From positions 5,545,501 to 5,609,500 of the forward strand of contig NZ_JAPEPX010000001.1 in the NCBI RefSeq assembly GCF_026339935.1: 64,000 nt of DNA. Reading direction: 5' to 3'. The translations under genes were made by a program, and so were the position numbers. This document shows positions 1 to 64,000 of this stretch, one piece after another; positions within the stretch are counted from its first letter, which is position 1, and each line of letters opens with the position of its first letter. Source of the DNA: Streptomyces sp. NBC_01551. GTDB taxonomy: Bacteria > Actinomycetota > Actinomycetes > Streptomycetales > Streptomycetaceae. Below the pieces are notes generated by a model. That model did no database searches. It worked only from the letters and a program-made list of their open reading frames with translations, and had not been told where the DNA came from.

Positions 1-1
1 C

Positions 2-910
2 CGACTGACGACCCCGCTGCCCGGCGTCCGGGCCTTCGCCCGGCTCGCCCGCGAGGGCGCCTTCCGGCCCGATCCCGAGGGCCTGCGCGGCATCCCCGAC
101 CTGCCGTACGAGCCGGCTCCGCTCCCGGAGGCGGCCCCCGGCGCGGTGTCCGTCACCTGGGCCGGGCACGCCAGCTGGGTGCTCCGGCTGGGCGGGCTGA
201 CCGTCCTGACCGACCCGGTCTGGTCCCGGCGCATCCTGGGGACACCGGCTCGGATGACGCCCGTCGGGGTGCGGTGGGAGGACCTGCCGCCGGTCGACGC
301 GGTGGTGATCAGCCACAACCACTACGACCACCTCGACGCGCCGACGCTGCGGCGGCTGCCGCGCGACACGGCCCTGTTCGTCCCGGCCGGGGTCGGGCGC
401 TGGTGCCGGCGGCGCGGGTTCACGCGGGTGACGGAGCTGGACTGGTGGGAGTCCGCCGAGCTGGGCGGCGTACGGTTCGACTTCGTCCCGGCGCACCACT
501 GGTCGAAGCGGTCGCTGATCGACACCTGCCGGACGCTGTGGGGCGGGTGGATCCTGACGGACGAACGGGGCGCGGGCCGGCAGGTCTACTTCGCGGGCGA
601 CACCGGGTACGGGCACTGGTTCGCGGAGATCGGGCGCCGCCACCCGGGGATCGACCTGGCGCTGCTGCCGATCGGGGCGTACGCCCCGAGGTGGTGGCTG
701 CGGGACGTGCACGCCGATCCGGAGGAGGCGGTGCGGGCGTGCCTGGACCTGGGCGCGCGGCGGATGGCCCCGATGCACTGGGCGACCTTTGTCCTGTCGG
801 CCGAGCCGGTCATGGAGCCGCTCCACCGCGTCCGCGCCGCCTGGTCCCGCGCGGGCCTGCCCCGCGAGGCCCTCTGGGACCTCCCCATCGGCAGCTCCCG
901 CGCCCTGTGA
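2..910 (+). CDS. MBL-fold metallo-hydrolase, N-terminus cut by window edge
   Basis: The reading frame is open from the first bases of the window, so the true start lies upstream. The visible part begins LTTPLPGVRAFARL and runs about 300 codons. The metal-binding signature SHNHYDHLD lies about 105 codons in, with GHASW and LTDPVWS before it and FAGDTGYG and MHWATF after it. This is the pattern of the NAPE-PLD/UlaG-like branch of the metallo-beta-lactamase superfamily, which are cytoplasmic zinc-dependent hydrolases of varied substrates. A GTG at 146 could serve as a start, but it would discard the in-frame upstream sequence that also fits the family. A second member of this superfamily lies at 9630. 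The stop codon sits inside a tandem repeat. The substrate cannot be told from sequence. Confidence 0.85.
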   Translation, partial: RLTTPLPGVRAFARLAREGAFRPDPEGLRGIPDLPYEPAPLPEAAPGAVSVTWAGHASWVLRLGGLTVLTDPVWSRRILGTPARMTPVGVRWEDLPPVDAVVISHNHYDHLDAPTLRRLPRDTALFVPAGVGRWCRRRGFTRVTELDWWESAELGGVRFDFVPAHHWSKRSLIDTCRTLWGGWILTDERGAGRQVYFAGDTGYGHWFAEIGRRHPGIDLALLPIGAYAPRWWLRDVHADPEEAVRACLDLGARRMAPMHWATFVLSAEPVMEPLHRVRAAWSRAGLPREALWDLPIGSSRAL

Positions 911-1005
911 CGGCCGGCGCCGGCCTGTGACGGCCGGCGCCGGCCTGTGACGGCCGGCGCCGGCCTGTGACGGCCGGCGCCGGCCTGTGACGGCCCGCGC
1001 CGGCT
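906..1005. repeat. 20-bp tandem repeat, five copies, over the stop codon
   Basis: Five head-to-tail copies of a 20-bp unit (TGTGACGGCCGGCGCCGGCC) begin at 906, 926, 946, 966 and 986. The first four are identical and the last is slightly degenerate. Each unit contains the 14-bp perfect palindrome GGCCGGCGCCGGCC, so the array can fold into several alternative hairpins. The TGA of the upstream hydrolase gene is part of the first unit. It may act as a transcription terminator for that gene and for folD, which converges from the right. Confidence 0.95.
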
Positions 1006-1056
1006 CAGCCCGGCCCGCCCCGGCCGAAGGCCCGCCCCGCGTCCCCCGGTCCCGCG

Positions 1057-1989
1057 TCAGAGGGTGGCGAGGTCCAGCCCGGCCTGAGCGGCCGCCGCCC
1101 GGACGGTCTGCTCCAGGAGCACCGCGATCGTCATCGGGCCGACCCCGCCCGGGACCGGGGTGATCAGCGAGGCCCGCGCCGCCGCCGACTCGAAGTGGAC
1201 GTCGCCGACGTTGCCCTCGTTGTACCCGGCGTCCAGGACCACCGCGCCCGGCTTGATGTCCTCGCCCCGGATGAACTCGGCCTTGCCGACGGCCGCGACC
1301 AGCACGTCCGCCTGGCGCACGATCGACGGCAGGTCCACGGTGCGGGAGTGGCAGTAGGTGACGGTGGCGTTCTGCTCCAGCAGCAGCATCCCGGCCGGCT
1401 TGCCCAGGATCGCGCTGCGCCCGACCACGACGGCGTGCTTGCCGGTCAGGTCCACGTCGTAGGCCTCCAGCAGCCGCATGATGCCGCCGGGGGTGCAGGA
1501 GACGAAGCCCGGCAGGCCGAAGCCCATGGCGGCGAACGAGTGCATCGTGACCCCGTCGACGTCCTTGCCCGGCGCGATCGCCTCGAAGGCCGCCCGCTCG
1601 TCGATGTGGTGCGGGACGGGGTGCTGGAGCAGGATGCCGCTGATCTCCGGGTCCTCGGAGAGCGCCGTGATCGCGGCGACCAGCTCCTCGGTCGTGGTCT
1701 CGGCCGGCAGCTCCACGTGGCGCGAGGTGATCCCGGCCTTGGCGCAGCGGTTCTGCTTCATCTTCACGTACGTGACCGACGCCGGGTCCTCGCCGACCAG
1801 CACGGTGGCCAGGCACGGAGCCGTTCCCGTGGCCTCGGTGATCTTCGCCGCGAGGGAAGCGGTCTCCTGCGAGATGCGGCGGGCGAGGGCGGTGCCGTCC
1901 ATCAGCCGGGCGGTCCGCCCCGGCTCGGCGGACGCGGACGCGGACTCGGACACGGTCTGGGGCTGCGGGATGGACTGGACGGTCGTCAT
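1057..1989 (-). CDS. folD: Bifunctional methylenetetrahydrofolate dehydrogenase/cyclohydrolase
   Basis: FolD interconverts 5,10-methylene-, 5,10-methenyl- and 10-formyl-tetrahydrofolate with NADP, feeding one-carbon units to purines and formyl-methionine. The 310-residue product has the catalytic Tyr/Lys segment SVTYVKMKQ, the substrate loop GILLQHPVP, the Rossmann dinucleotide segment VVVGRSAILGKPAGMLL and the C-terminal PGGVGPMT. It is about 25 residues longer than usual: the first 29 residues are Ser/Ala/Pro-rich, and a second Met (MDGTALA) marks the usual family start. I keep the upstream ATG because AGGAG lies a few bases before it. It diverges from the methyltransferase gene with a 193-bp shared upstream region. 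Some features differ from the usual housekeeping FolD (for example the N-terminal tail), so it could be a second copy. Confidence 0.95.
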   Translation of the reverse strand: MTTVQSIPQPQTVSESASASAEPGRTARLMDGTALARRISQETASLAAKITEATGTAPCLATVLVGEDPASVTYVKMKQNRCAKAGITSRHVELPAETTTEELVAAITALSEDPEISGILLQHPVPHHIDERAAFEAIAPGKDVDGVTMHSFAAMGFGLPGFVSCTPGGIMRLLEAYDVDLTGKHAVVVGRSAILGKPAGMLLLEQNATVTYCHSRTVDLPSIVRQADVLVAAVGKAEFIRGEDIKPGAVVLDAGYNEGNVGDVHFESAAARASLITPVPGGVGPMTIAVLLEQTVRAAAAQAGLDLATL

Positions 1990-2132
1990 GGGGTCTCCTG
2001 AGCGTCGCTGCGGATCTCGGATCGGTGATCGCGGTTCGCGGTTTCGCCCAGGCGCGCGGCAGTGGACGTACGCACGGCGTACGCCGGGCCGCTCCCCGGT
2101 GGTGATCCACCCGAACGCCAGTCACGGCCCGC

Positions 2133-2152
2133 ATCCACCATATCCGGTGGAT
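2133..2152. promoter_or_regulatory. Inverted repeat ATCCACC-N6-GGTGGAT between divergent genes
   Basis: Perfect 7-bp arms separated by six bases lie 31 bp before the methyltransferase start and 144 bp from folD. The position suits an operator or the base of a small hairpin. A shorter related inverted repeat, GGTG-N3-CACC, lies at 2101-2111. No regulator gene is adjacent, so the binding protein is unknown. Confidence 0.4.
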
Positions 2153-2182
2153 GACCGGCGCCCGACCTGGGACGATCTAGAC

Positions 2183-2944
2183 ATGACGCGCACTTTCGAC
2201 CATCTCGTCGCCGAAGCCGAATCCGTCTCCGTCGACGGCTGGGACTTCTCCTGGCTCGACGGCCGCGCCACCGAGCAGCGCCCCTCCTGGGGCTACCAGA
2301 GACTCATGGCCGAGCGTCTGGCCCGGGTCCACTCCGCCCTCGACATCCAGACCGGCGGCGGCGAGGTGCTCGCAGGGGCGGGGACCCTGCCCCGGCTGAC
2401 GGTCGCCACCGAGTCGTGGCCGCCGAACATCGCGAAGGCGACCCGGCTGCTGCACCCGCTCGGCGCGGTCGTCGTCGCGGACACCGACGAGCCGCCGCTG
2501 CCCTTCGGCGACGAGTCCTTCGATCTGGTGATCAGCCGGCACCCCGTGACGATCTGGTGGGACGAGATCGCCCGCGTCCTCACGCCCGGCGGCACCTACC
2601 TCTCGCAGCAGGTCGGTCCGGCGAGCGTCTTCGAGCTCGTCGAGTACTTCCTGGGCCCGCAGCCCGAGGAGGTCCGGCGCGGCCGGCACCCCGACGACGC
2701 GGCCGCCGACGCCGCCGGGGCGGGCCTCGAAGTGGTCGATCTGCGCTCCGAGCGACTGCGGACGGAGTTCCACGACATCGGAGCCGTGATCTACTTTCTA
2801 CGGAAGGTGATCTGGATGGTGCCCGGCTTCACGGTCGGGCAGTACCGGGACCGGTTGCGCGAGCTGCATGAACAGATCGAACGCGAAGGTCCGTTCATCG
2901 CGCACACCGCCCGCTTCCTCATCGAGGCCCGCAAAACGGGCTGA
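2183..2944 (+). CDS. Class I SAM-dependent methyltransferase
   Basis: The 253-residue protein looks like a small SAM-dependent methyltransferase of the type-11 group. The glycine-rich SAM motif is weak (IQTGGGEVLAG), but the following motifs are clear: an acidic VVVADTDEPPLPFGDESFDLVISRH stretch (written here as parts VVVADTDE and PFGDESFDLV) and the post-motif VLTPGGTYLSQQVG. I chose the ATG at 2183 because the longer open frame upstream has no support and runs antisense to folD. No convincing ribosome binding site is visible (the bases before ATG are GATCTAGAC), so the mRNA may be leaderless. Substrate unknown. Confidence 0.8.
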   Translation: MTRTFDHLVAEAESVSVDGWDFSWLDGRATEQRPSWGYQRLMAERLARVHSALDIQTGGGEVLAGAGTLPRLTVATESWPPNIAKATRLLHPLGAVVVADTDEPPLPFGDESFDLVISRHPVTIWWDEIARVLTPGGTYLSQQVGPASVFELVEYFLGPQPEEVRRGRHPDDAAADAAGAGLEVVDLRSERLRTEFHDIGAVIYFLRKVIWMVPGFTVGQYRDRLRELHEQIEREGPFIAHTARFLIEARKTG

Positions 2945-3158
2945 CCGCGGGGCGGACGGATCCACGCCGGATCGGTTGCGCGGCCACAGCGTGGCGCAGG
3001 TCACTCAATTCAGCGCGTAACGAATCGACTCGGGCATGCGATGAACCGACAGGTGTCCTCGCGCGGCCCCGGAATACAGACCCCCCTCGGGTCTGTTTCC
3101 CGAGTTCGCGCGATGATGTCCCGCCCACCCCTTATCTGTTCGCAACGAGAGGCTCCTT

Positions 3159-4742
3159 GTGTCGCTCAGCCCGTCCCGTACGTTCCCTCCGGAGATCGCC
3201 GAATCGGAGGCCCTCGTCGCGCTCGTCGAGCGCGGCCGCGAGCAGGGTCACATCAACGGTGACGACGTGCGCCAGGCCTTCGAGGCCGGCCGCATCCCGG
3301 TGGACCAGTGGAAGCGGGTCCTGCGCAGCCTGAACCAGGTCCTGGACGAGGAGGGCGTCGCCCTGCACGTCAGCGCCGCCCCCGCCACGAAGGCTGCCGC
3401 GAAGAAGCCCCGCAAGGCGGCCGCCGCGCCTGCCCGCACCGTGACCAAGAAGGCCGCCGCCGCGCCCCGCCCCATCGGCGCGCGCAAGACCGCGGCCGCG
3501 GCCGCACCGGTCGCCGCCGCCGCGGCGATATCTGCCGACACCGTCGGCGCCGACGTGTCCGAGGACACGGACGCCGCCGCTCCGAAGAAGCGCGTGGTCA
3601 AGAAGACCGCCGCGAAGAAGACCGCCGTCAAGAAGACGACGGCTGCCAAGAAGACCACCGCCAAGGACGCCGACGAGGGCGAGACCCCCGTCGTCGAGGG
3701 CGAGGACTGGGCGGCCGAGGACCTGGCCGACGAGGTCGAGGAAGAGGCCCCCAAGGCCGGCGGCACCCAGGGCTTCGTGCTGTCCGACGACGACGAGGAC
3801 GACGCCCCGGCCCAGACGGTCATGGTGGCCGGTGCCACCGCCGACCCGGTCAAGGACTACCTGAAGCTGATCGGCAAGGTGCCCCTGCTCAACGCCGAGC
3901 AGGAGGTCGAGCTCGCCAAGCGCATCGAGGCGGGCCTGTTCTCCGAGTACAAGCTCGAAGAGGAGGATGACCACAAGCCCGCGTTCAAGCGCGAGCTGGA
4001 GATCCTCGTCGAGGACGGCCGGCGCGCCAAGAACCACCTGCTGGAGGCCAACCTCCGCCTCGTGGTCTCGCTCGCCAAGCGCTACACCGGCCGCGGCATG
4101 CTCTTCCTGGACCTGATCCAGGAGGGCAACGTCGGCCTGATCCGCGCCGTGGAGAAGTTCGACTACACCAAGGGCTTCAAGTTCTCCACGTACGCGACCT
4201 GGTGGATCCGGCAGGCGATCACGCGCGCCATGGCCGACCAGTCGCGCACCATCCGCATCCCCGTCCACATGGTCGAGATCATCAACAAGCTGGCCCGTGT
4301 CCAGCGCCAGATGCTCCAGGACCTCGGCCGGGAGCCCACTCCGGAGGAGCTGGGCAAGGAACTCGACATGACCCCCGAGAAGGTCATCGAGGTCCAGAAG
4401 TACGGCCGCGAGCCGATCTCCCTGCACACCCCCCTGGGTGAGGAGGGCGACAGCGAGTTCGGTGACCTCATCGAGGACTCCGAGGCGGTCGTCCCGGCCG
4501 ACGCCGTGTCGTTCACCTTCCTCCAGGAGCAGCTCCAGTCGATCCTGGGCACGCTCTCGGAGCGCGAGGCGGGCGTCGTCTCGATGCGTTACGGCCTGAA
4601 CGACGGCCAGCCGAAGACCCTGGACGAGATCGGCCGCGTGTACGGGGTCACCCGTGAGCGCATCCGCCAGATCGAGTCCAAGACCATGTCGAAGCTGCGC
4701 CACCCGTCGCGCTCGCAGGTGCTGCGCGACTACCTCGACTAA
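3159..4742 (+). CDS. hrdB: Principal RNA polymerase sigma factor HrdB (RpoD)
   Basis: This is the vegetative sigma-70 factor that directs RNA polymerase to housekeeping promoters. The 527-residue product has region 1.1 at the N-terminus, a long Ala/Lys-rich low-complexity segment (about residues 70-180) and an acidic stretch. Region 1.2 starts at [16 protein letters not shown], the region 2 block includes [17 protein letters not shown], region 3 includes [10 protein letters not shown] and region 4.2 holds the helix-turn-helix [12 protein letters not shown]. Length matches Streptomyces HrdB (about 510 residues). The GTG start follows GAGAGG. The 214-bp upstream region (2945-3158) holds its promoter; I could not assign a clear -10/-35 pair, as expected if another sigma factor transcribes it. 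Confidence 0.98.
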
Positions 4743-4802
4743 GCCGGCCCGCGCCCCCAGGTCAGCCGGAACACCGGCCCCGGGGGGCGTGAACGGCAGG
4801 GA

Positions 4803-4853
4803 GGCACCCTGCGGAACCAGACAGGCGCGCTCGCGCCGGATCCGCAGGGTGCC
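4803..4853. terminator. Nested inverted repeat between hrdB and the SRPBCC gene
   Basis: Two perfect 13-bp arms (4803-4815 GGCACCCTGCGGA and 4841-4853) enclose a second hairpin, GGCGCG-CT-CGCGCC at 4824-4837. It sits between two convergent genes, so it probably ends transcription from both sides. There is no T-run, which is normal for this type of genome. Confidence 0.75.
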
Positions 4854-4924
4854 GGTCCACCCGTCCGTGATCACCAGCACCAGCACCGGCACCGGCGCCT
4901 GCGGAGGGAATCCGCACCTGGTTC

Positions 4925-5365
4925 TCAGTGCTCCAGCAGGTGCTTGAGCTTCTCCTCGTTCCTCGGCATCTCTTTGCGGGCGTACGGCCTGACCACCAAG
5001 GGGACCAGGGCCCGGCCGATGCCGTGGGCCTCGAAGTCGAGGTCGAGGGTGACGCGCGAGCGCCGGCCCCCGTCGAGCGGTTCGATGGTGCCCCGGACGT
5101 CGCCGCGTACCGGGCCGTCGAGCCCGTGCAGGCGCCAGCTCCGCGGCGGGTCGAACTCCGTGACCTGCATGGTCATCGGGAACCGCCGCCTGCCGATCCG
5201 GCGGGTGAGGGCGACCTTCGAGCCGAGGTGGAGGGGCGCGCCGTCCAGCGGGCGGGCGGAGACGGCGCTGTCCTGCCACTCCGGAAGGTGCGAGGGGTCC
5301 GTCACGTAGGCGTAGACGTCCTGCGGACTCCGGGAGATCTCGATGCTTTCTCTGATCGCGGACAT
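4925..5365 (-). CDS. SRPBCC (START-like) family protein
   Basis: This 146-residue protein has the typical helix-grip start of the SRPBCC/polyketide-cyclase family: IRESIEISRSPQDVYAYVTD, then PSHLPEWQDS, and a C-terminal helix ending ARKEMPRNEEKLKHLLE. Such proteins bind hydrophobic ligands in a deep pocket; many in actinomycetes have no known ligand. AAGGGG lies a few bases before the ATG. It converges on hrdB and is followed, reading the other way, by the APC permease gene with a 55-bp gap, so the two could share a transcript. Family assignment is good; function is unknown. Confidence 0.85.
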   Translation of the reverse strand: MSAIRESIEISRSPQDVYAYVTDPSHLPEWQDSAVSARPLDGAPLHLGSKVALTRRIGRRRFPMTMQVTEFDPPRSWRLHGLDGPVRGDVRGTIEPLDGGRRSRVTLDLDFEAHGIGRALVPLVVRPYARKEMPRNEEKLKHLLEH

Positions 5366-5420
5366 GGCGACCCCTTACTGCCCACTGCCTCGTTCCCCTG
5401 GTTCCACGCTACTGCGCAGG

Positions 5421-6827
5421 TCAAGCGGTTGCGCGGGCCCTGCGCGCGGACATCGCGGCGTAGCAGAGGACGCCCGCGAAGAGGAACAGCACGCCCTGGT
5501 AGACGGCCGCGTAGCCGGAGCCGGCGACCAGCCACATCGAGAAGCCGAAGGCGAGGGCGGCGAGGACGCCGTCGCGGACCAGCCGGCCGGTGTGGACGCG
5601 CTCGCGCTGCCCGGAGAGCAGGAAGTAGATCTGCGCGGCGGTGGCGAGCAGGTAGGGGACGGTCGCCGTGAAGGTGGTGATCAGGACCAGGCTCTCGAAG
5701 ACGCCCTGGGTGCCGGCCGTGTAGTTGTAGACGGTGAGGGCGGAGGCCAGCGCGACGGTGACGACCACGCCGACGACGGGGACGCCGCGCTTCTTCGTCT
5801 CGAAGGCCTTGGGGAAGAGCCCGTCCTTGGCGGCGGCGTACGGGGTCTGCGCGCTGAGCAGCGTCCAGCCGTTGAGGGCGCCGAGCATCGAGATCACGGC
5901 GGCGCAGGCGACCACGGTGCCGCCCCAGGTGCCGCCGAACATGGCGTTGACGGCGTCGGTGAAGGGGGCGGTGGAGTCGACCAGCCGGTCGTGGGCGACC
6001 AGGCCGAAGACGGCGAGGGTGCCGAGCAGGTAGACGACGGCCGCGCCCGCCGTGCCCAGGATCGTCGCCCGGCCGACGTTGCGGGCCGGATCGCGGACCT
6101 CGCCCGCGCTGACGGTGGCGGACTCGACGCCGAGGTAGCTGAAGAGCAGGATCGCGGCGGACGCCGAGACGGCGCCGACGGCGCTCTGGTCCGTGGCCCG
6201 GAAGGGGCCGAGGTTGGCGGGGTCGAAGAAGAACAGCCCGCCCACGGCCACCAGCAGCAGCGGGGCGAACTTCAGTACGGTGGCCACGACTTGCACCGCG
6301 CCCACGTAGCGGGTGCCCGCCAGGTTGGCGAGCGCGGGGAGCCACTGCACGGCGAGCGCGGCCAGGCACATGGACCACTTGTGCGCGCCCGCGGCGGGGA
6401 AGAGCACCGTGAGGTAGCCGACGGCCGCGACGGCCAGGGCCGCGTTCGAGACCCAGGCGGTGATCCAGTAGCTCCAGGCCGCGAGGAATCCGGCGAAGTC
6501 CCCGAACGCGGCGCGGGCGTAGACGTACGGGCCACCGGTCTGCGGGTGGCGCTCGGCGAGCCGGCCGAAGACCAGGGCCAGGGCTATCGCACCGGCGGTG
6601 AGCACCCCGAAGGCGACCAGGCTGATCGTCCCGAAGGGGGCGACCGAGGCGGGCAGCAGGAAGATCCCGCCGCCGATGATGTTGCCCATGACCAGACAGG
6701 TCGCGATGGGGAGGCCGAAACGGCGGGCGTGCGGGCTCGCCGCGGGCTCTGTCGTCGCGGTCGGCTCGGCGGTCGGCTCGGCGGCCGGCTCGGCGGTCGG
6801 GGCGGGGACTTGCAGGGTGGTGCTCAC
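5421..6827 (-). CDS. APC superfamily amino acid permease or antiporter
   Basis: This polytopic membrane protein (about 468 residues) has the APC hallmark in the first membrane segment, MGNIIGGGIFLLPAS, followed by some twelve hydrophobic segments and the VESATVSAGEV sequence typical of helix 6. The resemblance is to the basic amino acid/polyamine antiporter branch (AdiC/PotE type). I start at the GTG at 6827 (STTLQVPAP), which follows AGAGG. A longer ATG-started version at 6872 would add a charged tail that does not fit the family. The first 40 residues are a Pro/Ala/Glu-Thr repeat (AEPTAEPTA) of low complexity. Substrate unknown. Confidence 0.88.
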   Translation of the reverse strand: MSTTLQVPAPTAEPAAEPTAEPTATTEPAASPHARRFGLPIATCLVMGNIIGGGIFLLPASVAPFGTISLVAFGVLTAGAIALALVFGRLAERHPQTGGPYVYARAAFGDFAGFLAAWSYWITAWVSNAALAVAAVGYLTVLFPAAGAHKWSMCLAALAVQWLPALANLAGTRYVGAVQVVATVLKFAPLLLVAVGGLFFFDPANLGPFRATDQSAVGAVSASAAILLFSYLGVESATVSAGEVRDPARNVGRATILGTAGAAVVYLLGTLAVFGLVAHDRLVDSTAPFTDAVNAMFGGTWGGTVVACAAVISMLGALNGWTLLSAQTPYAAAKDGLFPKAFETKKRGVPVVGVVVTVALASALTVYNYTAGTQGVFESLVLITTFTATVPYLLATAAQIYFLLSGQRERVHTGRLVRDGVLAALAFGFSMWLVAGSGYAAVYQGVLFLFAGVLCYAAMSARRARATA

Positions 6828-6900
6828 GGGGTCGCGCCTCTGGTGTTTCACATGCTGGACAGGTCGACACATGGTCGTGCACGGTCAATCCCGCACCAAA

Positions 6901-9024
6901 TCAATGGTTTTCGTCCTGTACGGGAGCCCCTACGGAAGGAAAGATTCCGCCCGTGGCGTCCTCCGGCCGGGGATCCTGCAGCGGAACCTGGGGGCCGTCC
7001 GCCTCGCGCAGCCAGCGCCGCAGTACGTCGTGCACGGCTTCGGCGCCGACCAGCTCGGCGCCCACCGGCTCCGCGCCCACCGGATCGGGGAGCGGATCCG
7101 ACAGGACCGTCGGCCACATCAGGAACGGCCGCCCCTGCTCCCCGCCCAGGCCGCCGTGCGAGCCGATCTGCTCCTCGAAGGCGTGCACGGCCCCGGTGGC
7201 CGGGTCGTACGCCGAGTTCACCATCACATCGGCCACGTGCGGGAACGAATCCGTGCGCCGCACCGCCTCCGCCGCGCCCGGGCCGAAGGGCGCCAGGAGG
7301 GCCTCCGCCTCGCCCGGCACCGCCAGCCGCGCCACCGCGCCGCCCGGGCCGATCACCTCGCCGTCCACCAGCAGGAAACCGACCCCGGGATGGTTCGCGA
7401 GGGTCGTCAGCAGGGCCGGGTGCGCGCGCTCGATCCGCTCCCGGGCGGCCCGGCCCGCCATGGCCGGGAAGGAGATCAGAGCGAGGTTCCCCGAGGCCAG
7501 CACCACCGGGTCCGGACCCGGCCCCGGGCGGGCCTGCGCGTCCTCCTCGACCGGCCGGTGCAGCGCGGCCAGCACCGCCGCGCGGGCCTCCGCCCCGCTG
7601 TGCGTGCGGCCCGCCCGCCGGGACACCGGCAGCCCGCAGCCCGCCCGGACCAGGTCCTTGAGGGTCAGCCCGTACTTCCCGAGGAAGGTCTCCCCGGGGC
7701 TCTGGCCGTGGTCCGAGAGCAGCACGATCCGGTACTCCCTGGGCGCGTGCTCGGCGACCCGGGAGAGCAGCGCGAGGCTACGGTCGAGGCGGGCCAGCAC
7801 GTGGTCGGTGTCCCGGCCGCGCGGCCCCGAGTGGTGGGCGACCTCGTCGTAGGCGACCAGATCGGCGTAGACCGCGGCGCGGCCGGCCAGCATGTCACCG
7901 ATCACCGCCGCCACGACCACGTCACGTTCCACCACGGTCGCGAACGCCCGGATCAGCGGGTACAGCCCGCCGCGGGCCACCCGCGGCCCGTCCCCGCGCA
8001 GCCGCGCCCGTACCGACTGGCCGATCTCCCGGCCCGCCTCGGCGACGAACGACAGCGCCGTGCGGACGGCGTTCGCCGGATCCGAGAAGTACGCGAAGTA
8101 GCCCGCGCGCGAGCGGTTCGCCCGGCCCCGCCGCGCCGACACCGAGAGCACCAGGGCCAGCTGGTCGGCGCCGCCGCTGAAGAGGTTGCCGCGGCTGGCC
8201 CCGTCGTGGGTGAGCAGCCCCCCGTCCCGGGTCCGCTCGATGGCCCGCAGCTGGAGTTCCGCGGCGCTGGTGGGCCGGTTGCAGACCATCACCTCGCCGG
8301 TCTCCTTCTCGTACCAGCGGAAGGCGGGCACGTCGAAGTTCGAGCCGTGCAGGATGCCGAGCTGGCTGGCGCCGGTCTGGCTGGACCAGTCGGTGCGCCA
8401 GGACGCCAGCCGGTGGCTGCGGTCGAGCCAATCGGCCACCGTCGGCATCAGCCCCTCGGCCGCGGCGGCGCGCAGCACCTCGTACCCGACCCCGTCGAGC
8501 TGGAGGAAGAGCATCCCGGGCGCCGACCGGTCCGCACCGGGCCCGGCCGCCGCCCGCTGCCTGCGGCGGCGCCGGTCCGCGAGGCGGTAGAGCCTGCGGC
8601 GGTACGCCTCGTCGTCGCGTACGGCGAGCGCGGTGGAGGTCGCCGACGCGACGGCGGACATCACGGCGGCGACGACCACCGCGGTCTCGGGGGCCACCTC
8701 GCCGCGCCCGTCGGGGACCAGGCTGAGCGCGAGCAGCAGCAGCGAGCCGTTGAGGAAGAAGACGAGCAGCCCGAGCACCAGGGCGGGCACCAGCAGCAGG
8801 GCCCGTACCAGCAGCGGCCACACCAGCGCGCTGAGCAGGCCGAACGCGCCGGCGCCCCAGGCGGCGGCCAGCCCGATCTGCGTGACGCTGTCGCCGTCGC
8901 CCGAACGGAGGCGGAAGTCGGGCAGGACCCCGGCGAGGACCAGCATGGTGAGGGTGGACACCGCCCACACGACGATCACCCGCAGCAGCGCGCTGCCCGT
9001 GGTCCGCCACCGTCCGCGCAACAC
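6901..9024 (-). CDS. Membrane-anchored alkaline-phosphatase-superfamily hydrolase with N-terminal holin-like domain
   Basis: The 707-residue protein has two parts. The first 130 residues hold four hydrophobic segments resembling the 4-TMS phage-holin-like membrane domain found in actinobacterial proteins. From about residue 165 it is a phosphodiesterase of the alkaline phosphatase / nucleotide pyrophosphatase fold: the first metal-binding Asp in FLQLDGVGYEVL, the nucleophile region DWSSQTGASQLGILHG, the second metal pair in YADLVAYDEVAHHSGP and LLSDHGQSPG. The catalytic part may face outside the membrane. A GTG start is used. The holin-like label is structural resemblance only; a role in lysis is not implied. 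The phospho-ester substrate is unknown. Confidence 0.85.
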   Translation of the reverse strand: MLRGRWRTTGSALLRVIVVWAVSTLTMLVLAGVLPDFRLRSGDGDSVTQIGLAAAWGAGAFGLLSALVWPLLVRALLLVPALVLGLLVFFLNGSLLLLALSLVPDGRGEVAPETAVVVAAVMSAVASATSTALAVRDDEAYRRRLYRLADRRRRRQRAAAGPGADRSAPGMLFLQLDGVGYEVLRAAAAEGLMPTVADWLDRSHRLASWRTDWSSQTGASQLGILHGSNFDVPAFRWYEKETGEVMVCNRPTSAAELQLRAIERTRDGGLLTHDGASRGNLFSGGADQLALVLSVSARRGRANRSRAGYFAYFSDPANAVRTALSFVAEAGREIGQSVRARLRGDGPRVARGGLYPLIRAFATVVERDVVVAAVIGDMLAGRAAVYADLVAYDEVAHHSGPRGRDTDHVLARLDRSLALLSRVAEHAPREYRIVLLSDHGQSPGETFLGKYGLTLKDLVRAGCGLPVSRRAGRTHSGAEARAAVLAALHRPVEEDAQARPGPGPDPVVLASGNLALISFPAMAGRAARERIERAHPALLTTLANHPGVGFLLVDGEVIGPGGAVARLAVPGEAEALLAPFGPGAAEAVRRTDSFPHVADVMVNSAYDPATGAVHAFEEQIGSHGGLGGEQGRPFLMWPTVLSDPLPDPVGAEPVGAELVGAEAVHDVLRRWLREADGPQVPLQDPRPEDATGGIFPSVGAPVQDENH

Positions 9025-9095
9025 GCCGCACCCGCCTCAGCTCCGGGCCCGCGCGCCGCCCGCGGTCCCCGTGCCAGCGTCGCACAGGGGGCCGG

Positions 9096-9500
9096 TCACG
9101 TACCGTCGTAACCTGCCGTGGGCATGGACAGCCGGCGGTGCACCTCGGCCTTCATCGCGGAGGTGTAGCGGGGTTCGGCGAGCCCGGCGGTCTCCAGGCG
9201 TACGCCGCGGCGCGCGCACTCGGCGGCGAACTCCTCGACGGAGCGCAGGGCGCGGGCGAGCACGCGTTCGTTGGCGGCGACGAAGAGGTCCACGTGCCCG
9301 GCGTCGACGTCGGACCAGAGCCCGTAGTGGTCGGCGCGCAGCCCGCAGAAGACCAGCTCCCGTGCCACGACGCAGCCGTGTTCCGCCGCCCAGCGGGCGC
9401 ACATGGCGTGCTGGCTCCGGGTGTCCACGGCGAAGGGGTCGGCGTCCAGATCCTCTAGCGGGGTCAGGCTGGCGATCGCGGCCACCCGCAGCTCATCCAT
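9096..9500 (-). CDS. Hypothetical protein resembling a serine-recombinase catalytic domain without the active site
   Basis: The 134-residue product (MDELRVAAIASL) resembles the N-terminal fold of large serine recombinases. It has a segment like the DPxxxxxQ helix (DADPFAVDTRSQHAMCARW), then VDLFVAANERVLARALRSVE in place of the usual DRLxR segment, then RRGVRLETAG like the usual GVxLxS/T. The catalytic R-x-S near the N-terminus is absent (the stretch reads ASLTPLED), and there is no DNA-binding domain. I infer a domesticated, inactive relative. A longer open frame starts at 9578, but the residues before MDELRV look non-coding. Function unknown. Confidence 0.6.
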   Translation of the reverse strand: MDELRVAAIASLTPLEDLDADPFAVDTRSQHAMCARWAAEHGCVVARELVFCGLRADHYGLWSDVDAGHVDLFVAANERVLARALRSVEEFAAECARRGVRLETAGLAEPRYTSAMKAEVHRRLSMPTAGYDGT

Positions 9501-9629
9501 GCCGCCCGACCCTACTCCGATCCGGGGCCCGGGAGGAGGGATCCACCGGTTCCGATCAGGCTCCGACCGGCGGGGCACCGCCTAAGCTCGGGAGGTCCGG
9601 GATCGTGCGAGGCGGGAGGACGGGTACCG

Positions 9630-10400
9630 GTGGAGATCACCTGGTGGGGGCATGCCACGTGCACGGTGGAGGACTCCGGGGTCCGGGTGCTGACGGACCC
9701 GCTGTTCGCCATGCGGCTCGCGCACCTGCGGCGGCGCCGCGGGGCGCTGCCGCCGCCGGAGGCGGCCGAGGCGGACGTGGCGCTGGTGTCGCACCTGCAC
9801 GCCGACCACCTGCACCTGCCCTCGCTGGCGCGGCTTGCGGCCGGAACCCTGCTGGTGGTGCCGCGCGGAGCGCCGGGGGCGGTGCCGGGGCTGGCGCGGC
9901 TGGCGCGGACGCGGGGGCTGACGCTGACGGAGGTGGAGCCGGGCGAGGAGGTCGCCGTACGAAGCGGCGTACGGGTACGGGCGGTCAGCGCGCGGCACGA
10001 CGGACGGCGGCTGCCGTTCGGGCCGCGGCGGGCGCCGGCCCTCGGGTACGTGGTCCAGGGCGCGGCGCGCACGTACTTCGCCGGGGACACCGGGCTGTTC
10101 GCCACCATGGCGCGGGAGGTCGGCCCGGTGGACGTGGCGCTGCTGCCGGTCGGCGGCTGGGGTCCGTACCTGGGGCCCGGACACCTGGACGCGGGGCGGG
10201 CGGCGCGGGCGCTGGCCGAACTCGCCCCGTCGGTGGCGGTGCCGGTGCACTACGGGACGTACTGGCCGATCGGGATGGACGCGGTCCGGCCGCACGAATT
10301 CCACGCGCCGGGTGAGGAGTTCGCCCGGCGGGCCGGGCAGCTTGCGCCGGAGGTGGCGGTGCGGGTGCCGGGGCACGGCGAGCGGGTGGGGCTGTCGTGA
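9630..10400 (+). CDS. MBL-fold metallo-hydrolase
   Basis: This 256-residue protein has the zinc-ligand signature SHLHADHLHLPS, the first strand ITWWGHATCTVED, LTDPLFA, and the later FAGDTGLF and VPVHYGTYWP. It belongs with the UlaG-like/NAPE-PLD-like MBL hydrolases and is related to the partial protein at the left edge. The GTG start follows GGGAGG about ten bases upstream. The stop codon overlaps the GTG start of the DedA-like gene (GTGA), so the two are translationally coupled. Substrate unknown. Confidence 0.88.
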   Translation: MEITWWGHATCTVEDSGVRVLTDPLFAMRLAHLRRRRGALPPPEAAEADVALVSHLHADHLHLPSLARLAAGTLLVVPRGAPGAVPGLARLARTRGLTLTEVEPGEEVAVRSGVRVRAVSARHDGRRLPFGPRRAPALGYVVQGAARTYFAGDTGLFATMAREVGPVDVALLPVGGWGPYLGPGHLDAGRAARALAELAPSVAVPVHYGTYWPIGMDAVRPHEFHAPGEEFARRAGQLAPEVAVRVPGHGERVGLS

Positions 10401-11020
10401 CGGTGTGGCGGGCGGTGGGCGACGCCGTCACCACGGTGCCCCCGGAGACGACCCGGCAGGTGGTGGGCTACCCGGCGCTGTTCGTGCTGGTGGCGCTGGG
10501 CGCGCTGGTGCCGGTGATCCCGACGGGGGCGCTGGTGAGCACGGCGGCGGTGGTGGCGTTTCACCAGGACCTGCCGTTCGGGCCGCTGCTGGTGTTCGGG
10601 GTCTCGGCGGTGGCGGCGTTCACCGGGGACATCGCGCTGTACTGGCTGGGCGGGCGGGGGGTGCGCTCGCGCGGCGGCTCTCGATCGCTGGAGCGGCTGC
10701 GGGCGCGGGCCACGCCGGAGCGGCTCGCGCAGGCGCAGACGGGGCTGGACGAGCACGGGGTGCTGGTCCTGGTGCTGTCCCGGCTGGTCCCGGCGGGGCG
10801 GATCCCGGTGATGCTGGCCTGCCTGCTGTCCGGACTCCCGCTCGGCCGCTTCGCGCGGGGCGACGCGCCGGCGTGCCTGGCCTGGGCGGCGACGTACGGC
10901 CTGATCGGCATCTTGGGCGGTTCCCTCTTCTCGCAGCCGTGGAAGGGCGTCGTGGTGGCGGTGGCCCTCACCCTCGCCGTCAGCGCGACCCCCTGGGCCT
11001 GGCGCCACCTGCGCCGCTGA
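10397..11020 (+). CDS. DedA/VTT-type integral membrane protein
   Basis: This 207-residue protein has four to five hydrophobic segments. It carries the DedA-like elements VPVIPTGALVSTAA early, AAFTGDIALYWLGGR, and the conserved SRLVPAGRIPVMLACLLSG, which matches the family pattern (F/SRFxPxxR followed by G). DedA proteins in bacteria act in membrane lipid transport and envelope homeostasis. It starts inside the stop codon of the preceding MBL hydrolase gene, so both proteins are likely made together; a lipid-related substrate for the hydrolase is a guess from that pairing. Confidence 0.8.
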   Translation: MTVWRAVGDAVTTVPPETTRQVVGYPALFVLVALGALVPVIPTGALVSTAAVVAFHQDLPFGPLLVFGVSAVAAFTGDIALYWLGGRGVRSRGGSRSLERLRARATPERLAQAQTGLDEHGVLVLVLSRLVPAGRIPVMLACLLSGLPLGRFARGDAPACLAWAATYGLIGILGGSLFSQPWKGVVVAVALTLAVSATPWAWRHLRR

Positions 11021-11078
11021 AGCCGAACCCTGCCCGAGCCGCCCTCTCCGGCCCCGCCGCCGTGTGAGGCGCGGGATC

Positions 11079-11114
11079 CGGGGCGGAGCCCGAGAGCGGC
11101 CGGGCGCCGCCCCG
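11079..11114. terminator. Hairpin between convergent DedA-like and FAD monooxygenase genes
   Basis: The arms CGGGGCGG and CCGCCCCG (8 bp, 20-base loop) lie between two convergent genes. The surrounding GTGTGAGGCGCGGG sequence resembles the repeat at 59.1 kb. Confidence 0.45.
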
Positions 11115-11159
11115 TTCCCGGAGTGAGGGCCCAGGCCCGCCGGGCCGGCGGCGCGGCGA

Positions 11160-12572
11160 TCAGAGCGGCTGCGGGGCCGCCGTCAGGCCGGCGGCGGCGC
11201 GTTCGGCCGCGGTGAGGGGCGCAGCCGTCAGGGCGTTGCGGTCCGTCGCGCGCAGGACGTGCCAGATCACCGCCGGGGTGAGCCAGTGCGTCGGGGCGCT
11301 GTTCATCGTCATCACCCGCAGCAGCGCGGCCGCCAGCGCCCGGTCCGTCGTCGCCCCGGCCATCAGCCGGCCGACGTAGGAGCCGAGCACGCCCGAACCC
11401 CGCTTCGGCCGCACGCCTGTCGCCCCCGGGTACAGGATGTCCTGCGAGGTCGCGAGCTCCCACGCCGTCGCCACCCGCGGAGCGAGCGCCCGTTGGGCCT
11501 CGCGGCCGATGCCCGGGTGCGAGAGCCCCTTCGCGCGCAGCAGGGCCCGTACCGCCAGCAGCCCCTGCGCCGCGACCGTCATGCCCTGCCCGTAGAGCGG
11601 GTTGAAGGTGGCCACGGAGTCCCCGACCGCGAAGAACCCGTCGGGCAGGCCGGCCTTCTCGAAGTACAGCCGCCGGTTGGCGGTGCCCTGGGTGACCGCC
11701 ACGTCCGTCAGCGGCTTTCGGCCCTCCAGCAGCTCGCCCACGATCGGGGAGCGGGCGCCCTTGGCGAACGGGACGAACGCCTCCGGGTCCGCCGTCGGCT
11801 GCCCGCCCCGGGTACCCGACAGCGTGGCCTGCCACTGCCCGTTCTCGATCGGCACGATCGTCGCCGTCTGCCCCGGCACCGGGACCCGCGCGTCGGACTG
11901 CACGTTGACGATGGGGAAGCCCGCCGCGTGCGCCCCGGCGGGCGCCTCGAAGATCCGGCTCGCGTAGACGAGGCCGGAGTCGACCTCGGCCTGCCTGATC
12001 ACGCCCACGCCGAGTTCCCGGAGCCAGGTACGGGCCCGGGAGCCGCGCCCGCTCGCGTCCACGACGAGGTCGGCGCCGATCAGCCGGCCCTCCTCCCCGG
12101 GCGTGTCGACCCGTACCCCGGTGACCCGGGCGGCGCTGCCCTCCAGTGACCGCACCCGGCTCCGCTGGAGCGTGCTGACCCCGTCCAGGCCGGTAACCCG
12201 GGCCCGTACCACGGAGTCCAGCAGGTCCCGGCTGCAGGAGACGGTGAACTGCATCTCCTCGTGGCGCGGCAGCCAGCCCTGCGCGGTCAGGGTGACCACG
12301 TCGGTCGGCAGGCTGCGGCGCAGGGCGCCCGCCGCCCGCCACTGCGCGGTGATCCCCGGCAGGATCTCCTCGATGGCGCGCGCCCCGCCCGACCAGAGGA
12401 GGTGGACGTGCCGGGCCTGGGGGAGTCCTCGCCGAGGCGCCGGGCCGTCCGGGAGGACGTCGGCGTCGATGACCGTGACCGTCATGTGCTCGCGCAGGAC
12501 GGCGGCCGCGAGCAGGCCGGCCAGGCCGGCGCCGATGACGACGGCGTGACGGGGCGGGGAGGACTGGGTCAT
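11160..12572 (-). CDS. FAD-dependent monooxygenase/epoxidase-like oxidoreductase
   Basis: This 470-residue flavoprotein opens with the FAD-binding fold AVVIGAGLAGLLAAAVL, has the segment GADLVVDASGRGSRA typical of group A hydroxylases (DG/DAxGxxS), and the second FAD motif FFAVGDSVATFNPLYGQGM. These are the marks of class A flavin monooxygenases and epoxidases that use NAD(P)H and oxygen. It has no signal peptide. It lies alone: its upstream side is a 572-bp region without genes, and it converges on the DedA-like gene. A natural-product tailoring role is possible, but there is no biosynthetic cluster around it. Confidence 0.85.
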   Translation of the reverse strand: MTQSSPPRHAVVIGAGLAGLLAAAVLREHMTVTVIDADVLPDGPAPRRGLPQARHVHLLWSGGARAIEEILPGITAQWRAAGALRRSLPTDVVTLTAQGWLPRHEEMQFTVSCSRDLLDSVVRARVTGLDGVSTLQRSRVRSLEGSAARVTGVRVDTPGEEGRLIGADLVVDASGRGSRARTWLRELGVGVIRQAEVDSGLVYASRIFEAPAGAHAAGFPIVNVQSDARVPVPGQTATIVPIENGQWQATLSGTRGGQPTADPEAFVPFAKGARSPIVGELLEGRKPLTDVAVTQGTANRRLYFEKAGLPDGFFAVGDSVATFNPLYGQGMTVAAQGLLAVRALLRAKGLSHPGIGREAQRALAPRVATAWELATSQDILYPGATGVRPKRGSGVLGSYVGRLMAGATTDRALAAALLRVMTMNSAPTHWLTPAVIWHVLRATDRNALTAAPLTAAERAAAGLTAAPQPL

Positions 12573-13144
12573 CGTCGGGTGCTCTCTGTCAGGGCCCGGC
12601 GGGGGCGTCGCCCGGCGCGTCGTCGGCTCGCGTCACGGCGAGCATCGGGTTTTCCTCTCCGCCGCCGCTGGACTCCGGCTCGCGCTCCATCCCGGCGGCC
12701 GCCGCCGGCCGGGGCAGGCCTCGCCATGGCCGAGGCGGGTCGGCGACCGCCCGGACGCCTCGAAGACCTCGGCGACGGCGGCGAGGAAGTACGGCGGCCG
12801 GCCGTCCTCCCGGAGGCGGCTGCGGCGCGGATCTTCCGTACGTCGACCGGGCGTTCGGGTGGCTGGACTGCCGTGCAGCCTAGCCGCCGGCCCCCTGCCG
12901 AACCAGCACAACCCCACGTTTCCCGCGACGCGGCGCGAGACTCGCCCGCCCCCCGGCGGCACCCCGGCAGCGGCCGTGACGCCGACCACGACGCGAGCCG
13001 TGACGCCGGCCATGACCTCCGGCGTAATCGACCCCGGTCCGGCCCGGCGGCACAGTGGAGGCGTCGGGTTCCGGGGCCGCGCACTCGGTTCCGGGGCCCG
13101 CTCCCCAGCTCGCGCACCCGACCCTCGACGGAGGCTGATCCGCC
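12573..13144. other. Intergenic region of 572 bp without a supported gene
   Basis: This stretch separates two divergent genes. The open frames crossing it on either strand lack start signals and look like low-complexity Arg/Pro/Ala shadow translations. It contains short repeats of the type GCCGTGACGCCG around 12970-13010. It may be a decayed gene or simply the promoter region for both neighbours. Confidence 0.5.
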
Positions 13145-13585
13145 ATGTCCGCACCCCTGCCCGGCAGCGCCGCCCGTATCTCCCGCACCGCCGAACCGCG
13201 GGCCATGCTGCGCCGGTTCCTCGCCCTCGACTCCCTCGTCACCACCGGCAACGGCCTCGCGTACCTGGCCTTCTCCGCCCCGCTCGGCCGCCTGCTCGGC
13301 GTCGGGCAGGGGCTGCTGCTCGGGCTCGGCGTGCTCCTGGTGCTCTACGGCGCCGCGGTCGGTCTGCTGGCCTCGCGCCGACGGCCCCCCGCCTTCGCGG
13401 TGCGGTGTGTGATCGAGACCAACTACGCCTGGGCGGCCGTCAGTCTGGCCTCGCTGTTCCTCTGGTTCTCGCCGACCGCCGCCGGCGCCGGCTGGATCCC
13501 GGCGCAGGCCTTCGTCGTGGCCGCCTTCGCCGTCCTCCAGCAGCTCTCCCTGCGCGCGGCGCAGGCCGGGTCAGGAGTCCAGTGA
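13145..13585 (+). CDS. Small integral membrane protein of unknown function
   Basis: This 146-residue protein has about four hydrophobic segments (for example LLLGLGVLLVLYGAAVGLLA and VVAAFAVLQQLSL) after a short charged N-terminus containing RRFLALDSLVTTGNG. The ATG follows GGAGG with a spacing of about eight bases. Its 3' end overlaps the 3' end of the XRE regulator gene on the other strand by 15 bp, which makes mutual antisense transcription likely. I do not recognise a function. Confidence 0.75.
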   Translation: MSAPLPGSAARISRTAEPRAMLRRFLALDSLVTTGNGLAYLAFSAPLGRLLGVGQGLLLGLGVLLVLYGAAVGLLASRRRPPAFAVRCVIETNYAWAAVSLASLFLWFSPTAAGAGWIPAQAFVVAAFAVLQQLSLRAAQAGSGVQ

Positions 13586-14377
13586 GCGCAGGTACTTCGC
13601 CGTCGCCGGGTCGGCCGGGAGCAGCGTCTCGATGGCCAGCTCGGCGACGGTCACGTCCATCGGCGTGTTGAAGGTGGCGATGGAGGAGATGAAGGAGAGC
13701 AGCCGCCCGTCGTGCTCGATGACCAGCGGGAGCGCGATGTACGGGGCCGCCTCGTCCGGCTCGGCCTCGCCCGGCCGGTCCGGGGCGGGGTCCGGCACGG
13801 GGTAGGCCGACACCTCCTCGTACAGCGCGCGCAGCGGCGCCGAGCGCGCCAGCGCGATCTGCCGCCCCATCTGCGCCAGCAGGTGCCCGCGCCACTCCTT
13901 GAGGTTGTGGATGCGCGGGGCCAGGCCCTCGGGGTGCAGGGTGATCCGCATGGCGTTCAGCGGCGGGGTCAGCAGGTGCTCCGGCAGCCCGTCCAGCAGC
14001 ATCGCGATGCCCCGGTTGGCCGCGACGACCGTGTAAGTGGCGTCCACGACCAGCGCCGGATACGGCTCGTAGCCCGTCAGCAGCCGCTCCAGCCCCTCCC
14101 GCAGGGCCCGCATCGCCGGCGCGTCCAGCGGGGTCTGCGCGTAGTGCGGTGCGTATCCGGCCGCGAGCAGCAGCGCGTTGCGCTCCCGGATCGGCACGTC
14201 GAGTCGGTCGGCGAGCCGCAGCAGCAGCTCCTCGCTCGGCCGGGACCGGCCGGTCTCGATGAAGCTGATGTGCCGGGACGAGGACTCGGCGCGGCCTGCC
14301 AGTTCCAGCTGGCTGATGCCGCGCCGCTCGCGCCAGGTGCGGAGCAGGGCTCCGACGGACGTCGTCGAGGGGGTCAT
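13571..14377 (-). CDS. XRE-family regulator with MmyB-like ligand-binding domain
   Basis: The N-terminal 70 residues form an XRE helix-turn-helix (LLRTWRERRGISQLELAGRA, then SSRHISFIETGRSRPS). The rest matches the MmyB-like sensor domain common in Streptomyces regulators (YPALVVDATYTVVAANRG, NAMRITLHPEGLAP). I prefer the ATG at 14377 over the GTG at 14383: a TAACGT sequence lies seven bases upstream, the spacing expected for a leaderless mRNA, and no ribosome binding site is visible. Its target is unknown; regulators of this group often control an adjacent oxidoreductase or SDR gene. Confidence 0.88.
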   Translation of the reverse strand: MTPSTTSVGALLRTWRERRGISQLELAGRAESSSRHISFIETGRSRPSEELLLRLADRLDVPIRERNALLLAAGYAPHYAQTPLDAPAMRALREGLERLLTGYEPYPALVVDATYTVVAANRGIAMLLDGLPEHLLTPPLNAMRITLHPEGLAPRIHNLKEWRGHLLAQMGRQIALARSAPLRALYEEVSAYPVPDPAPDRPGEAEPDEAAPYIALPLVIEHDGRLLSFISSIATFNTPMDVTVAELAIETLLPADPATAKYLRSLDS

Positions 14378-14384
14378 GCCCACG

Positions 14385-14390
14385 ACGTTA
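14385..14390 (-). promoter_or_regulatory. Possible -10 element for leaderless XRE mRNA
   Basis: TAACGT on the minus strand ends eight bases before the ATG at 14377. This is where a -10 hexamer would sit if transcription began at the start codon. No good -35 hexamer is present. Confidence 0.3.
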
Positions 14391-14444
14391 GCGGGGTCCG
14401 GTCGGGCCGGTCCGCCCCTGCCCGTCGTGCCGGAGCGTCCCGCC

Positions 14445-16256
14445 TCACCCCAGGTCGAAGACGTTCCGCAGGCCGAGGCGGTGGCGCCACAGGTCGTGCC
14501 GCTTCGCGGCCTCCACCTCCGGCGCCCGGTACAGCGGCGTGATCGTGCAGGGTCGCGCCGCCGAACCGTCCCTGGCCAGCAGCGCGTTGACGGCGGCCCG
14601 CGCCGACGCGTTGGCGCCTTCCATCGTCGCCAGGTCGATGTCGACCGCGACGTAGTCCCCGCTGAGGAAGAAGTTCGGGATACGGGTGCCCGCGCTCGGC
14701 CGGTTGTGGAAGGTGCCGGTCGGGTGGATCAGCAGCTCGTCCTGGTTCGTGGGGTTCGGGGTGCCGAGCCCGTCCACCCCCGGGTCCAGGAACCACGAGT
14801 GCAGCGCGCCGTCCGACAGCGCGCTGCGGCCGGTGTCGTTGAGGGAGGCCTTCAGCTGCGCCCACACCTCGCGGGCGACCTCGTCGCGGGTGCACTGCTT
14901 GGCCGTCTTCCCGTAGAGGAGCCCGGGCTTGTCCCACTCCGAGATGTCCACCGACAGGCAGTCCACCACCGCCCCGTCGCCGTAGTCGGCGGGGAAGTTC
15001 CGGGACGGCCAGTGTTCGGCCTGCTGGATCGCCGTCAGCGACCAGGGCGAGTCGATGCAGTTGAGGTGGCCGTGCACCAGCGGTGCCCGTTCGGTGAGAT
15101 AGAACTGGATGCCGGTCATCCAGTCCGTCTCCAGCTTGTCGCAGCGTCCCAGCATCGGGTCGGCCGCGCGCAGCGCCGCGCTCCAGGTGCGGCGGGCGTG
15201 TTCGACGGGCAGGGCGGACACGTAGTGGTCGGCCGTCACGCTCTGGCGGACGCCGGCCGGGTCCTCGACCGCGACCCCGCTGACCAGGCCGTTCCCGTAC
15301 CGCACCTCCCGTACCGTCCAGCCGATCCGGAACTCCACGCCCAGCGAGCGCAGATGGGCCTCCCAGGGGTCGATCCAGGCCTCGTTGGTCGGCAGGTTGA
15401 GGATCCGGTCGGGCGGGCCGTCCGCGCCCCGGCCGAGCAGGTTGAAGACGAAGGCCTCGCCGAGGGTGCCGACGGTACGGGTCGAGGCCTCCTCGGCCTT
15501 GGTCGCCACGATGTTGCGGGTGACGCCGATCGCCAGGATGCGCTGGTACTCGCTCGACATCCGCGCCGCGCGCACGAAGTCCCACCAGGGGGTGTGCTCC
15601 CAGACCTCGTCGCGGCGCTCGTCGCAGCTGGTCAGGAAGACCAGCGCGCGGTTCACGAAGTACGCCGTCTCGTGCGGGGGCAGCCTGACGAGGGACTGCA
15701 TGATGCCGGTCAGGGCGCGGCGGAGCTCGTCGGGTGTCAGCTCGGCGGGGGAGTGGTCGGGCCAGGGGATGGGCGCGCGCAGGTCCTCGCGGCCGCCCGC
15801 CCGGGCGAACATCATCTCGCGCGGGGCGACCAGGTTGTCCCAGACGCCGTTGGCGTTGCCGGGGAAGGGGATGCGCCGCATCGTGTCGGGCAGGTTGTGG
15901 TAGATGCCCGGGATGAAGCGGAAGCCGTGCTCGGCCGGCAGCGGGCGGCGGCCGCCCCGGGCGCTGCCGGGCACGTCCATGCTGCGGGCCTTGCCGCCGA
16001 GCGCCCGGCGCTCGTACACGGTGACGGCGTAGCCGCGCTCGGCGAGTTCGTGGGCCGCCGTGAGGCCGGCGACGCCGCCGCCGAGCACGGCGACGGTGCG
16101 TCGGCCCGTCGGTGCCGAGCCCGGTGCGGCCGCGGCCCATGGCCGCGCGGCCGCTGCCGGGGCTGCCAGGGCGCCGGAGGCCCCCACCGCCGCGGCGCCG
16201 GCGGCCGCGCCCGCGCCCGTGATGAACGTACGCCTGGAATTGCCCGTGCGTGCCAT
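14445..16256 (-). CDS. Tat-exported FAD-dependent oxidoreductase (phytoene desaturase/amine oxidase-like)
   Basis: The 603-residue protein starts with a twin-arginine signal (NSRRTFITGAG followed by an Ala-rich hydrophobic stretch to about residue 38), so it should be folded with its cofactor and then exported. From residue 52 it has the FAD motif VAVLGGGVAGLTAAHELAER and the GGKARS element typical of carotenoid desaturases, hydroxysqualene dehydroxylases and flavin amine oxidases. The C-terminal FAD segment NFFLSGDYVAVDIDLATMEG is also clear. A good site GAGGGG precedes the ATG. Carotenoid or squalene genes are not nearby, so the substrate is open. An inverted repeat lies 25 bp upstream. Confidence 0.85.
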   Translation of the reverse strand: MARTGNSRRTFITGAGAAAGAAAVGASGALAAPAAAARPWAAAAPGSAPTGRRTVAVLGGGVAGLTAAHELAERGYAVTVYERRALGGKARSMDVPGSARGGRRPLPAEHGFRFIPGIYHNLPDTMRRIPFPGNANGVWDNLVAPREMMFARAGGREDLRAPIPWPDHSPAELTPDELRRALTGIMQSLVRLPPHETAYFVNRALVFLTSCDERRDEVWEHTPWWDFVRAARMSSEYQRILAIGVTRNIVATKAEEASTRTVGTLGEAFVFNLLGRGADGPPDRILNLPTNEAWIDPWEAHLRSLGVEFRIGWTVREVRYGNGLVSGVAVEDPAGVRQSVTADHYVSALPVEHARRTWSAALRAADPMLGRCDKLETDWMTGIQFYLTERAPLVHGHLNCIDSPWSLTAIQQAEHWPSRNFPADYGDGAVVDCLSVDISEWDKPGLLYGKTAKQCTRDEVAREVWAQLKASLNDTGRSALSDGALHSWFLDPGVDGLGTPNPTNQDELLIHPTGTFHNRPSAGTRIPNFFLSGDYVAVDIDLATMEGANASARAAVNALLARDGSAARPCTITPLYRAPEVEAAKRHDLWRHRLGLRNVFDLG

Positions 16257-16280
16257 GGGGTCCCCTCGGTGTGCGCCGTA

Positions 16281-16293
16281 TTACCGCCGGTAA
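16281..16293. promoter_or_regulatory. Inverted repeat TTACC-N3-GGTAA upstream of the Tat oxidoreductase
   Basis: Perfect 5-bp arms lie 25 bp upstream of the oxidoreductase ATG, inside a 212-bp divergent intergenic region. An AT-rich TAATAC on the minus strand overlaps it and could be a -10 box. Candidate operator only. Confidence 0.35.
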
Positions 16294-16468
16294 CAGTCAC
16301 GTCCGGCGCAGGAGCATAGGGGTGTCGCCATGGTCACGGAAGACGCGGAAGTACCCGCACGCACTATGGCGCGAAAGCTTCCCCGCGCCGCGCGCTGTGG
16401 GAACCTTGACAGCACGTCAGTCGTGGGACGGGCGCGGACAGCGAGGACCACCGGGAAGGAGCGTGCGG

Positions 16469-16774
16469 ATGTCGGACGAGCCGCTTTCGCAGAAGGAGAT
16501 CGAGGACCGGTTGCGGGAACTCCCCGGCTGGGCCTACGAGAACGACCGGATCACCCGCACCTACCGGCTGGACGGCCACTTCGCGGCGAGCGCGCTCGTC
16601 GCCCACATCGCCGCCCTCCAGCAGGAGTTGAACCACCACTCGGACCTCACCCTCGGCTACAACACGGTCCGGATGGCAGTGAACACCCACAGCGCGGGCG
16701 ACGCCGTGACCGCGACCGACTTCGCCCTCGCCGAACGCGTCGAGGGCATCGCGCCCGGCCACGGCGCGAGCTGA
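16469..16774 (+). CDS. 4a-hydroxytetrahydrobiopterin dehydratase (PCD/DCoH family)
   Basis: This 101-residue protein has the whole pterin-4a-carbinolamine dehydratase pattern: LSQKEIEDRLRELPGW at the N-terminus, then HFAASALVAHIAALQQELNHH with the double His of the active site, YNTVRMAVNTHSAGDAVTATD with the third His, and a final LAERVEG helix. The enzyme recycles the pterin cofactor of aromatic amino acid hydroxylases, though many bacterial copies have no such partner. AAGGAG lies seven bases before the ATG. Upstream in-frame sequence as far as 16250 is not coding. No hydroxylase gene lies in the window. Confidence 0.92.
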   Translation: MSDEPLSQKEIEDRLRELPGWAYENDRITRTYRLDGHFAASALVAHIAALQQELNHHSDLTLGYNTVRMAVNTHSAGDAVTATDFALAERVEGIAPGHGAS

Positions 16775-16799
16775 TGCCGATAACGGGGCGGGCGCGGGA

Positions 16800-17225
16800 T
16801 CAGAGGGGTTCCAGGCGCCACCACTGGGAGGGCGCGTCGCTGTCCTCGCACTGGCGGGCCTGCCCCTGCGCGTCCGCCTCCAGCGGCAGTCCGCTGATCG
16901 CGGCGATCAGCGAGACCACGCCCGGCGCGTCGAGGTGCTCCTCGACGATCCACTCCTGCGCCCCGAACGCGTTCGCCTTCCACACCTGCACGCGCGTCCC
17001 GCTCTCCGTCGACGCGTTCGCGACATCGAGCCGTTTGCCGTTGTGCGCGCTCACCACGTGGAAGAGCCCGCCGCCGCTGTGTACCGGCGAGATCTCCCAC
17101 TGCTGGGCCGCCGCGGGCACCGGCGCGCCCTCGGGCCCGACGCGCACCCGGTTGCCGCTCTCCACCTGGAGCAGCAGATCACTGGCGACGTTGCGGACCC
17201 GGTACAGGCCGTCCGGGGGATTCAC
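16800..17225 (-). CDS. Small RICIN-type (beta-trefoil) lectin domain protein
   Basis: This 141-residue protein is a single ricin-B-like beta-trefoil. The repeating QxW elements are visible: PAAAQQWEISPV, FGAQEWIVEE and APSQWWRLEPL, with GLYRVRN and GKRLDVANAS as repeat starts. There is no signal peptide, so it appears to act inside the cell or to leave by another route. The GTG start comes 14 bp after the aldo-keto reductase stop codon, so it is the third gene of a CPBP protease / reductase / lectin operon. The longer open frame reaching back over the reductase gene is a shadow. A sugar ligand is likely for the family but not shown. Confidence 0.75.
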   Translation of the reverse strand: MNPPDGLYRVRNVASDLLLQVESGNRVRVGPEGAPVPAAAQQWEISPVHSGGGLFHVVSAHNGKRLDVANASTESGTRVQVWKANAFGAQEWIVEEHLDAPGVVSLIAAISGLPLEADAQGQARQCEDSDAPSQWWRLEPL

Positions 17226-17239
17226 GCGCGACCCGCCCC

Positions 17240-18088
17240 TCAGTAGTCGAACTCGGCCGGGTCGGGCCCGATCCGCCGGCCCTCGGGCCCGGACCCCAGG
17301 GCGTCCAGCGCGGCCACGTCCTGCGCGTCCAGCTCGAACCCGAACACGTCGAGGTTCTCCCGGATGCGCGCCGGGGTCACCGACTTCGGGATCACGATCG
17401 TGCCGGCCTGCAGGTGCCAGCGCAGCACCACCTGCGCGGGCGAGCGGCCGTGCTTGTCCGCGATCCCGGTGACGACCGGCAGCGTCAGCAGCTCCTTGCC
17501 CTGGCCCAGCGGCGACCAGGCCTCGGTGGCGACGCCGAGGCGGGCGTGCAGCGCGCGCAGGTCCGACTGCGGGAACAGCGGGTGCAGCTCGATCTGGTTC
17601 ACGGCGGGCACGAGGGAACTCACCGTCCCGATCCGCTCCAGGTCCACCGGGCGGAAGTTCGACACGCCGACCGCGCGGGCCCGGCCGCTTGCCGCGATCT
17701 CCTCGAAGGTCTGCCAGATGGTCAGGAAGTCGTCGCGCATCGGGCGCGGCCAGTGGATCAGGTACAGGTCGAGGTGGTCGAGCCCCAGCCGGTCGAGGGA
17801 CTCGTCGAAGGCGCGCAGCACCCCGTCCCGGTCCCAGACCCGCGTCTTGACGTTCCACAGCTTGGTGGTGACGAACAGCTCCGCGCGCGGCACCCCGCAA
17901 CGGGCGATGGCCCGGCCCGTTCCCGCCTCGTTGTCGTACACGGCGGCGGTGTCGATGCTGCGGTACCCGGCCTCCAGGGCGTCCCCGACGGCACGTTCCG
18001 CCTCGCCGTCCGGGATCTGCCAGACGCCGTAGCCGAGCTGCGGCATCAGTGTGCCGTTGTTGAGCTTGATGGTGGGGACCTGGTTCAC
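17240..18088 (-). CDS. Aldo/keto reductase
   Basis: This 282-residue NADPH-dependent reductase has the complete AKR catalytic tetrad: Asp and Tyr in SIDTAAVYDNE, Lys in VTTKLWN and His in LYLIHWP. It also has the NADPH-binding segment TIVIPKSVTPARIREN near the C-terminus. It resembles the AKR5/2,5-diketo-gluconate reductase group (MPQLGYGVWQI). Its ATG overlaps the stop of the CPBP protease gene (ATGA, 4 bp) and it is followed 14 bp later by the lectin gene. Confidence 0.93.
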   Translation of the reverse strand: MNQVPTIKLNNGTLMPQLGYGVWQIPDGEAERAVGDALEAGYRSIDTAAVYDNEAGTGRAIARCGVPRAELFVTTKLWNVKTRVWDRDGVLRAFDESLDRLGLDHLDLYLIHWPRPMRDDFLTIWQTFEEIAASGRARAVGVSNFRPVDLERIGTVSSLVPAVNQIELHPLFPQSDLRALHARLGVATEAWSPLGQGKELLTLPVVTGIADKHGRSPAQVVLRWHLQAGTIVIPKSVTPARIRENLDVFGFELDAQDVAALDALGSGPEGRRIGPDPAEFDY

Positions 18089-19581
18089 GTCTGCTCGTTC
18101 CCTCTCGTTCCCTCGCCGCGGTCACCGGATGGCTGCCGAGCCGGCACGTTACTTTGCGGAAGTCCCTCAGGGAAGGAACCCTTCGGAGCGGCGGGACCGC
18201 GGCGTTCCACTCCGTACTTGGTGCTCAGCTTCGCGATCAGCAGGCAGTAGGCCGGGGCGATGACCAGCTCCAGCACGAGCGCCTGCCAGGGGGCGTCCGC
18301 CGCGGTCCCGTTGTCCTCCAGCTGCCCCACGGCCAGGGAGATGCAGAAGGCCAGCACGTTGTTGGCGGTGTGCGCCGCGATCACGGCCTCCAGGCCGCCG
18401 GTCCGGATGACCAGCCAGCCCCACCACATGGCGGAGTAGAACAGAAGGGCGAACCCGGACCAGGCGCCGAAGCCGTGCGCCAGGGCGAAGAGCAGCGAGG
18501 CCACCACGATGCCGGGCCAGGGGGACTTGAGGAATCCGCCGAAGTACTGGGCGAGCCAGCCCCGGAAGACGAACTCCTCGGCCGCCGCCTGGAAGGGCAC
18601 CACCAGCCAGAACACCAGCAGGCCGAGCAGCAGGCCGCCCCAGCCGGGGAACTCGCCCTCCAGGCCGGCGTCCCCCTCCTGGAGCCAGCCCCACAGCATG
18701 AGCAGGCCCATCTGGAGGGCGAGGACGGGAAACGCGACGGCGGCGCACACCCCGAGCCAGCGCCAGCGCAGCCGCCCGACGACGGAGGCCACGCTCCCGG
18801 CGAACCGGTGCCCGCAGACGCGGACCGCGAGCAGGACGGCGGGTATGCCGACCGCGATCCCCGCGAGCGCCAGGGCGTTGTCCGCCAGCGGATCGGCCAG
18901 CAGCTGCTCACTGTCGTCCGGGGCGACCTCGATCCCCAGCGCGTAGCCGGCCGCCATGCCGGCGATGATGACGGCGATCATGCCGCCGATCGCCACCGCG
19001 ATGACCAGCAGCAACTCCCCGACCCGCCCGAGCCGGCCCTGCCGGCCGTTGCGCGCCTGCTCGTGATAGAGCGACCCGGCCGGGGCGGCCGTGGGCCCCA
19101 GGTGTTGAACCGCATACGGCCCGGCGGGCCACCCATGCGGCGGCGCCGCCCACCCTTGAGGACCGGGCCAGCCCTGGGGCGCGGCCCCGTCTTGGGGCGC
19201 GGCCCCGCCCTGGGGTGCGGCCCCGCCCTGAGGTGCTACCCCGCCCTGAGGACCGGCCCCGCCGTGGGGCGCGACCCAAGGACCGGGCCCGCCCTGAGGT
19301 GCCGCCCAAGGACCGGGCCCTCCGTGGGGCGCCGCCCCGCCCTGGGGCACGGCCCCGCCTGGGGAGTCGGGTCCGCCCTGGGGCGGTACCCCGCCTTGGG
19401 GCACGGCCCCGCCTTGGGGCGGTACCCCGCCTTGGGGCACGGCCCCGCCTTGGGGCGGCACCCCCTGGGGGTCGGGTGCGGTCGGGGTGACCGGGGTGTC
19501 GGTTGGGGCGGGGGTGCCCGTGGGTGGGGTCTGGTCGTTCGTGGGGCGGGTCCAGCCCGCTCGGTCGGGTGTCTGTGACAC
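18085..19581 (-). CDS. CPBP-family intramembrane metalloprotease with repetitive cytoplasmic N-terminus
   Basis: The 498-residue protein ends in about eight hydrophobic segments with all three CPBP (Abi/Rce1) motifs: EEFVFRGWLAQYF, the His in LLFALAHGFGAW, and HTANN. CPBP proteins cleave within or near the membrane and include prenyl-protein proteases and bacteriocin immunity proteins. The first 150 residues are very unusual: proline, glutamine and glycine repeats of PPQGGAVPQGG type. I start at the GTG at 19581 (SQTPDRAGW), preceded by GAAGG; a longer form from 19632 is less likely. The stop overlaps the reductase start, so it is the first gene of the operon. Confidence 0.85.
   Translation of the reverse strand: MSQTPDRAGWTRPTNDQTPPTGTPAPTDTPVTPTAPDPQGVPPQGGAVPQGGVPPQGGAVPQGGVPPQGGPDSPGGAVPQGGAAPHGGPGPWAAPQGGPGPWVAPHGGAGPQGGVAPQGGAAPQGGAAPQDGAAPQGWPGPQGWAAPPHGWPAGPYAVQHLGPTAAPAGSLYHEQARNGRQGRLGRVGELLLVIAVAIGGMIAVIIAGMAAGYALGIEVAPDDSEQLLADPLADNALALAGIAVGIPAVLLAVRVCGHRFAGSVASVVGRLRWRWLGVCAAVAFPVLALQMGLLMLWGWLQEGDAGLEGEFPGWGGLLLGLLVFWLVVPFQAAAEEFVFRGWLAQYFGGFLKSPWPGIVVASLLFALAHGFGAWSGFALLFYSAMWWGWLVIRTGGLEAVIAAHTANNVLAFCISLAVGQLEDNGTAADAPWQALVLELVIAPAYCLLIAKLSTKYGVERRGPAAPKGSFPEGLPQSNVPARQPSGDRGEGTRGNEQT
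19156..19460. repeat. Imperfect tandem repeats encoding PQGG units
   Basis: About 20 imperfect units of 15-18 bp (CGCCTTGGGGCGG-like and CGCCCTGGGGTGC-like) fill this stretch inside the protease gene. They encode PQGGAVPQGG/PQGGVPPQGG runs. The unit order is irregular, which suggests expansion by slippage or unequal recombination. Confidence 0.85.
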
Positions 19582-19687
19582 GGGTAGTCCGCCTTCTTCC
19601 AACTCCGCCGTCCTTGACCCCCATTCGATCACGCGCTCGACCGTGCGCGGTGCCGAGCCCGCTCCGGGGACGTACGGCGGCCGGAGG

Positions 19688-20467
19688 TCAGGCGGTGGCG
19701 GTCCCCAGATACGCCTCCCGCACCAGCGGGTCGGCCCGTACCTCGGCCGCCGTTCCCTCGGCGAGCACCGTCCCGAGGTCCAGTACGACGACCCGCGCGC
19801 AGAGGTCCATCACGAAGGCCACGTTGTGTTCGACCAGCAGCACCGCGCACCCCTCCTCCTCGGCCAGCCTCCGCACCACCCCCGCCAGCTGCGCCCGCTC
19901 CGGCGCCGACATCCCCGACGCGGGCTCGTCCAGCAACAGCACCCGCGGCGGATCGGCCACCGCGCGCGCCAGCTCCACCATCCGGGCCCGCCCCACCGGC
20001 AGCCCGCCCGCGTACGAGGGCCCCAGCGGCCCGATCCCGCAGTCGGCCAGCACCCGGGCAGCCCGCTCCCGGCGCTCCCGTTCCCGCCGGCGCCGGGCCG
20101 GCGAGGCGATCAGGTCGGCGGCGAGACCGCCCCCGCCGCCCCGCCACTCCTGCGCGACGAGCACGTTGTCCGCCACGCTGAGCTGCCCGAACAGCTGCTG
20201 GCGCTGAAAGGTCCGGCGCATCCCGTGCCGGGCCCGCCACACCGGGGAGCGGCGGGTGATGTCCACCCCGTCGAGCAGCAACCGCCCCCGGTCCGGCCGG
20301 CGGATCCCGGACAGGACGTCGAACAGGGTTGTCTTCCCCGCTCCGTTCGGCCCGATCAGCCCGCACACCTCCCCGGCCCGGATCCCGATCCGCACCCCGG
20401 TCAGTGCCCGGACCCCGCCGAAGCGGACGCTGACGCCGCTCGCCTCCAGTACGTACGGCTCCGTCAT
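19688..20467 (-). CDS. livG: LIV-type ABC transporter ATP-binding protein LivG
   Basis: This 259-residue ATPase has the Walker A GPNGAGKTT, a signature segment near PVGRARMVELARAVA and Walker B VLLLDEPASGM, with the C-terminal REAYLG typical of LivG. The usual LSGG signature reads AGGLPVG here, a departure worth noting. The ATG overlaps the stop codon of the fused permease/ATPase gene (4 bp). Together with that fused protein it supplies the second ATPase of a branched-chain-amino-acid-type importer. I use the ATG at 20467 (MTEPYV) rather than the upstream GTG. Confidence 0.92.
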   Translation of the reverse strand: MTEPYVLEASGVSVRFGGVRALTGVRIGIRAGEVCGLIGPNGAGKTTLFDVLSGIRRPDRGRLLLDGVDITRRSPVWRARHGMRRTFQRQQLFGQLSVADNVLVAQEWRGGGGGLAADLIASPARRRRERERRERAARVLADCGIGPLGPSYAGGLPVGRARMVELARAVADPPRVLLLDEPASGMSAPERAQLAGVVRRLAEEEGCAVLLVEHNVAFVMDLCARVVVLDLGTVLAEGTAAEVRADPLVREAYLGTATA

Positions 20468-23301
20468 GTCGCCATCCCCAAATACGCCTCGGTCAGCCGG
20501 TCCTCCTCCACCTCGGCCCGCGGGCCGCACCACGACACCCCGCCCTGGGAGAGGTAGGCGACGGTGTCGGCGACCCCGAGGATCCCGGCCGCCTTCTCCT
20601 CCACCAGCAGCAACGCCGTCCCGGCGTCACGCAACTCGGTGAGCAGCGCGTACACCTCCTCCACCACACGCGGGGCGAGTCCGAGCGAGGGCTCGTCCGC
20701 GATCAGCACCTCGGGCGGCCGCTGGAGCAGCGGGGCGAGGGCCAGCATCTGCTGCTCGCCGCCCGACAGCGCCCCGGCGGGGACGTCGCGGCGCTCCCGC
20801 AGGCGCGGGAACCGCTCGTAGACGGCGTCCCGGGCGCGCGGGTCCCGCAGGTAGAGCGCCAGGTTCTCCTCGATGCTGAGCGAGGGGAAGATGCCCCGCC
20901 CCTCGGGCGCGAGCACCACCCCGCCCCGCGAACGCCGCACGGCGCCGTCCCCGGTCACGTCCCGCCCGCGTACGAAAACCCCGCCCGCGGCGACCGGCAC
21001 CAGCCCGGCGGCCACCCGGCACGCGGTGCTCTTCCCGGCCCCGTTGGGCCCGAGCACGGCCAGGATCTCCCCGCGCCGCACGGTCAGATCCACCCCGTGC
21101 AACACGAGCCCTCCGTCATACCCGGCCCACACCCCCCGCAACTCCAGGGCGACGTCCGGCCCCGAGGCCCCGCCGGCGTTCGAGGCACGGCGGCCCGGGA
21201 GCCGGCTCCCGATTTCGGGAAGGGGCGGGGCGGGGGGAAGCCCCGCAGGGCCCACCATGCCGGCCCCGTCAGCCCCGGCCCCGTCAGCCGCGGCCCTGGC
21301 CACCCCGGCCCTGGCCCCGGCCCCGGCCCCGGCCACCCCGGCCCCGACCCCGGGCCCGGCAGCCTCGGCCCCGGCCACCCCGGCCCACGCCACCGCGCCC
21401 CGCCGCCTGGCCAACCGCACCGGAACAGCCGCGCAATACCCGTCCGGATCATTGGCCAAGGCCAACCCCGCCAACCCGAACAGAATCACCGGCAGATGCG
21501 CCGACGCCGTCACGTAGTCCGCCATCACCCGCGGAGCGACGGCGAACACCAGCCCCGCCACCACCGCGTACTGCGGCCGCCGGACCCCCGCGGCCACCAC
21601 CACCGCCAGCCACACCAGCCCCGTCATCGCCGTGAAGTCCGTCGCCGTGATCCGGGTGTTGTACGACGCGTACATCACGCCCCCGAAGCCGGCCAGCCCC
21701 GCCGACAGCGTGAACAGCAGCAGCTTCGTCCGCAGGACGGACACCCCCGAGGCCATCGCCGCCGCCGGCGCGGACCGCACGGCCAGCATCGCGCGCCCCG
21801 ACGGGGAGTCGCGCAGCACGCTCAAGCCGGCGGCCACCGCCGACACCAGCAGCACCAGCGCCACGCCCAGCGCCCGGTCGTCCGACAGGTCCACCGGCCC
21901 GATCACCGGCCGCGGGACCGACCAGCCCGCGTCCCCGTTCCGCAGCCACCGCAGCTGGAACAGCACCTGGTCGGCGAGGAACGCCAGCGCCAGCGTCGCC
22001 AGGGCGAGCGAGCGCCCGCCCAGCCGCAGCGCCGGCAGCGCGACCAGCGCCCCGAGTACGGCGGCCACGCACGTCCCGACCGCCAGCGCCGCCACGAACG
22101 GCCAGCCCCGGCTCATCAGCAGCCCCGCGACCAGCGCGGCCCCCGTCACGAACGTGGCCTGCGCCAGCGAGACCATCGCACCGAGCCCCGTCACCACCGT
22201 GAAGGACATGAACACCAGCGCGATCGCCAGTCCCTGCGCCAGCAGCCCGCTCCAGAACGGGGTGGTGACGGTGTAGAACGCCACGCACAGCGCCCCCGCG
22301 AGGGCTGCCCACACCCCCCACCGCCGCGCCCAGGACGCCCCGGCCAGATGGTCGACCGGCGGCGCGTCGGCCGCGGCGGTCCCCGCCGTCCGGGCCCGGC
22401 GCGTCAGCACCAGCAGTCCGCCGAACAGGATCAGGAACGGCACCGCGGTGCGGAACCCGGTGATCCCCTCGGCGAACGACGCGTACCCGGCGACGAGGTT
22501 CTGCAGCACCCCCAGCCCCAGCCCGCCCGCGAACGCGAGCGGTACCGACGCGAACCGCCCGATGACCGCCGCCGTGGCCGACACGAACAGGAACAGCGTG
22601 AAGTCGTGCGCCGACAGCCCCAGCAGCGGGGTCGCCAGCACCCCCGCCAGCCCGGCCAGCCCCGAGGCGATCATCCAGGCCACCGAGGACAGCCGGTCGG
22701 CGCTGATCCCGCGCAGCTCGGTCAGCGAGCGGTTGTCGACCGCCGCCCGCAGCCGCAGCCCCAGCCGGGTGTGCCGCATCAGCACCCACAGGGCCACGGC
22801 CACCAGCGCCGTCACCACCCAGGTGATCAGCTGGTCGGAGTCGATGCCGACGCCCTCCGTGAGCTGCCAGGACCGCGCCGGACTCGGCCCCACGCCCGGC
22901 AGCCCGAACTGGTTCTCCGCCGGCTTCACGGGCGCGCCCGCGTCCGCGAGGAGCTCCACCGCCCACAGTCCGGCCGCCGGGAGCGCGACCAGCAGCCCGA
23001 TGGTGGCGACGATCTGCGCGGTCTCGCCGACCCGCGCGAGCCGGCGGAACATGAGCCGGTCCAGTGCCCAGCCCAGGCCGGGCGCGACGACCACGACGAC
23101 CAGCAGGGCCGCCGGGACCGCCGGGACGCCCAGCCCGGAGTGCACTTCGTAGAAGATCAGTGCACACAGGTAGGCCGTCGCCCCGTGCGCGAAGTTGAAC
23201 AGGCCGGAAGCCGAGTACGAGAGCACGAGCCCGGTGGCGAGCAGTGCGTACAGGGCGCCGGAGACCAGACCGCTCAGGACGAAAACGAGCAGATCCTCCA
23301 T
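20464..23301 (-). CDS. Fused LIV-type permease LivH-LivM and ATPase LivF
   Basis: One 945-residue protein contains three normally separate subunits. Residues 1 to about 305 are a LivH-type permease (LSGLVSGALYALLATGLVLS, FNFAHGA). About 325-640 is a LivM-type permease (VVTGLGAMVSLAQATFVTGA). Then follows a flexible Ala/Gly/Pro linker of about 75 residues (about 640-715), and from 720 a LivF-type ATPase with Walker A GPNGAGKST (Lys757), signature LSGGEQQM and Walker B VLIADEPSLGLAP. It would form the membrane core of a LIV-type importer with LivG and the binding protein. Fusions of this kind are known in Streptomyces annotation, so it is unlikely to be an assembly artefact. The substrate may not be an amino acid. 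Confidence 0.9.
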   Translation of the reverse strand: MEDLLVFVLSGLVSGALYALLATGLVLSYSASGLFNFAHGATAYLCALIFYEVHSGLGVPAVPAALLVVVVVAPGLGWALDRLMFRRLARVGETAQIVATIGLLVALPAAGLWAVELLADAGAPVKPAENQFGLPGVGPSPARSWQLTEGVGIDSDQLITWVVTALVAVALWVLMRHTRLGLRLRAAVDNRSLTELRGISADRLSSVAWMIASGLAGLAGVLATPLLGLSAHDFTLFLFVSATAAVIGRFASVPLAFAGGLGLGVLQNLVAGYASFAEGITGFRTAVPFLILFGGLLVLTRRARTAGTAAADAPPVDHLAGASWARRWGVWAALAGALCVAFYTVTTPFWSGLLAQGLAIALVFMSFTVVTGLGAMVSLAQATFVTGAALVAGLLMSRGWPFVAALAVGTCVAAVLGALVALPALRLGGRSLALATLALAFLADQVLFQLRWLRNGDAGWSVPRPVIGPVDLSDDRALGVALVLLVSAVAAGLSVLRDSPSGRAMLAVRSAPAAAMASGVSVLRTKLLLFTLSAGLAGFGGVMYASYNTRITATDFTAMTGLVWLAVVVAAGVRRPQYAVVAGLVFAVAPRVMADYVTASAHLPVILFGLAGLALANDPDGYCAAVPVRLARRRGAVAWAGVAGAEAAGPGVGAGVAGAGAGARAGVARAAADGAGADGAGMVGPAGLPPAPPLPEIGSRLPGRRASNAGGASGPDVALELRGVWAGYDGGLVLHGVDLTVRRGEILAVLGPNGAGKSTACRVAAGLVPVAAGGVFVRGRDVTGDGAVRRSRGGVVLAPEGRGIFPSLSIEENLALYLRDPRARDAVYERFPRLRERRDVPAGALSGGEQQMLALAPLLQRPPEVLIADEPSLGLAPRVVEEVYALLTELRDAGTALLLVEEKAAGILGVADTVAYLSQGGVSWCGPRAEVEEDRLTEAYLGMAT

Positions 23302-23320
23302 GCCGCTCCCCCTGCCCGGG

Positions 23321-24604
23321 CTACTTGAAGGGGATGGGCTCGCGGCACGTGAAGGGGACGGAGACCTCGTACGCCCCGTTCTTCAGCTGGACGAGGGCCC
23401 CGCAGCCGAAGCTGTCCTTCTGCCCCTTCGGCTCGGCCCGGTCACCGACGAGGGTGCCGGTGTCGGAGAAGCTCTGCGCGGCGTTCTGGAAGTGCGTGAC
23501 GGTGAGGTCCTTGCCCGCCTTCTGGGCGATGGACACGAAGAGGTCCGCCGACATGTAGCCGGTCAGCATGTGCATGTTCAGCGGTATTTCCTGGCCGCCC
23601 GAGGCCGCCTTGATGTCCGCCTTGAACTGGGCCATCCCCGGGCTCGTCGACTCGAAGGGCTCGAACTGGAGCAGCACGTGCACGCCGTCGAGAGCCTGCT
23701 TGGTGGTGTCCTTGGCGAGCAGCGCCGGGTCGTAGTCGGTCGGGTCGGAGAGCAGACCCTTGTACCCGGCGCGCTTGAGCGCGGTGAACAGCCCGATGTT
23801 GTTGGGGGTCTGCATGACCGAGACGACGGCGTCCGGGGCCTTGCCGCCGCCCGCGGCGAGGATGTCCTTCACGTACGCCGACCAGTCGCTCGGCACGGCC
23901 GTGCCGGGGACGGACGCCTTGGCGTAGGCGACCTCGAACCCGGCGGCGGCGAAGCCCTGCTGGAAGGTCCGGATGCCGAACTTCCCGGCGTCGCTGTCGT
24001 TTGCGATGATCGCGACCGACTTGCCCTTCGCCCCGCCGAGGAGCTGCCCGATGCCCTCGGGCCAGGTCTGGTTGACGGTGCCGCCGGGGGAGGGGACAAG
24101 GCAGCCGTTGAACCCGTAGATGTGCTTGGGGCCGCAGAAGGAGGGCAGCGTGCCCCAGCCGAAGGTGGGGACCTTCTCCTGCTCCAGGAAGTCGGCGCCG
24201 GAGAAGGTGACCGAGCTCATCGGGGCGACCGCGAAGACCTTGTCCTGCTGGACGAGTTTGCGGGCGGCCGCCAGGTTCTTGCCGGGGTCCTGGCCGTCGT
24301 CCTCCGCGCCGATGTAGTCGATCTTTCGCCCGTTGATCCCGCCCTCGGCGTTGGCCCGCAGGTAGCGGGCCCTGGCCCCGAGGTCGGTGTCCTTCTTGCT
24401 GTAGCCGCCGGCGCTGGTCATGGAGACGATGCCGCCGACCTTGATCGAGTCGGCGCTCACCCCGCGGGTGGTTCCGGCCGCGTCGCCGGGCCTGCCCGGC
24501 TGGGAGCTGTTGGAGGCGGAGTTGCAGGCGGAGACGAGGGCGAGCGCGGCCGCGGCGGCGGCCAGGGCGCGGATCGGTCGCGGGGCGCGGATCGGTCGCA
24601 ACAT
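23321..24604 (-). CDS. livK: LIV-type ABC transporter substrate-binding lipoprotein
   Basis: The 427-residue product begins with a lipoprotein signal ending LALVSACN, with the lipobox Cys near residue 27, then a Ser/Gly/Asn linker and a mature periplasmic-binding-protein fold of the LivK/receptor-family type (ISVKVGGIVSM-like IKVGGIVSMTSAGG, RYLRANAEGGINGRKI). AGGGG precedes the ATG. It is the first gene of the transporter operon (livK, fused permease/ATPase, livG). Some LivK relatives bind aromatic or short-chain acids rather than leucine; the neighbouring acyl-CoA ligase gives a reason to test that. Confidence 0.92.
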   Translation of the reverse strand: MLRPIRAPRPIRALAAAAAALALVSACNSASNSSQPGRPGDAAGTTRGVSADSIKVGGIVSMTSAGGYSKKDTDLGARARYLRANAEGGINGRKIDYIGAEDDGQDPGKNLAAARKLVQQDKVFAVAPMSSVTFSGADFLEQEKVPTFGWGTLPSFCGPKHIYGFNGCLVPSPGGTVNQTWPEGIGQLLGGAKGKSVAIIANDSDAGKFGIRTFQQGFAAAGFEVAYAKASVPGTAVPSDWSAYVKDILAAGGGKAPDAVVSVMQTPNNIGLFTALKRAGYKGLLSDPTDYDPALLAKDTTKQALDGVHVLLQFEPFESTSPGMAQFKADIKAASGGQEIPLNMHMLTGYMSADLFVSIAQKAGKDLTVTHFQNAAQSFSDTGTLVGDRAEPKGQKDSFGCGALVQLKNGAYEVSVPFTCREPIPFK

Positions 24605-24636
24605 GGGTGGAATCCCCTCCCGGTCGGAATCCCCGC

Positions 24637-24697
24637 ATTCTGTGCGTGACCTGACGCACCGTCAATATCCCTGACGAGGTGATTTGACGGAGCGTCA
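24637..24697 (-). promoter_or_regulatory. Promoter of livK overlapped by paired TGACG-N3-CGTCA operators
   Basis: On the minus strand TTGACG (24665-24660), a 17-bp spacer and CAGAAT (24642-24637) form a good sigma-70-type promoter, 33 bp before the livK ATG. Two perfect palindromes of the form TGACG-N3-CGTCA lie at 24652-24664 and 24685-24697, with centres 33 bp apart (three helical turns). The first overlaps the -35 box, so a bound regulator should block transcription. Palindromes of this size suit TetR- or GntR-type repressors, but no such gene is adjacent. Confidence 0.65.
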
Positions 24698-24701
24698 GAT
24701 G

Positions 24702-24737
24702 TGTCGGGAGCGGTGTCGGGAGCGGTGCCGGGAGAGT
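24702..24737. repeat. 12-bp tandem repeat next to the acyl-CoA ligase stop codon
   Basis: Two perfect copies of TGTCGGGAGCGG and a third diverged copy (TGCCGGGAGAGT) end four bases from the stop codon of the ligase gene, which reads leftward. Confidence 0.75.
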
Positions 24738-24741
24738 GGCG

Positions 24742-26568
24742 TCAGGACGGGTAGAGGGCGGCGACCTCCTGCGCGTACGCCTTCTCGATCGCCCCGCGCT
24801 TCAGCTTCAACGAGGGCGTCAGCAGACCCCGTTCCTCCGTGAACTGCTCGGCCAGCACCCGGAACGTCCGGATCGCCTCGGCCTGCGAGACCAGCGTGTT
24901 GGCCGCCACCACCGCCCGGCGCACCTCCGCCGTCAGGTCCGGGTCGTGCACCAGGTCCGCCGCCACCAGCTGCGGGCGGCCCCGCATCGACAGCCAGTGC
25001 GCGACCCCCTCCATGTCCAGGGTCACCAGCGCCGCTATGTACGGCCGGTCGTTGCCCACCAGCACGCACTGCGCCACCAGCGGATGCGAGCGCACCCGCT
25101 CCTCCAGGGCCGCCGGCGCCACGCTCTTGCCGTTGGAGGTCACCAGGATCTCCTTCTTGCGCCCGGTGATCGTGAGGTAGCCGTCCTTGTCCAGCCTCCC
25201 CAGGTCCCCCGTCGCCAGCCAGCCGTCGCGCAGCACCGCGTCCGAGGAGCGCGGGTCGTTGAGGTACCCGGAGAAGATGTGGCCGCCGTGCAGCCAGACC
25301 TCCCCGTCCTCGGCGATGTGCACCGTACTGCCCGGGATGGGCCGCCCGACGGTGCCGTACTTCGTCGCCCCCGGCGGGTTCGCGGTCGCCGCCGCGCAGG
25401 ACTCGGTGAGCCCGTACCCCTCGAACACCGTGATCCCGGCGCCGTCGAAGAACAGCCCCAGCCGGCGCGACATCGCGGACCCGCCCGACATGGCGTGGCG
25501 CACCCGGCCGCCCATCGCCTCGCGGACCTTCCCGTACACCAGCTTCTCGAACAGCTGGTGCTCCATCCGCAACGCCGCCGAGGGGCCCGGCCCGGTGCCG
25601 AACGCCTTCTGCTCCCGCGCCTCGGCGTACCGTACGGCCGCCTCCACCGCCCGGTCGAAGGGGCCCGTGCGCCCCTCCTTCTCGGCCTTGCGGCGGGCCG
25701 CCGCGAACACCTTCTCGAAGACGTACGGCACCCCGAGCACGAACGTCGGCCGGAACGCGGCCAGATCCGGCAGCAGCTCGGCCGCCGCCAGCACCGGCTG
25801 GTGCCCCAGCTTCACCCGGGCCCGCACCGCCGCCACCTCGACCATCCGGCCGAAGACGTGCGCGAGGGGGAGGAAGAGCAGGGTGGACGGCTGCTCGCCC
25901 GGGCCGGTCTGGAACACCGACTCCCAGCAGCTGACGAGCGTGTCGGCCTCGAACATGAAATTGCCGTGCGAGAGCACGCAACCCTTGGGGCGGCCGGTGG
26001 TGCCGGAGGTGTAGATGACGGTGGCCGTCGAGTCCGGGGTCACCGCGCTCCGGTGGCGGTGCACCACGCCCTCCGCGACCCCGCGCCCGGATTCGACCAG
26101 GTCCGCGACCGCCCCGGCGTCGAGCTGCCAGAGCCTGCGCAGGTCGGGGAGGCGCTCGATGACCGAGCCGACGGTCATGGCCTGGTCCTCGTCCTCGACC
26201 ACGCAGCCGACGCAGGACGAGTCGTACAGGATCCAGTGGACCTGCTCGACGGAGGACGTCGGGTAGACGGGGACCGGCTGGGCGCCGATGGCCCACAGGG
26301 CGAAGTCGAACAGCGTCCACTCGTACCGGGTACGGGACATCACGCCGACCCGGTCCCCGAAGCGGACCCCCTGCGCCAGCAGGCCCTTCGCCAGCGCCAG
26401 CACCTCGGCGGCCAGCTCGCCGGAGGTGACGTCCAGCCAGCGGCCGTCCGTCTTACGGCCGAGGACCACCCGGTCCGGGTCCTGCCGGGCGTGATCGAAC
26501 ACGACGTCGGCCAGGCCTCCGACCGGTGCGTCCGTGATCACGGGTGGGACGGTGACCTCGCGCAACAC
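24742..26568 (-). CDS. Long-chain fatty-acid--CoA ligase (AMP-forming)
   Basis: The 608-residue enzyme belongs to the ANL superfamily: it activates a carboxylic acid with ATP and transfers it to CoA. The P-loop is YTSGTTGRPKG, A3-type motifs include LPLAHVFGRM and FEGYGLTESCA, the Asp loop is WLATGDLGRLD, and the hinge and catalytic Lys segment contain TITGRKKE and LKLKRGAIEK. The FadD15-like length and start fit (LADVVFDHARQDPDRV). The GTG start at 26568 leads MLREVTV. It sits upstream of the LIV-type transporter with only 137 bp between, on the same strand, so uptake and activation of the same acid is a reasonable hypothesis. Confidence 0.92.
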   Translation of the reverse strand: MLREVTVPPVITDAPVGGLADVVFDHARQDPDRVVLGRKTDGRWLDVTSGELAAEVLALAKGLLAQGVRFGDRVGVMSRTRYEWTLFDFALWAIGAQPVPVYPTSSVEQVHWILYDSSCVGCVVEDEDQAMTVGSVIERLPDLRRLWQLDAGAVADLVESGRGVAEGVVHRHRSAVTPDSTATVIYTSGTTGRPKGCVLSHGNFMFEADTLVSCWESVFQTGPGEQPSTLLFLPLAHVFGRMVEVAAVRARVKLGHQPVLAAAELLPDLAAFRPTFVLGVPYVFEKVFAAARRKAEKEGRTGPFDRAVEAAVRYAEAREQKAFGTGPGPSAALRMEHQLFEKLVYGKVREAMGGRVRHAMSGGSAMSRRLGLFFDGAGITVFEGYGLTESCAAATANPPGATKYGTVGRPIPGSTVHIAEDGEVWLHGGHIFSGYLNDPRSSDAVLRDGWLATGDLGRLDKDGYLTITGRKKEILVTSNGKSVAPAALEERVRSHPLVAQCVLVGNDRPYIAALVTLDMEGVAHWLSMRGRPQLVAADLVHDPDLTAEVRRAVVAANTLVSQAEAIRTFRVLAEQFTEERGLLTPSLKLKRGAIEKAYAQEVAALYPS

Positions 26569-26660
26569 CCGGCTCCTCTCCGTGTCGGCGCCGTGACGCT
26601 ACCTCACGCGACACGCCGGCCGGGAGCCCTTCGGAAACCTCCACACGATCCCCCCGGATT

Positions 26661-26676
26661 TCACCGCGTCCGGTGA
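26661..26676. terminator. Hairpin TCACCG-N4-CGGTGA upstream of the LysR stop
   Basis: Six-base-pair arms lie 13 bp past the LysR stop codon. With a one-base bulge the stem extends by GGAT/TTCC on each side. A plausible terminator for LysR, or simply part of the ligase promoter region. Confidence 0.4.
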
Positions 26677-26689
26677 TTCCGTTCGCAGG

Positions 26690-27541
26690 TCAGGCGGGCC
26701 GGCTGAGGCGGTCGCCGCCCGCGAGGACCGCGGCCGCCAGGGCCTCGGAGGCCGGGGTCGGGCGGCGCCCCTGCAGCAGCGCGAACTCCACCGGCCCCAG
26801 CTCGGGCAGCCCGCCGACGCGGACCAGGCCCGGCGGGATCAGCCCGCGGGTGTGCGCCATCACGCCGAGCCCGGCGCGGGCCGCCGCGATCAGGCCGCTG
26901 AGGCTGCCGCTTGTACAGGCGATGCGCCAGGCGCGGCCGTCGCGCTCCAGGACCTCCAGCGCGCGGGCCCGGGTGATGCCGGGCGGCGGGAACACGATCA
27001 GCGGGACCGGCCGCTCCGGGTCCACCCGCAGCCCCTCCGCCCCGATCCACACCATCCGGTCCCGCCACACGAGCCGGCCGCGCTCGTCGCCCGGGCCGCG
27101 CCGCTTGGCCAGCACCAGGTCCAGCCGGCCCGCGTCGAGCCGCTCGTGCAGGATCCCCGACAGCTCGACCGACAGCTCCAGGTCCACCTCGGGGTGCTCG
27201 TGCCGGAACCCCTCCAGGACCTCCGGCAGCCGGGTCAGCACGAAGTCCTCCGACGCGCCGAAGCGGAGGCGGCCGCGCAGCCGGGTCCCGGTGAAGAACG
27301 CGGCGGCCCGCTCGTGCGCCTCCAGGATGGTCCGCGCGAACCCGAGCAGCGCCTCGCCGTCCTCGGTCAGCTCCACGCTGTGCGTGTCCCGCAGGAAGAG
27401 CGCCCTCCCGGTCGCCTCCTCCAGCCGCCGCACGTGCTGGCTGACGGTCGACTGCCGCACCCCGAGCCGCCCGGCGGCCTGCGTGAAGCTGAGCGTCTGG
27501 GCGACGGCGAGGAAGGTACGGAGCTGGCCGGGGTCGTACAC
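26690..27541 (-). CDS. LysR-family transcriptional regulator
   Basis: The 283-residue protein has the N-terminal LysR winged helix (LRTFLAVAQTLSFTQAAGRL, QSTVSQHVRRLEEATGRALF) and a two-lobed effector domain (GRLRFGASEDFVLTRLP). LysR proteins usually activate a divergently transcribed neighbour; here the divergent gene is the bile-acid-type symporter 369 bp away. An inverted repeat lies 10 bp upstream of the start (see separate entry), consistent with autoregulation and with control of the symporter. Confidence 0.92.
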   Translation of the reverse strand: MYDPGQLRTFLAVAQTLSFTQAAGRLGVRQSTVSQHVRRLEEATGRALFLRDTHSVELTEDGEALLGFARTILEAHERAAAFFTGTRLRGRLRFGASEDFVLTRLPEVLEGFRHEHPEVDLELSVELSGILHERLDAGRLDLVLAKRRGPGDERGRLVWRDRMVWIGAEGLRVDPERPVPLIVFPPPGITRARALEVLERDGRAWRIACTSGSLSGLIAAARAGLGVMAHTRGLIPPGLVRVGGLPELGPVEFALLQGRRPTPASEALAAAVLAGGDRLSRPA

Positions 27542-27551
27542 GGCGCCCAGA

Positions 27552-27570
27552 TTATCGCGATTCCCGATAA
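27552..27570. promoter_or_regulatory. Inverted repeat TTATCG-N7-CGATAA, likely LysR site
   Basis: Perfect 6-bp arms, separated by seven bases, lie 10 bp before the LysR start. The T-N11-A core expected of LysR sites can be placed within it. It is AT-rich compared with its surroundings, which is unusual here. Confidence 0.55.
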
Positions 27571-27730
27571 CAGTGAGAGCGCCGTACGCCTTTCCCGATC
27601 ACCGGCCCCACGGTGAGGATGACGGAACCCGGCGACGGCACACGTCCACCGGCACCCCCTCGCCCACCCGCCCCCGTCCCCGCCCAGCCACCGTCCCCGC
27701 CCAGTTGCTGCTCACCGCGTCCCGGCTCAT

Positions 27731-27891
27731 CGCGCCTCCGCGCCCGCCCGCTGTCAGCGCCCGGCGGGGCCGCCGGCTCGGCCTCGTCGAGCGTCCCGCA
27801 GGACCCGTCCCCGCTCCGCGTCTCCACCCCCGCCTGCTGCCATCGCCCTGCGAGGCCGCCGGCCCGACCCCGTCGAACGTCCCGCCGGACC
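27731..27891. repeat. Imperfect duplication of about 75 bp at an 86-bp offset
   Basis: Sequence 27731-27805 is repeated at 27817-27891 with roughly 80-85% identity (for example GGCCGCCGGC then CGTCGA and CGTCCCGC in both). The offset, 86 bp, is not a multiple of three, so it is unlikely to be a coding repeat. It fills most of the space between LysR and the symporter gene, the rest of which holds nothing recognisable. Confidence 0.6.
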
Positions 27892-27910
27892 GGCGAGAAG
27901 GCACCCGCAC

Positions 27911-29005
27911 ATGCGCCGTACAGACCCGACCGACCCCGCCCCGCAGCAACGGCGCGGGTGGGGGATGCCCGCGTGGCTGCGGGTGGACCCGTACGTGCTC
28001 GCCCTGCTCGGGACCGTCGGTGTCGCCGCGTTGCTGCCCGCCCGGGGGGCGGTCGGTGCCGGGGCCGACGCGGCCGCGACCGGCGGGGTGGCGCTGCTGT
28101 TCTTCCTCTACGGCGCCCGGCTCTCCGCCCGCGAGGCCCTCGACGGCCTGCGCCACTGGCGGCTCCACCTCACGGTGCTCGCCGCCACCTTCCTCCTCTT
28201 CCCCCTCCTCGGCCTCGCCGCCCGCGGCCTCGTCCCCACCCTCCTCACGCCCCCGCTCTACAGCGGCCTGCTCTTCCTCTGCCTCGTCCCCTCGACCGTC
28301 CAGTCCTCCATCGCCTTCACCTCGATCGCCCGAGGCAACGTCCCCGCCGCGATCTGCGCCGGCTCCTTCTCCTGCCTCGCCGGCCTCCTCCTCACCCCGC
28401 TCCTCGCCGCCGCCCTCCTCGGCCCGGCCGCGGGCGCCGGCTTCTCCCTCGACTCCCTCGCCGAGATCGTCCTCCAGCTCCTGCTGCCGTTCCTCCTCGG
28501 CCAGGCCCTGCGCCGCCGGCTCGCCGGCTTCCTGGTCCGCCACAAGAAGGTGCTCGGCCACGTCGACCGCGGCTCGATCCTGCTCGTCGTGTACGCCGCG
28601 TTCAGCGCGGGCATGGCCGCCGGCATCTGGCACCAGGTCAGCCTCCCGCGCCTCGGCGCCCTGCTGGTGGTGGAGGCCGTAGTCCTCGCCGTCATGCTCC
28701 TGGCCACCTGGTACGGCTCCAAGCGCCTCGGATTCGCCCGCGCGGACCGCATAGCCATCCAGTTCGCGGGGTCCAAGAAGAGCCTCGCCGCCGGACTCCC
28801 CATGTCGAGCGTGCTGTTCGGGCCGCAGGCGGGCCTGGCGGTGCTGCCGCTGATGCTGTTCCACCAGATGCAGCTGATGGTCTGCGCCGTCCTGGCCCGC
28901 CGCCGCGCCCGCGACCCCGGGCCACGGCCAGAGGATGAACTCCCCGTCGGCCATGTGGCGGAGGTCTCGCCCGCGCCCCAACACCCCGCCGCCCGGGCCC
29001 GGTAA
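27911..29005 (+). CDS. Bile acid:sodium symporter family transporter
   Basis: The 364-residue protein has about ten hydrophobic segments and the pattern of the bacterial SBF-like/YfeH group: VALLFFLYGARLS, LCLVPSTVQSSIAFTSIARGN, FAGSKKSLAAGLPMSSVLFG and the C-terminal LPLMLFHQMQLMV. Family members are sodium-coupled or proton-coupled organic anion transporters; the natural substrate in bacteria is mostly unknown. It is the likely target of the divergent LysR regulator. The ATG lies after GAGAAGG. It is followed after nine bases by the ferredoxin gene. Confidence 0.85.
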   Translation: MRRTDPTDPAPQQRRGWGMPAWLRVDPYVLALLGTVGVAALLPARGAVGAGADAAATGGVALLFFLYGARLSAREALDGLRHWRLHLTVLAATFLLFPLLGLAARGLVPTLLTPPLYSGLLFLCLVPSTVQSSIAFTSIARGNVPAAICAGSFSCLAGLLLTPLLAAALLGPAAGAGFSLDSLAEIVLQLLLPFLLGQALRRRLAGFLVRHKKVLGHVDRGSILLVVYAAFSAGMAAGIWHQVSLPRLGALLVVEAVVLAVMLLATWYGSKRLGFARADRIAIQFAGSKKSLAAGLPMSSVLFGPQAGLAVLPLMLFHQMQLMVCAVLARRRARDPGPRPEDELPVGHVAEVSPAPQHPAARAR

Positions 29006-29014
29006 CGTGCGGCG

Positions 29015-29446
29015 GTGACCTGGATACGCCCGCTCGCTGCCCACGCCGAACGCCCCTGCACCCTCGTGGTCTGCCGGGGCTGCTGCTGTGGCGACCCCCG
29101 CAAGAACCCCGGCACCGACCACGCCGGGCAGCTCGCCCGGCTGCGCGAGGCCGCGGCCGCGTCGGGGGGCCGGCTGGCCGTCCGTACCAGCGACTGCCTG
29201 GGCCCCTGCGCGCAGGCCAACGTCATCGTGGTCCAGCCCACCTCCGAGGCCCGGCGCCGCGGCGCCCGCGCGGCCTGGTTCGGCTGGGCCCTCGACGACA
29301 CCGCGACCGACGAGATCATCGCCTGGGCGCGAACCGGCGGCCCCGGCTCCGCCCCGCTCCCGGACACCCTGGACCTGCACCGCATCGACCCGCCGGAGCC
29401 GAAGCCGAAGGCGGGCACGCCCCGCCGCGCCCGCCGTGGCCGCTGA
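29015..29446 (+). CDS. Thioredoxin-like [2Fe-2S] ferredoxin domain protein
   Basis: The 143-residue product has the cysteine spacing of thioredoxin-fold [2Fe-2S] ferredoxins: LVVCRGCCCGDPRKNPG and, about 40 residues later, SDCLGPCAQANV. The usual pattern is C-x(n)-C ... C-x3-C. The tail after about residue 105 is Pro/Arg-rich and probably disordered. It starts with GTG nine bases after the symporter stop, so it is probably co-transcribed. Its electron partner is unknown; fdhD, which lies on the opposite strand just beyond, hints at formate or molybdenum enzyme metabolism. Confidence 0.82.
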   Translation: MTWIRPLAAHAERPCTLVVCRGCCCGDPRKNPGTDHAGQLARLREAAAASGGRLAVRTSDCLGPCAQANVIVVQPTSEARRRGARAAWFGWALDDTATDEIIAWARTGGPGSAPLPDTLDLHRIDPPEPKPKAGTPRRARRGR

Positions 29447-29456
29447 GGCGGACACC

Positions 29457-29561
29457 GGCTACGGGAGCCCCGGCTACGGGAGCCCCGGCTACGGGAGCGC
29501 CGGCTACGGGAGCGCCGGCCACGGGCGCACCGGCCACGGGCGCACCGGCTACAGGAGCACC
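29457..29561. repeat. 15-bp tandem repeat, seven copies, between convergent genes
   Basis: Seven units of GGCTACGGGAGCCCC and close variants start at 29457 and run in phase to 29561. The array begins 11 bp after the ferredoxin stop and covers the stop codon of fdhD (29549). The last units change to GGCCACGGGCGCACC. On the minus strand the run would read VAGAP repeats, but the fdhD frame ends inside it. Confidence 0.9.
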
Positions 29562-30376
29562 CGCTCGTCACCCGCATAGATGTTCATGTCCGCCCCGCGC
29601 AGGAACCCGACCAGCGTCAGCCCCGTCTCCAGCGCGAGGTCCACCGCCAGCGAGGACGGCGCCGAGACCGCCGCCAGCACCGGGATCCCCGCCATCACGG
29701 CCTTCTGCGCCAGCTCGAAGGACGCCCGGCCCGACACCAGCAGCACCCCTCCCGCCAGCGGCAGCCGCCCGGCCTGCAGCGCCCGCCCGACGATCTTGTC
29801 CACCGCGTTGTGCCGCCCCACGTCCTCCCGTACGTCGAGCAGCTCGCCCTCCGCTGTGAACAGCCCGGCGGCGTGCAGCCCGCCGGTCCGGTCGAACACC
29901 TTCTGGGCCGCGCGCAGCCGGTCCGGCAACTGCCCGAGGACCGCCGCGGGGACCCGTACCGGATCGGCGGCGATCCCCGCGAAACGGGTCGCCGTACGCA
30001 CCGCGTCCAGGCTGGCCTTGCCGCACAGCCCGCAGGAGGAGGTGGTGTAGACGTTCCGCTCCAGCGTGATGTCCGGCACCGGCACTCCGGCGGCGAGCTG
30101 CACGTTGACCACGTTGTACGTGTTCGAGCCGTCCTCCGTGGCGCCCTCGCAGTAGGTCACGGCCTGTACGTCCGCGGCCGCGGCGAGTACGCCCTCGCTC
30201 ACCAGGAAGCCCACGGCGAGCGCGAAATCGTCACCCGGGGTGCGCATCGTGATGGCCAGCGGCTTGCCGTTCAGCCGTATCTCCAGCGGCTCCTCGGCGA
30301 CCAGGGTGTCCGGGCGGGTCCCGGCCACGCCGCCCCGGATCCGCACGACACGACGGCGTTCGGTGACCCGTCCCAT
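29549..30376 (-). CDS. fdhD: Formate dehydrogenase accessory sulfurtransferase FdhD
   Basis: FdhD carries sulfur from a cysteine desulfurase to the molybdenum cofactor of formate dehydrogenase. The 275-residue product shows the family features: [29 protein letters not shown], the double Cys sulfur site [12 protein letters not shown], and [17 protein letters not shown] use the ATG at 30376 ([10 protein letters not shown]); sequence further upstream is not like the family. The stop lies in a 15-bp repeat array. No formate dehydrogenase structural gene lies in the window. Confidence 0.95.
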
Positions 30377-30481
30377 GGCGATCAGCCCACCCGTTCTCTG
30401 CTCGTCGCGCACCTCGTCGTGCACCTGACGAGCACATTCTCCCGGATCGCCGCCCATGGATGCCCCCGGCAGCGAGTTGCT

Positions 30482-30510
30482 CGGAATTCTCCAAATTCCG
30501 GGGCCGGAAT
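30482..30510. promoter_or_regulatory. Overlapping ATTCCG-type palindromes upstream of fabH
   Basis: CGGAATT-N5-AATTCCG (30482-30500) shares its right arm with ATTCCGG-GG-CCGGAAT (30495-30510), giving three alternating half-sites. They lie in the 218-bp region between fdhD and fabH, 85 bp before the fabH ATG. This is the pattern of a cooperative operator; the binding protein is unknown. Confidence 0.5.
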
Positions 30511-30594
30511 CCTGTCGGGTCACTCACACCCGTACCCACCGGTAGCAGGCCAAGCTGGTTAATCCTGACCACCCGACAAAGGGGGACCCCGCCC

Positions 30595-31536
30595 ATGACC
30601 GGTTCACGCGTGGTGGCGCTAGGGCACTACCAGCCCGCGAAAGTGCTCACCAACGAGGACCTCTCGGCCATGGTCGACACGAACGACGAATGGATCCGGT
30701 CCCGGGTCGGCATCAAGACCCGCCACATCGCGGGTCCCGAGGAGCCGGTCGACGAGCTGGCCTTCCAGGCCGCCGGCAAGGCCCTCGCGAACGCCGGTCT
30801 GAGCCCCGACGACATCGACCTCGTCCTCGTGGCGACCTCGACCGCGATCGACCGTTCCCCGAACATGGCCGCCCGCGTCGCGGCCAAGCTCGGCATGCGC
30901 AGCGCCCCCGCGCTCATGGACATCAACGTCGTCTGCTCGGGCTTCACGCACGCCCTGGCCACCGCCGACCATGCGATCCGGTCCGGCTCCGCGACCCGCG
31001 CCCTGGTCATCGGCTCCGACAAGATGACCGAGATCACCGACTGGACCGACCGCACCACCTGTGTGCTGACCGGCGACGGCGCGGGCGCCGCCGTGGTCGA
31101 GGCCAGCGAGGAGCCCGGCATCGGCCCGGTCCTGTGGGGCTCCGTGCCCGAGATGGGCCACGCGGTCCGCATCGAGGGCTCGCCGCCGGTCTTCGCGCAG
31201 GAGGGCCAGTCCGTCTACCGCTGGACCACCAGCCGCCTCCCGGCGCTGGCCCGCAAGGCCTGCGAGAACGCCGGGGTGACCCCGGAGGAGCTGGCCGGCG
31301 TCGTTCTCCACCAGGCGAACCTCCGGATCATCGAACCGCTCGCCAGCAAGATCGGCGCCGTCAACGCGGTCGTCGCCCGCGACGTCGTCGACTCCGGCAA
31401 CACCTCGGCCGGCAGCATCCCGATGGCCCTGTCGAAGCTGGTCGAACGCGGCGAGATCCCCTCAGGCGCCCCGGTCCTCCTCTTCGGCTTCGGCGGCAAC
31501 CTCTCGTACGCGGGCCAGGTCATCCGCTGCCCGTAG
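30595..31536 (+). CDS. fabH: 3-oxoacyl-ACP synthase III (KAS III) family
   Basis: KAS III condenses an acyl-CoA with malonyl-ACP to start fatty acid synthesis. The 313-residue protein has the active-site triad: Cys114 in DINVVCSGF, His239 in VLHQANLRI and Asn269 in DSGNTSAGS. The N-terminus (VVALGHYQPAKVLTNEDL) and DEWIRSRVGIKTRHI are typical. GGGGG lies about ten bases upstream of the ATG. It stands alone, away from the fabD-acpP-fabF cluster, so it may be an accessory or pathway-specific KAS III. The name fabH is given for the family. Confidence 0.9.
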   Translation: MTGSRVVALGHYQPAKVLTNEDLSAMVDTNDEWIRSRVGIKTRHIAGPEEPVDELAFQAAGKALANAGLSPDDIDLVLVATSTAIDRSPNMAARVAAKLGMRSAPALMDINVVCSGFTHALATADHAIRSGSATRALVIGSDKMTEITDWTDRTTCVLTGDGAGAAVVEASEEPGIGPVLWGSVPEMGHAVRIEGSPPVFAQEGQSVYRWTTSRLPALARKACENAGVTPEELAGVVLHQANLRIIEPLASKIGAVNAVVARDVVDSGNTSAGSIPMALSKLVERGEIPSGAPVLLFGFGGNLSYAGQVIRCP

Positions 31537-31665
31537 CGCCGACCACGCCCGGCACTGGCGAGACGCTCCGTCTCGTCACCGCGTGCGACGCATGCGTGCA
31601 GGTCAGCGCGGCCGCGTCGGACGCCCCGGCCCGATTACCTGGTCGGAACCACCCCGATCCCCTGC

Positions 31666-31671
31666 TATTGT
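31666..31671 (+). promoter_or_regulatory. Likely -10 box of tRNA-Leu
   Basis: TATTGT fits the TANNNT pattern and lies 38 bp before the tRNA. The -35 region (TCGGAA near 31643) is weak. Confidence 0.35.
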
Positions 31672-31709
31672 TGTCCATGTCGCCGCGGGAAACCGGGGCC
31701 GACCACCTG

Positions 31710-31794
31710 GTCCGGGTGGCGGAATGGCAGACGCGCTAGCTTGAGGTGCTAGTGCCCTTTATCGGGCGTGGGGGTTCAAGTCCCCCCTCGGACA
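31710..31794 (+). tRNA. tRNA-Leu (anticodon GAG)
   Basis: The 85-nt sequence folds as a class II tRNA. Acceptor stem GTCCGGG pairs with CTCGGAC; the anticodon stem CTAGC/GCTAG encloses loop TTGAGGT with anticodon GAG. The long variable arm is TGCCCTTTATCGGGCG-like and the T-arm has GTTCAAG between G-rich and C-rich strands. No CCA is encoded. It reads CUC and CUU leucine codons. Two strong hairpins follow. Confidence 0.97.
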
Positions 31795-31815
31795 CAAAGG
31801 TCAATCGACCACATG

Positions 31816-31852
31816 GAGCCGGTCAAAGTGACACTGTCGCTTTGACCGGCTC
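31816..31852 (+). terminator. Terminator hairpin after tRNA-Leu
   Basis: Perfect 13-bp arms (GAGCCGGTCAAAG and complement) with an 11-base loop that can pair further internally. Located 22 bp past the tRNA. Confidence 0.75.
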
Positions 31853-31872
31853 TGTCGTATGCGGTGAACATC

Positions 31873-31905
31873 GTCCGGCCCCCTGCGGTTCGCAGGGGGC
31901 CGGAC
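31873..31905 (+). terminator. Second hairpin, 15-bp stem followed by TTGTT
   Basis: Perfect 15-bp arms (GTCCGGCCCCCTGCG and complement) with a 3-base loop GTT, followed by TTGTT on the plus strand. This is the best intrinsic terminator in the window. It can serve the tRNA transcript; the TetR gene converges from the right. Confidence 0.8.
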
Positions 31906-31969
31906 TTGTTCGTGCTGGTGAGCTCGGGCGTAGGCGTTGGCGTGCGTGGCCCGGGTCTGTGCCGTTTCG

Positions 31970-32530
31970 TCAGGGCGTGGGGGTCAGTGCGGCCCGGGCG
32001 GCGTCCAGGATCTCGTCGGAGAGCGGGGTGTCCTTGGTGGCGCGGGCCAGTACGACCGCGCCGAGCATCGTGCACAGCCGGGCGATGCCGTCCTGGTCGT
32101 CCGTGGCGAGCCAGTCGGCGAAGTCGGACACGCCGTCGGCGTAGGTGCGGTGCGCCCCGAGGTCCCCGGGGTCGCGGGCCATGTCGACGGCCAGTGCGGC
32201 GGCGGGGCAGCCGACGGCGGGGGAATCCCGGTGCCGGGCGGACAGGTAGCTGTCGATCATCGCCTGCTGGGCCGCGGGGCGCTCGCCGTCGTGGTCCTCC
32301 AGTGCGGTGGTGCGCCGCTCGGCCAGTTCCCGGAACGCGTGCGTGACGGCCTCGTCGATGAGCGCTTCCTTGGAGGCGAACTGCTTGTAGAAGCCGCCGT
32401 GGGTCAGGCCGGCCGCCTTCATCAGGTCGGCGACGCTCACGCTCGTGCCCTGTTCGCGGAAGAGCCGCGATGCCATCTCCACGACCCGCTTGCGGTTCTC
32501 CTGCGCCTGCGCCTGCGATACGCGGCCCAT
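31970..32530 (-). CDS. TetR-family transcriptional regulator
   Basis: The 186-residue protein begins with a TetR helix-turn-helix (RKRVVEMASRLFREQG, SVADLMKAAGLTHGGFYKQFASKEAL). Its C-terminal domain contains VGCPAAALAVDMARD, the YhfA/AcrR-like pattern seen in regulators next to SDR genes. It diverges from the SDR/membrane protein pair with 125 bp between, in which a perfect 7-bp-arm palindrome lies. I infer that it represses itself and that operon until an unknown small ligand binds. Confidence 0.92.
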   Translation of the reverse strand: MGRVSQAQAQENRKRVVEMASRLFREQGTSVSVADLMKAAGLTHGGFYKQFASKEALIDEAVTHAFRELAERRTTALEDHDGERPAAQQAMIDSYLSARHRDSPAVGCPAAALAVDMARDPGDLGAHRTYADGVSDFADWLATDDQDGIARLCTMLGAVVLARATKDTPLSDEILDAARAALTPTP

Positions 32531-32578
32531 GGCACCTCCTCGTTTGGATGACGACTGGCATCTATCTTACTCCGGGTG

Positions 32579-32598
32579 TAGATTATGGGCGTAATCTA
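32579..32598. promoter_or_regulatory. TetR operator TAGATTA-N6-TAATCTA
   Basis: This perfect palindrome with 7-bp arms is strongly AT-rich within a GC-rich genome and lies between the divergent tetR and SDR genes (48 and 57 bp from the two starts). Its size and place match a TetR-dimer site covering one or both promoters. Confidence 0.75.
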
Positions 32599-32655
32599 AA
32601 TGGGCCGGGACGAGCGTGTGCGCCCCGGCCGGCCGCCCGAACCTTGGGAGATGTC

Positions 32656-33342
32656 ATGGAACTGAAGGACGCCGTCGCCGTGGTCACCGGAGCCAACCGG
32701 GGCCTGGGTCGTCATTTCGCCGCCCAGCTCGTCGAGCGCGGGGCCAAGGTCTACGCCGCCGCCCGCCGCCCCGAGTCGGTGGACCTGCGGGGCGTCGTAC
32801 CCCTCCACTTGGACCTGGCCGACCCGGGGTCGGTGCGGGAGGCCGCCCACATCGCCTCGGACGCCACCGTGCTCGTCAACAACGCCGGGATCATGACGGG
32901 CACCCCGCTGGTCGCGGGCGACTGGGACGCGGTGCGGCTGGAGATGGAGACGAACTTCTTCGGCCCCCTGGCCGTCACCCGGGCGTTCGCCCCGGTCATC
33001 GAGGGCAACCAGGGCGGGGCCGTCCTCAACGTGCTCTCCGTCCTGTCCTGGTTCCACCCGGCCGGAGCCGGTGCCTATGCCGCCGCCAAGGCCGCCGGCT
33101 GGGCGATGACCGACGCGATCCGGGAGGAACTGGCCCCGCGGGGCATCGCGGTCACCGCGCTCCACGTCGCCTACATGGACACCGACATGGCCGCCCGGAT
33201 TCCGGCCGGCCAGAAGACCGACCCCGCCCTCGTCGCGGCCCTCGCCCTCGACGGCCTGGCCGCCGGGGCACCGGAAATCCTCGCCGACGACCTCACCCGC
33301 GGTGTCAGGCAGGGGCTCGGAGGCGTCCCGTCCGCCGCCTGA
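32656..33342 (+). CDS. Short-chain dehydrogenase/reductase
   Basis: This 228-residue NAD(P)-dependent enzyme has the cofactor motif VTGANRGLGRHFA, the stabilising NNAG sequence (VLVNNAGIM) and the catalytic tail YAAAK in GAGAYAAAKAAGW with the Ser in SVLSWF. The ATG at 32656 follows GGGAG closely. The next gene starts 59 bp after the stop on the same strand. It is likely under the divergent TetR regulator. The substrate is unknown. Confidence 0.92.
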   Translation: MELKDAVAVVTGANRGLGRHFAAQLVERGAKVYAAARRPESVDLRGVVPLHLDLADPGSVREAAHIASDATVLVNNAGIMTGTPLVAGDWDAVRLEMETNFFGPLAVTRAFAPVIEGNQGGAVLNVLSVLSWFHPAGAGAYAAAKAAGWAMTDAIREELAPRGIAVTALHVAYMDTDMAARIPAGQKTDPALVAALALDGLAAGAPEILADDLTRGVRQGLGGVPSAA

Positions 33343-33401
33343 CCCACCCGCCCGGCCGCTCGCGGTCCGCCACCGCCGGACCGGACCAGGAAAGACCCTC
33401 C

Positions 33402-34439
33402 ATGAAATCCCCCGTCACATCCGCCCCGGCTGTCCTTGCGCCCGCCGTGGTGGGCGAAGCCCCCGCCCCGCCCGTCCCCGACACCCGCCGCCGTCCGCCC
33501 GTACGGACCTGGCTTCAGCCCGCCGTGATCGCCCTGGTCCTGGCCGTCGCGTTCATCGGCTGTTACATCGGCCTGCAGCGTGACCCCCAGCCCCACCACG
33601 TCCCCATCGCCGTCACCGGGCAGGAACTCGCCGCGCGGATGGGCGGCGCGCTCGGCGACAGCGTCGAGGTGCACCCGGCCGTCGACGCCGGGGCCGCCCG
33701 CCGGGCGCTGGAGCGGCACGAGGTCTCGGCCGCGCTCAGCGAGGGCCCCGGCGGCCGGCTGCACCTGGAGATCGCCGGAGCCTACGGCCCGTCCACCACC
33801 TCGGCCGTCAAGAGCCTCGTCGGCGCGTACGCCGAGGGCGCGCGCCGACAGGTCACCACCGAGGACGTCGTGCCCCTGACCCGCTACGACTCGCGCGGCC
33901 TGGCCGGCTTCTACCTCGCCTTCGGCGTGACCCTCGCGGGATTCGTCCTCGCCCAGAACGCCCTGGGCCTCGCCGGCCTGCTCCGCCTGCGCCACCGGCT
34001 CTGGCTGCTCTGCGCCGTCTCCGCCGCGGTCGGGACCGTGGCCGCCATCCTCGCCGGGCCCGTCCTGGGCGCCGTACCCGCCCCGATCGTCCCCCTGGCC
34101 TTCACCCTCACCCTGCTGGCCGCGGCCGCCGCGTTCGCCACCAAGCTGCTGGGTACGTACCTCGGTCCCGTCGGGGTACCCGCCGCGACCCTGCTGCTGC
34201 TCACCGTGGGCAACTCCACCAGTGGCGCCGCCATCAGCGCGGATCTCCTGCCGCCGGCCGCGCACGCCGTCTCCGCGCTCCTGCCGCCGGGGGCGGCCGT
34301 CCGTGCCATCACCGACCTCGGCTACTTCCACGGCGCCCGCGTCACGGGCCCGCTCGTCACCCTGGCAGCCTGGGCCGTGACCGCAGCGCTCCTGGTCGCA
34401 CTGCGGTCCCGCCTGCACCGCACTGCCGCGGATTCCTGA
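33402..34439 (+). CDS. Integral membrane protein, ABC-2/YhgE-Pip-like topology
   Basis: The 345-residue protein has one N-terminal membrane segment (VIALVLAVAFIGCYIGL), an extracytoplasmic domain of about 130 residues with VPIAVTGQELAARMGGALGD, and then about five membrane segments. This is the topology of ABC-2-like permeases and the YhgE/Pip and DUF3533-type families. AGGAAAG lies nine bases before the ATG. No ATPase gene is adjacent. It is probably co-transcribed with the SDR gene and controlled by the TetR regulator, so export or tolerance of a small molecule is possible. Confidence 0.7.
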   Translation: MKSPVTSAPAVLAPAVVGEAPAPPVPDTRRRPPVRTWLQPAVIALVLAVAFIGCYIGLQRDPQPHHVPIAVTGQELAARMGGALGDSVEVHPAVDAGAARRALERHEVSAALSEGPGGRLHLEIAGAYGPSTTSAVKSLVGAYAEGARRQVTTEDVVPLTRYDSRGLAGFYLAFGVTLAGFVLAQNALGLAGLLRLRHRLWLLCAVSAAVGTVAAILAGPVLGAVPAPIVPLAFTLTLLAAAAAFATKLLGTYLGPVGVPAATLLLLTVGNSTSGAAISADLLPPAAHAVSALLPPGAAVRAITDLGYFHGARVTGPLVTLAAWAVTAALLVALRSRLHRTAADS

Positions 34440-34469
34440 CGCCCCAGCCAAGAGCGGGGCACTGCGTGG

Positions 34470-37400
34470 TCACCGGAGAACGTCCACGTGAACGGTGGAG
34501 GGCAGGGCGTCCGCTCCCCGGACATCGCCGTGGCCGTGGGCTGTTTTGACGTGGACCTGCTCAAGGTCGGGCAGGTCGGCGAGAGGCGCGAGGTCGATCT
34601 CGTCGTCAGGCGCCGCGCGCCAGGTGACCTGGAGCGATCGCAGCCTCGGGAACGAGCTGGGCAGGCGGTCGATCGCGGCCTGCGTGGTTCCGTGTTCGTG
34701 GACGAGGAGGACCAGGGTCCTGACCGCCGTGAATTGCGTGGTCGTGGGCATGGACTCAAGCGCGTCGAGGGTCGTCATCAGCTGGAACAGGGTGGACAGG
34801 GTGGAGATTTCCCGCCATTCGTCCGCGGTGGGTTCGCAGTCTTCGTCGAGCTTCAGGTCGCGGAGGGGGAGTCGGGCCATGCCGGAAAGGTCGACCAGGG
34901 CGGGGCACTGCCCGATCCACAACGCCTTCAGCTCCGACTGCCCGGCCAGAAAGCCCAGATCGGTCGCCGTGTCGTGCGTGAGCTCGAATCGTGTGACCGC
35001 ATGGCGCGAGAGGTATGAGGTGAGCGCGGAAACGGAGACGCCGGTTCTGATGTCCAGGCGCCTCGGCCGCAGGCCCAGGCGGTCGAGGTGGTCCAGCTGC
35101 GCGTCCGACGTCACCGTGTAGTCCAGGTCGGCCGGGTCCAGGCGCGCGATGACCTCGTCGGCGTACCGGGCGGTGTCGAAGCGCGACCACGACCACATGA
35201 GCTGGGAACGGACCGGGAGCGACGGGTGATCGGCGAACCGGGACAGGAAGGCGACGGCGCCGTCGGACTGGAGGTGTGAGGCGGCGATGACCACGTGGTA
35301 CGCGTCCGTGTCGGCCAAGCCCTCCGGGCCCGGGAGGAGGTCCAGGACGAGGGGGCCGACCTCGGCCAACGCGCGGGCTCCCTCCTCGTTCCTCGGCGGG
35401 ATCAGGGAGGCCGTGCGCGCTTGCACCGCCTCGCGGACCGACGGGTCCAGGGTCGTGGCGTGTTCCAGGCAGGCCGCCGCCAGGAGGTAGACGCGGGCCT
35501 TCGTGGGCTGGTCGGGGGCGGTGGCGTCGCCGATGGCCAGCAGGTCGCGGAGGATCGCCACGCGTTCCGCGGGGCGGGCGAGGGCGACCGCCATGCGGAT
35601 GACGTCCTCCCACTGGTCGTCGGCGGCGTGCCGGGTCAGCAGCCCGAAGTCGCCCTCCTCCACGGCGGCCCGCGCCCCGAGGAAGTCCTGGAAGGTGCGG
35701 TGGACGAAGTCCACCGTGCCCGGGGCCGGTTCGCGCAGCAGCCCGCTGCGCTGCAGGAAGTGCTCGAAGACCACCGGGGCGGCGCCCAGTGCGGCCGCCT
35801 CGGGGACCGACGGCAGTGCCCGGCCGACGATGTCCTCGGCACGCGCGCGGTCCATCTCGGTACGGCCGTTCTTGATCAGCCAGTACGCGAGCCGCTGGAG
35901 CAGATCGAGCTGCGGCTCCTCGCGCAGGTCGGGACCCGCCATGTCGCGCTCCCGGTCGCGTCGGCTCAGCAGCATCGACAGCGCGGCCTCGTAGAGGTCC
36001 TTGCGGCCGTGCGGGAGGTAGCCGCCCCGGTCGCGGTGCAGCGCGCAGATCAGCCCGCACATCAAGGGGTTGGTCGCCAGCCGGCCGAGGTCGGGCTTCG
36101 TGCGGACCGCGCCGAGGAGCTGGCCCTCGTACATGTCGAGTTCGGCGTCCCGTTCGGCCGTGTCACGGCCCGTGCCCCGGGCGGCGGCGTGCCAGCGCCT
36201 GATGAAGGTCGCGATGTCGGCGGGGCCCATGGCGGACAGCGTCAGCTCGGCGAACCCGTCCTCCGCGAGCCAGTCCTGGTCCACGGCCGACGGCCGGGAG
36301 GTCACCAGCCACCGGTTGTCGCCGTCGTACGTGTCGACCAGGTCCCGCAGCCAGCGCCGGGCCCGCGCCCGCTCGGCGTCGGGGATCTCGTCGATGCCGT
36401 CGACGAGGATCAGGCCGCGTCCCGCCGCGAGGACGCGGTGTTCCCAGCCCGCCGGCTGGGTCCCCGCCGGCGAGCAGTCGGTCGCCGCGAGGAAGTCCTT
36501 CGGCGCGGGCAGCCGCTCGCCGTTGCGCGTCAGCGTGCGCAGCGGGAGGACGAAGGGGACGCGGTCGCGGAGGTACGCCGGCTGCTGCCCGGTCCGGGTT
36601 CCGCCGGCGGCCGTGACGGCCAGCCACTGCACGAGGGTGGTCTTCCCCGAGCCGGCCTCGCCCCGCAGGAGCACCCGGGGGCTGTGCGCCAGAGCCCGGT
36701 CCGCGGGCTGCGGCCCGGGCAGATGGCGCAGCGCGCCGCGGTAGGGCGCCGTGGGGTCGGGGTCCGGCAGACCGTCCACCGCCCGTGCGTCGCCCCCCGG
36801 GGCCGCCTCCAGGCTCAGGTACGCCACGTCCAGCGGCCACCGGGTGGGGGAGTTGCCGAGATCGATCCCGTAGATCGTGAGTTTGCCGTGCTTCTTGGCC
36901 ACATAGGGCAGGTACGTCGCCTCGAACGCGGCGTCCGCGCCCTCCGGGAGGGGGACGCGGCGGATCAGCTCGTCCGTCTTGGCCGTCAGCTCGCCCATCC
37001 CGCGCGACTGCTCGACCAGGGCGCGGGCGACGAACGTGGAGCGCTGCGTGAAGAAGTGCAGGATCTGATCGGCGGCGACGTCGAGCAGCCGCTCGTAGAA
37101 GTACGTGGCGTCGGCGCCGAGATGGCGCTCGGGGTTCCCGCCCGCGCGGCGCAGCTGCCGTACGAACTCCGCGCGCCCGAGGCGGACGGCGTCCAGATCG
37201 GTGAGCGTGAGGTCGCCGAGGGCGTGCAGCGTGGTCGCGAGGGCGTCGGCGACGGCCCGCTCCTCGTCGGCCGGTACGGGACGTTCGCCCGCGCCGACGG
37301 CCCGGCGGACGAGGGCGGCGGCGAGAGCGCTGACGTCCGCCTCGGTCAGGGAGCGTTTCTCGCCCCGGAAGGAGACGTACGAGGAAATGCGGACCGGCTT

Positions 37401-37502
37401 GTCGACGAGGCCGGCCCCCGGGCCCTCGGCGACGAAGATCTTCCTGATCAACGGGCCGATCACGGCCGAGGCCAGCCGGGTGCCGATCGTGATGGGTTCC
37501 AT
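34470..37502 (-). CDS. NACHT-domain STAND ATPase with leucine-rich C-terminus
   Basis: The 1010-residue protein is a STAND-type NTPase. Residues 1-250 are an alpha-helical region like NACHT N-terminal helical effector or adaptor domains. The NACHT core has Walker A GEAGSGKTT (residues 281-289), Walker B LILVDGIDEI with Asp368 and a second acidic pair Asp371-Glu372, then a WLVTSRPS sensor-like segment. From about residue 800 come short leucine-rich strands (for example ALVDLSGMARLPLRDLKLD, FPRLRSLQVTW) that resemble leucine-rich repeats used to sense ligands. Bacterial NACHT proteins are known from work on anti-phage defence. No phage or transposon genes surround it, so its role is unproven. 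It diverges from the kinase gene at 37665 with 162 bp between. Confidence 0.88.
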   Translation of the reverse strand: MEPITIGTRLASAVIGPLIRKIFVAEGPGAGLVDKPVRISSYVSFRGEKRSLTEADVSALAAALVRRAVGAGERPVPADEERAVADALATTLHALGDLTLTDLDAVRLGRAEFVRQLRRAGGNPERHLGADATYFYERLLDVAADQILHFFTQRSTFVARALVEQSRGMGELTAKTDELIRRVPLPEGADAAFEATYLPYVAKKHGKLTIYGIDLGNSPTRWPLDVAYLSLEAAPGGDARAVDGLPDPDPTAPYRGALRHLPGPQPADRALAHSPRVLLRGEAGSGKTTLVQWLAVTAAGGTRTGQQPAYLRDRVPFVLPLRTLTRNGERLPAPKDFLAATDCSPAGTQPAGWEHRVLAAGRGLILVDGIDEIPDAERARARRWLRDLVDTYDGDNRWLVTSRPSAVDQDWLAEDGFAELTLSAMGPADIATFIRRWHAAARGTGRDTAERDAELDMYEGQLLGAVRTKPDLGRLATNPLMCGLICALHRDRGGYLPHGRKDLYEAALSMLLSRRDRERDMAGPDLREEPQLDLLQRLAYWLIKNGRTEMDRARAEDIVGRALPSVPEAAALGAAPVVFEHFLQRSGLLREPAPGTVDFVHRTFQDFLGARAAVEEGDFGLLTRHAADDQWEDVIRMAVALARPAERVAILRDLLAIGDATAPDQPTKARVYLLAAACLEHATTLDPSVREAVQARTASLIPPRNEEGARALAEVGPLVLDLLPGPEGLADTDAYHVVIAASHLQSDGAVAFLSRFADHPSLPVRSQLMWSWSRFDTARYADEVIARLDPADLDYTVTSDAQLDHLDRLGLRPRRLDIRTGVSVSALTSYLSRHAVTRFELTHDTATDLGFLAGQSELKALWIGQCPALVDLSGMARLPLRDLKLDEDCEPTADEWREISTLSTLFQLMTTLDALESMPTTTQFTAVRTLVLLVHEHGTTQAAIDRLPSSFPRLRSLQVTWRAAPDDEIDLAPLADLPDLEQVHVKTAHGHGDVRGADALPSTVHVDVLR

Positions 37503-37664
37503 GCCAGCCCCCGTAGCGCCGTCAGCGAAGTCTTCGTGATCTTAGGGCGACCGCCCGTGCTCCACCCCCGACTTCAGCGGTTCGCTGACACTCTCGCGCA
37601 CCACGGACACGGCCCCCTGCGCGTGCGGCATCATGGCACTTGAACGGGCCGAGGGGGAGCGAAC

Positions 37665-38924
37665 GTGTCGCAGGACGAGCCGGGCAACGGCAACGTGATC
37701 GCCGGGCGTTACCGCCTGGGGAAGCGGCTGGGCAGGGGCGGCATGGGCACCGTCTGGCGGGCCACCGACGAACTGCTCGGACGCCCGGTCGCCGTCAAGG
37801 AACTCCACGTCGACGGCGGCAAGAAGGCCGCCACCGGCGCGCTGCGGGAGGCGCGCACCGTCGCGCAGGTCAAGCACCCGCACGTCGTGGTCGTGCACGA
37901 CGTGGTCGAGGACGACGAGCGCCCCTTCATCGTGATGGAGCTCGTCGAGGGCGGCTCCCTCGCCGACCGGCTCTCCGCCGACGGGCCGTTGAGCGTCGGC
38001 GACACCGCCCGTACCGGACTCGCCCTGCTCGGCGCGCTGAGCGCGGCCCACGCCCGCGGGGTCCTGCACCGCGACGTCAAGCCCGCCAACGTCCTCATGG
38101 AGGCGGGCACCGGCCGGGTGGTGCTCACCGACTTCGGCATCGCCAGCCTCGCCGGGTCCACGACCATCAGCGAGACCGGCGCCTTCGTCGGCTCGCCCGA
38201 GTACACCTCGCCCGAGCGCATGCAGGGCGCCGCCGCCGGCCCCGCCAGCGACCTGTGGTCGCTCGGCGCGCTGCTCTGCGCCGCGCTGACGGGCGAGTCG
38301 CCCTTCCACCGGGACTCGCTCGGCGGAGTGCTGCACGCCGTCGTGTACGACGAGATCCGGCCGCCCGAGCAGGCGGGGCCGCTGGTTCCGGTCATCCGCG
38401 GCCTGCTGGAACGCGACCCGGAGCGGCGGCTGGCGGCGGCCGAGGCGGAGCGGCTGCTCTCGGCGTACGTGGCCACCGGGCGGGTCCCGCTGATGGAACG
38501 GGTCCCGGGCGCGACCCCGCCGTCCGCCGTGAAGCCGCCCGGCGCGGTCCCGGCCGACCGGGTGGCCGTGGGGTACTCACCGACCGAGCACGTCGCCCGG
38601 CCCGCGGCCCCCGCGTCCGCGGAGCCCCGGCCGGCCCGCCCGGCCGCCCTGCGGGTGGGGCTGGTCGCCGCGCTCGTGGTCGCGGCGGTCGTCGGCGCCG
38701 TGGCCGTGACCTCGTACCTCGGCGACCGGTCGGCCGCCCGGCCCCCGCCACTGTCGCGGACGCACCGGCCACGCCCTCGGCCTCGTCCGCTCCGTCCGGC
38801 TCGCCCGCCGCGGGCCCCACGCCGAGCGCCGCCGCACCCGGCGCGGCCACCCCGCCCACCGCGGACGCCAAGCCCGCCGGCACCAGGTCCCCGGTGGACG
38901 CGCTGCCGACGGCCCGCACCGTGA
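37665..38924 (+). CDS. Ser/Thr protein kinase, frame lost after the membrane segment
   Basis: The first 350 codons encode a complete Hanks-type kinase: glycine loop GRGGMG (residues 23-28), Lys45, HRDVKPANV with Asp137, DFG at 156-158, and SPEYTSPERM. A transmembrane segment follows (VGLVAALVVAAVVGAVAV, about residues 330-350). Around residue 360 the frame changes: the remaining 60 residues are Pro/Arg shadow sequence, while the expected extracellular domain continues in another frame (next entry). A single C added to the run of five at 38742-38746 joins them. The kinase is therefore annotated as read; the intact protein would be about 570 residues. Confidence 0.85.
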   Translation: MSQDEPGNGNVIAGRYRLGKRLGRGGMGTVWRATDELLGRPVAVKELHVDGGKKAATGALREARTVAQVKHPHVVVVHDVVEDDERPFIVMELVEGGSLADRLSADGPLSVGDTARTGLALLGALSAAHARGVLHRDVKPANVLMEAGTGRVVLTDFGIASLAGSTTISETGAFVGSPEYTSPERMQGAAAGPASDLWSLGALLCAALTGESPFHRDSLGGVLHAVVYDEIRPPEQAGPLVPVIRGLLERDPERRLAAAEAERLLSAYVATGRVPLMERVPGATPPSAVKPPGAVPADRVAVGYSPTEHVARPAAPASAEPRPARPAALRVGLVAALVVAAVVGAVAVTSYLGDRSAARPPPLSRTHRPRPRPRPLRPARPPRAPRRAPPHPARPPRPPRTPSPPAPGPRWTRCRRPAP

Positions 38925-39379
38925 CGGCGAAGCCCGCGCCCGCCGGGTACCGGAACGTGACCGACAAGGAGGGCTTCGGCATCGCCGTACCCGTCGGCTA
39001 CCAGCGGACCACCGACGACCGCCGCGTCTTCTACGTGTCCCCGGACGGGGCCTTCCGCATCGGCATCAAGGTGAGCGGGCCGGCCTCCGGCGGCGCGCTC
39101 GGCGCGATGCGGCGCTCCGACGCGAACGGCGCGTCCACCAACCCCGGTTACCGCGACAACTCCGTCGTCGCGACCACCCACAACGGACTGCCCGCCGCCC
39201 TCTGGGAGTTCACCTGGAACGGCTTCAGCACCGCCGAGGGCGCCCGCCACACCTTCGACGTCTGCTGGGACGAGAACGGCCGCATGTACGACGTCTGGGT
39301 GTCCGCGCCCGTCGGCAGGCTCGCCGAGGCCCGCAGCCACTTCGACACCGCCCTCGACTCGTTCGTGCCGGCGGGCTGA
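38738..39379 (+). pseudogene. Out-of-frame extracellular domain of the Ser/Thr kinase
   Basis: In the frame one base away from the kinase the sequence reads ATVADAPATPSASSAPSG (a Ser/Pro/Ala linker) and then a domain typical of the outer part of Streptomyces kinases: GYRNVTDKEGFGIAVPVGYQ, GLPAALWEFTWNG, HFDTALDSFVPAG and the stop at 39379. It has no start of its own. It only makes sense as the missing C-terminus of the kinase. The frame is lost at GGCCCCCGCC (38740-38749); a sixth C restores it. Either a real mutation, an unresolved homopolymer in the sequence, or programmed slippage. Confidence 0.85.
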
Positions 39380-39390
39380 CCCGGCCGCCC

Positions 39391-41247
39391 TCAGGTGCCC
39401 AGTACCACCAGGCCGTCCGGGGTCGGCAGGCTCCCCGGCCGCAGCGGGGCGAAGGTGTGCGGCAGCGCGAGGCGGCGCCCCTCGCCCGCCGCCTCCGCGA
39501 CGGCGTCGAAGAGATAGGCCGCCGCCGACGCCGGGTCGCTGACCAGGTGCGGGCCGTGCGGGCCGTGCGGCTCCGCGGTGGTGGCCCGGGCCAGGGGCGT
39601 ACGGAACATCCTGCGCAGATGCCGCAGCGTCTCCGGGGTGACGCCCCCCGGCTGCGGAAGCGCGGGCACGGCCACCGGGGCGTCCGCCGGGACCTCCGGC
39701 GGGATCGCGCCCGTCAGCAGCAGCGCGAGCAGCACCGGAACCGCCTTGCGGCGCAGCGCCTCGGTGGCGGGCCGCAGGCGGTGCGCGTGCGCCACGGGCA
39801 GGGACAGCGCGAGGCTCCCGGCGGCGTTCCCGATGGTGATCGGCACCGCCGAGCAGACGACGCCGGGGGAGTACTCGCGCAGGTCGAAGACGGGCGCGCC
39901 CGGCGCGACCGCGTCCAGGGCGCTGAACAGGGCCCGGCTGTCGGTGATGGTGCGCGGGGTCAGCCGGGCGGGGCGGTGCCGGGCCACGTGGTCGGCCCGG
40001 CCGTCGTGGTCGAGCTGGGTCAGCAGGCACTTCCCGACGGCGCTGGCGTGCGCGGCCGCCCGGAAGTCCACCCACTCCCGCACGGGCGGGGTGCCGGGCC
40101 CGTCGGCCATCTGGGTGATCAGCACCTCGCCCTCCGCGTACCGGCTGAGGTACACGGCGGCGCCCGCGCTGTCCCGGGCCAGGGCCAGGGTCCGCTGGAG
40201 CCGGGCCGCCAGGCCCCGGCCGCCGGGGGCGCGGAGCTGGTCCAGGGCGGGCCCCCGGCCGTAGACGCCCGGGCCCAGCAGGTACGCGTACTCCTCCTCG
40301 CGCAGCATCACCAGCAACGGCCGCAACTCCGCCTCGGCGAGCCCCGCCTGCCGCCCCAGCGCGCGGGCCCGAACCCCCAGCGGGTGCCGTTCGAGTACCC
40401 GTACGACGGCCAGCGCGCGGTGTGCCTGTGCCAGGGCCTCGCTGCCGCTGCCCCGCGGGACGCTCGCGCGGGCCGCCGCCGTCAGAGCGGGATGCCGCAG
40501 CGGGTCCGGTCCGGGCCGGACCGGCCGCGCCGCCGGGGCCGCGGCGGTCCGCACCAGCGGCGGGGGCGGGTGGAAGGCGCCGAGCACCCCCGCCAGCCCG
40601 GGCCTGGGCAGCGGCACCGGTCCCACGTCGGGATCGTCGAGCTGGTCGACGTAGCGCAGGACGGCGGCCTGCGCGCACAGCCGTACCTCCCGCAGATCGC
40701 GGTGCCCGCCGGGCCGGAACCCGCGCCGGCCCAGCTCGCGCGCCCAGATCCGGGCGTCGTGGTGCTCGCCGCGCCGGGAGTGGTCGAGGAAGAGGCAGTA
40801 CGCGGCGTGCGCGGTCCGGGGACTCCCCGACCCGGCGGCGAACTGCCACCAGAAGCGGGAGCCCTCGCGCAGCCCCGCGAGGTGCAGGAGGCAGCCGAAC
40901 ACGACGGCGCCCGCCAGGTCGCTGTGGTCGCCGGCGGCGAAGGAGCCGAGCTCGGCCTCCGCCGCGGGCGCGCACACGGCGGCCAGGCAGGCGGCCTTGA
41001 GGTCGCGCCGGGCCCGCTCGGAGTCGAGCGGGCAGTCCCGCGCGGGGTCGCTCCACCCGAGGGAGCGGCGGCGGGAGCGCCCGACGGCCGCGCCGAGCGC
41101 CCGCGGGACGCGCAGCAGGCGGGCCTCGGCCGCGCCGAGGTCGTAGTGCGGGTAGCGGTCGCGGACGCCCGCCCGTTCCAGGAAGTCGGCCAGGGAACGG
41201 GGGGTTCCGTCGCTCTCGGGCCACTCGGGCCGCTCTCGCCGCCTCAT
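39391..41247 (-). CDS. Regulator with C-terminal IclR-like effector domain
   Basis: The 618-residue protein starts at the ATG at 41247, which overlaps the stop of the sigma-like gene upstream (ATGA). The N-terminal 250 residues have no clear motif but contain helical and tryptophan-rich parts (SRFWWQFAAGSGSPRTAH). The middle holds a winged-helix-like segment around ALAVVRVLERHPLGVRARALGR. The C-terminal part matches the IclR effector-binding domain: AAHASAVGKCLLTQL, LTPRTITD and EYSPGVVCSAVPI. The longer open frame reaching to 42189 is not coding. I infer a signalling regulator working with the sigma-like protein; the ligand is unknown. Confidence 0.7.
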   Translation of the reverse strand: MRRRERPEWPESDGTPRSLADFLERAGVRDRYPHYDLGAAEARLLRVPRALGAAVGRSRRRSLGWSDPARDCPLDSERARRDLKAACLAAVCAPAAEAELGSFAAGDHSDLAGAVVFGCLLHLAGLREGSRFWWQFAAGSGSPRTAHAAYCLFLDHSRRGEHHDARIWARELGRRGFRPGGHRDLREVRLCAQAAVLRYVDQLDDPDVGPVPLPRPGLAGVLGAFHPPPPLVRTAAAPAARPVRPGPDPLRHPALTAAARASVPRGSGSEALAQAHRALAVVRVLERHPLGVRARALGRQAGLAEAELRPLLVMLREEEYAYLLGPGVYGRGPALDQLRAPGGRGLAARLQRTLALARDSAGAAVYLSRYAEGEVLITQMADGPGTPPVREWVDFRAAAHASAVGKCLLTQLDHDGRADHVARHRPARLTPRTITDSRALFSALDAVAPGAPVFDLREYSPGVVCSAVPITIGNAAGSLALSLPVAHAHRLRPATEALRRKAVPVLLALLLTGAIPPEVPADAPVAVPALPQPGGVTPETLRHLRRMFRTPLARATTAEPHGPHGPHLVSDPASAAAYLFDAVAEAAGEGRRLALPHTFAPLRPGSLPTPDGLVVLGT

Positions 41248-41837
41248 GATCGCGCGGACGTGTCGAGCAGGCGGGCCAGTCGCCGGTGGGCCTGGCCGAG
41301 GTGCGTGCGGACCGTGGCCTCGTCGACGCCCATCACGGCGGCCGCCTCCCCGGGGCTGCACTGGAGTCCGTAGCGCAGGATGACGGCGTCGCGCTGCCGC
41401 TCGGCGAGCCGGGAGACGGCCGAGTAGAAGCGGATGGTGTCGGTCAGCACCTCGTACCGGTCGGCCTGGGCCTCCTTGAGGGCGGCCTCGAAGGCGCTGA
41501 TGTCCATCGGCCGGGGCCAGGGGCTGCGGCGGTACTGCCGGTCGGCGAGCCGCTGCTTGAGCACGGTCCAGGCGTAGGCGTCCAGACGGTCCATGTGCAG
41601 CATGCGCAGCCACTCGTTCATGAGCGCGTCGAAGGTGGCGTCCACCGCGTCCTCGGCGGCCGCGTCGGAACCCAGCTGCAGGTACGCGAAGCGCATGTAC
41701 GAGGGCCGCCGGTTGGCGTGGAACGCCCAGTAGGACAGGCGTGCCGCCGGGCCCCACTGGCTCATCGGAGTCGGCCGCCGCCGTCGGCTGGGCAGCCCCA
41801 CCGCCCCGCCGGACTCCTCCGGTCCGCCATCGCTCAC
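41244..41837 (-). CDS. ECF-like sigma factor or sigma-domain protein
   Basis: The 197-residue protein has a sigma region 2-like segment (YMRFAYLQLGSDAAAEDAVDATF, here as parts FAYLQLG and AAEDAVDATF) and a C-terminal region 4-like helix-turn-helix (LAERQRDAVILRYGLQCSPGE, AAAVMGVDEATVRTHLGQAH). Region 2 lacks some usual aromatic residues. Its stop overlaps the start of the IclR-like gene, so the two proteins are made together. No anti-sigma factor gene is next to it, which makes the large partner a candidate controller. A second start at MSQWGPAARL (24 residues downstream) is possible. Confidence 0.75.
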   Translation of the reverse strand: MSDGGPEESGGAVGLPSRRRRPTPMSQWGPAARLSYWAFHANRRPSYMRFAYLQLGSDAAAEDAVDATFDALMNEWLRMLHMDRLDAYAWTVLKQRLADRQYRRSPWPRPMDISAFEAALKEAQADRYEVLTDTIRFYSAVSRLAERQRDAVILRYGLQCSPGEAAAVMGVDEATVRTHLGQAHRRLARLLDTSARS

Positions 41838-41945
41838 CGTTCCACCTCATCCCCTCCGCGCAGCGTCGCCAGCCTGTCAGCGCGGGCGCACTCGGGGGGC
41901 GCGGAGGAGCAAGCTGGAGGCATTGCGCTCGGTGATGATCGACTC

Positions 41946-42050
41946 GTGACCGACTTCGATCAGGCACCGGCCCAACCAGGGCATTCGCATATGCCGCTCG
42001 CGTGTGACGGCCGGTGGACGCCGGTCGGGGCGCGGCCGGGCCCCCTGTAA
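41946..42050 (+). CDS. Possible 34-residue small ORF upstream of metG
   Basis: A GTG-started frame encodes MTDFDQAPAQPGHSHMPLAC and 14 more residues ending RPGPL. Its stop (TAA) ends 12 bp before the terminator-like hairpin at 42063. No ribosome binding site is convincing. It could be a short gene or leader, or chance. The rest of the 402-bp region between the sigma-like gene and metG shows no other coding signal. Confidence 0.2.
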   Translation: MTDFDQAPAQPGHSHMPLACDGRWTPVGARPGPL

Positions 42051-42062
42051 CATGGGCCCATT

Positions 42063-42100
42063 GCGAGGGCCGTGACGGAGAGGTCACTGCCCTCGCTTTT
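42063..42100 (+). terminator. Hairpin with TTTT tail upstream of metG
   Basis: The arms GCGAGGGC/GCCCTCGC (8 bp), an internal mismatch and a second stem GTGAC/GTCAC around a GGAGAG loop are followed by TTTT. T-runs after hairpins are rare in this genome. It lies 140 bp before metG: a terminator for the region upstream, or part of an attenuator for metG. Confidence 0.65.
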
Positions 42101-42163
42101 GCGTTACCACCTGCCTGACCCTGCGTTCGTCCACCCGTAGAAATGCGGCGCGCGGCGTTTCGG

Positions 42164-42183
42164 CGGTTCGATACGATGAACCG
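42164..42183 (+). promoter_or_regulatory. Inverted repeat CGGTTC-N8-GAACCG over a likely metG -10 box
   Basis: The loop of this inverted repeat contains TACGAT (42172-42177), a good -10 hexamer. Transcription would start near 42184, giving a leader of about 56 bases to the metG ATG. No clear -35 is seen. Confidence 0.4.
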
Positions 42184-42239
42184 CATCACAATCCGTCACG
42201 TCACGTCGCAACCGCATATATGAAATGGAGCATCCGAGG

Positions 42240-43955
42240 ATGGCTCGACACCTGATCACCAGCGCGCTTCCGTACATCAACGGGATCAAGCACCTGGGCA
42301 ACATGGTCGGGTCGATGCTTCCGGCGGATGTGTACTCCCGGTACCTCCGCCAGCGCGGCCACGACGTCCTCTACATCTGCGCCACCGACGAGCACGGCAC
42401 CCCCGCCGAACTCGCCGCCAAGGAGGCCGGTCTCTCGGTCGCCGAGTTCTGCGCGCAGGCCCACGACGCCCAGAAGGCGGTCTACGACGGCTTCGAGCTG
42501 TCCTTCGACTACTTCGGCCGCAGCTCCTCGGCGCAGAACCGCGAGATCACCCAGCACTTCGCGCGCCGGCTCCAGGAGAACGGCTTCATCGAGGAGCGCG
42601 CGATCCGGCAGGTCTACTCGCCGGTCGACGGCCGCTTCCTGCCGGACCGCTACGTCGAGGGCACCTGCCCGCACTGCGGCTACGACAAGGCCCGCGGCGA
42701 CCAGTGCGAGAACTGCACCCGCGTCCTGGACCCCACGGACCTGATCGAGCCCCGCTCGGCCATCTCCGGCTCCACGGAGCTGGAGGTCCGCGAGACCAAG
42801 CACCTCTTCCTCCTGCAGTCCAAGCTCCAGCACGAGGTCGAGGCCTGGGTCGCGGAGCACGAGGAGGAGTGGCCGCAGCTGGCGTCCTCGATCGCCCGCA
42901 AGTGGCTGACCGAGGGGCTGCACGACCGCGCCATCACCCGCGACCTCGACTGGGGCGTGCCGGTCCCGGCCGACACCTGGCCCGAGCTGGCCGCCGAGGG
43001 CAAGGTCTTCTACGTCTGGTTCGACGCGCCGATCGAGTACATCGCCTCCACCAAGGAGTGGGCGGACGCCGACCCGGCGGGCCGCGACTACAAGTCGTGG
43101 TGGTACGAGGCCGACGACGTGCGCTACACCCAGTTCATGGCCAAGGACAACGTCCCGTTCCACACGGTGATGTTCCCGGCCACCGAGCTCGGCACCCGCG
43201 AGCCCTGGAAGAAGGTCGACTACGTCAAGGCCTTCAACTGGCTGACGTACTACGGCGGCAAGTTCTCCACCTCGCAGAAGCGCGGCGTCTTCACCGACCA
43301 GGCGCTCCAGATCCTGCCGGCCGACTTCTGGCGCTACTTCCTCATCGCCAACGCGCCCGAGTCCGACGACTCGTCCTTCACGTGGGAGCACTTCACCGCC
43401 ACGGTCAACAAGGACCTCGGCGGCACCCTCGGCAACTTCGTCAACCGCGTGCTGACCTTCTCCCGCAAGAAGTTCGGCGACGAGGTCCCGGCGGGCAGCC
43501 CGGCCGGCGAGGCCGAAGCCAAGCTGGGCGAGCAGATCGCCGAGCTGCTGGCCGAGTACGAGGGCCACATGGAGTCGCTCCAGTACCGCAAGGCGGCGGC
43601 CGCGCTGCGCGCCCTGTGGTCGGCCGGAAACGCCTACCTCGACGAGAAGGCCCCCTGGCTGGAGGTCAAGACCGACCTGGAGGGCGCGGCGCTCACCCTG
43701 CGCACCGCGATGAACCTCATCCACCTCTACTCGGTGGTCTCCGAGCCGTTCATCCCGGCCTCGGCGCGCGCCATGCGCTCCGCGTTCGCCCTCGCCGGCG
43801 ACACGGCGACGTGGGTGACCCCGGAGCAGGCCAGGTCGCTGGACTCGGTGCCGGCGGGGACGCCGTTCACCGTGCCGCCGGTGCTCTTCGCGAAGATCAC
43901 CGACGAGGACCTGGAGTCGTACCGGGAGCGCTTCGGCGGTTCCGAGGCGGGCTGA
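42240..43955 (+). CDS. metG: Methionine--tRNA ligase
   Basis: The 571-residue enzyme has the class I signatures HLGN (His18-Asn21, the HIGH motif) and KFSTS (residues 341-345, the KMSKS motif). It has the four-cysteine zinc finger [17 protein letters not shown] at 143-159, the mark of the zinc-containing type of MetRS. The anticodon-binding helical domain follows. It has no C-terminal tRNA-binding domain. The ATG at 42240 fits the family start ([15 protein letters not shown]); GGAG lies nine bases upstream. A strong hairpin follows the stop. Confidence 0.97.
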
Positions 43956-43969
43956 TCCTCGGCTGAGCC

Positions 43970-44003
43970 AAGGGGCGCGACCTTTTTCGGGGTCGCGCCC
44001 CTT
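43970..44003. terminator. Terminator between metG and the YfcC-type carrier
   Basis: Perfect 13-bp arms (AAGGGGCGCGACC and complement) around an eight-base loop starting TTTTT lie 15 bp past the metG stop. The two genes converge here, so it can serve both. Confidence 0.8.
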
Positions 44004-44034
44004 CGGCGTACCCGAGGGGATCAGGATCAGCATC

Positions 44035-44070
44035 GGGATCGGGATCGGGATCGGGATCGGGATCGGGATC
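44035..44070. repeat. Hexamer repeat GGGATC, six copies, reaching the stop codon
   Basis: Six perfect copies of GGGATC are preceded by degenerate GGATCA copies from 44018. The array ends in the stop codon of the YfcC-type carrier gene (44069-44071). Confidence 0.9.
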
Positions 44071-45646
44071 AGCCGAGGTTCGCGCCGAGCACCAGGAATC
44101 CGCAGATCAGCACGAACAGGATCGCGAGCAACGGCCAGACGAAGCGCAGGTACTTGTCGTAGCCGACCTTCGCGAGGGCCACGCCGCCCATGGTGACGGC
44201 GGTGGTCGGGACCCAGAGGTTCATCCAGCCGCTCGCCGACTGCCAGGCCGTGACCACCAGCGCCCGCGAGACGCCGGCGAAGTCGGCGAGCGGGGCCAGG
44301 ATCGGCATGGCGAGGGTGGCGTGGCCTGAGGTGGAGGGGATCAGGAAGGCCAGCGGCAGGTTGACCACGAACACGATCACCGCGAACAGCCCGGACGAGG
44401 TGCCCCCGACCACGCCCTCGATCGAGTGGAGGATGGTGTCGGTGATCTTCGAGTTGTTCATGATGACCGTGACCCCGCGCGCCAGCATGATGACCAGGGC
44501 CGGGGAGATGAAGTCGGCGGCGCCCTGGATGATCGTCGAGCTCAGCTTCGCCTCGCCCAGCCTCGCCACCAGGCCCACCAGCACCGCCGCGCACATGAAC
44601 AGCGCCGACAGCTCCGGGAAGGACCAGCCCAGCTCCCAGGCGTACGGGGCCGCTTCCGCCTCGCCGGTGAGCGCGCTCGCCCAGGGCACCACCGAGAAGA
44701 TCATGAAGCCGAACACCAGGACGAGCACGACCAGTACCGTCTTGTGCAGGCGGGTCAGCTCGGGTTCCACCGCGTCCGCGTCGGTCGCCCGCTGCTCCCG
44801 GTCGCCCGGCAGGAACCCGCACACGGATTTCGCCGGGTCCTTCTGGACCCGCCGCGCGTACCGGACGACGTAGAGGATCGTGACGGGGGTCAGCACCACC
44901 CACATCGCGGCGCGCAGCGCGATGCCGTCGCCGAGGGAGATGCCGGCGGCCGAGGAGGCCACGCCCGTCGCGAACGGGTTCACCGTCGAGCAGAGGACCC
45001 CGATGCCCGCGCCGAGCACGGCGGAGCCGACCGCGACGAGCCGGTCGTAGCCGAGGGCCAGCATCATCGGCACCAGCAGGCCGTAGAAGCCCAGGGTCTC
45101 CTCGGCGAAGCCCTCCACGGTGCCGAGGACGGAGAAGACCGTCATCACGGCGGCGATCAGGAGCGCGCCCCGGTCGCGGAGCCGGTGGGCGAGGACGGCG
45201 ATCCCGCGGTCGAGGGCGCCGGTGGCGAAGACGACGGTGATGAACGCGCCGATGGCGAGGACGAAGAGGAAGACGCCCGCGCTGCCGTACAGGTCTCCGG
45301 TGAAGCTCGGGCCGACCTCGCGGGTGGTCGTGTCCTGGATGCCGTAGAGGCCGTTGACGGGGGCGAGGAAGAGGTCGTTCAGGCGGTCGGTGAAGCTCTG
45401 GGTGTCCGGGACCCGGTGGTAGGTGCCGGAGACGGGCGCGCCGCTGTCGTTGCGGTCGTACTGGCCGGCCGGGACGAGGAACGCCAGCAGCCAGACCGCC
45501 ACCGTGACCAGGGCCAGGATGGTCAGGGCGCTCGGGAAGGCGAACTTCCTCTCCGGGGGCGGCGGTCCCACCGCCTCGGGCGCCAGGGGTGGCGGGGGCG
45601 CCGCCGGCGGGCCTGGCGGGCTCGGCGGGCTCGGAGGGGTCGTCAC
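44069..45646 (-). CDS. YfcC/ArcD-type carboxylate or amino acid carrier
   Basis: The 525-residue protein has an unusual Pro-rich N-terminal tail (TTPPSPPSPPGPPAAPPPP) and then about twelve membrane segments. Typical pieces are FAFPSALTILALVTVAVWLL, GFAEETLGFYGLLVPMML, VNPFATGVASSAAGIS, and LIPSTSGHATLAMPILAPLAD. These match the C4-dicarboxylate uptake C/YfcC family, which carries dicarboxylates, basic amino acids or peptides. The GTG start overlaps the M20 peptidase stop (GTGA), so the two are translated together: uptake or efflux of a product of the peptidase is a fair guess. The open frame extending further upstream is not coding. Confidence 0.85.
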   Translation of the reverse strand: MTTPPSPPSPPGPPAAPPPPLAPEAVGPPPPERKFAFPSALTILALVTVAVWLLAFLVPAGQYDRNDSGAPVSGTYHRVPDTQSFTDRLNDLFLAPVNGLYGIQDTTTREVGPSFTGDLYGSAGVFLFVLAIGAFITVVFATGALDRGIAVLAHRLRDRGALLIAAVMTVFSVLGTVEGFAEETLGFYGLLVPMMLALGYDRLVAVGSAVLGAGIGVLCSTVNPFATGVASSAAGISLGDGIALRAAMWVVLTPVTILYVVRYARRVQKDPAKSVCGFLPGDREQRATDADAVEPELTRLHKTVLVVLVLVFGFMIFSVVPWASALTGEAEAAPYAWELGWSFPELSALFMCAAVLVGLVARLGEAKLSSTIIQGAADFISPALVIMLARGVTVIMNNSKITDTILHSIEGVVGGTSSGLFAVIVFVVNLPLAFLIPSTSGHATLAMPILAPLADFAGVSRALVVTAWQSASGWMNLWVPTTAVTMGGVALAKVGYDKYLRFVWPLLAILFVLICGFLVLGANLG

Positions 45647-47031
45647 CGCGGGTCCTGCGCCGGGGCGGGGCGGGCGGCGCGGTAGTCCGCGGCGTACTCG
45701 CGCAGGAACGCGGCCATCGCCACCACCGTGTTGCGCAGCTCCGACAGCAGCACCCGCTCGTTGGGCGCGTGCAGGTTGCACATGCTGTCCTGCGCGCCGA
45801 ACAGCAGCACCTCCGCCTCCGGCGCCGCCTTCGCGAGTCCGTTCACCAGCGGGATCGAGCCGCCCGTCGCGACGTACGAGGCCTCCGTGCCCCAGGCCTC
45901 CTTCAGCGCGGTCAGCGCCGCCCGGTACGCGGGACCGCCCGTGCGCGCCTCGAAGCCCGGGCCGGTGTCCCCCGGCGTGACGGTGAGCGGGATGCCGAAC
46001 GGGCGCTGCGCGAGCAGGTGGTCGACGAGCCGCTCCCGGGCCTCGTGCGGGTCTTGCAGCGGGTGGAAGCGGAGGTTCAGCTTGGCCCGGGCGTACGGGA
46101 CGACCGCCGAGGCGGCCTGCTCCACGCCGGGCGCGTCGAGCCCGATGACGGTGATGGCGGGGCCGCTCCACAGCCGTTCGCCCAGGGATCCGCTGCCCAG
46201 CAGCGGCAGGTCGTCGTGGACGGAGGCGAGGTCGCGGAACTCCTCGTCGGTGTACGTCGTTCCCTCCCACGGCTCCCGCCGCAGCCCGGGCACCGCCACG
46301 TCGCCGCGGGCGTCGTGCAGCGTGGCCAGCGCGTGCAGGAGGACCAGCAGGGCGTCGGGGGCCGCGCCGCCGAACTCCCCGCTGTGCCGGGGCTCGGCGA
46401 GGGTGCGTACCTCCACCATCACCTCGCAGGCCCCGCGCAGCCCGGTGGTCAGGGTCGGGGTGCCGGGTCGCAGGTTGCCCAGGTCGGCGATGACCATGGC
46501 GTCGCAGGCGAACCGTGCGGGGTCGGTGGGCGGGAACGCGTCGAAGACGCTGCCGTACTCCTCCTGCCCCTCGACGACCAGCTTGATCCCGACGGGCGGG
46601 CGGCCCTCGTAGAGGCGCAGCATGCCGAGGTACGCGATCAGATTGGACTTGTCGTCGGCGATGCCGCGCGCCCGCAGGCCGCCCGGGACCGGGGTCGGGA
46701 CGAAGGGCGGGGAGAGCCAGAGGGACTCGTCGCCGGCCGGCTGGACGTCGTAGTGCCCGTACAGCAGGACGGTCGGGGCGTCCGGTTCCGGCGGGGGTAT
46801 GTCCCCGTAGACCACCGGGGCCGTGCCGGGGAGGTCGATGCGCTCGACGGTGGGGACGCCGGCCTCTCGCAGGAGGGAGACGACCAGGTCGTGCGCCTCC
46901 TGGACCGGTTCGGCCGGGTGGCCGGGGAAGGCGATCGAGGGGATGGCCGCCAGCCGCTCCAGATCCGCCCGGAGGCCCTCCATGAGGGCGTCCACCCGCG
47001 CTCCGAGGGCGCCCCTGCTGTCCGCTTCCAC
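45643..47031 (-). CDS. M20-family dipeptidase
   Basis: The 462-residue peptidase has the M20 metal ligands: LLYGHYDVQPA, ARGIADDKSN, VEGQEEYGS and the final HAPNERVLLSEL. It resembles the M20 branch of dipeptidases and CNDP-type enzymes (VEGQEEYGS). These zinc enzymes cleave dipeptides or N-acylated amino acids. It starts with GTG at 47031, 253 bp from the divergent GAPDH gene. Its stop overlaps the start of the carrier gene. Confidence 0.92.
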   Translation of the reverse strand: MEADSRGALGARVDALMEGLRADLERLAAIPSIAFPGHPAEPVQEAHDLVVSLLREAGVPTVERIDLPGTAPVVYGDIPPPEPDAPTVLLYGHYDVQPAGDESLWLSPPFVPTPVPGGLRARGIADDKSNLIAYLGMLRLYEGRPPVGIKLVVEGQEEYGSVFDAFPPTDPARFACDAMVIADLGNLRPGTPTLTTGLRGACEVMVEVRTLAEPRHSGEFGGAAPDALLVLLHALATLHDARGDVAVPGLRREPWEGTTYTDEEFRDLASVHDDLPLLGSGSLGERLWSGPAITVIGLDAPGVEQAASAVVPYARAKLNLRFHPLQDPHEARERLVDHLLAQRPFGIPLTVTPGDTGPGFEARTGGPAYRAALTALKEAWGTEASYVATGGSIPLVNGLAKAAPEAEVLLFGAQDSMCNLHAPNERVLLSELRNTVVAMAAFLREYAADYRAARPAPAQDPR

Positions 47032-47246
47032 CCGGCGTCACCGTCCCGTCCTCCTGGTCCGCCCGCGCGGGGCAGCGGGTCGCTGCTTTGAGCATGGGAC
47101 CGGCGGGAGGCGCGTGGCGTGCGGGATGAGCCGGGCGGGTGAACGGCAGGGTCTGCCCTGGCGCTCGACTGAGCCCGTATTGCCTGCTCAGAGCCCCAGG
47201 GGCGGTGCACACGCACACCGCGTGAAGGATCAAAGTGCGGTGGGGT

Positions 47247-47252
47247 TAGCAT
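47247..47252 (+). promoter_or_regulatory. Possible -10 box of gap
   Basis: TAGCAT lies 32 bp before the GTG start of the GAPDH gene. No good -35 hexamer lies at 17-18 bp; GTGAAG at 47222 is 19 bp away. The rest of the 252-bp divergent region shows no further structure. Confidence 0.3.
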
Positions 47253-47283
47253 ATGAGCGCCGCCTAGCTCGAAAGATAAACCT

Positions 47284-48726
47284 GTGACTGTCAACGAGGA
47301 CTCGTTCACCAACTGGAAAAACCGCGAAGAGATCGCGGAGTCGATGATCCCGATCATCGGGAAGCTGCACCGCGAGCGGGACGTCACCGTCCTGCTGCAC
47401 AGCCGCTCCTTGGTGAACAAGTCGGTGGTCAGCATTCTCAAGACCCACCGGTTCGCCCGGCAGATGCCCGGCGGTGAGCTCTCGGTCACCGAGACGCTGC
47501 CGTTCCTGGAGGCGCTGACCGCACTGGACCTCGGCCCGTCCCAGATCGACCTGGGCATGCTCGCCGCCAAGTACAAGACCGACGACCGCGGTCTGTCGGT
47601 CGCGGAGTTCACCGCCGAGGCCGTCTCCGGCGCCACGGGTGACAACAAGATCGAGCGCTGCAAGCCGCGCGACGTCGTGCTCTACGGCTTCGGCCGCATC
47701 GGCCGCCTCGTCGCCCGCCTGCTCATCGAGAAGGCCGGCTCCGGCAACGGACTGCGGCTGCGCGCCATCGTCGTACGCGGCGGCGGCGAGGCGGACCTCG
47801 TCAAGCGCGCCTCGCTGCTGCGGCGCGACTCCATCCACGGCCAGTTCCAGGGCACCATCACCGTGGACGAGGCGACCAGCACGATCATCGCCAACGGCAA
47901 CGCCATCAAGGTGATCTACGCGAACGACCCGTCGGAGATCGACTACACGGCGTACGGCATCAACGACGCCATCCTCATCGACAACACCGGCAAGTGGCGC
48001 GACCGCGAGGGCCTCTCGCTGCACCTGCGTCCGGGCATCGACAAGGTCGTCCTGACCGCTCCGGGCAAGGGCGACGTCCCGAACATCGTGCACGGCGTCA
48101 ACCACGACACGATCAAGCCGGACGAGCAGATCCTGTCCTGCGCCTCCTGCACCACCAACGCGATCGTCCCGCCGCTGAAGGCCATGGACGACGAGTACGG
48201 CGTGCTGCGCGGCCACGTGGAGACCGTCCACTCGTTCACCAACGACCAGAACCTGCTGGACAATTACCACAAGGCCGACCGCCGCGGCCGTTCCGCGCCG
48301 CTGAACATGGTCATCACCGAGACCGGCGCCGCCTCCGCCGTCGCCAAGGCGCTGCCCGACCTCAAGGCGCCGATCACCGGCAGCTCGATCCGCGTCCCCG
48401 TCCCGGACGTCTCGATCGCCATCCTCAGCCTGCGCCTGGGCCGCGAGACCACGCGCGAGGAGGTCCTCGACTACCTCCGCGACGTCTCCCTGCACTCGCC
48501 GCTGAAGCGCCAGATCGACTTCACGACCGCCCCCGACGCCGTCTCCATGGACTTCGTCGGCTCGCGCCACGCCTCGATCGTCGACGCCGGCGCCACCAAG
48601 GTCGACGGCGACAACGCGATCCTCTACCTCTGGTACGACAACGAGTTCGGCTACTCGTGCCAGGTCATCCGGGTCGTCCAGCACGTCTCCGGCGTGGAGT
48701 ACCCGACGTACCCGGCCGCGATCTGA
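47284..48726 (+). CDS. gap: Glyceraldehyde-3-phosphate dehydrogenase, long form
   Basis: The 480-residue protein contains a GAPDH from about residue 128 (VVLYGFGRIGRLVARLL) with the catalytic Cys289 in SCASCTTNAIVP, and the C-terminal YDNEFGYSCQVI. The first 127 residues are an extra helical domain. Long GAPDHs of this kind are known in actinomycetes and may work in the gluconeogenic direction or have a regulatory role. The GTG start lies at 47284. It is divergent from the M20 peptidase. Confidence 0.95.
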   Translation: MTVNEDSFTNWKNREEIAESMIPIIGKLHRERDVTVLLHSRSLVNKSVVSILKTHRFARQMPGGELSVTETLPFLEALTALDLGPSQIDLGMLAAKYKTDDRGLSVAEFTAEAVSGATGDNKIERCKPRDVVLYGFGRIGRLVARLLIEKAGSGNGLRLRAIVVRGGGEADLVKRASLLRRDSIHGQFQGTITVDEATSTIIANGNAIKVIYANDPSEIDYTAYGINDAILIDNTGKWRDREGLSLHLRPGIDKVVLTAPGKGDVPNIVHGVNHDTIKPDEQILSCASCTTNAIVPPLKAMDDEYGVLRGHVETVHSFTNDQNLLDNYHKADRRGRSAPLNMVITETGAASAVAKALPDLKAPITGSSIRVPVPDVSIAILSLRLGRETTREEVLDYLRDVSLHSPLKRQIDFTTAPDAVSMDFVGSRHASIVDAGATKVDGDNAILYLWYDNEFGYSCQVIRVVQHVSGVEYPTYPAAI

Positions 48727-48817
48727 TCGCGCCGCTCCGTCCGTCCGACCCGGCGCCCCGGCAGGCGCGCCGGCTGCGGGGCGGCGACTGGTCCCCCACG
48801 GGATCCGGCCGCCCTCC

Positions 48818-48841
48818 CGCCGCCGGCCGCAACCGGCGGCG
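48818..48841. terminator. Hairpin between gap and the P450 gene
   Basis: Nine-base-pair arms (CGCCGCCGG and complement) around a CCGCAA loop lie between two convergent genes. Confidence 0.6.
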
Positions 48842-48883
48842 CCGGTCCGGGTTCCGGGCCTGACCGGCGCCACTTCGACAGCA

Positions 48884-50026
48884 CTAGCCGGCCGCGCGGG
48901 CGCGCAGCGGGAGGCGGGCGTACGAGGGAATCAGCACCCCCCGCGCCGGGCGTCGCCCCGCTATCGTCAGCTCCGGGAAGCCCCGCAGCGCCCCGACGAC
49001 CGCCCGGATCTCCGCCATCGCCAGCGGCATCCCCAGGCAGAAGTGCGGGCCAGCCCCGAACCAGAGCCGGCGCAACTCGGCCGTACCGGCGGCGTCCCGC
49101 TCCGGCGCGAACGGCCCGTACGCCCGCGTGCACAGCAGCGTGGCGATCACCACCCGCTCCCCGGCCCCGACCCGGACGCCCCCGAGCCGGCCCGCCCGGG
49201 CCGCGCTCCGCAGCATCACCGGCGTCGGCGACGTCACCCGCAGCGCCTCCTCCACCAGCGCGTCCGTGATCCGGTCCGGCCCGCGCCCCGTGTCGTGGGC
49301 CAGCGCGACCAGCCGCGGCACGAAGGAGACCAGCGTCTCCGTGCCGGTCAGCAGGAACAGCCCGACCGCGCCCCGCGCCTCCGTCTCGTCCAGCCCCAGC
49401 GCGCGCAGCCGCCCCGGCACCGTCGACTCGTCCCCGGCCCGGTACGCGGCCACCGCCGCCTCGCTCAGCCGGGCCAACGCCGTCCGGGCACGCTTCGTCT
49501 GACGCCCGGTCAGCGAGGTCCGCCACAGCCGCACCGCCGACACCACCGCCGACGCCTCCGCGAAGTCGGCCCCGCCGGGCGGGAGTCCGACCAGCTCGCG
49601 GATCACCTCGCCGGCCCCGTCCCGGACCACCCGGACCAGGTCCACCTCCGCGCCCGCCGCCAGCCGCCGCTCCAGCTCCCCGAGCGGAGCCCGCAGCACC
49701 CGTTCGCACACCGCCGCCACGTGCCCCGGCGTGAACAGCCCGCCCAGACGCCTGCGCAGCGCCGCGTGCTCGGCGCCCTCCAGGGTGATCAGCGTCCGCG
49801 TCCCGAGCACCGGGGCCCACAGCCCGGCCGCCGCACCCGGCCCGGTCTTCGTGTACGCCGAGGTGTCCGTCAGCACCTCCCGGGCCAGCCGGGCATCGCT
49901 CACCACCACCCCGACCCGGGGCACCCGCACCACCGGGCCGCGCGCCGCGACCGCCCGCATCAGCCGGTACGCCACCGGGTGCGCGGCCGTCTGCACCCGT
50001 TGCTCCCAGCGCTCCCACTGCTCCAT
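48884..50026 (-). CDS. Cytochrome P450
   Basis: The 380-residue protein has the haem loop WFGAGPHFCLGMPLA with the ligand Cys330, and ALVEEALRVTSP with the ExxR pair. The oxygen-binding helix reads FLLTGTETLVSF instead of the usual AGxET. The N-terminal meander motif is present. It is a little shorter than most bacterial P450s (about 400). The ATG at 50026 (MEQWERWEQRV) is the sensible start. No redox partner or biosynthetic genes surround it, so the substrate is unknown. Confidence 0.92.
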   Translation of the reverse strand: MEQWERWEQRVQTAAHPVAYRLMRAVAARGPVVRVPRVGVVVSDARLAREVLTDTSAYTKTGPGAAAGLWAPVLGTRTLITLEGAEHAALRRRLGGLFTPGHVAAVCERVLRAPLGELERRLAAGAEVDLVRVVRDGAGEVIRELVGLPPGGADFAEASAVVSAVRLWRTSLTGRQTKRARTALARLSEAAVAAYRAGDESTVPGRLRALGLDETEARGAVGLFLLTGTETLVSFVPRLVALAHDTGRGPDRITDALVEEALRVTSPTPVMLRSAARAGRLGGVRVGAGERVVIATLLCTRAYGPFAPERDAAGTAELRRLWFGAGPHFCLGMPLAMAEIRAVVGALRGFPELTIAGRRPARGVLIPSYARLPLRARAAG

Positions 50027-50112
50027 CCGGGCAAGGTAGCGCCACCGGTGGCCGGAAAGTGACCCCCCGGGCAAGGATCTTGACCTGTCTGCCGCGTGTC
50101 GAAGGGGGTGTC

Positions 50113-50807
50113 GTGATCGTTTCTTCAGACGGAACCCCACCATCTGCGGCGGAAACGGGAGGACGTGTGGCGACCGCTTGGCAGTACCTCGCCGGGGCGG
50201 GCCTGGTGGCGGCGCTCTGCCCGCTCCAGGCCCAGGTGGCGGTCGCGGGCGAGGGGTACGGCGACGACGGGGCGGGGGCCGGTGCCTCAGCCGGCGCCGG
50301 CCCCGCCGCGGCAGCCGGCCCCGCCGACGCCTGCGTGCCCGCCGGGCGGCCGCGGCCGCAGCCGGTGCCGGAGCCGGACCCCGGTCCGACGCCGGCGCCG
50401 ACGGTGCCCGCGCCGCCCTCCGTGCGGCCCCCGCGCCGGCGCCCGCGCGGCCGTCGGTGAGGGTGACCGTGCCCCGCGCCGAGCGGCCGACCGTGCACCA
50501 CCCCGGGCGCGCCGCCGTGCCCGTCCGGCCCGGCGCCCCCGTGCCGGGCGGCGCGGCGCAGAACCCGGCACCCGCGCCCCAACCCCGGGCGGTGGCCGCG
50601 CCGGAGGCCGGGGAGATCACCGCTCCGCCCCTGCCGGCGGTGGCCGTCGCCCCGGTCGCCCGCTTCCACGTGCGTCCGTACCACTCGAAAGTCCTGGAGC
50701 GGCGCGGCCCGGACGGCATGTCCACCGTGATGCTCATGACCGTCGTCACCACCCCGGCCGTCCTCGCGGCCGCCGCGCTCCGCCCCCGCGGCAAGAGCCG
50801 GCGCTGA
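50113..50807 (+). pseudogene. Frameshifted secreted Pro/Ala-rich protein
   Basis: The first part, in one frame, has a hydrophobic signal-like segment (LAGAGLVAALCPLQAQVAVA), then an Ala/Gly stretch and a Pro-rich one (PQPVPEPDPGPTPAP). It runs into a stop at 50458. The next frame, one base away, continues the same type of sequence and ends with MLMTVVTTPAVLAAAALRP, a C-terminal membrane segment, and stops at 50807. Adding one C to the run of five at 50428-50432 restores a single frame of about 230 residues. The start is uncertain (GTG at 50113 or 50167, both with purine-rich sites nearby). It precedes the DUF4239 gene by 37 bp and is likely in its operon. No function known. Confidence 0.6.
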
Positions 50808-50844
50808 CGCCGCACACCTGCGATCCACAAACGGGAGAACCCTC

Positions 50845-51621
50845 GTGTCCGAATGGCTGGTCCTGGCCATCGCCATGGCGCTCGTCTGCGCCCTCGTCCT
50901 CACCTTCACCACGATCCGGCACCGCCGGGTCGCCGAAGACGAGGACACCAGCGAAACCCCCGACGTCATCGAGTACATGACGATGATGGTCGGCGTGGTC
51001 TACGCGATCGTCCTGGGCCTGGCCATCGCCGGCGTGTGGGAGGCGCGCGGCTCCGCCGAGGACGGCGTGCGCCGCGAGGCCCAGGCGCTGTACGAGGTCA
51101 CCCAGCGCGCCGACGTCTACCCGGCCCCCGTCCGCGACCGGATCCGGGACGAGGTGGGCGCGTACGTCTCCCACACCGTCAACGTGGACTGGCCGCGGCT
51201 GACCTCCGGCGAGGCCGCGTCCGCCGAGGGCGCCGGCCTGCTGGCCAAGCTGCGCACCGATGTCACCCACGCGAGCCCCACCAGCGAACTCCAGGCGCAG
51301 GCGTACCAGCCGCTGCTGGACCACATCGCCGCCGCCGACGACGCCCGGCACTCGCGCACGCAGAGCTCGGAGTCCACGCTGCCGAGCGTGGTGTGGGTGG
51401 GGCTGCTGGTCGGCGGGGTGGTGACCGTCGGGCTGATCTTCACCCTGCAGATCCGCCGGTCTGGGCGGGAGCTGCTGCTCGCCGGGCTGTTCAGCGCGCT
51501 GATCGTGTTCCTGCTGTTCATGGTGTGGAGCTTCGACGCTCCCTACGGCCGGAACGGAATCGATTCGGCGGAGCCGTTCGAGGACCTGTTCCCGACGCTG
51601 ACGGTCACCGCCGCCCGCTGA
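50845..51621 (+). CDS. DUF4239 membrane protein
   Basis: This 258-residue protein has the DUF4239 (bestrophin-like) plan: an N-terminal membrane segment LVLAIAMALVCALVLTF, a short region YMTMMVGVVYAIVLGLAIAGVW with a second one, a hydrophilic middle, and two C-terminal segments (VVWVGLLVGGVVTVGLIF and AGLFSALIVFLLFMVW). The GTG start follows GGGAGA. Related proteins are thought to be ion channels or transporters, but no function is proven. Confidence 0.8.
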   Translation: MSEWLVLAIAMALVCALVLTFTTIRHRRVAEDEDTSETPDVIEYMTMMVGVVYAIVLGLAIAGVWEARGSAEDGVRREAQALYEVTQRADVYPAPVRDRIRDEVGAYVSHTVNVDWPRLTSGEAASAEGAGLLAKLRTDVTHASPTSELQAQAYQPLLDHIAAADDARHSRTQSSESTLPSVVWVGLLVGGVVTVGLIFTLQIRRSGRELLLAGLFSALIVFLLFMVWSFDAPYGRNGIDSAEPFEDLFPTLTVTAAR

Positions 51622-51642
51622 TCGGCGGTGGGGGCAGGGCGC

Positions 51643-52824
51643 TCAGCCCGACAGCGCTGCCGACTGCCGCCGGACCGCAGCCACCAGCGGCGAATGCCGC
51701 AGCGCGTGGGAGATCCGTACGAGATCGCGCGGCCCGGCGGCGGTGTCCGGCACGTCGCCGCCCTCGACGGCGTCGATCGCCTCGCCCTCGGGGTCCGCGG
51801 AGCGCGCCCGCACGGCGGCCGCGACCATCGCGGCGTCGGCGATCGCGCGGGCCGTCTCCTCGTCCGAACCGTCCGCGAGGGCGCGCCCGTAGGCGCTGTC
51901 CCGGTGGTCCTTGTCGAAGTACGGGCCCAGGTGCAGGAACCCGTCGTGGATGTCCGACTCCCGCTGGATCACCCGGATCTCGGCCGGGGTCCACCAGGAC
52001 ATCCGCACGGCCGGGGTGCCGGCGGGAGCGGCGCTGCGCACCTCCTGCCAGAGCGCGCCGAGCCTGCGGTACGTCGTCCAGGTCTGCCAGCTGTCCCCGA
52101 GCCGCTGGCAGACCAGCGGGAGGACGAACCCGACGGCGCTCACGAGCGCGCCCGCCGAGGCGAGCGGCGGGGCGACGAAGGTGCTCAGGTCGTCCAGGTC
52201 GTGCCCGCTCCAGCGGGCGACGACCGCGGTGAACTTGGTGGCGTCGTAGGCGAGGCTGCACCCGTACCCGGACACGATGATCATCAGGCCGACGCGCAGC
52301 CATCCGTGCACCTGGAGGGACCAGCGCCAGCACATCGCCGACATCGTGAGCGCCGCGACGCTGTGGGCCAGCAGGTAGAGCGCGATCAGGATCTGGATGT
52401 ACGGGGTGTTCGCGTAGTACGTGTCGAAGTCGCGCAGCCGCTCGTCGGGGGCGTCGCCGAGCATGAACAGGACGACGAGCACGGCGGCGACGGCCGAGTA
52501 GCCGACGATCCAGCGCCGGGAGAACCGCCGGGTCTCCTCCGGCGGCCCGCCCCGCCAGTTGACGATCAGCACCAGGCAGGAGGCGCTGAACAGGGTCATC
52601 AGGCAGTAGACGAGCGGGGCCGAGAAGTTCGGGATGCCGGTGAGGCGGTTGACGGCCCCGATGGTGGGCGGGGCAGCGAAGGTGAACACCGCCGTGGCGA
52701 GGACGAGCAGGAGACAGACCGAACGCTGGAGCGGATCCCGCCAGCTGTTGCGCAGCGCCGGCAGCTTGCAGGCCAGCGAGACCGCCATCGCGGCCGCCGG
52801 GATGTAGTAGTCCTGTCCGTTCAA
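51643..52824 (-). CDS. MAB_1171c-type putative transporter
   Basis: The 393-residue protein has about seven hydrophobic segments (AAAMAVSLACKLPALR, LLLVLATAVFTFAA, LASAGALVSAVGFVLPLV) and a cytoplasmic tail containing WWTPAEIRVIQRESDIHDG and HSPLVAAVRRQSAAL. It resembles the MAB_1171c family of putative transporters found in mycobacteria and Streptomyces, usually beside ImmA/IrrE-type peptidases. The TTG start overlaps the peptidase stop (TTGA), so it is translationally coupled. A longer open frame upstream runs over the peptidase gene and is a shadow. Confidence 0.78.
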   Translation of the reverse strand: MNGQDYYIPAAAMAVSLACKLPALRNSWRDPLQRSVCLLLVLATAVFTFAAPPTIGAVNRLTGIPNFSAPLVYCLMTLFSASCLVLIVNWRGGPPEETRRFSRRWIVGYSAVAAVLVVLFMLGDAPDERLRDFDTYYANTPYIQILIALYLLAHSVAALTMSAMCWRWSLQVHGWLRVGLMIIVSGYGCSLAYDATKFTAVVARWSGHDLDDLSTFVAPPLASAGALVSAVGFVLPLVCQRLGDSWQTWTTYRRLGALWQEVRSAAPAGTPAVRMSWWTPAEIRVIQRESDIHDGFLHLGPYFDKDHRDSAYGRALADGSDEETARAIADAAMVAAAVRARSADPEGEAIDAVEGGDVPDTAAGPRDLVRISHALRHSPLVAAVRRQSAALSG

Positions 52825-53378
52825 CGTTCGGTCCTGTGCCCCCGGTAGCCGAGCGAGGTCTCGATCCGGCCGGCCAGCTGGTCGCGCTGGGCCGGCGCCC
52901 GGTGGCCCGCGGATCCGGCCAGCCAGCTCCGGCACCGGCTGCCCAGCAGTAAGCCGAAGGACTCGGCCTCGGTCTCCTCCGTGACGTCGGCGCGGGTGCG
53001 CGCGGCGACGCGGCGGACCGTCTCGCCGAGGTCGGCCCCGTCGGAGAGCAGCCGGGCGGCGACGGCGGCGCCGTCGACGTGGTGGCTGCAGTGGCCCGCC
53101 TTCATGTGCCACAGCTCGTGCCCGAGGATCACCAGTTGGTGGTCCGGTGCCGTGCGCTCTTCGATGACGACGAGATCGCGGTCCGCCATGTCGAGCCACA
53201 GACCGCTGGCCGTTCCGGGAGGGAACGCCGCCATCCGGAAGTCCACCCGGCGGCCGCGGTGTCTGCTCATGCCCTCGCAGAGGGCGGCGTAGAGGTCCAC
53301 AGGTTCCACGGGGGCGGTCAGCTTGATGCCGTCCACCAGCTCCCCGCACAACCGCCGCTGCGCTCTGCCTATGCTCAC
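52821..53378 (-). CDS. ImmA/IrrE-type metallopeptidase
   Basis: This 185-residue protein carries the zinc-binding HELWH (residues 87-91) in VILGHELWHMKAGH, an Asn-free hydrophobic N-terminal part and a conserved acidic pair downstream (TEETEAESFGLLLG) where the third ligand is expected. That is the pattern of the ImmA/IrrE family, which cleaves phage-type or stress repressors of the XRE class. Here the partner candidate is the XRE protein encoded just upstream. It overlaps the following membrane protein gene by 4 bp. Confidence 0.85.
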   Translation of the reverse strand: MSIGRAQRRLCGELVDGIKLTAPVEPVDLYAALCEGMSRHRGRRVDFRMAAFPPGTASGLWLDMADRDLVVIEERTAPDHQLVILGHELWHMKAGHCSHHVDGAAVAARLLSDGADLGETVRRVAARTRADVTEETEAESFGLLLGSRCRSWLAGSAGHRAPAQRDQLAGRIETSLGYRGHRTER

Positions 53379-53422
53379 CGTTCTCCCCGTCGGCGCGGAT
53401 CCGGATCAGGATTCAAGGATCA

Positions 53423-53444
53423 GACCCAGACTTTCGACTGGGTC
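53423..53444 (-). terminator. Hairpin GACCCAG-N8-CTGGGTC after the XRE stop
   Basis: Seven-base-pair arms begin just past the stop codon of the XRE gene and 44 bp before the peptidase start. It may weaken read-through from the regulator gene into the peptidase gene rather than end it. Confidence 0.45.
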
Positions 53445-53445
53445 C

Positions 53446-54111
53446 CTATTCGTTCGGTTTGACGCTTTCGAGCAGCATGTCCAGCCATTCGGTCACCTTG
53501 TCCCGGTGCTTGTCACTGGGCAGTTGGGCGGCGCGCCAGGCGATGCCCCGTACACCGTGGTTCTGGAGGAGTCTTGCCAGCGGATCGCCCGCCGAAGCGG
53601 GCGCGGCGGGGGCGGTCTGACGTTCGCGCCCCGCGAAGTCCTGGAGCAGCTGCTGCTCGGTGCGCTGGAGCGCGTCGGTGAGGGCGTCGGCGTCGTGGGC
53701 GGTGAGGAAGCCCGCGTGTACCCCGAAGAAGCGCTGGATGGCGTCGCAGTGCTCCATCGTGGGGCGGCGGTCGCCGTTGATCAGGGCGCCCGCCTGCTGC
53801 CGGGACATGCCGGCGCCGTCCGCGATCTCCTGCTGCGTGTAGCGGCGGCCGTTGGGCTTGACCCGGGTCCGGCGCAGCAGGTCGAGGCGCTGGAGGAAGC
53901 GGGTCTGGAGATCGGGTTCGCCGGCCGGGCGGCCGTCCAGCAGGGTCTTGACCACGTCCGTGGGGACGCCGGAGGCATCCGAGAGCCGTCGCAGGTCGAA
54001 GACCTGGTTCAGGTCGCGGCCCATTTTGCCCGCGAGTTCGGCGACGCGTGCGACGGTGGCTGCCAGGGGCACGTTGGCCGCCGCGACGGGAGCCGGGAAG
54101 CCGTCTGTCAC
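53446..54111 (-). CDS. XRE-type regulator upstream of the ImmA/IrrE-like gene
   Basis: The 221-residue protein has a helix-turn-helix in the middle (RRYTQQEIADGAGMSRQQAG, ALINGDRRPTMEHCDAIQRFFG), with N-terminal and C-terminal helical domains. The arrangement recalls mycobacterial EspR-like regulators. I use the GTG at 54111 because AGGAG lies eight bases upstream; the ATG at 54150 would add an unlikely leader. It is the first gene of the module XRE, peptidase, membrane protein, and it faces a second XRE regulator over a 218-bp region with regular repeats. It is the plausible substrate of the peptidase and autoregulator. Confidence 0.85.
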   Translation of the reverse strand: MTDGFPAPVAAANVPLAATVARVAELAGKMGRDLNQVFDLRRLSDASGVPTDVVKTLLDGRPAGEPDLQTRFLQRLDLLRRTRVKPNGRRYTQQEIADGAGMSRQQAGALINGDRRPTMEHCDAIQRFFGVHAGFLTAHDADALTDALQRTEQQLLQDFAGRERQTAPAAPASAGDPLARLLQNHGVRGIAWRAAQLPSDKHRDKVTEWLDMLLESVKPNE

Positions 54112-54199
54112 CAGTGGTTCTCCTAGATCGCGCGAGGTCGGTACGGGCACGTGGTCGGCCTGTCGAATCTATCCGGTCTGCTTCCTTAGGGCCAGAACT

Positions 54200-54289
54200 T
54201 GCCACAGCTGTGGCGGGAATGAGCTGTCAAGAGGCTGGAATTGCCACAATAGTTGACACTCGAATGAAGTCGGTAGCAGGATCGCCACA
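54200..54289. promoter_or_regulatory. Three TTGCCACA elements at 41-bp intervals
   Basis: TTGCCACA occurs at 54200-54207 and 54241-54248, and TCGCCACA at 54282-54289, each exactly 41 bp from the previous one (four helical turns). The first is part of the perfect 14-bp palindrome GCCACAGCTGTGGC (54202-54215). They lie between the two divergent XRE genes and overlap promoter elements of both. Looping or cooperative binding by an XRE protein is the natural reading. Confidence 0.7.
54253..54282 (+). promoter_or_regulatory. Promoter TTGACA-N18-CAGGAT of the rightward XRE gene
   Basis: TTGACA (54253-54258) and CAGGAT (54277-54282) are separated by 18 bp. Transcription would begin near 54289, 41 bases before the GTG start at 54330. 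A perfect TTGACA also exists on the minus strand (54231-54226) pointing at the other XRE gene. Confidence 0.6.
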
Positions 54290-54329
54290 CGGAAATGAAG
54301 ATCCAGACCGTGAGGAGGGGGAGCTCTCG

Positions 54330-55319
54330 GTGCCATATCTCGCAGCGGTGGGCCCGTCCGATGACCTCGCCCGAGCCGGTGAGGAACGCCTGGCGGGCGA
54401 GGAGTCCGTACGAGGCGCAGTGCGGTCGGAGCGACGCAAGGAGATTTTGCGCCAGCGCCGCGAGGAGCTGGGGCTGAGCCAGGAAGACGTCGCCGCACGC
54501 CTGCGCATCAGCGTGCGCGCCTACGGAAACTGGGAACGCGGCCTCGTCAAGGAGTGGACGGACCGCAAACTGCTCGCCCTGGCCGAGGCGTTGGAGATGA
54601 GCGAGCGCCAGTGCTTCTGGCTGTTCCGCGTCATGGTCGACCGCGACCCCCCGCCGACCTGGCGCGCGGCCGAGGAGAACCGGCTGCCCGAGGACCCCGC
54701 CCAGCGGGACTACCTGTGCGACTACGCGGCCCTGATGGAGGCCGTGCCCTACCCGAGCTTCCTGGTGGACCACCGCTGGGACGTCGCGCTCACCAACTCG
54801 GCCTTCGACAAGCTCTTCCAGACGGTGCGCCCGCACCCGACCGCCCTCCCGGACGACAACTTCCTGCGCTTCGTGCTGTTCCACCCGGACGCCGCGGCCG
54901 TGCTGGAGGACCACGAACCGGCCTGGTGCGTCCCGCTGCTGGCCCAGTTCGCGACCGCGCTGGCCTCGTCCCCCGACGACGAGGGCCTGCGCAGCATCCG
55001 GCAGGAGGTGGCCCGCGACCCGTTCATGGAGGCGGCCTACCGCTACGGCGTGCCGCACTGGCTGACCACCCACGGGTCCGAGGCCGCCGAGCAGGACGGG
55101 GCGGTGCGCACCGTGCGCCACCCCGACCCGCACTGGGGTCTGGTGCGCTGCCGGATGGTGGCGGAATCCAGCCGCATGCTGGAGGCCATGGGGCTCACCC
55201 GGATCACCCTGGTCCTCTCGGCGCCGCAGGGCCTGCCCGCGGGTCCGGTGCGGGGCGGGGCCGGCATCGAGAACCGGCCACAGGCCCGGCTGCGCGCCGT
55301 GCCGCCGCTGGGGGAGTGA
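54330..55319 (+). CDS. XRE-family regulator with MmyB-like domain
   Basis: The 329-residue protein has a helix-turn-helix (EILRQRREELGLSQEDVAAR, RISVRAYGNWERG) and then the MmyB-like sensor pattern (YPSFLVDHRWDVALTNSAFD, DNFLRFVLFHPDAA). I use the GTG at 54330, which follows GGAGGGG, over the ATG at 54264, which would lie inside the promoter. It is divergent from the XRE/peptidase/membrane protein genes and likely co-regulated with them through the 41-bp repeats. Target genes unknown. Confidence 0.88.
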   Translation: MPYLAAVGPSDDLARAGEERLAGEESVRGAVRSERRKEILRQRREELGLSQEDVAARLRISVRAYGNWERGLVKEWTDRKLLALAEALEMSERQCFWLFRVMVDRDPPPTWRAAEENRLPEDPAQRDYLCDYAALMEAVPYPSFLVDHRWDVALTNSAFDKLFQTVRPHPTALPDDNFLRFVLFHPDAAAVLEDHEPAWCVPLLAQFATALASSPDDEGLRSIRQEVARDPFMEAAYRYGVPHWLTTHGSEAAEQDGAVRTVRHPDPHWGLVRCRMVAESSRMLEAMGLTRITLVLSAPQGLPAGPVRGGAGIENRPQARLRAVPPLGE

Positions 55320-55434
55320 CCCGGCGGGGGACACTGGAGCCGTGAGGAAACGTGCCGCCGCGGGGCCGAGTGCCGAGTGCCGCGGATCGTGGCACTGATC
55401 GTGGCACTGGTGGGGCTGAAAGGGCGGTAGGGGC

Positions 55435-56784
55435 GTGCGGCTGACCATCCTCGGCGGGGGCGGATTCCGGGTACCGCTCGTGTACGGAGCACTGCTCGGC
55501 GACCGCGCCGAGGGCCGGGTGTCCCATGTGACGCTCTACGACGAGGATCCCGGCCGCCTCAGCACCATGGCTCGGGTGCTCGCCGACCAGGCCGACGGGG
55601 TCGCCGACGCCCCCGCCGTCACCGCGACCACCGACCTCGACGAGGCGTTGCGCGGGGCCGACTTCGTCTTCTCCGCCATCCGCGTCGGCGGCCTTCAGGG
55701 GCGTGCCGCGGACGAGCGGATCGCCCTGGCCGAGGGAGTGCTGGGGCAGGAGACGGTCGGCGCGGGCGGGATCGCCTACGGCTTGCGGACCGTTCCGGTC
55801 GCCCGGGGGATCGCGCGGACGATCGCGCGTATCGCACCGGAGGCATGGGTCATCAACTTCACGAACCCGGCCGGGCTGGTCACCGAGGCGATGGCCGAGG
55901 AACTGGGCGACCGGGTGATCGGGATCTGCGACTCGCCGGTGGGGCTCGGGCGGCGCATCGCCCGGCTGCTCGGCGCCCGCCCGCAGGACGCCTGGATCGA
56001 CTACGTCGGCCTCAACCACCTGGGCTGGGTGCGCGGGCTGCGCGTCGGGGGGCGGGACGAGCTGCCCCGGCTGCTGGCCGACCCGGTGGCGCTGGAGTCC
56101 TTCGAGGAGGGGCGGCTCTTCGGCGCTCAGTGGCTGCGGTCGCTGGGCGCGATCCCGAACGAGTACCTCCACTACTACTACTTCAACCGTGACACCGTAC
56201 GGGCCTACCAGGAGGCCAAGCAGACGCGCGGCGCCTTCCTGCGCGACCAGCAGCGCGGCTTCTACGCCGAGGCCGGAGTGCCCGGAGCGCCGCCCGGGGC
56301 GGCGCTGGCCGCCTGGGACCGGACGCGGGCCGAGCGCGAAGCCACGTACATGGCCGAGAACCGCGAGGTGGCCGGCGTCGGCGAACGCGAGGAGAGCGAC
56401 CTGGAGTCGGGCGGCTACGAGCAGGTCGCGCTCGCGCTGATGCGGGCCATCGCCCGCGACGAGCGCGCCACGCTGATCCTCAACGTGCGCAACGGCTCGA
56501 CGCTGTCGGTCCTCGACGCGGAGGCCGTGATCGAGGTGCCGTGCCTGGTCGACGCCAACGGCGCGCACCCGGTGGGGGTCGCTCCGCTGCCGCTGCACGC
56601 GGTGGGGCTGGTGACCTCGGTCAAGGCCGTCGAGCGGGAGGTGCTGGCGGCCGCCGCGAGCGGGTCCCGGGCGGACGCGGTCAAGGCCTTCGCGCTGCAT
56701 CCGCTGGTGGACTCGGTGGGCGTGGCCCGGCGGCTGCTCGACGGGTACGCGGCGGAGCACCCGGGCCTCGCTCACCTGCGCTGA
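55435..56784 (+). CDS. Glycoside hydrolase family 4 (6-phospho-glycosidase-like)
   Basis: The 449-residue enzyme has the GH4 features: N-terminal NAD-binding ILGGGGFRVPLVYGALL, the metal-binding Cys in VIGICDSPVGLG, and NHLGWVRGL with His after Asn. GH4 enzymes use NAD, a divalent metal and an oxidation-elimination mechanism on phospho-sugars or other glycosides. The sequence resembles the 6-phospho-beta-glucosidase branch. The GTG start at 55435 follows AGGGG. No PTS or ABC sugar transporter lies next to it. Confidence 0.92.
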   Translation: MRLTILGGGGFRVPLVYGALLGDRAEGRVSHVTLYDEDPGRLSTMARVLADQADGVADAPAVTATTDLDEALRGADFVFSAIRVGGLQGRAADERIALAEGVLGQETVGAGGIAYGLRTVPVARGIARTIARIAPEAWVINFTNPAGLVTEAMAEELGDRVIGICDSPVGLGRRIARLLGARPQDAWIDYVGLNHLGWVRGLRVGGRDELPRLLADPVALESFEEGRLFGAQWLRSLGAIPNEYLHYYYFNRDTVRAYQEAKQTRGAFLRDQQRGFYAEAGVPGAPPGAALAAWDRTRAEREATYMAENREVAGVGEREESDLESGGYEQVALALMRAIARDERATLILNVRNGSTLSVLDAEAVIEVPCLVDANGAHPVGVAPLPLHAVGLVTSVKAVEREVLAAAASGSRADAVKAFALHPLVDSVGVARRLLDGYAAEHPGLAHLR

Positions 56785-56856
56785 TTGCGGCCGGGGGTCA
56801 CCCGTACGGCGTCGCGCCGCATGCGGGGCGGCGGGGGCGCTGTGAGAGTGCGAGAT

Positions 56857-58953
56857 GTGACCACAGCGCCTGCCGAGGCCTCCGCCGGACCGCCTGCCGG
56901 ACCGCCTGCCGCACCGTCCGCGCCGCCTCCCGTGCTCGACCGGAGGCGGCGCAACGTCATCTTCGGCACGATCATGCTGGGCGTGCTGCTCGCGGCACTC
57001 GACCAGACGATCGTCGGGACCGCGCTGCCCACGATCGTGGCGGACCTCGGCGGCGGCGACCACATGTCCTGGGTGGTGACCTCCTACCTGCTCGCGGAGA
57101 CCGTCTCGACGGCACTGGTGGGCAAGTTCGGCGACCTCTTCGGCCGGAAACTGATCTTCCAGGTTTCGGCGATCGTCTTCATCACCGGCTCGTTCCTGTG
57201 CGGCCTGTCCGCGAACATGACGTTCCTGATCGTCTGGCGGGGCGTGCAGGGCATCGGCGCCGGCGGCCTGATGGTCACCGCGATGGCGCTGATCGCCGAC
57301 GTGGTTCCGCTGCGCGAACGCGGCAAGTACCAGGGCCTGATCGGCGCCGTCTTCGGCGTCGCCACCGTGATCGGGCCGCTGCTGGGCGGGCTGTTCACCG
57401 ACCAGCTGACCTGGCGCTGGTGCTTCTACGTCAATGTCCCGATCGCGATCCTCGTCGTCATCGCGGCCGCCCGGACGATCCCGTCGGTGCGGGCCGGGGG
57501 CAAGCCGGTCATCGACTACCTGGGCATCACGATGGTCGCGATCGGCTCCAGCGCGCTGATCCTGGCCACCAGCTGGGGCGGGAACCAGTACGCCTGGGGC
57601 TCGCCGGTGATCATCGGCCTGTTCGTGGCCGGCGTGGTCGCGCTGGCGCTCTTCTGCCTGGTCGAGACGCGGGCCGCGGAGCCGATGCTGCCGATGCGGC
57701 TGTTCCGGAATCCGGTCTTCGCGGTGTGTTCCGTGCTGAGCTTCGTCGTCGGGTTCGCGATGCTCGGCGCGATGACCTTCCTGCCGACGTACCTCCAGTA
57801 CGTGGACGGGGATTCGGCCACCGTCTCGGGCGTACGGACGCTGCCACTGGTCTTCGGCCTGCTGATCGCCTCCGTCTTCAGCGGCAACGTCACCAGCAAG
57901 ACCGGCCAGTACCGGATCTTCCCCATTGTGGGCTGCGCGGTCATGGCCGTCGGCCTGTACCTGCTGTCGACGATGCGGCCCGGGACAAGCGCCTGGCTGG
58001 AGTCCCTGTACATGTTCGTGCTGGGCACGGGCATCGGCCTGTCCATGCAGGTGCTGACGATCGCCGTGCAGAACACCGTGCACTACGCCGACCTCGGAAC
58101 GGCCACCTCCGGGGTCACCTTCTTCCGTACGCTCGGCAGCGCGTTCGGGACCGCGGTCTTCGGGACCATCTACGCCAACAGCCTGGGACCCGCGCTGAGG
58201 TCGGGCGTCGCGGAGGCCGCCCGGCTGACGGGGCAGGACCCGGTGCAACTGGCGAAGGCCGCGTCGAGTCCCCAAGGAGTGCATGGGCTCGATGCGCGGA
58301 CCGCCGGGCCGATCATCGACGCGTACGCGGACGCGCTGCACACGGTGTTCCTGTGGACGGTGCCGGTGGCGGTCGTCGGGTTCGTCGTCGCGCTCTTCCT
58401 CAAGCAGGTCAAGCTGCGCGACAGCGCGCGGGCCGGGTCGACGGACATCGACGGCTTCACCTCGCCGGCCACCACCTCGGCGGATCCGGCGAAGCTGCTG
58501 GAACTGGCGGTGGGCAAGCTCGTACGGAACATGGGGCCGGACGAGGCGCGGGAGATCGTGAACGGCTCGGACACCCGGCTGGACATCGCGGGCGCGTGGG
58601 CGGTGATGCAGGTGGACCTGCTGACCCGGACGGTCGGGCACGCGAGCCTCGGCGTGATCGCGACGCGGCGGTCGGTGCCGCCGGAGGTGCTGCTGCCGGT
58701 GTTCGACCGGATGCTGGAGGAGGGGTACCTGACGCGCGAGAACGGATACTTCACGCAGACCCCGGCGGGGGTGCGGGAGGCGCGGGTCATCTCGCACGCG
58801 TGGGCCGAGTGGCTGGGGGACAAGCTGGAGAAGGACCGGGGCCGCCCGAGCAGCGCGGAACTCCGCGTGGCGACGGACTCGATCGCGAAACGCCTGCTGG
58901 CGGAAGACCTCAGGGAGGGCCACTTCGCCCAAACCCCACAGCCACGCCCGTAG
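56857..58953 (+). CDS. MFS (DHA2/EmrB-type) exporter with C-terminal cytoplasmic domain
   Basis: The protein, about 698 residues, has fourteen membrane segments of the drug:proton antiporter DHA2 family with [19 protein letters not shown] in the first and [11 protein letters not shown] after the second. About 180 residues follow the last segment. They include [21 protein letters not shown] and [18 protein letters not shown] [14 protein letters not shown], resembling a winged-helix/MarR-like cytoplasmic domain. A start at 56842 is possible; I chose the GTG at 56857 (TTAPAEAS). The first 30 residues are Pro/Ala-rich. It could export a drug or metabolite, and its tail could sense it. Confidence 0.85.
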
Positions 58954-59102
58954 CCACCAGGGCCGCCCCCGACTGCCCACCCGGCTGCTGCTGCCGCCTC
59001 TGGCCGCGTGCGCCCGATTGAAGCCGGGATCGTCCCTGCGGGCTCCTGACGACACGCCCCAGCCCAGCCCGGCTCGGCCCAGCGGTTGGGGCGGCAACTC
59101 CG

Positions 59103-59222
59103 GCCTCGCCGGCGTTTGAGGCGCGGGTTCGGGCGGGCCCGGGAGGTGGGCGTTCGCGTTTTCCCGGGGCCGTGCCCGGGCCGGGCGGGCCGATTCAGCC
59201 TCGCCGGCGATTGAGGCGCGGG
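59103..59222. repeat. Two copies of GCCTCGCCGGCG-N-TTGAGGCGCGGG
   Basis: The 25-bp sequence at 59103-59127 recurs at 59198-59222 with one base changed. Each copy is a hairpin with GCCTC/GAGGC arms. This is a common intergenic repeat type in Streptomyces and probably works as a terminator after the MFS gene. Together with the GC-rich spacer it fills the 352 bp between the exporter and the Nudix gene; I see no gene there. Confidence 0.7.
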
Positions 59223-59305
59223 GTCCGGGCATGGTCCGGGGAACGGTGGAAGGGCGGGGCGGGGAGTGGCTCCGCGCAGCGGCAACCGCCCCTCCCGGCG
59301 GCAGC

Positions 59306-59791
59306 TCAGGCACCGCCGGTCGGGTAGTCGTACGAAGGCGCGGCCGTCGGCCCCGCCAGCCCCGGCCGCCACGCCCGCAAGACCGCCGCCGACGGCGCGT
59401 ACAACGCCGAAGGAATCTCGCCCTCCCCGAACCACTCCCACCGCACGATCTTGTGCGGCTCCGTCACCACGGCCTCCCCCTCCGCGCCCCGCGTCACCGC
59501 CCCCGCAGTCAGCCGCGTGACATCGCCCGCGTCCGGCGCCAGCTGAACGGTGAACACCGAAACGCCCTCCGGCGCCACCCGCAGATCCGTCTCCTCGGCG
59601 AGCTCCCGCGCCGCGGCCTGCTCGAACCCCTCCCCGGGGTCCACCTTCCCGCCGGGCAGTTCCCAACGCCCGTCGTGGGCCTGGCCGAGCAGGATCCGCC
59701 CGTCCGGCCCCACCACGATGAGCCCGACGCCGACCACGGCATTCGGCTTCGGCACCGCTCGCACGGCAGGGAGGTTGTCGGAGCTGGTCAT
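59306..59791 (-). CDS. NUDIX hydrolase
   Basis: The 161-residue protein has the Nudix box GGKVDPGEGF plus AARELAEET (Gx5Ex7REUxEE), the catalytic Mg-binding loop. The start region MTSSDNLPAV fits; AAGGA lies six bases upstream of the ATG at 59791. It is preceded on the same strand by the XRE-cupin gene, with 14 bp between, so the two form an operon. Likely substrate: a nucleotide or nucleotide-sugar diphosphate; not determined. Confidence 0.92.
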   Translation of the reverse strand: MTSSDNLPAVRAVPKPNAVVGVGLIVVGPDGRILLGQAHDGRWELPGGKVDPGEGFEQAAARELAEETDLRVAPEGVSVFTVQLAPDAGDVTRLTAGAVTRGAEGEAVVTEPHKIVRWEWFGEGEIPSALYAPSAAVLRAWRPGLAGPTAAPSYDYPTGGA

Positions 59792-59805
59792 CAGGGTCCT
59801 TCCCC

Positions 59806-60429
59806 TCAGGATTGTGCTGAGTCGGCGGCGCCGCCCCGCGGCCTCGCCCGTACGTGAATGCGCTCGCCCTGCGGCCCGAACAGGCTGAGGAACTCCGCCG
59901 GCTGCGGCCCCGGATTGAAGAACGCGTGCGGGGTCCGGGTGTCGAACTCGGCCACCTCCCCGCTGGTGAGCACCAGGTCGTGCTCGCCCAGCAGCAGCCG
60001 TACCCGCCCGGACAACACGTACAGCCACTCGTAGCCCTCGTGCACCCGCAGCTCGGGCAGCGGCGCCGACGCTTCGGCCGCCGGCATGATCGTCTTGAAG
60101 GCGTGCACCCCGCCGAAGTGGCGCGTGAGCGGCACGTACGTGCTGCCGTGCCGGACGAACGGCCGCGGCCGGATCCGCGGATCGCCGGTCTCCGGCGCGC
60201 CGACGAGCTCGTCGAGCGCCACCCGGTGCGCCTTGGCCAGCGGAAGCAGCAGTTCCAGAGTCGGGCGGCGCTGCCCGGACTCCAGCCGGGACAGCGTGGA
60301 GAGCGAGATTCCGGTGATCTCGCTGAGCTGGGCCAGCGTGGTGCCGCGCTGCCGGCGCAGCGCCCGCAACCGCGGGCCCACGGCGGTGAGCACGTCCGCC
60401 AGCTCTTCGTCCTGCTCGGGGGTGACCAT
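59806..60429 (-). CDS. XRE-family regulator with cupin sensor domain
   Basis: The 207-residue protein has an XRE domain (LRALRRQRGTTLAQLSEITG, LSRLESGQRRPTLELL) and a C-terminal cupin barrel (HEGYEWLYVLSGRVRLLLG, FDTRTPHAFFNPG). The cupin may bind a small molecule or metal. It diverges from the flavoprotein gene at 60496, and a palindrome lies nine bases upstream of its start. It is likely an autorepressor that also controls the flavoprotein. Confidence 0.9.
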   Translation of the reverse strand: MVTPEQDEELADVLTAVGPRLRALRRQRGTTLAQLSEITGISLSTLSRLESGQRRPTLELLLPLAKAHRVALDELVGAPETGDPRIRPRPFVRHGSTYVPLTRHFGGVHAFKTIMPAAEASAPLPELRVHEGYEWLYVLSGRVRLLLGEHDLVLTSGEVAEFDTRTPHAFFNPGPQPAEFLSLFGPQGERIHVRARPRGGAADSAQS

Positions 60430-60437
60430 GCCTCCAT

Positions 60438-60452
60438 TTGCCGGTTCGGCAA
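60438..60452. promoter_or_regulatory. Palindrome TTGCCG-N3-CGGCAA, likely XRE-cupin operator
   Basis: Perfect 6-bp arms lie eight bases from the regulator start and 43 bp before the flavoprotein gene. The octamer CCATTTG, repeated 20 bp apart beside it (60434 and 60455), may be part of the site. Confidence 0.6.
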
Positions 60453-60495
60453 GTCCATTTGTCAAGAGGCGCCCCTCCGGCACACCCTCACGGGT

Positions 60496-61590
60496 ATGGA
60501 CAACGCGATGACGAGGCACTCCGACGCAGAGCTCGCAGAACCGGACACCCGGCTGGACGCAGGGCCGGACACACAGCCGCACACAAGGCCGCACGCAAGG
60601 CCGCACGCAGAGGCAGACACCCCCGTAGACGTGGCGGTCATCGGCGGCGGCGCCGCCGGCCTCGCGGGCGCCCTGACCCTCGCCCGGGCCCGCCGCTCGG
60701 TGCTCGTACTGGACTCCGGCAGCCCGCGCAACGCCCCCGCCGCGCACCTGCACGGCTACCTCGGCCACGACGGCGCGAGCCCGGCGGACCTGCTGGCCCG
60801 CGGCCGGGCGGAGGTGGCCGGGTACGGCGCCGAGATCCGGTCCGGGGCGGCCGGTACGGCCATCGCGGCCGATCGCCTGCCGGGCGGGGGCTTCCTCGTC
60901 CGCTGCGCAGACGGCTCCGCCGTCCGGGCCGGGCGGCTGCTGGTCGCCACCGGCCTGGTGGACGAGCTTCCCGCGCTGCCCGGTCTCGGGGCGCGCTGGG
61001 GGCGGGACGTGCTGCACTGCCCGTACTGCCACGGCTGGGAGGTCCGCGACCTTCCCTTGGCCGTACTGGCCACCGGGCCGGTCTCCGTTCACCAGGCGCA
61101 GCTCTGGCGGCAGTGGAGCTCACAGGTGACGTTGCTGTCCCACACCTGGCGTCTCACCGACGAGGACCGGGAGCTGTTGGCCGCCCGGGGCGTCGAGGTG
61201 GTGGCGGGCGAGGTGACCGGCCTGAGCGTCGCCGAGGACCGGCTGACCGGGGTGACCCTGGCCGGCGGCGCTAGCGTCGGGTGCCGGGCGCTGATCGTGG
61301 CCCCGCGCTTCACCGCCCGGTCCGGGGTGCTGACCAGCCTCGGCCTGCCCGCCACCGACCTGGTGCGGGACGGCCATGTGGTCGGCACCTGCGTGGAGTC
61401 CGATCCGGCCACCGGCGCCACCGCCCTCGCCGGGGTGTGGGCGGCCGGCAATGTGACCGCGCCGATGGAACAGCTGGCCGGCGCGGCCGCCCAGGGCGTG
61501 CACGCGGCGGTGGCCATCAACACCGACCTGGTCGCGGCGGAGACGCGGAGCGCGCTCGAAGCCCACCGCGCCACGGGCCCGACGGGCTAG
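60496..61590 (+). CDS. Thioredoxin-reductase-like flavoprotein
   Basis: This 364-residue NAD(P)/FAD oxidoreductase has VAVIGGGAAGLAGALTLA (FAD), the redox pair CPYC in LHCPYCHGWE, and AGVWAAGNVTAP at the C-terminus. This is the low-molecular-weight thioredoxin reductase fold, seen also in dithiol oxidases that close disulfides in natural products. The N-terminal 40 residues are unusual, with 12-bp DNA repeats (60577-60612) giving PHTRPHARPHAE. The start may be the ATG at 60508 instead. It diverges from the XRE-cupin regulator, which probably controls it. Confidence 0.88.
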   Translation: MDNAMTRHSDAELAEPDTRLDAGPDTQPHTRPHARPHAEADTPVDVAVIGGGAAGLAGALTLARARRSVLVLDSGSPRNAPAAHLHGYLGHDGASPADLLARGRAEVAGYGAEIRSGAAGTAIAADRLPGGGFLVRCADGSAVRAGRLLVATGLVDELPALPGLGARWGRDVLHCPYCHGWEVRDLPLAVLATGPVSVHQAQLWRQWSSQVTLLSHTWRLTDEDRELLAARGVEVVAGEVTGLSVAEDRLTGVTLAGGASVGCRALIVAPRFTARSGVLTSLGLPATDLVRDGHVVGTCVESDPATGATALAGVWAAGNVTAPMEQLAGAAAQGVHAAVAINTDLVAAETRSALEAHRATGPTG

Positions 61591-61719
61591 CCGCGAGCCC
61601 GACAGCCCGCTATCGGACATGTGTGCGGGTTTCGGTCAGGTCCTACCCGCGCAGGCTTTGGGCGGTGTGATCGTCGTACGACGCGTCACGTCGGCGGCTC
61701 GCCGACGCAGCGGCTCGAC

Positions 61720-61775
61720 GCATCGACGCATTCGCGCATCGGCGTATCACAGCATCGACTCATCGACTCATCGGC
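61720..61775. repeat. 8-bp repeat array upstream of the FAD monooxygenase
   Basis: Seven units of GCATCGAC-like octamers (GCATCGAC, GCATTCGC, GCATCGGC, GTATCACA, GCATCGAC, TCATCGAC, TCATCGGC) end 21 bp before the next gene. The period of 8 is not a helical turn, so fixed protein phasing is unlikely. It fills about a quarter of the 206-bp intergenic space; the rest (61591-61719) shows no gene. Confidence 0.6.
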
Positions 61776-61796
61776 TGGTCGGCTCAGGGGGGCGCA

Positions 61797-63179
61797 ATGG
61801 CACATGTGCTGGTTGTCGGCGGAGGGGTCGGAGGGCTGGCCACCGCGCTGCTCGCGGCGCGCCACGGACACACCGCCGAACTCTTCGAACGGGACACCCG
61901 GGCCCCCGGCACCGCGCTGGACCGCGACTTCTTCGGCTGGCGCCGCCCGGCCGTCCCGCAGGCCACCCAGCCGCACGCGCTGCTCGGCGCGGCCCGCAAC
62001 GTGCTGCGCGACGATCTGCCCGACGTCCACGCGGAGATGCTCCGGCTCGGTGCCCGCGAGCGCCACGAGCTGGACTGGTTCGACGTACGACCGCCCGCGC
62101 GCCCCGGCGACGAGGACCTGGTCATGCTGCAGGCGCGGCGGATCCTGCTGGAGAGTGCCCTGGCCACGGCCCTGCGCGGCGAACCGGGCGTGGTCGCGCG
62201 GTATGGGGAACCGGTCACCGGAATCACCGCCACCCCCGGCATCCGCGTGACCGGCGTGACCACATCGGCCGGGGCGTACGAGGGGGACCTGGTCGTGGAC
62301 GCGGGCGGGCGGCGCGGTGGCGTCGAGCGCTGGCTCGCCGCGGCGGGCTGCCGGCCGGCCGTCGTGGAGCGGCACCGCACGGGGCTCGCGTACTTCTGCC
62401 GCTGGTACCGGCTGCCGGAAGGGCTGGACGAGGGCCCGCGCCGGCCCTGGACGGTGACCGGCGGCGCCTTCGCGGGCTGCGCGGTCTTCCCGGCCGACAA
62501 CCGGGTGTTCGCGGTCACCCTGTTCGTGCACACGGAGGACACCACGCGCTCCGCGCTGCGCCACCCGGCCGTCTTCGAGGCCGCGGCGCGGGCCTTCCCG
62601 CCCGGCGCGGCCTGGCTGGAGCTGGGCGCCGAGCCGCTGTCCGACGTACTGGCGACGGCGAGCCTGGACAACCGTTGGAGCTCGCTGGTCGACGAGCGGG
62701 GCCCGGTGGTCAACGGGCTGGTGCCCGTCGGGGACGCCATCGCCCACACCAACCCGACCCTGGGGCAGGGCACCTCGCTCGCCCTGTGGGCCGCGCGCAG
62801 GGTGGCCCGTACCGCCGGCCAGGACCCGGGGTCGGCCCGCTTCGCCACCGAGTACCACGACTGGGCGGTGCGCACCCTGAAGCCGTGGTTCGACTACCAG
62901 GTCGTCGCCGACGGGGCCATCGGCGAGCGCTTCGCGACCCGGGCCGGGCGGACGGGGACGGCGCGCGAGGTGGCCGCCCTCTTCGACTGCGCGCTGGAGG
63001 ACCCCGAGGTGATGCGCGCGCGGGCCAGGGTCCGTCACCTGGCCGAACCGCCGGAGCGGGCGTACGCGGATCCGCAGGTCAGGACCCGGGTGGCGCGCTG
63101 GCTGGCCGCCCGGCCGGACTACGCGCCGAACGCGGTGGGGCCGGACCGGGCGGAGTGGGAGAAGCTGACGACGGGCTGA
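61797..63179 (+). CDS. FAD-binding monooxygenase-like oxidoreductase
   Basis: The 460-residue protein opens with HVLVVGGGVGGLATALLAAR and has the second FAD motif LVPVGDAIAHTNPTLGQGTS. It also has the DVDAGGR-like GDLVVDAGGRRGG. It is related to the monooxygenase at 11160 but not a close copy. The ATG follows AGGGGGG. The stop is inside a 9-bp tandem repeat, and 8-bp repeats precede the gene. The substrate is not known. Confidence 0.85.
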   Translation: MAHVLVVGGGVGGLATALLAARHGHTAELFERDTRAPGTALDRDFFGWRRPAVPQATQPHALLGAARNVLRDDLPDVHAEMLRLGARERHELDWFDVRPPARPGDEDLVMLQARRILLESALATALRGEPGVVARYGEPVTGITATPGIRVTGVTTSAGAYEGDLVVDAGGRRGGVERWLAAAGCRPAVVERHRTGLAYFCRWYRLPEGLDEGPRRPWTVTGGAFAGCAVFPADNRVFAVTLFVHTEDTTRSALRHPAVFEAAARAFPPGAAWLELGAEPLSDVLATASLDNRWSSLVDERGPVVNGLVPVGDAIAHTNPTLGQGTSLALWAARRVARTAGQDPGSARFATEYHDWAVRTLKPWFDYQVVADGAIGERFATRAGRTGTAREVAALFDCALEDPEVMRARARVRHLAEPPERAYADPQVRTRVARWLAARPDYAPNAVGPDRAEWEKLTTG

Positions 63180-63244
63180 ACGGGCTGAACGGGCTGAACG
63201 GGCTGAACGGGCTGAACGGGCTGAACGGGCCGAACGGGCTGACG
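63173..63244. repeat. 9-bp tandem repeat over the monooxygenase stop codon
   Basis: Eight units of GGGCTGAAC run from 63173 to 63244; six are perfect and the last two diverge (GGGCCGAAC, GGGCTGACG). The TGA of the oxidoreductase is in the first unit. Every unit contains a TGA in the same frame, so read-through would meet stop codons again at once. Confidence 0.92.
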
Positions 63245-63312
63245 GGGCCGACGGGCTGACCAGGCCGACCTCGCCGACCTGGCCAAGCCGGACCGCCCGG
63301 CCGGCGGTCCTC

Positions 63313-63369
63313 CCTCGCCGACGTGCTCGGCCGGGCGGTCACTCCGTCCGGCCGAGCACGTCGGCGAGG
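63313..63369. terminator. 22-bp perfect inverted repeat with the ligase stop codon in its loop
   Basis: The left arm 63313-63334 and right arm 63348-63369 are perfect complements, with a 13-base loop that includes the ligase stop codon (63339-63341). The right arm is inside the ligase coding end. It is a strong terminator candidate for both the ligase and the monooxygenase gene, which converge here. Confidence 0.85.
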
Positions 63370-64000
63370 TCGTAGCCGACGGCCTCCTCCAGCTGCTCGT
63401 ACGTACAGCTCTCCGGCGCCCGGTCGGGCCTCCAGCGGCGGAACTGGGCGGTGTGGCGGAAGCGGTCGCCCTCCATGTGGTCGTACGCGACCTCGCAGAC
63501 CCGCTCGGGGCGCAGCGGTACCCAGGACAGGTCCTTCTTGCCGGTCCAGCGGCTCTGCGCACCCGGCAGCCGGGCGCTCTCGTGCGCGGACTCCTCGGCC
63601 CAGGCGGCCCAGGGGTGCCCTTCGGGATCCGCCATCCGCAGCGGTTCGAGCTCGTCCACCAGTTCGGCGCGGCGCTTCATGGGGAAGGCGGCGCAGACGC
63701 CCACGTGCTGGAGGGCGCCGTGCCCGTCGAGCAGCCCGAGCAGCAATGATCCGACAATCGGACCGCTCTTGTGGAAACGGAAACCCGCGACGACGACGTC
63801 GGCCGTACGCTCGTGCTTGATCTTGAACATGAGTCGGGCATCGGGCCGGTAGGGGAGATCGAGGGGTTTGGCGATCACCCCGTCGAGCCCGGCGCCCTCG
63901 AACCGCTCGAACCATTCTTGCGCGAGCGCGGGGTCGGTGGTCGCGGGCGCGAGATGAACGGGGGGCCGAGCGGTGGAAAGGGCTTGGGAGAGGGTGTCGC
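63339..64000 (-). CDS. ATP-dependent DNA ligase, N-terminus beyond the window
   Basis: The frame is open to the right edge. The visible 220 residues carry two nucleotidyltransferase motifs, GLDGVIAKPLDLPY (motif IV-like) and FKIKHERTADVVVAG (motif V), followed by the OB-fold half and the end DLADVLGRTE. The adenylation-site Lys lies outside the window. Such ligases (LigC/LigD type) serve in repair and end joining in actinomycetes. The ATP-dependent type is clear; which of the several paralogues it is cannot be told here. Confidence 0.9.
   Translation of the reverse strand, partial: DTLSQALSTARPPVHLAPATTDPALAQEWFERFEGAGLDGVIAKPLDLPYRPDARLMFKIKHERTADVVVAGFRFHKSGPIVGSLLLGLLDGHGALQHVGVCAAFPMKRRAELVDELEPLRMADPEGHPWAAWAEESAHESARLPGAQSRWTGKKDLSWVPLRPERVCEVAYDHMEGDRFRHTAQFRRWRPDRAPESCTYEQLEEAVGYDLADVLGRTE

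Follow-up and report, generated by a model that had tools for sequence, protein, structure and literature searches.

An NNH1-NACHT-LRR protein of Streptomyces sp. NBC_01551 with NLR-like architecture and a fast-evolving leucine-rich repeat region

Results

Gene and domain architecture

We analyzed a 64,000-nucleotide stretch of the Streptomyces sp. NBC_01551 genome (contig NZ_JAPEPX010000001.1, positions 5,545,501 to 5,609,500; hereafter the window), which contains a gene for a large NACHT protein beside a Ser/Thr kinase gene and a tRNA gene (Table 1). The NACHT gene starts with ATG and its frame is intact, with a codon-position GC content (0.75, 0.50 and 0.93 at positions 1, 2 and 3) of the coding type for a high-GC gene.

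Table 1. Features of the NACHT locus, with positions counted along the window
Feature	Positions	Strand	Basis
NNH1-NACHT-LRR protein gene (bacterial NLR), 1010 aa	34470..37502	-	ORF, Pfam, predicted structure, PDB matches
NNH1 helical N-terminal domain, residues 7-180, presumed effector/adaptor	36963..37484	-	Pfam 8e-51; structure model
NACHT NTPase, residues 277-440, intact Walker A/B	36183..36674	-	Pfam 3e-29; invariant motifs
Winged-helix-like part after NACHT, residues 461-620	35643..36122	-	Model; dN/dS 0.16, lowest of compared regions
Helical (HD2/HEAT-like) region, residues 621-790	35133..35642	-	Model; weak HEAT_2 matches in relatives
Leucine-rich repeats, residues 791-1010, fast-evolving presumed sensor	34473..35132	-	Model, alignment identity, dN/dS
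tRNA-Leu(GAG), 3' end = one border of variable slot	31710..31795	+	DNA comparison with empty-slot genomes
5.8-kb stretch with TetR, SDR, membrane-protein and NACHT genes, missing from this site in three relatives	31797..37622	.	DNA comparison
Resident Ser/Thr kinase, divergent neighbour	37665..39379	+	Domain match; kinase domain in 37665-38924 frame, C-terminal part in another

The N-terminal domain matched the Pfam family NNH1 (PF22733) with 173 bits against a gathering score of 27, over profile positions 1-176 of 177; the protein is thus a member of the family, and we saw no difference from it. NNH1 and NACHT were both matched in all 42 family members scanned. To our knowledge, no activity has been assigned to NNH1. 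The residues of the Walker A motif (G281-T289), of Walker B (D368, G369, D371, E372) and of the TSRP motif (T401-S402-R403-P404) are invariant across 85 aligned sequences, the window protein included. No LRR model of Pfam matched the window protein; at E<=0.01, the 42 family members gave LRR_4 in three proteins, LRR_14 in one and LRR_8 in one. HEAT_2 matched three of nine relatives with the same NACHT-LRR chassis, weakly and below the family cut-off.

The full-length structure model, predicted from an alignment (A1) of 10 of 120 database proteins and 74 of 80 named loci, reached a pLDDT of 86. About ten strands, 20-27 residues apart, run from residue 795 onward; the ten-residue mean pLDDT is at least 85 everywhere from residue 791 on, and solved LRR proteins align onto this part. 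The best PDB matches of the full-length model are the animal NLRs NOD2, NLRC4 and NLRP3, which have the same order of NACHT, winged-helix, helical HD2-like and LRR parts and were matched over residues ~185-1010, with a sequence identity of only about 12-20% in the structural alignments shown. The animal proteins differ in carrying CARD or PYD where the window protein has NNH1. The PDB sequence set searched with the window protein gave nothing significant. The features expected of an NLR are thus present: NACHT with intact Walker motifs, C-terminal LRRs (through the predicted structure, not through Pfam on the window sequence), and a winged-helix part and helical linker between them, the model aligning to NOD2 and NLRP3 over ~186-1010.

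The preliminary description of this DNA, made from the sequence alone, had proposed a helical N-terminal part, an intact NACHT core and a leucine-rich C-terminal part, and Pfam, the invariant motifs and the predicted structure confirm this order. Its N-terminal domain, left unclassified there, is indeed helical and turns out to be Pfam NNH1; the structural comparison proposed for it, with the NNH1 model alone against the PDB, gave no significant fold match.

Distribution in Streptomyces and the clpC-side locus

A relative of the NACHT protein at E<=1e-3 was detected in 51 of 61 Streptomyces genomes, its own genome included. The two closest named database proteins, both from S. goshikiensis, are 88% and 87% identical over residues 1-260. 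Among the 80 named relatives kept, 78 are from Streptomyces and the other two from Wenjunlia and Actinacidiphila, in a search that reaches close relatives only. Of 296 actinobacterial genomes, 10 carry an NNH1 match, seven of them above the family cut-off, and six of the ten belong to the same genus; in the large protein database, 1328 of the 7992 candidates scored matched the NNH1 region. The reading frame was full-length at the expected start in 74 of the 80 named loci, the other six having odd or missing starts. The window's own genome encodes a second, different NACHT protein in an 810-aa open frame (L002, C1:143982-147437), with several hydrophobic, membrane-like stretches by eye.

In 52 of the 80 named loci the NACHT gene lies between a sigE-cseABC/MFS/TetR/M23-like cluster and a convergent clpC gene, and six more loci share one side (the names sigE, cseABC, M23, MFS, clpC, lsr2, metG, LysR and urease were given by eye from sequences). 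Across the genus sample, clpC could be placed in 60 genomes, and 32 of these have a NACHT relative within 12 kb of it, counting rows above about 200 bits, scoring relatives with different N-termini as NACHT relatives, and leaving out weaker rows and two N-terminal fragment rows (G042, G039). All 34 clpC-side relatives face clpC from the opposite strand. In ten match-free genomes and in the window's own genome, 0.5-2.3 kb separates the clpC match from the M23 match, too little for a NACHT gene to lie between them. In 15 of the 80 named loci the retrieved flank contains a second NACHT relative after the first. In a tree of residues 1-790 the window copy groups with L023-L026 (support 0.98), inside a clade that is not beside clpC; parsimony gives six changes of context on this tree, several deep nodes of which are weakly supported. 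At four loci (L037, L038, L043, L075) a gene of 241-358 aa, YhcG/DUF1016-type nuclease-like by eye, stands between the NACHT gene and clpC.

The variable slot beside tRNA-Leu(GAG) and the neighbouring kinase

Three genomes (G054, G379, G386) have the kinase, tRNA-Leu, KAS III, FdhD and an SBF transporter around the corresponding site (and metG in the two where it falls on the stretch), with no NACHT match there. Alignment to these empty-slot genomes breaks off at 31795/31796, where tRNA-Leu(GAG) has its 3' end, and picks up again at 37623/37624; the empty genomes have 69-79 bp between the two points. G379 has an extra 1.8 kb between KAS III and the tRNA, and the whole G054 genome gave no match to the NACHT protein. 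The membrane-protein gene of the 5.8-kb stretch has no Pfam match. We considered a tRNA-borne integrative element and rejected it: one border is at the tRNA-Leu 3' end, but there is no clear tRNA-end repeat towards the other, the best candidates agreeing at 13 of 20 bases on the same strand and 14 of 20 on the opposite strand. Inspection of the listed stretches by eye revealed no integrase. The content of the slot varies, two other loci (L151, L152) carrying urease-like genes (by eye) beyond the NACHT gene, with no KAS III or FdhD match on the stretch.

The kinase gene, divergent from the NACHT gene and separated from it by 162 bp, is present at this site without the NACHT gene in the three empty-slot genomes and is therefore resident, probably neither the effector nor an obligate partner. 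The adjacency given in the preliminary description is correct. The kinase adjoins the NACHT gene in all eight sub-clade loci examined, one of them at another place; it is 73-80% identical in L023-L026, L151, L152 and G012, and in G012 both genes are 2.4 Mb from metG. Since the two stay together elsewhere, a looser link is conceivable. The kinase frame is split in the window, the conserved C-terminal part falling in the 37640-39379 frame, and L025 has a single 587-aa frame; the split may reflect either a genuine frameshift or a sequencing error.

Exchange of the N-terminal domain

In 20 selected relatives, alignment begins only at about residue 181-193, and we examined the DNA upstream of it. 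A trypsin-like H...S motif was found in the same ORF in 17 of them, and L124 is also trypsin-like by eye. Pfam, run on nine such relatives, gave Trypsin_2 or Trypsin above the cut-off in seven; L120 (G047:C1:3589300-3593500) has an N-terminal HTH_31 (1.9e-11) on the same NACHT-LRR chassis, and L122 gave no N-terminal match. The trypsin-like-NACHT-LRR proteins of Streptomyces share the chassis with the window protein, at 35-51% identity beyond about residue 181-193, and have a protease where it has NNH1; some adjoin clpC. All four tandem partners scanned at the clpC locus are trypsin-like-NACHT proteins.

Fast evolution of the LRR

The LRR evolves much faster than the remaining regions of the protein. 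Compared in 50-residue blocks with the two S. goshikiensis homologues, the protein is 72-98% identical as far as residue 800; identity drops to 64-66% over 801-850 and to 38-48% beyond 850. We estimated dN/dS from 74 of the 80 named loci plus the window (the six with odd starts dropped), in 21 pairs chosen from 59 candidates with no locus used twice. The pooled values are 0.26 for NNH1, 0.27 for NACHT, 0.16 for residues 461-620 and 0.34 for residues 621-790, compared with 0.69 for the LRR (bootstrap 0.58-0.81), obtained by a counting method that cannot tell relaxed constraint from positive selection; in nine gap-poor pairs the LRR value is still 0.72. Six families of flank genes, each with 10-16 of the same pairs, gave 0.06-0.38.

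Within the LRR, dN/dS is 0.99 at predicted concave positions (bootstrap 0.83-1.20), 0.42 at scaffold positions and 0.62 elsewhere; the concave value is not clearly above 1, so relaxed constraint could account for it. We rejected it as a specific signal, because the concave set shifted by +4 also gave 0.99 in the 21 pairs, and 1.13 versus 1.02 unshifted in the nine gap-poor pairs. Site entropy is highest on the predicted concave face (3.25 bits per column, versus 1.44 at scaffold positions and 0.95 in NACHT) and falls throughout when the concave set is shifted by -3 to +7 (2.11-2.98), although exposed LRR positions may vary more in non-immune LRR proteins too. With the phase control of dN/dS failed, the evidence therefore consists of the whole-LRR contrast and the entropy phase. 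We do not claim old allelic lineages: the LRR excess in dS (0.39 versus 0.21 for NACHT in 21 pairs) shrinks to 0.23 versus 0.20 in the nine gap-poor pairs.

Searches of defence, plasmid and phage collections

The NACHT protein had no match beyond chance in PADLOC-DB 2.0.0 (best E 0.033) and fell far below the EruA model (NCBIfam NF058535; 24 bits against a cut-off of 1000). The scanned neighbours (nine reading frames with Pfam, ten neighbours with PADLOC) showed no sign of a defence island. The Ser/Thr kinase alone among the ten matched PADLOC, with 34 families and PD-T4-6 as the best (1.3e-74); these matches probably reflect the shared kinase domain. A plasmid origin was rejected (77 of 72,556 plasmid records match, just one over at least 80% of the query), as was a phage origin, there being no match among phage records. 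By titles and abstract openings, in a coverage outside which most subscription journals lie, we recognised no publication on Streptomyces NNH1-NACHT-LRR proteins.

Discussion

Kibby et al. 2023 reportedly sorted NLR-related bNACHT proteins into clades. Bacterial NACHT proteins defend against phages, as stated in an excerpt of PMC12169576, which describes them as tripartite and terms those bearing LRRs bona fide bacterial NLRs. Bacterial NLRs with LRRs are therefore already described, and the window protein belongs to this known kind, with a clear diversification signature. It differs from bNACHT25/32, which have a PD-(D/E)XK effector and an NCH1 domain, and from bNACHT02/12, which have SNaCT and, in the same excerpt, no readily discernible effector (PMC12169576). 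bNACHT25 requires host DnaJ for phage sensing (PMC12169576, excerpt), so sensing could be indirect in the window protein too. CARD-NLR/gasdermin systems and LypABC are similar in that an NLR-like ATPase serves defence or lysis (excerpt of PMC13236601); they are multi-gene systems, unlike the window's NACHT gene, and no protease or gasdermin family was found by Pfam among the nine neighbour reading frames, which sets the locus apart from CARD-NLR/gasdermin systems.

The intact NTPase motifs, the NLR-like model, the fast LRR, the NNH1/protease exchange and the presence or absence at defined sites suggest, with moderate confidence on our part, a single-gene bacterial NLR, probably anti-phage, in which the LRR would read an invader ligand, NACHT would oligomerise and clustered NNH1 would stop or kill the infected cell. 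NLR and other STAND proteins are autoinhibited monomers in which a ligand on the repeat domain leads to nucleotide exchange, a ring-like oligomer and clustered N-terminal domains, and this scheme fits because the sequence and the model contain the needed parts. The ligand read by the LRR tail would come from an invader or be altered by one, a phage component being the likeliest. Once autoinhibition is released, the NACHT module would exchange nucleotide and oligomerise, and the oligomer would gather many NNH1 domains, a cluster that may stop or kill the infected cell directly or via a recruited partner. We infer ligand sensing, oligomerisation, the effector role of NNH1 and the anti-phage role; NNH1 is seen as the executioner or its adaptor mainly because a protease occupies its place in sister proteins. 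The preliminary description had likewise read the gene as an immune receptor, possibly against phage: the architecture is backed by both structure and evolution, the immune-receptor reading is partly supported, and the anti-phage role is plausible.

Mobile defence genes less typically share one place across many species, as the clpC-side copies do, and this counts against the anti-phage explanation. So do the lack of a defence-family match, the missing defence island among the scanned neighbours, a concave-face dN/dS that is neither phase-specific nor clearly above 1, and the fact that NNH1 has no activity known to us. The clpC-side place, between the sigE-cseABC/M23-like cluster and clpC, would suit a cellular regulator of the MalT/AfsR kind, a signalling STAND ATPase (development, envelope stress, proteostasis) whose LRR reads a host signal, and the HTH domain of L120 points the same way; we consider this rather improbable. 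The conserved position facing clpC, the fast LRR and the wide spread in a mycelial genus would also fit a receptor for allorecognition or kin conflict, in which fungal HET NLRs act; the LRR would read proteins of other bacteria (injected toxins, fusion or contact partners) and NNH1 would trigger local hyphal death. Phages are a simpler source of selection, neither a polymorphic toxin nor one particular partner gene was conspicuous beside the gene, and the immediate neighbours vary by locus (families by eye), and we hold this reading to be unlikely.

The persistence of the kinase beside the NACHT gene, in G012 even far from metG, would suit a receptor that guards, or is triggered by, the kinase; its presence at the same site in three genomes without the NACHT gene, and a kinase domain at E<=1e-20 in just 4 of the 80 named loci, make such a pair distinctly improbable. 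That the LRR is simply drifting without selection in a decaying or relaxed gene seems very improbable indeed: its dN/dS nears 1 at concave positions, but the other compared regions are clearly constrained, the scaffold positions are less variable, and the frame is intact in the window and nearly always in the named loci.

On a broader view that we offer tentatively, as a possibility short of probable, the receptor would be part of a genus-wide Streptomyces NLR system that evolves as the NLRs of plants and animals do. Such a system would combine a conserved NACHT engine, placed at a fixed locus beside clpC and in secondary slots, with an LRR ligand face under diversifying selection and an N-terminal executioner swapped between protease and NNH1, the latter a new helical death domain acting when clustered, possibly at the membrane. 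What lifts the gene above ordinary annotation is the clear diversification of its LRR, together with the clpC-side locus and the exchanged effector. If true, this bacterial NLR family would offer hundreds of natural receptor alleles on a common chassis, in a genus that has known phages and tractable laboratory strains; direct LRR binding of phage products and NNH1 action would become testable, and the protease/NNH1 exchange provides natural domain-swap comparisons. At L064, L065, L081 and L083 the clpC locus carries tandem pairs, with the NNH1-NACHT-LRR gene first and a trypsin-like-NACHT gene after it, possibly a sensor-helper pair.
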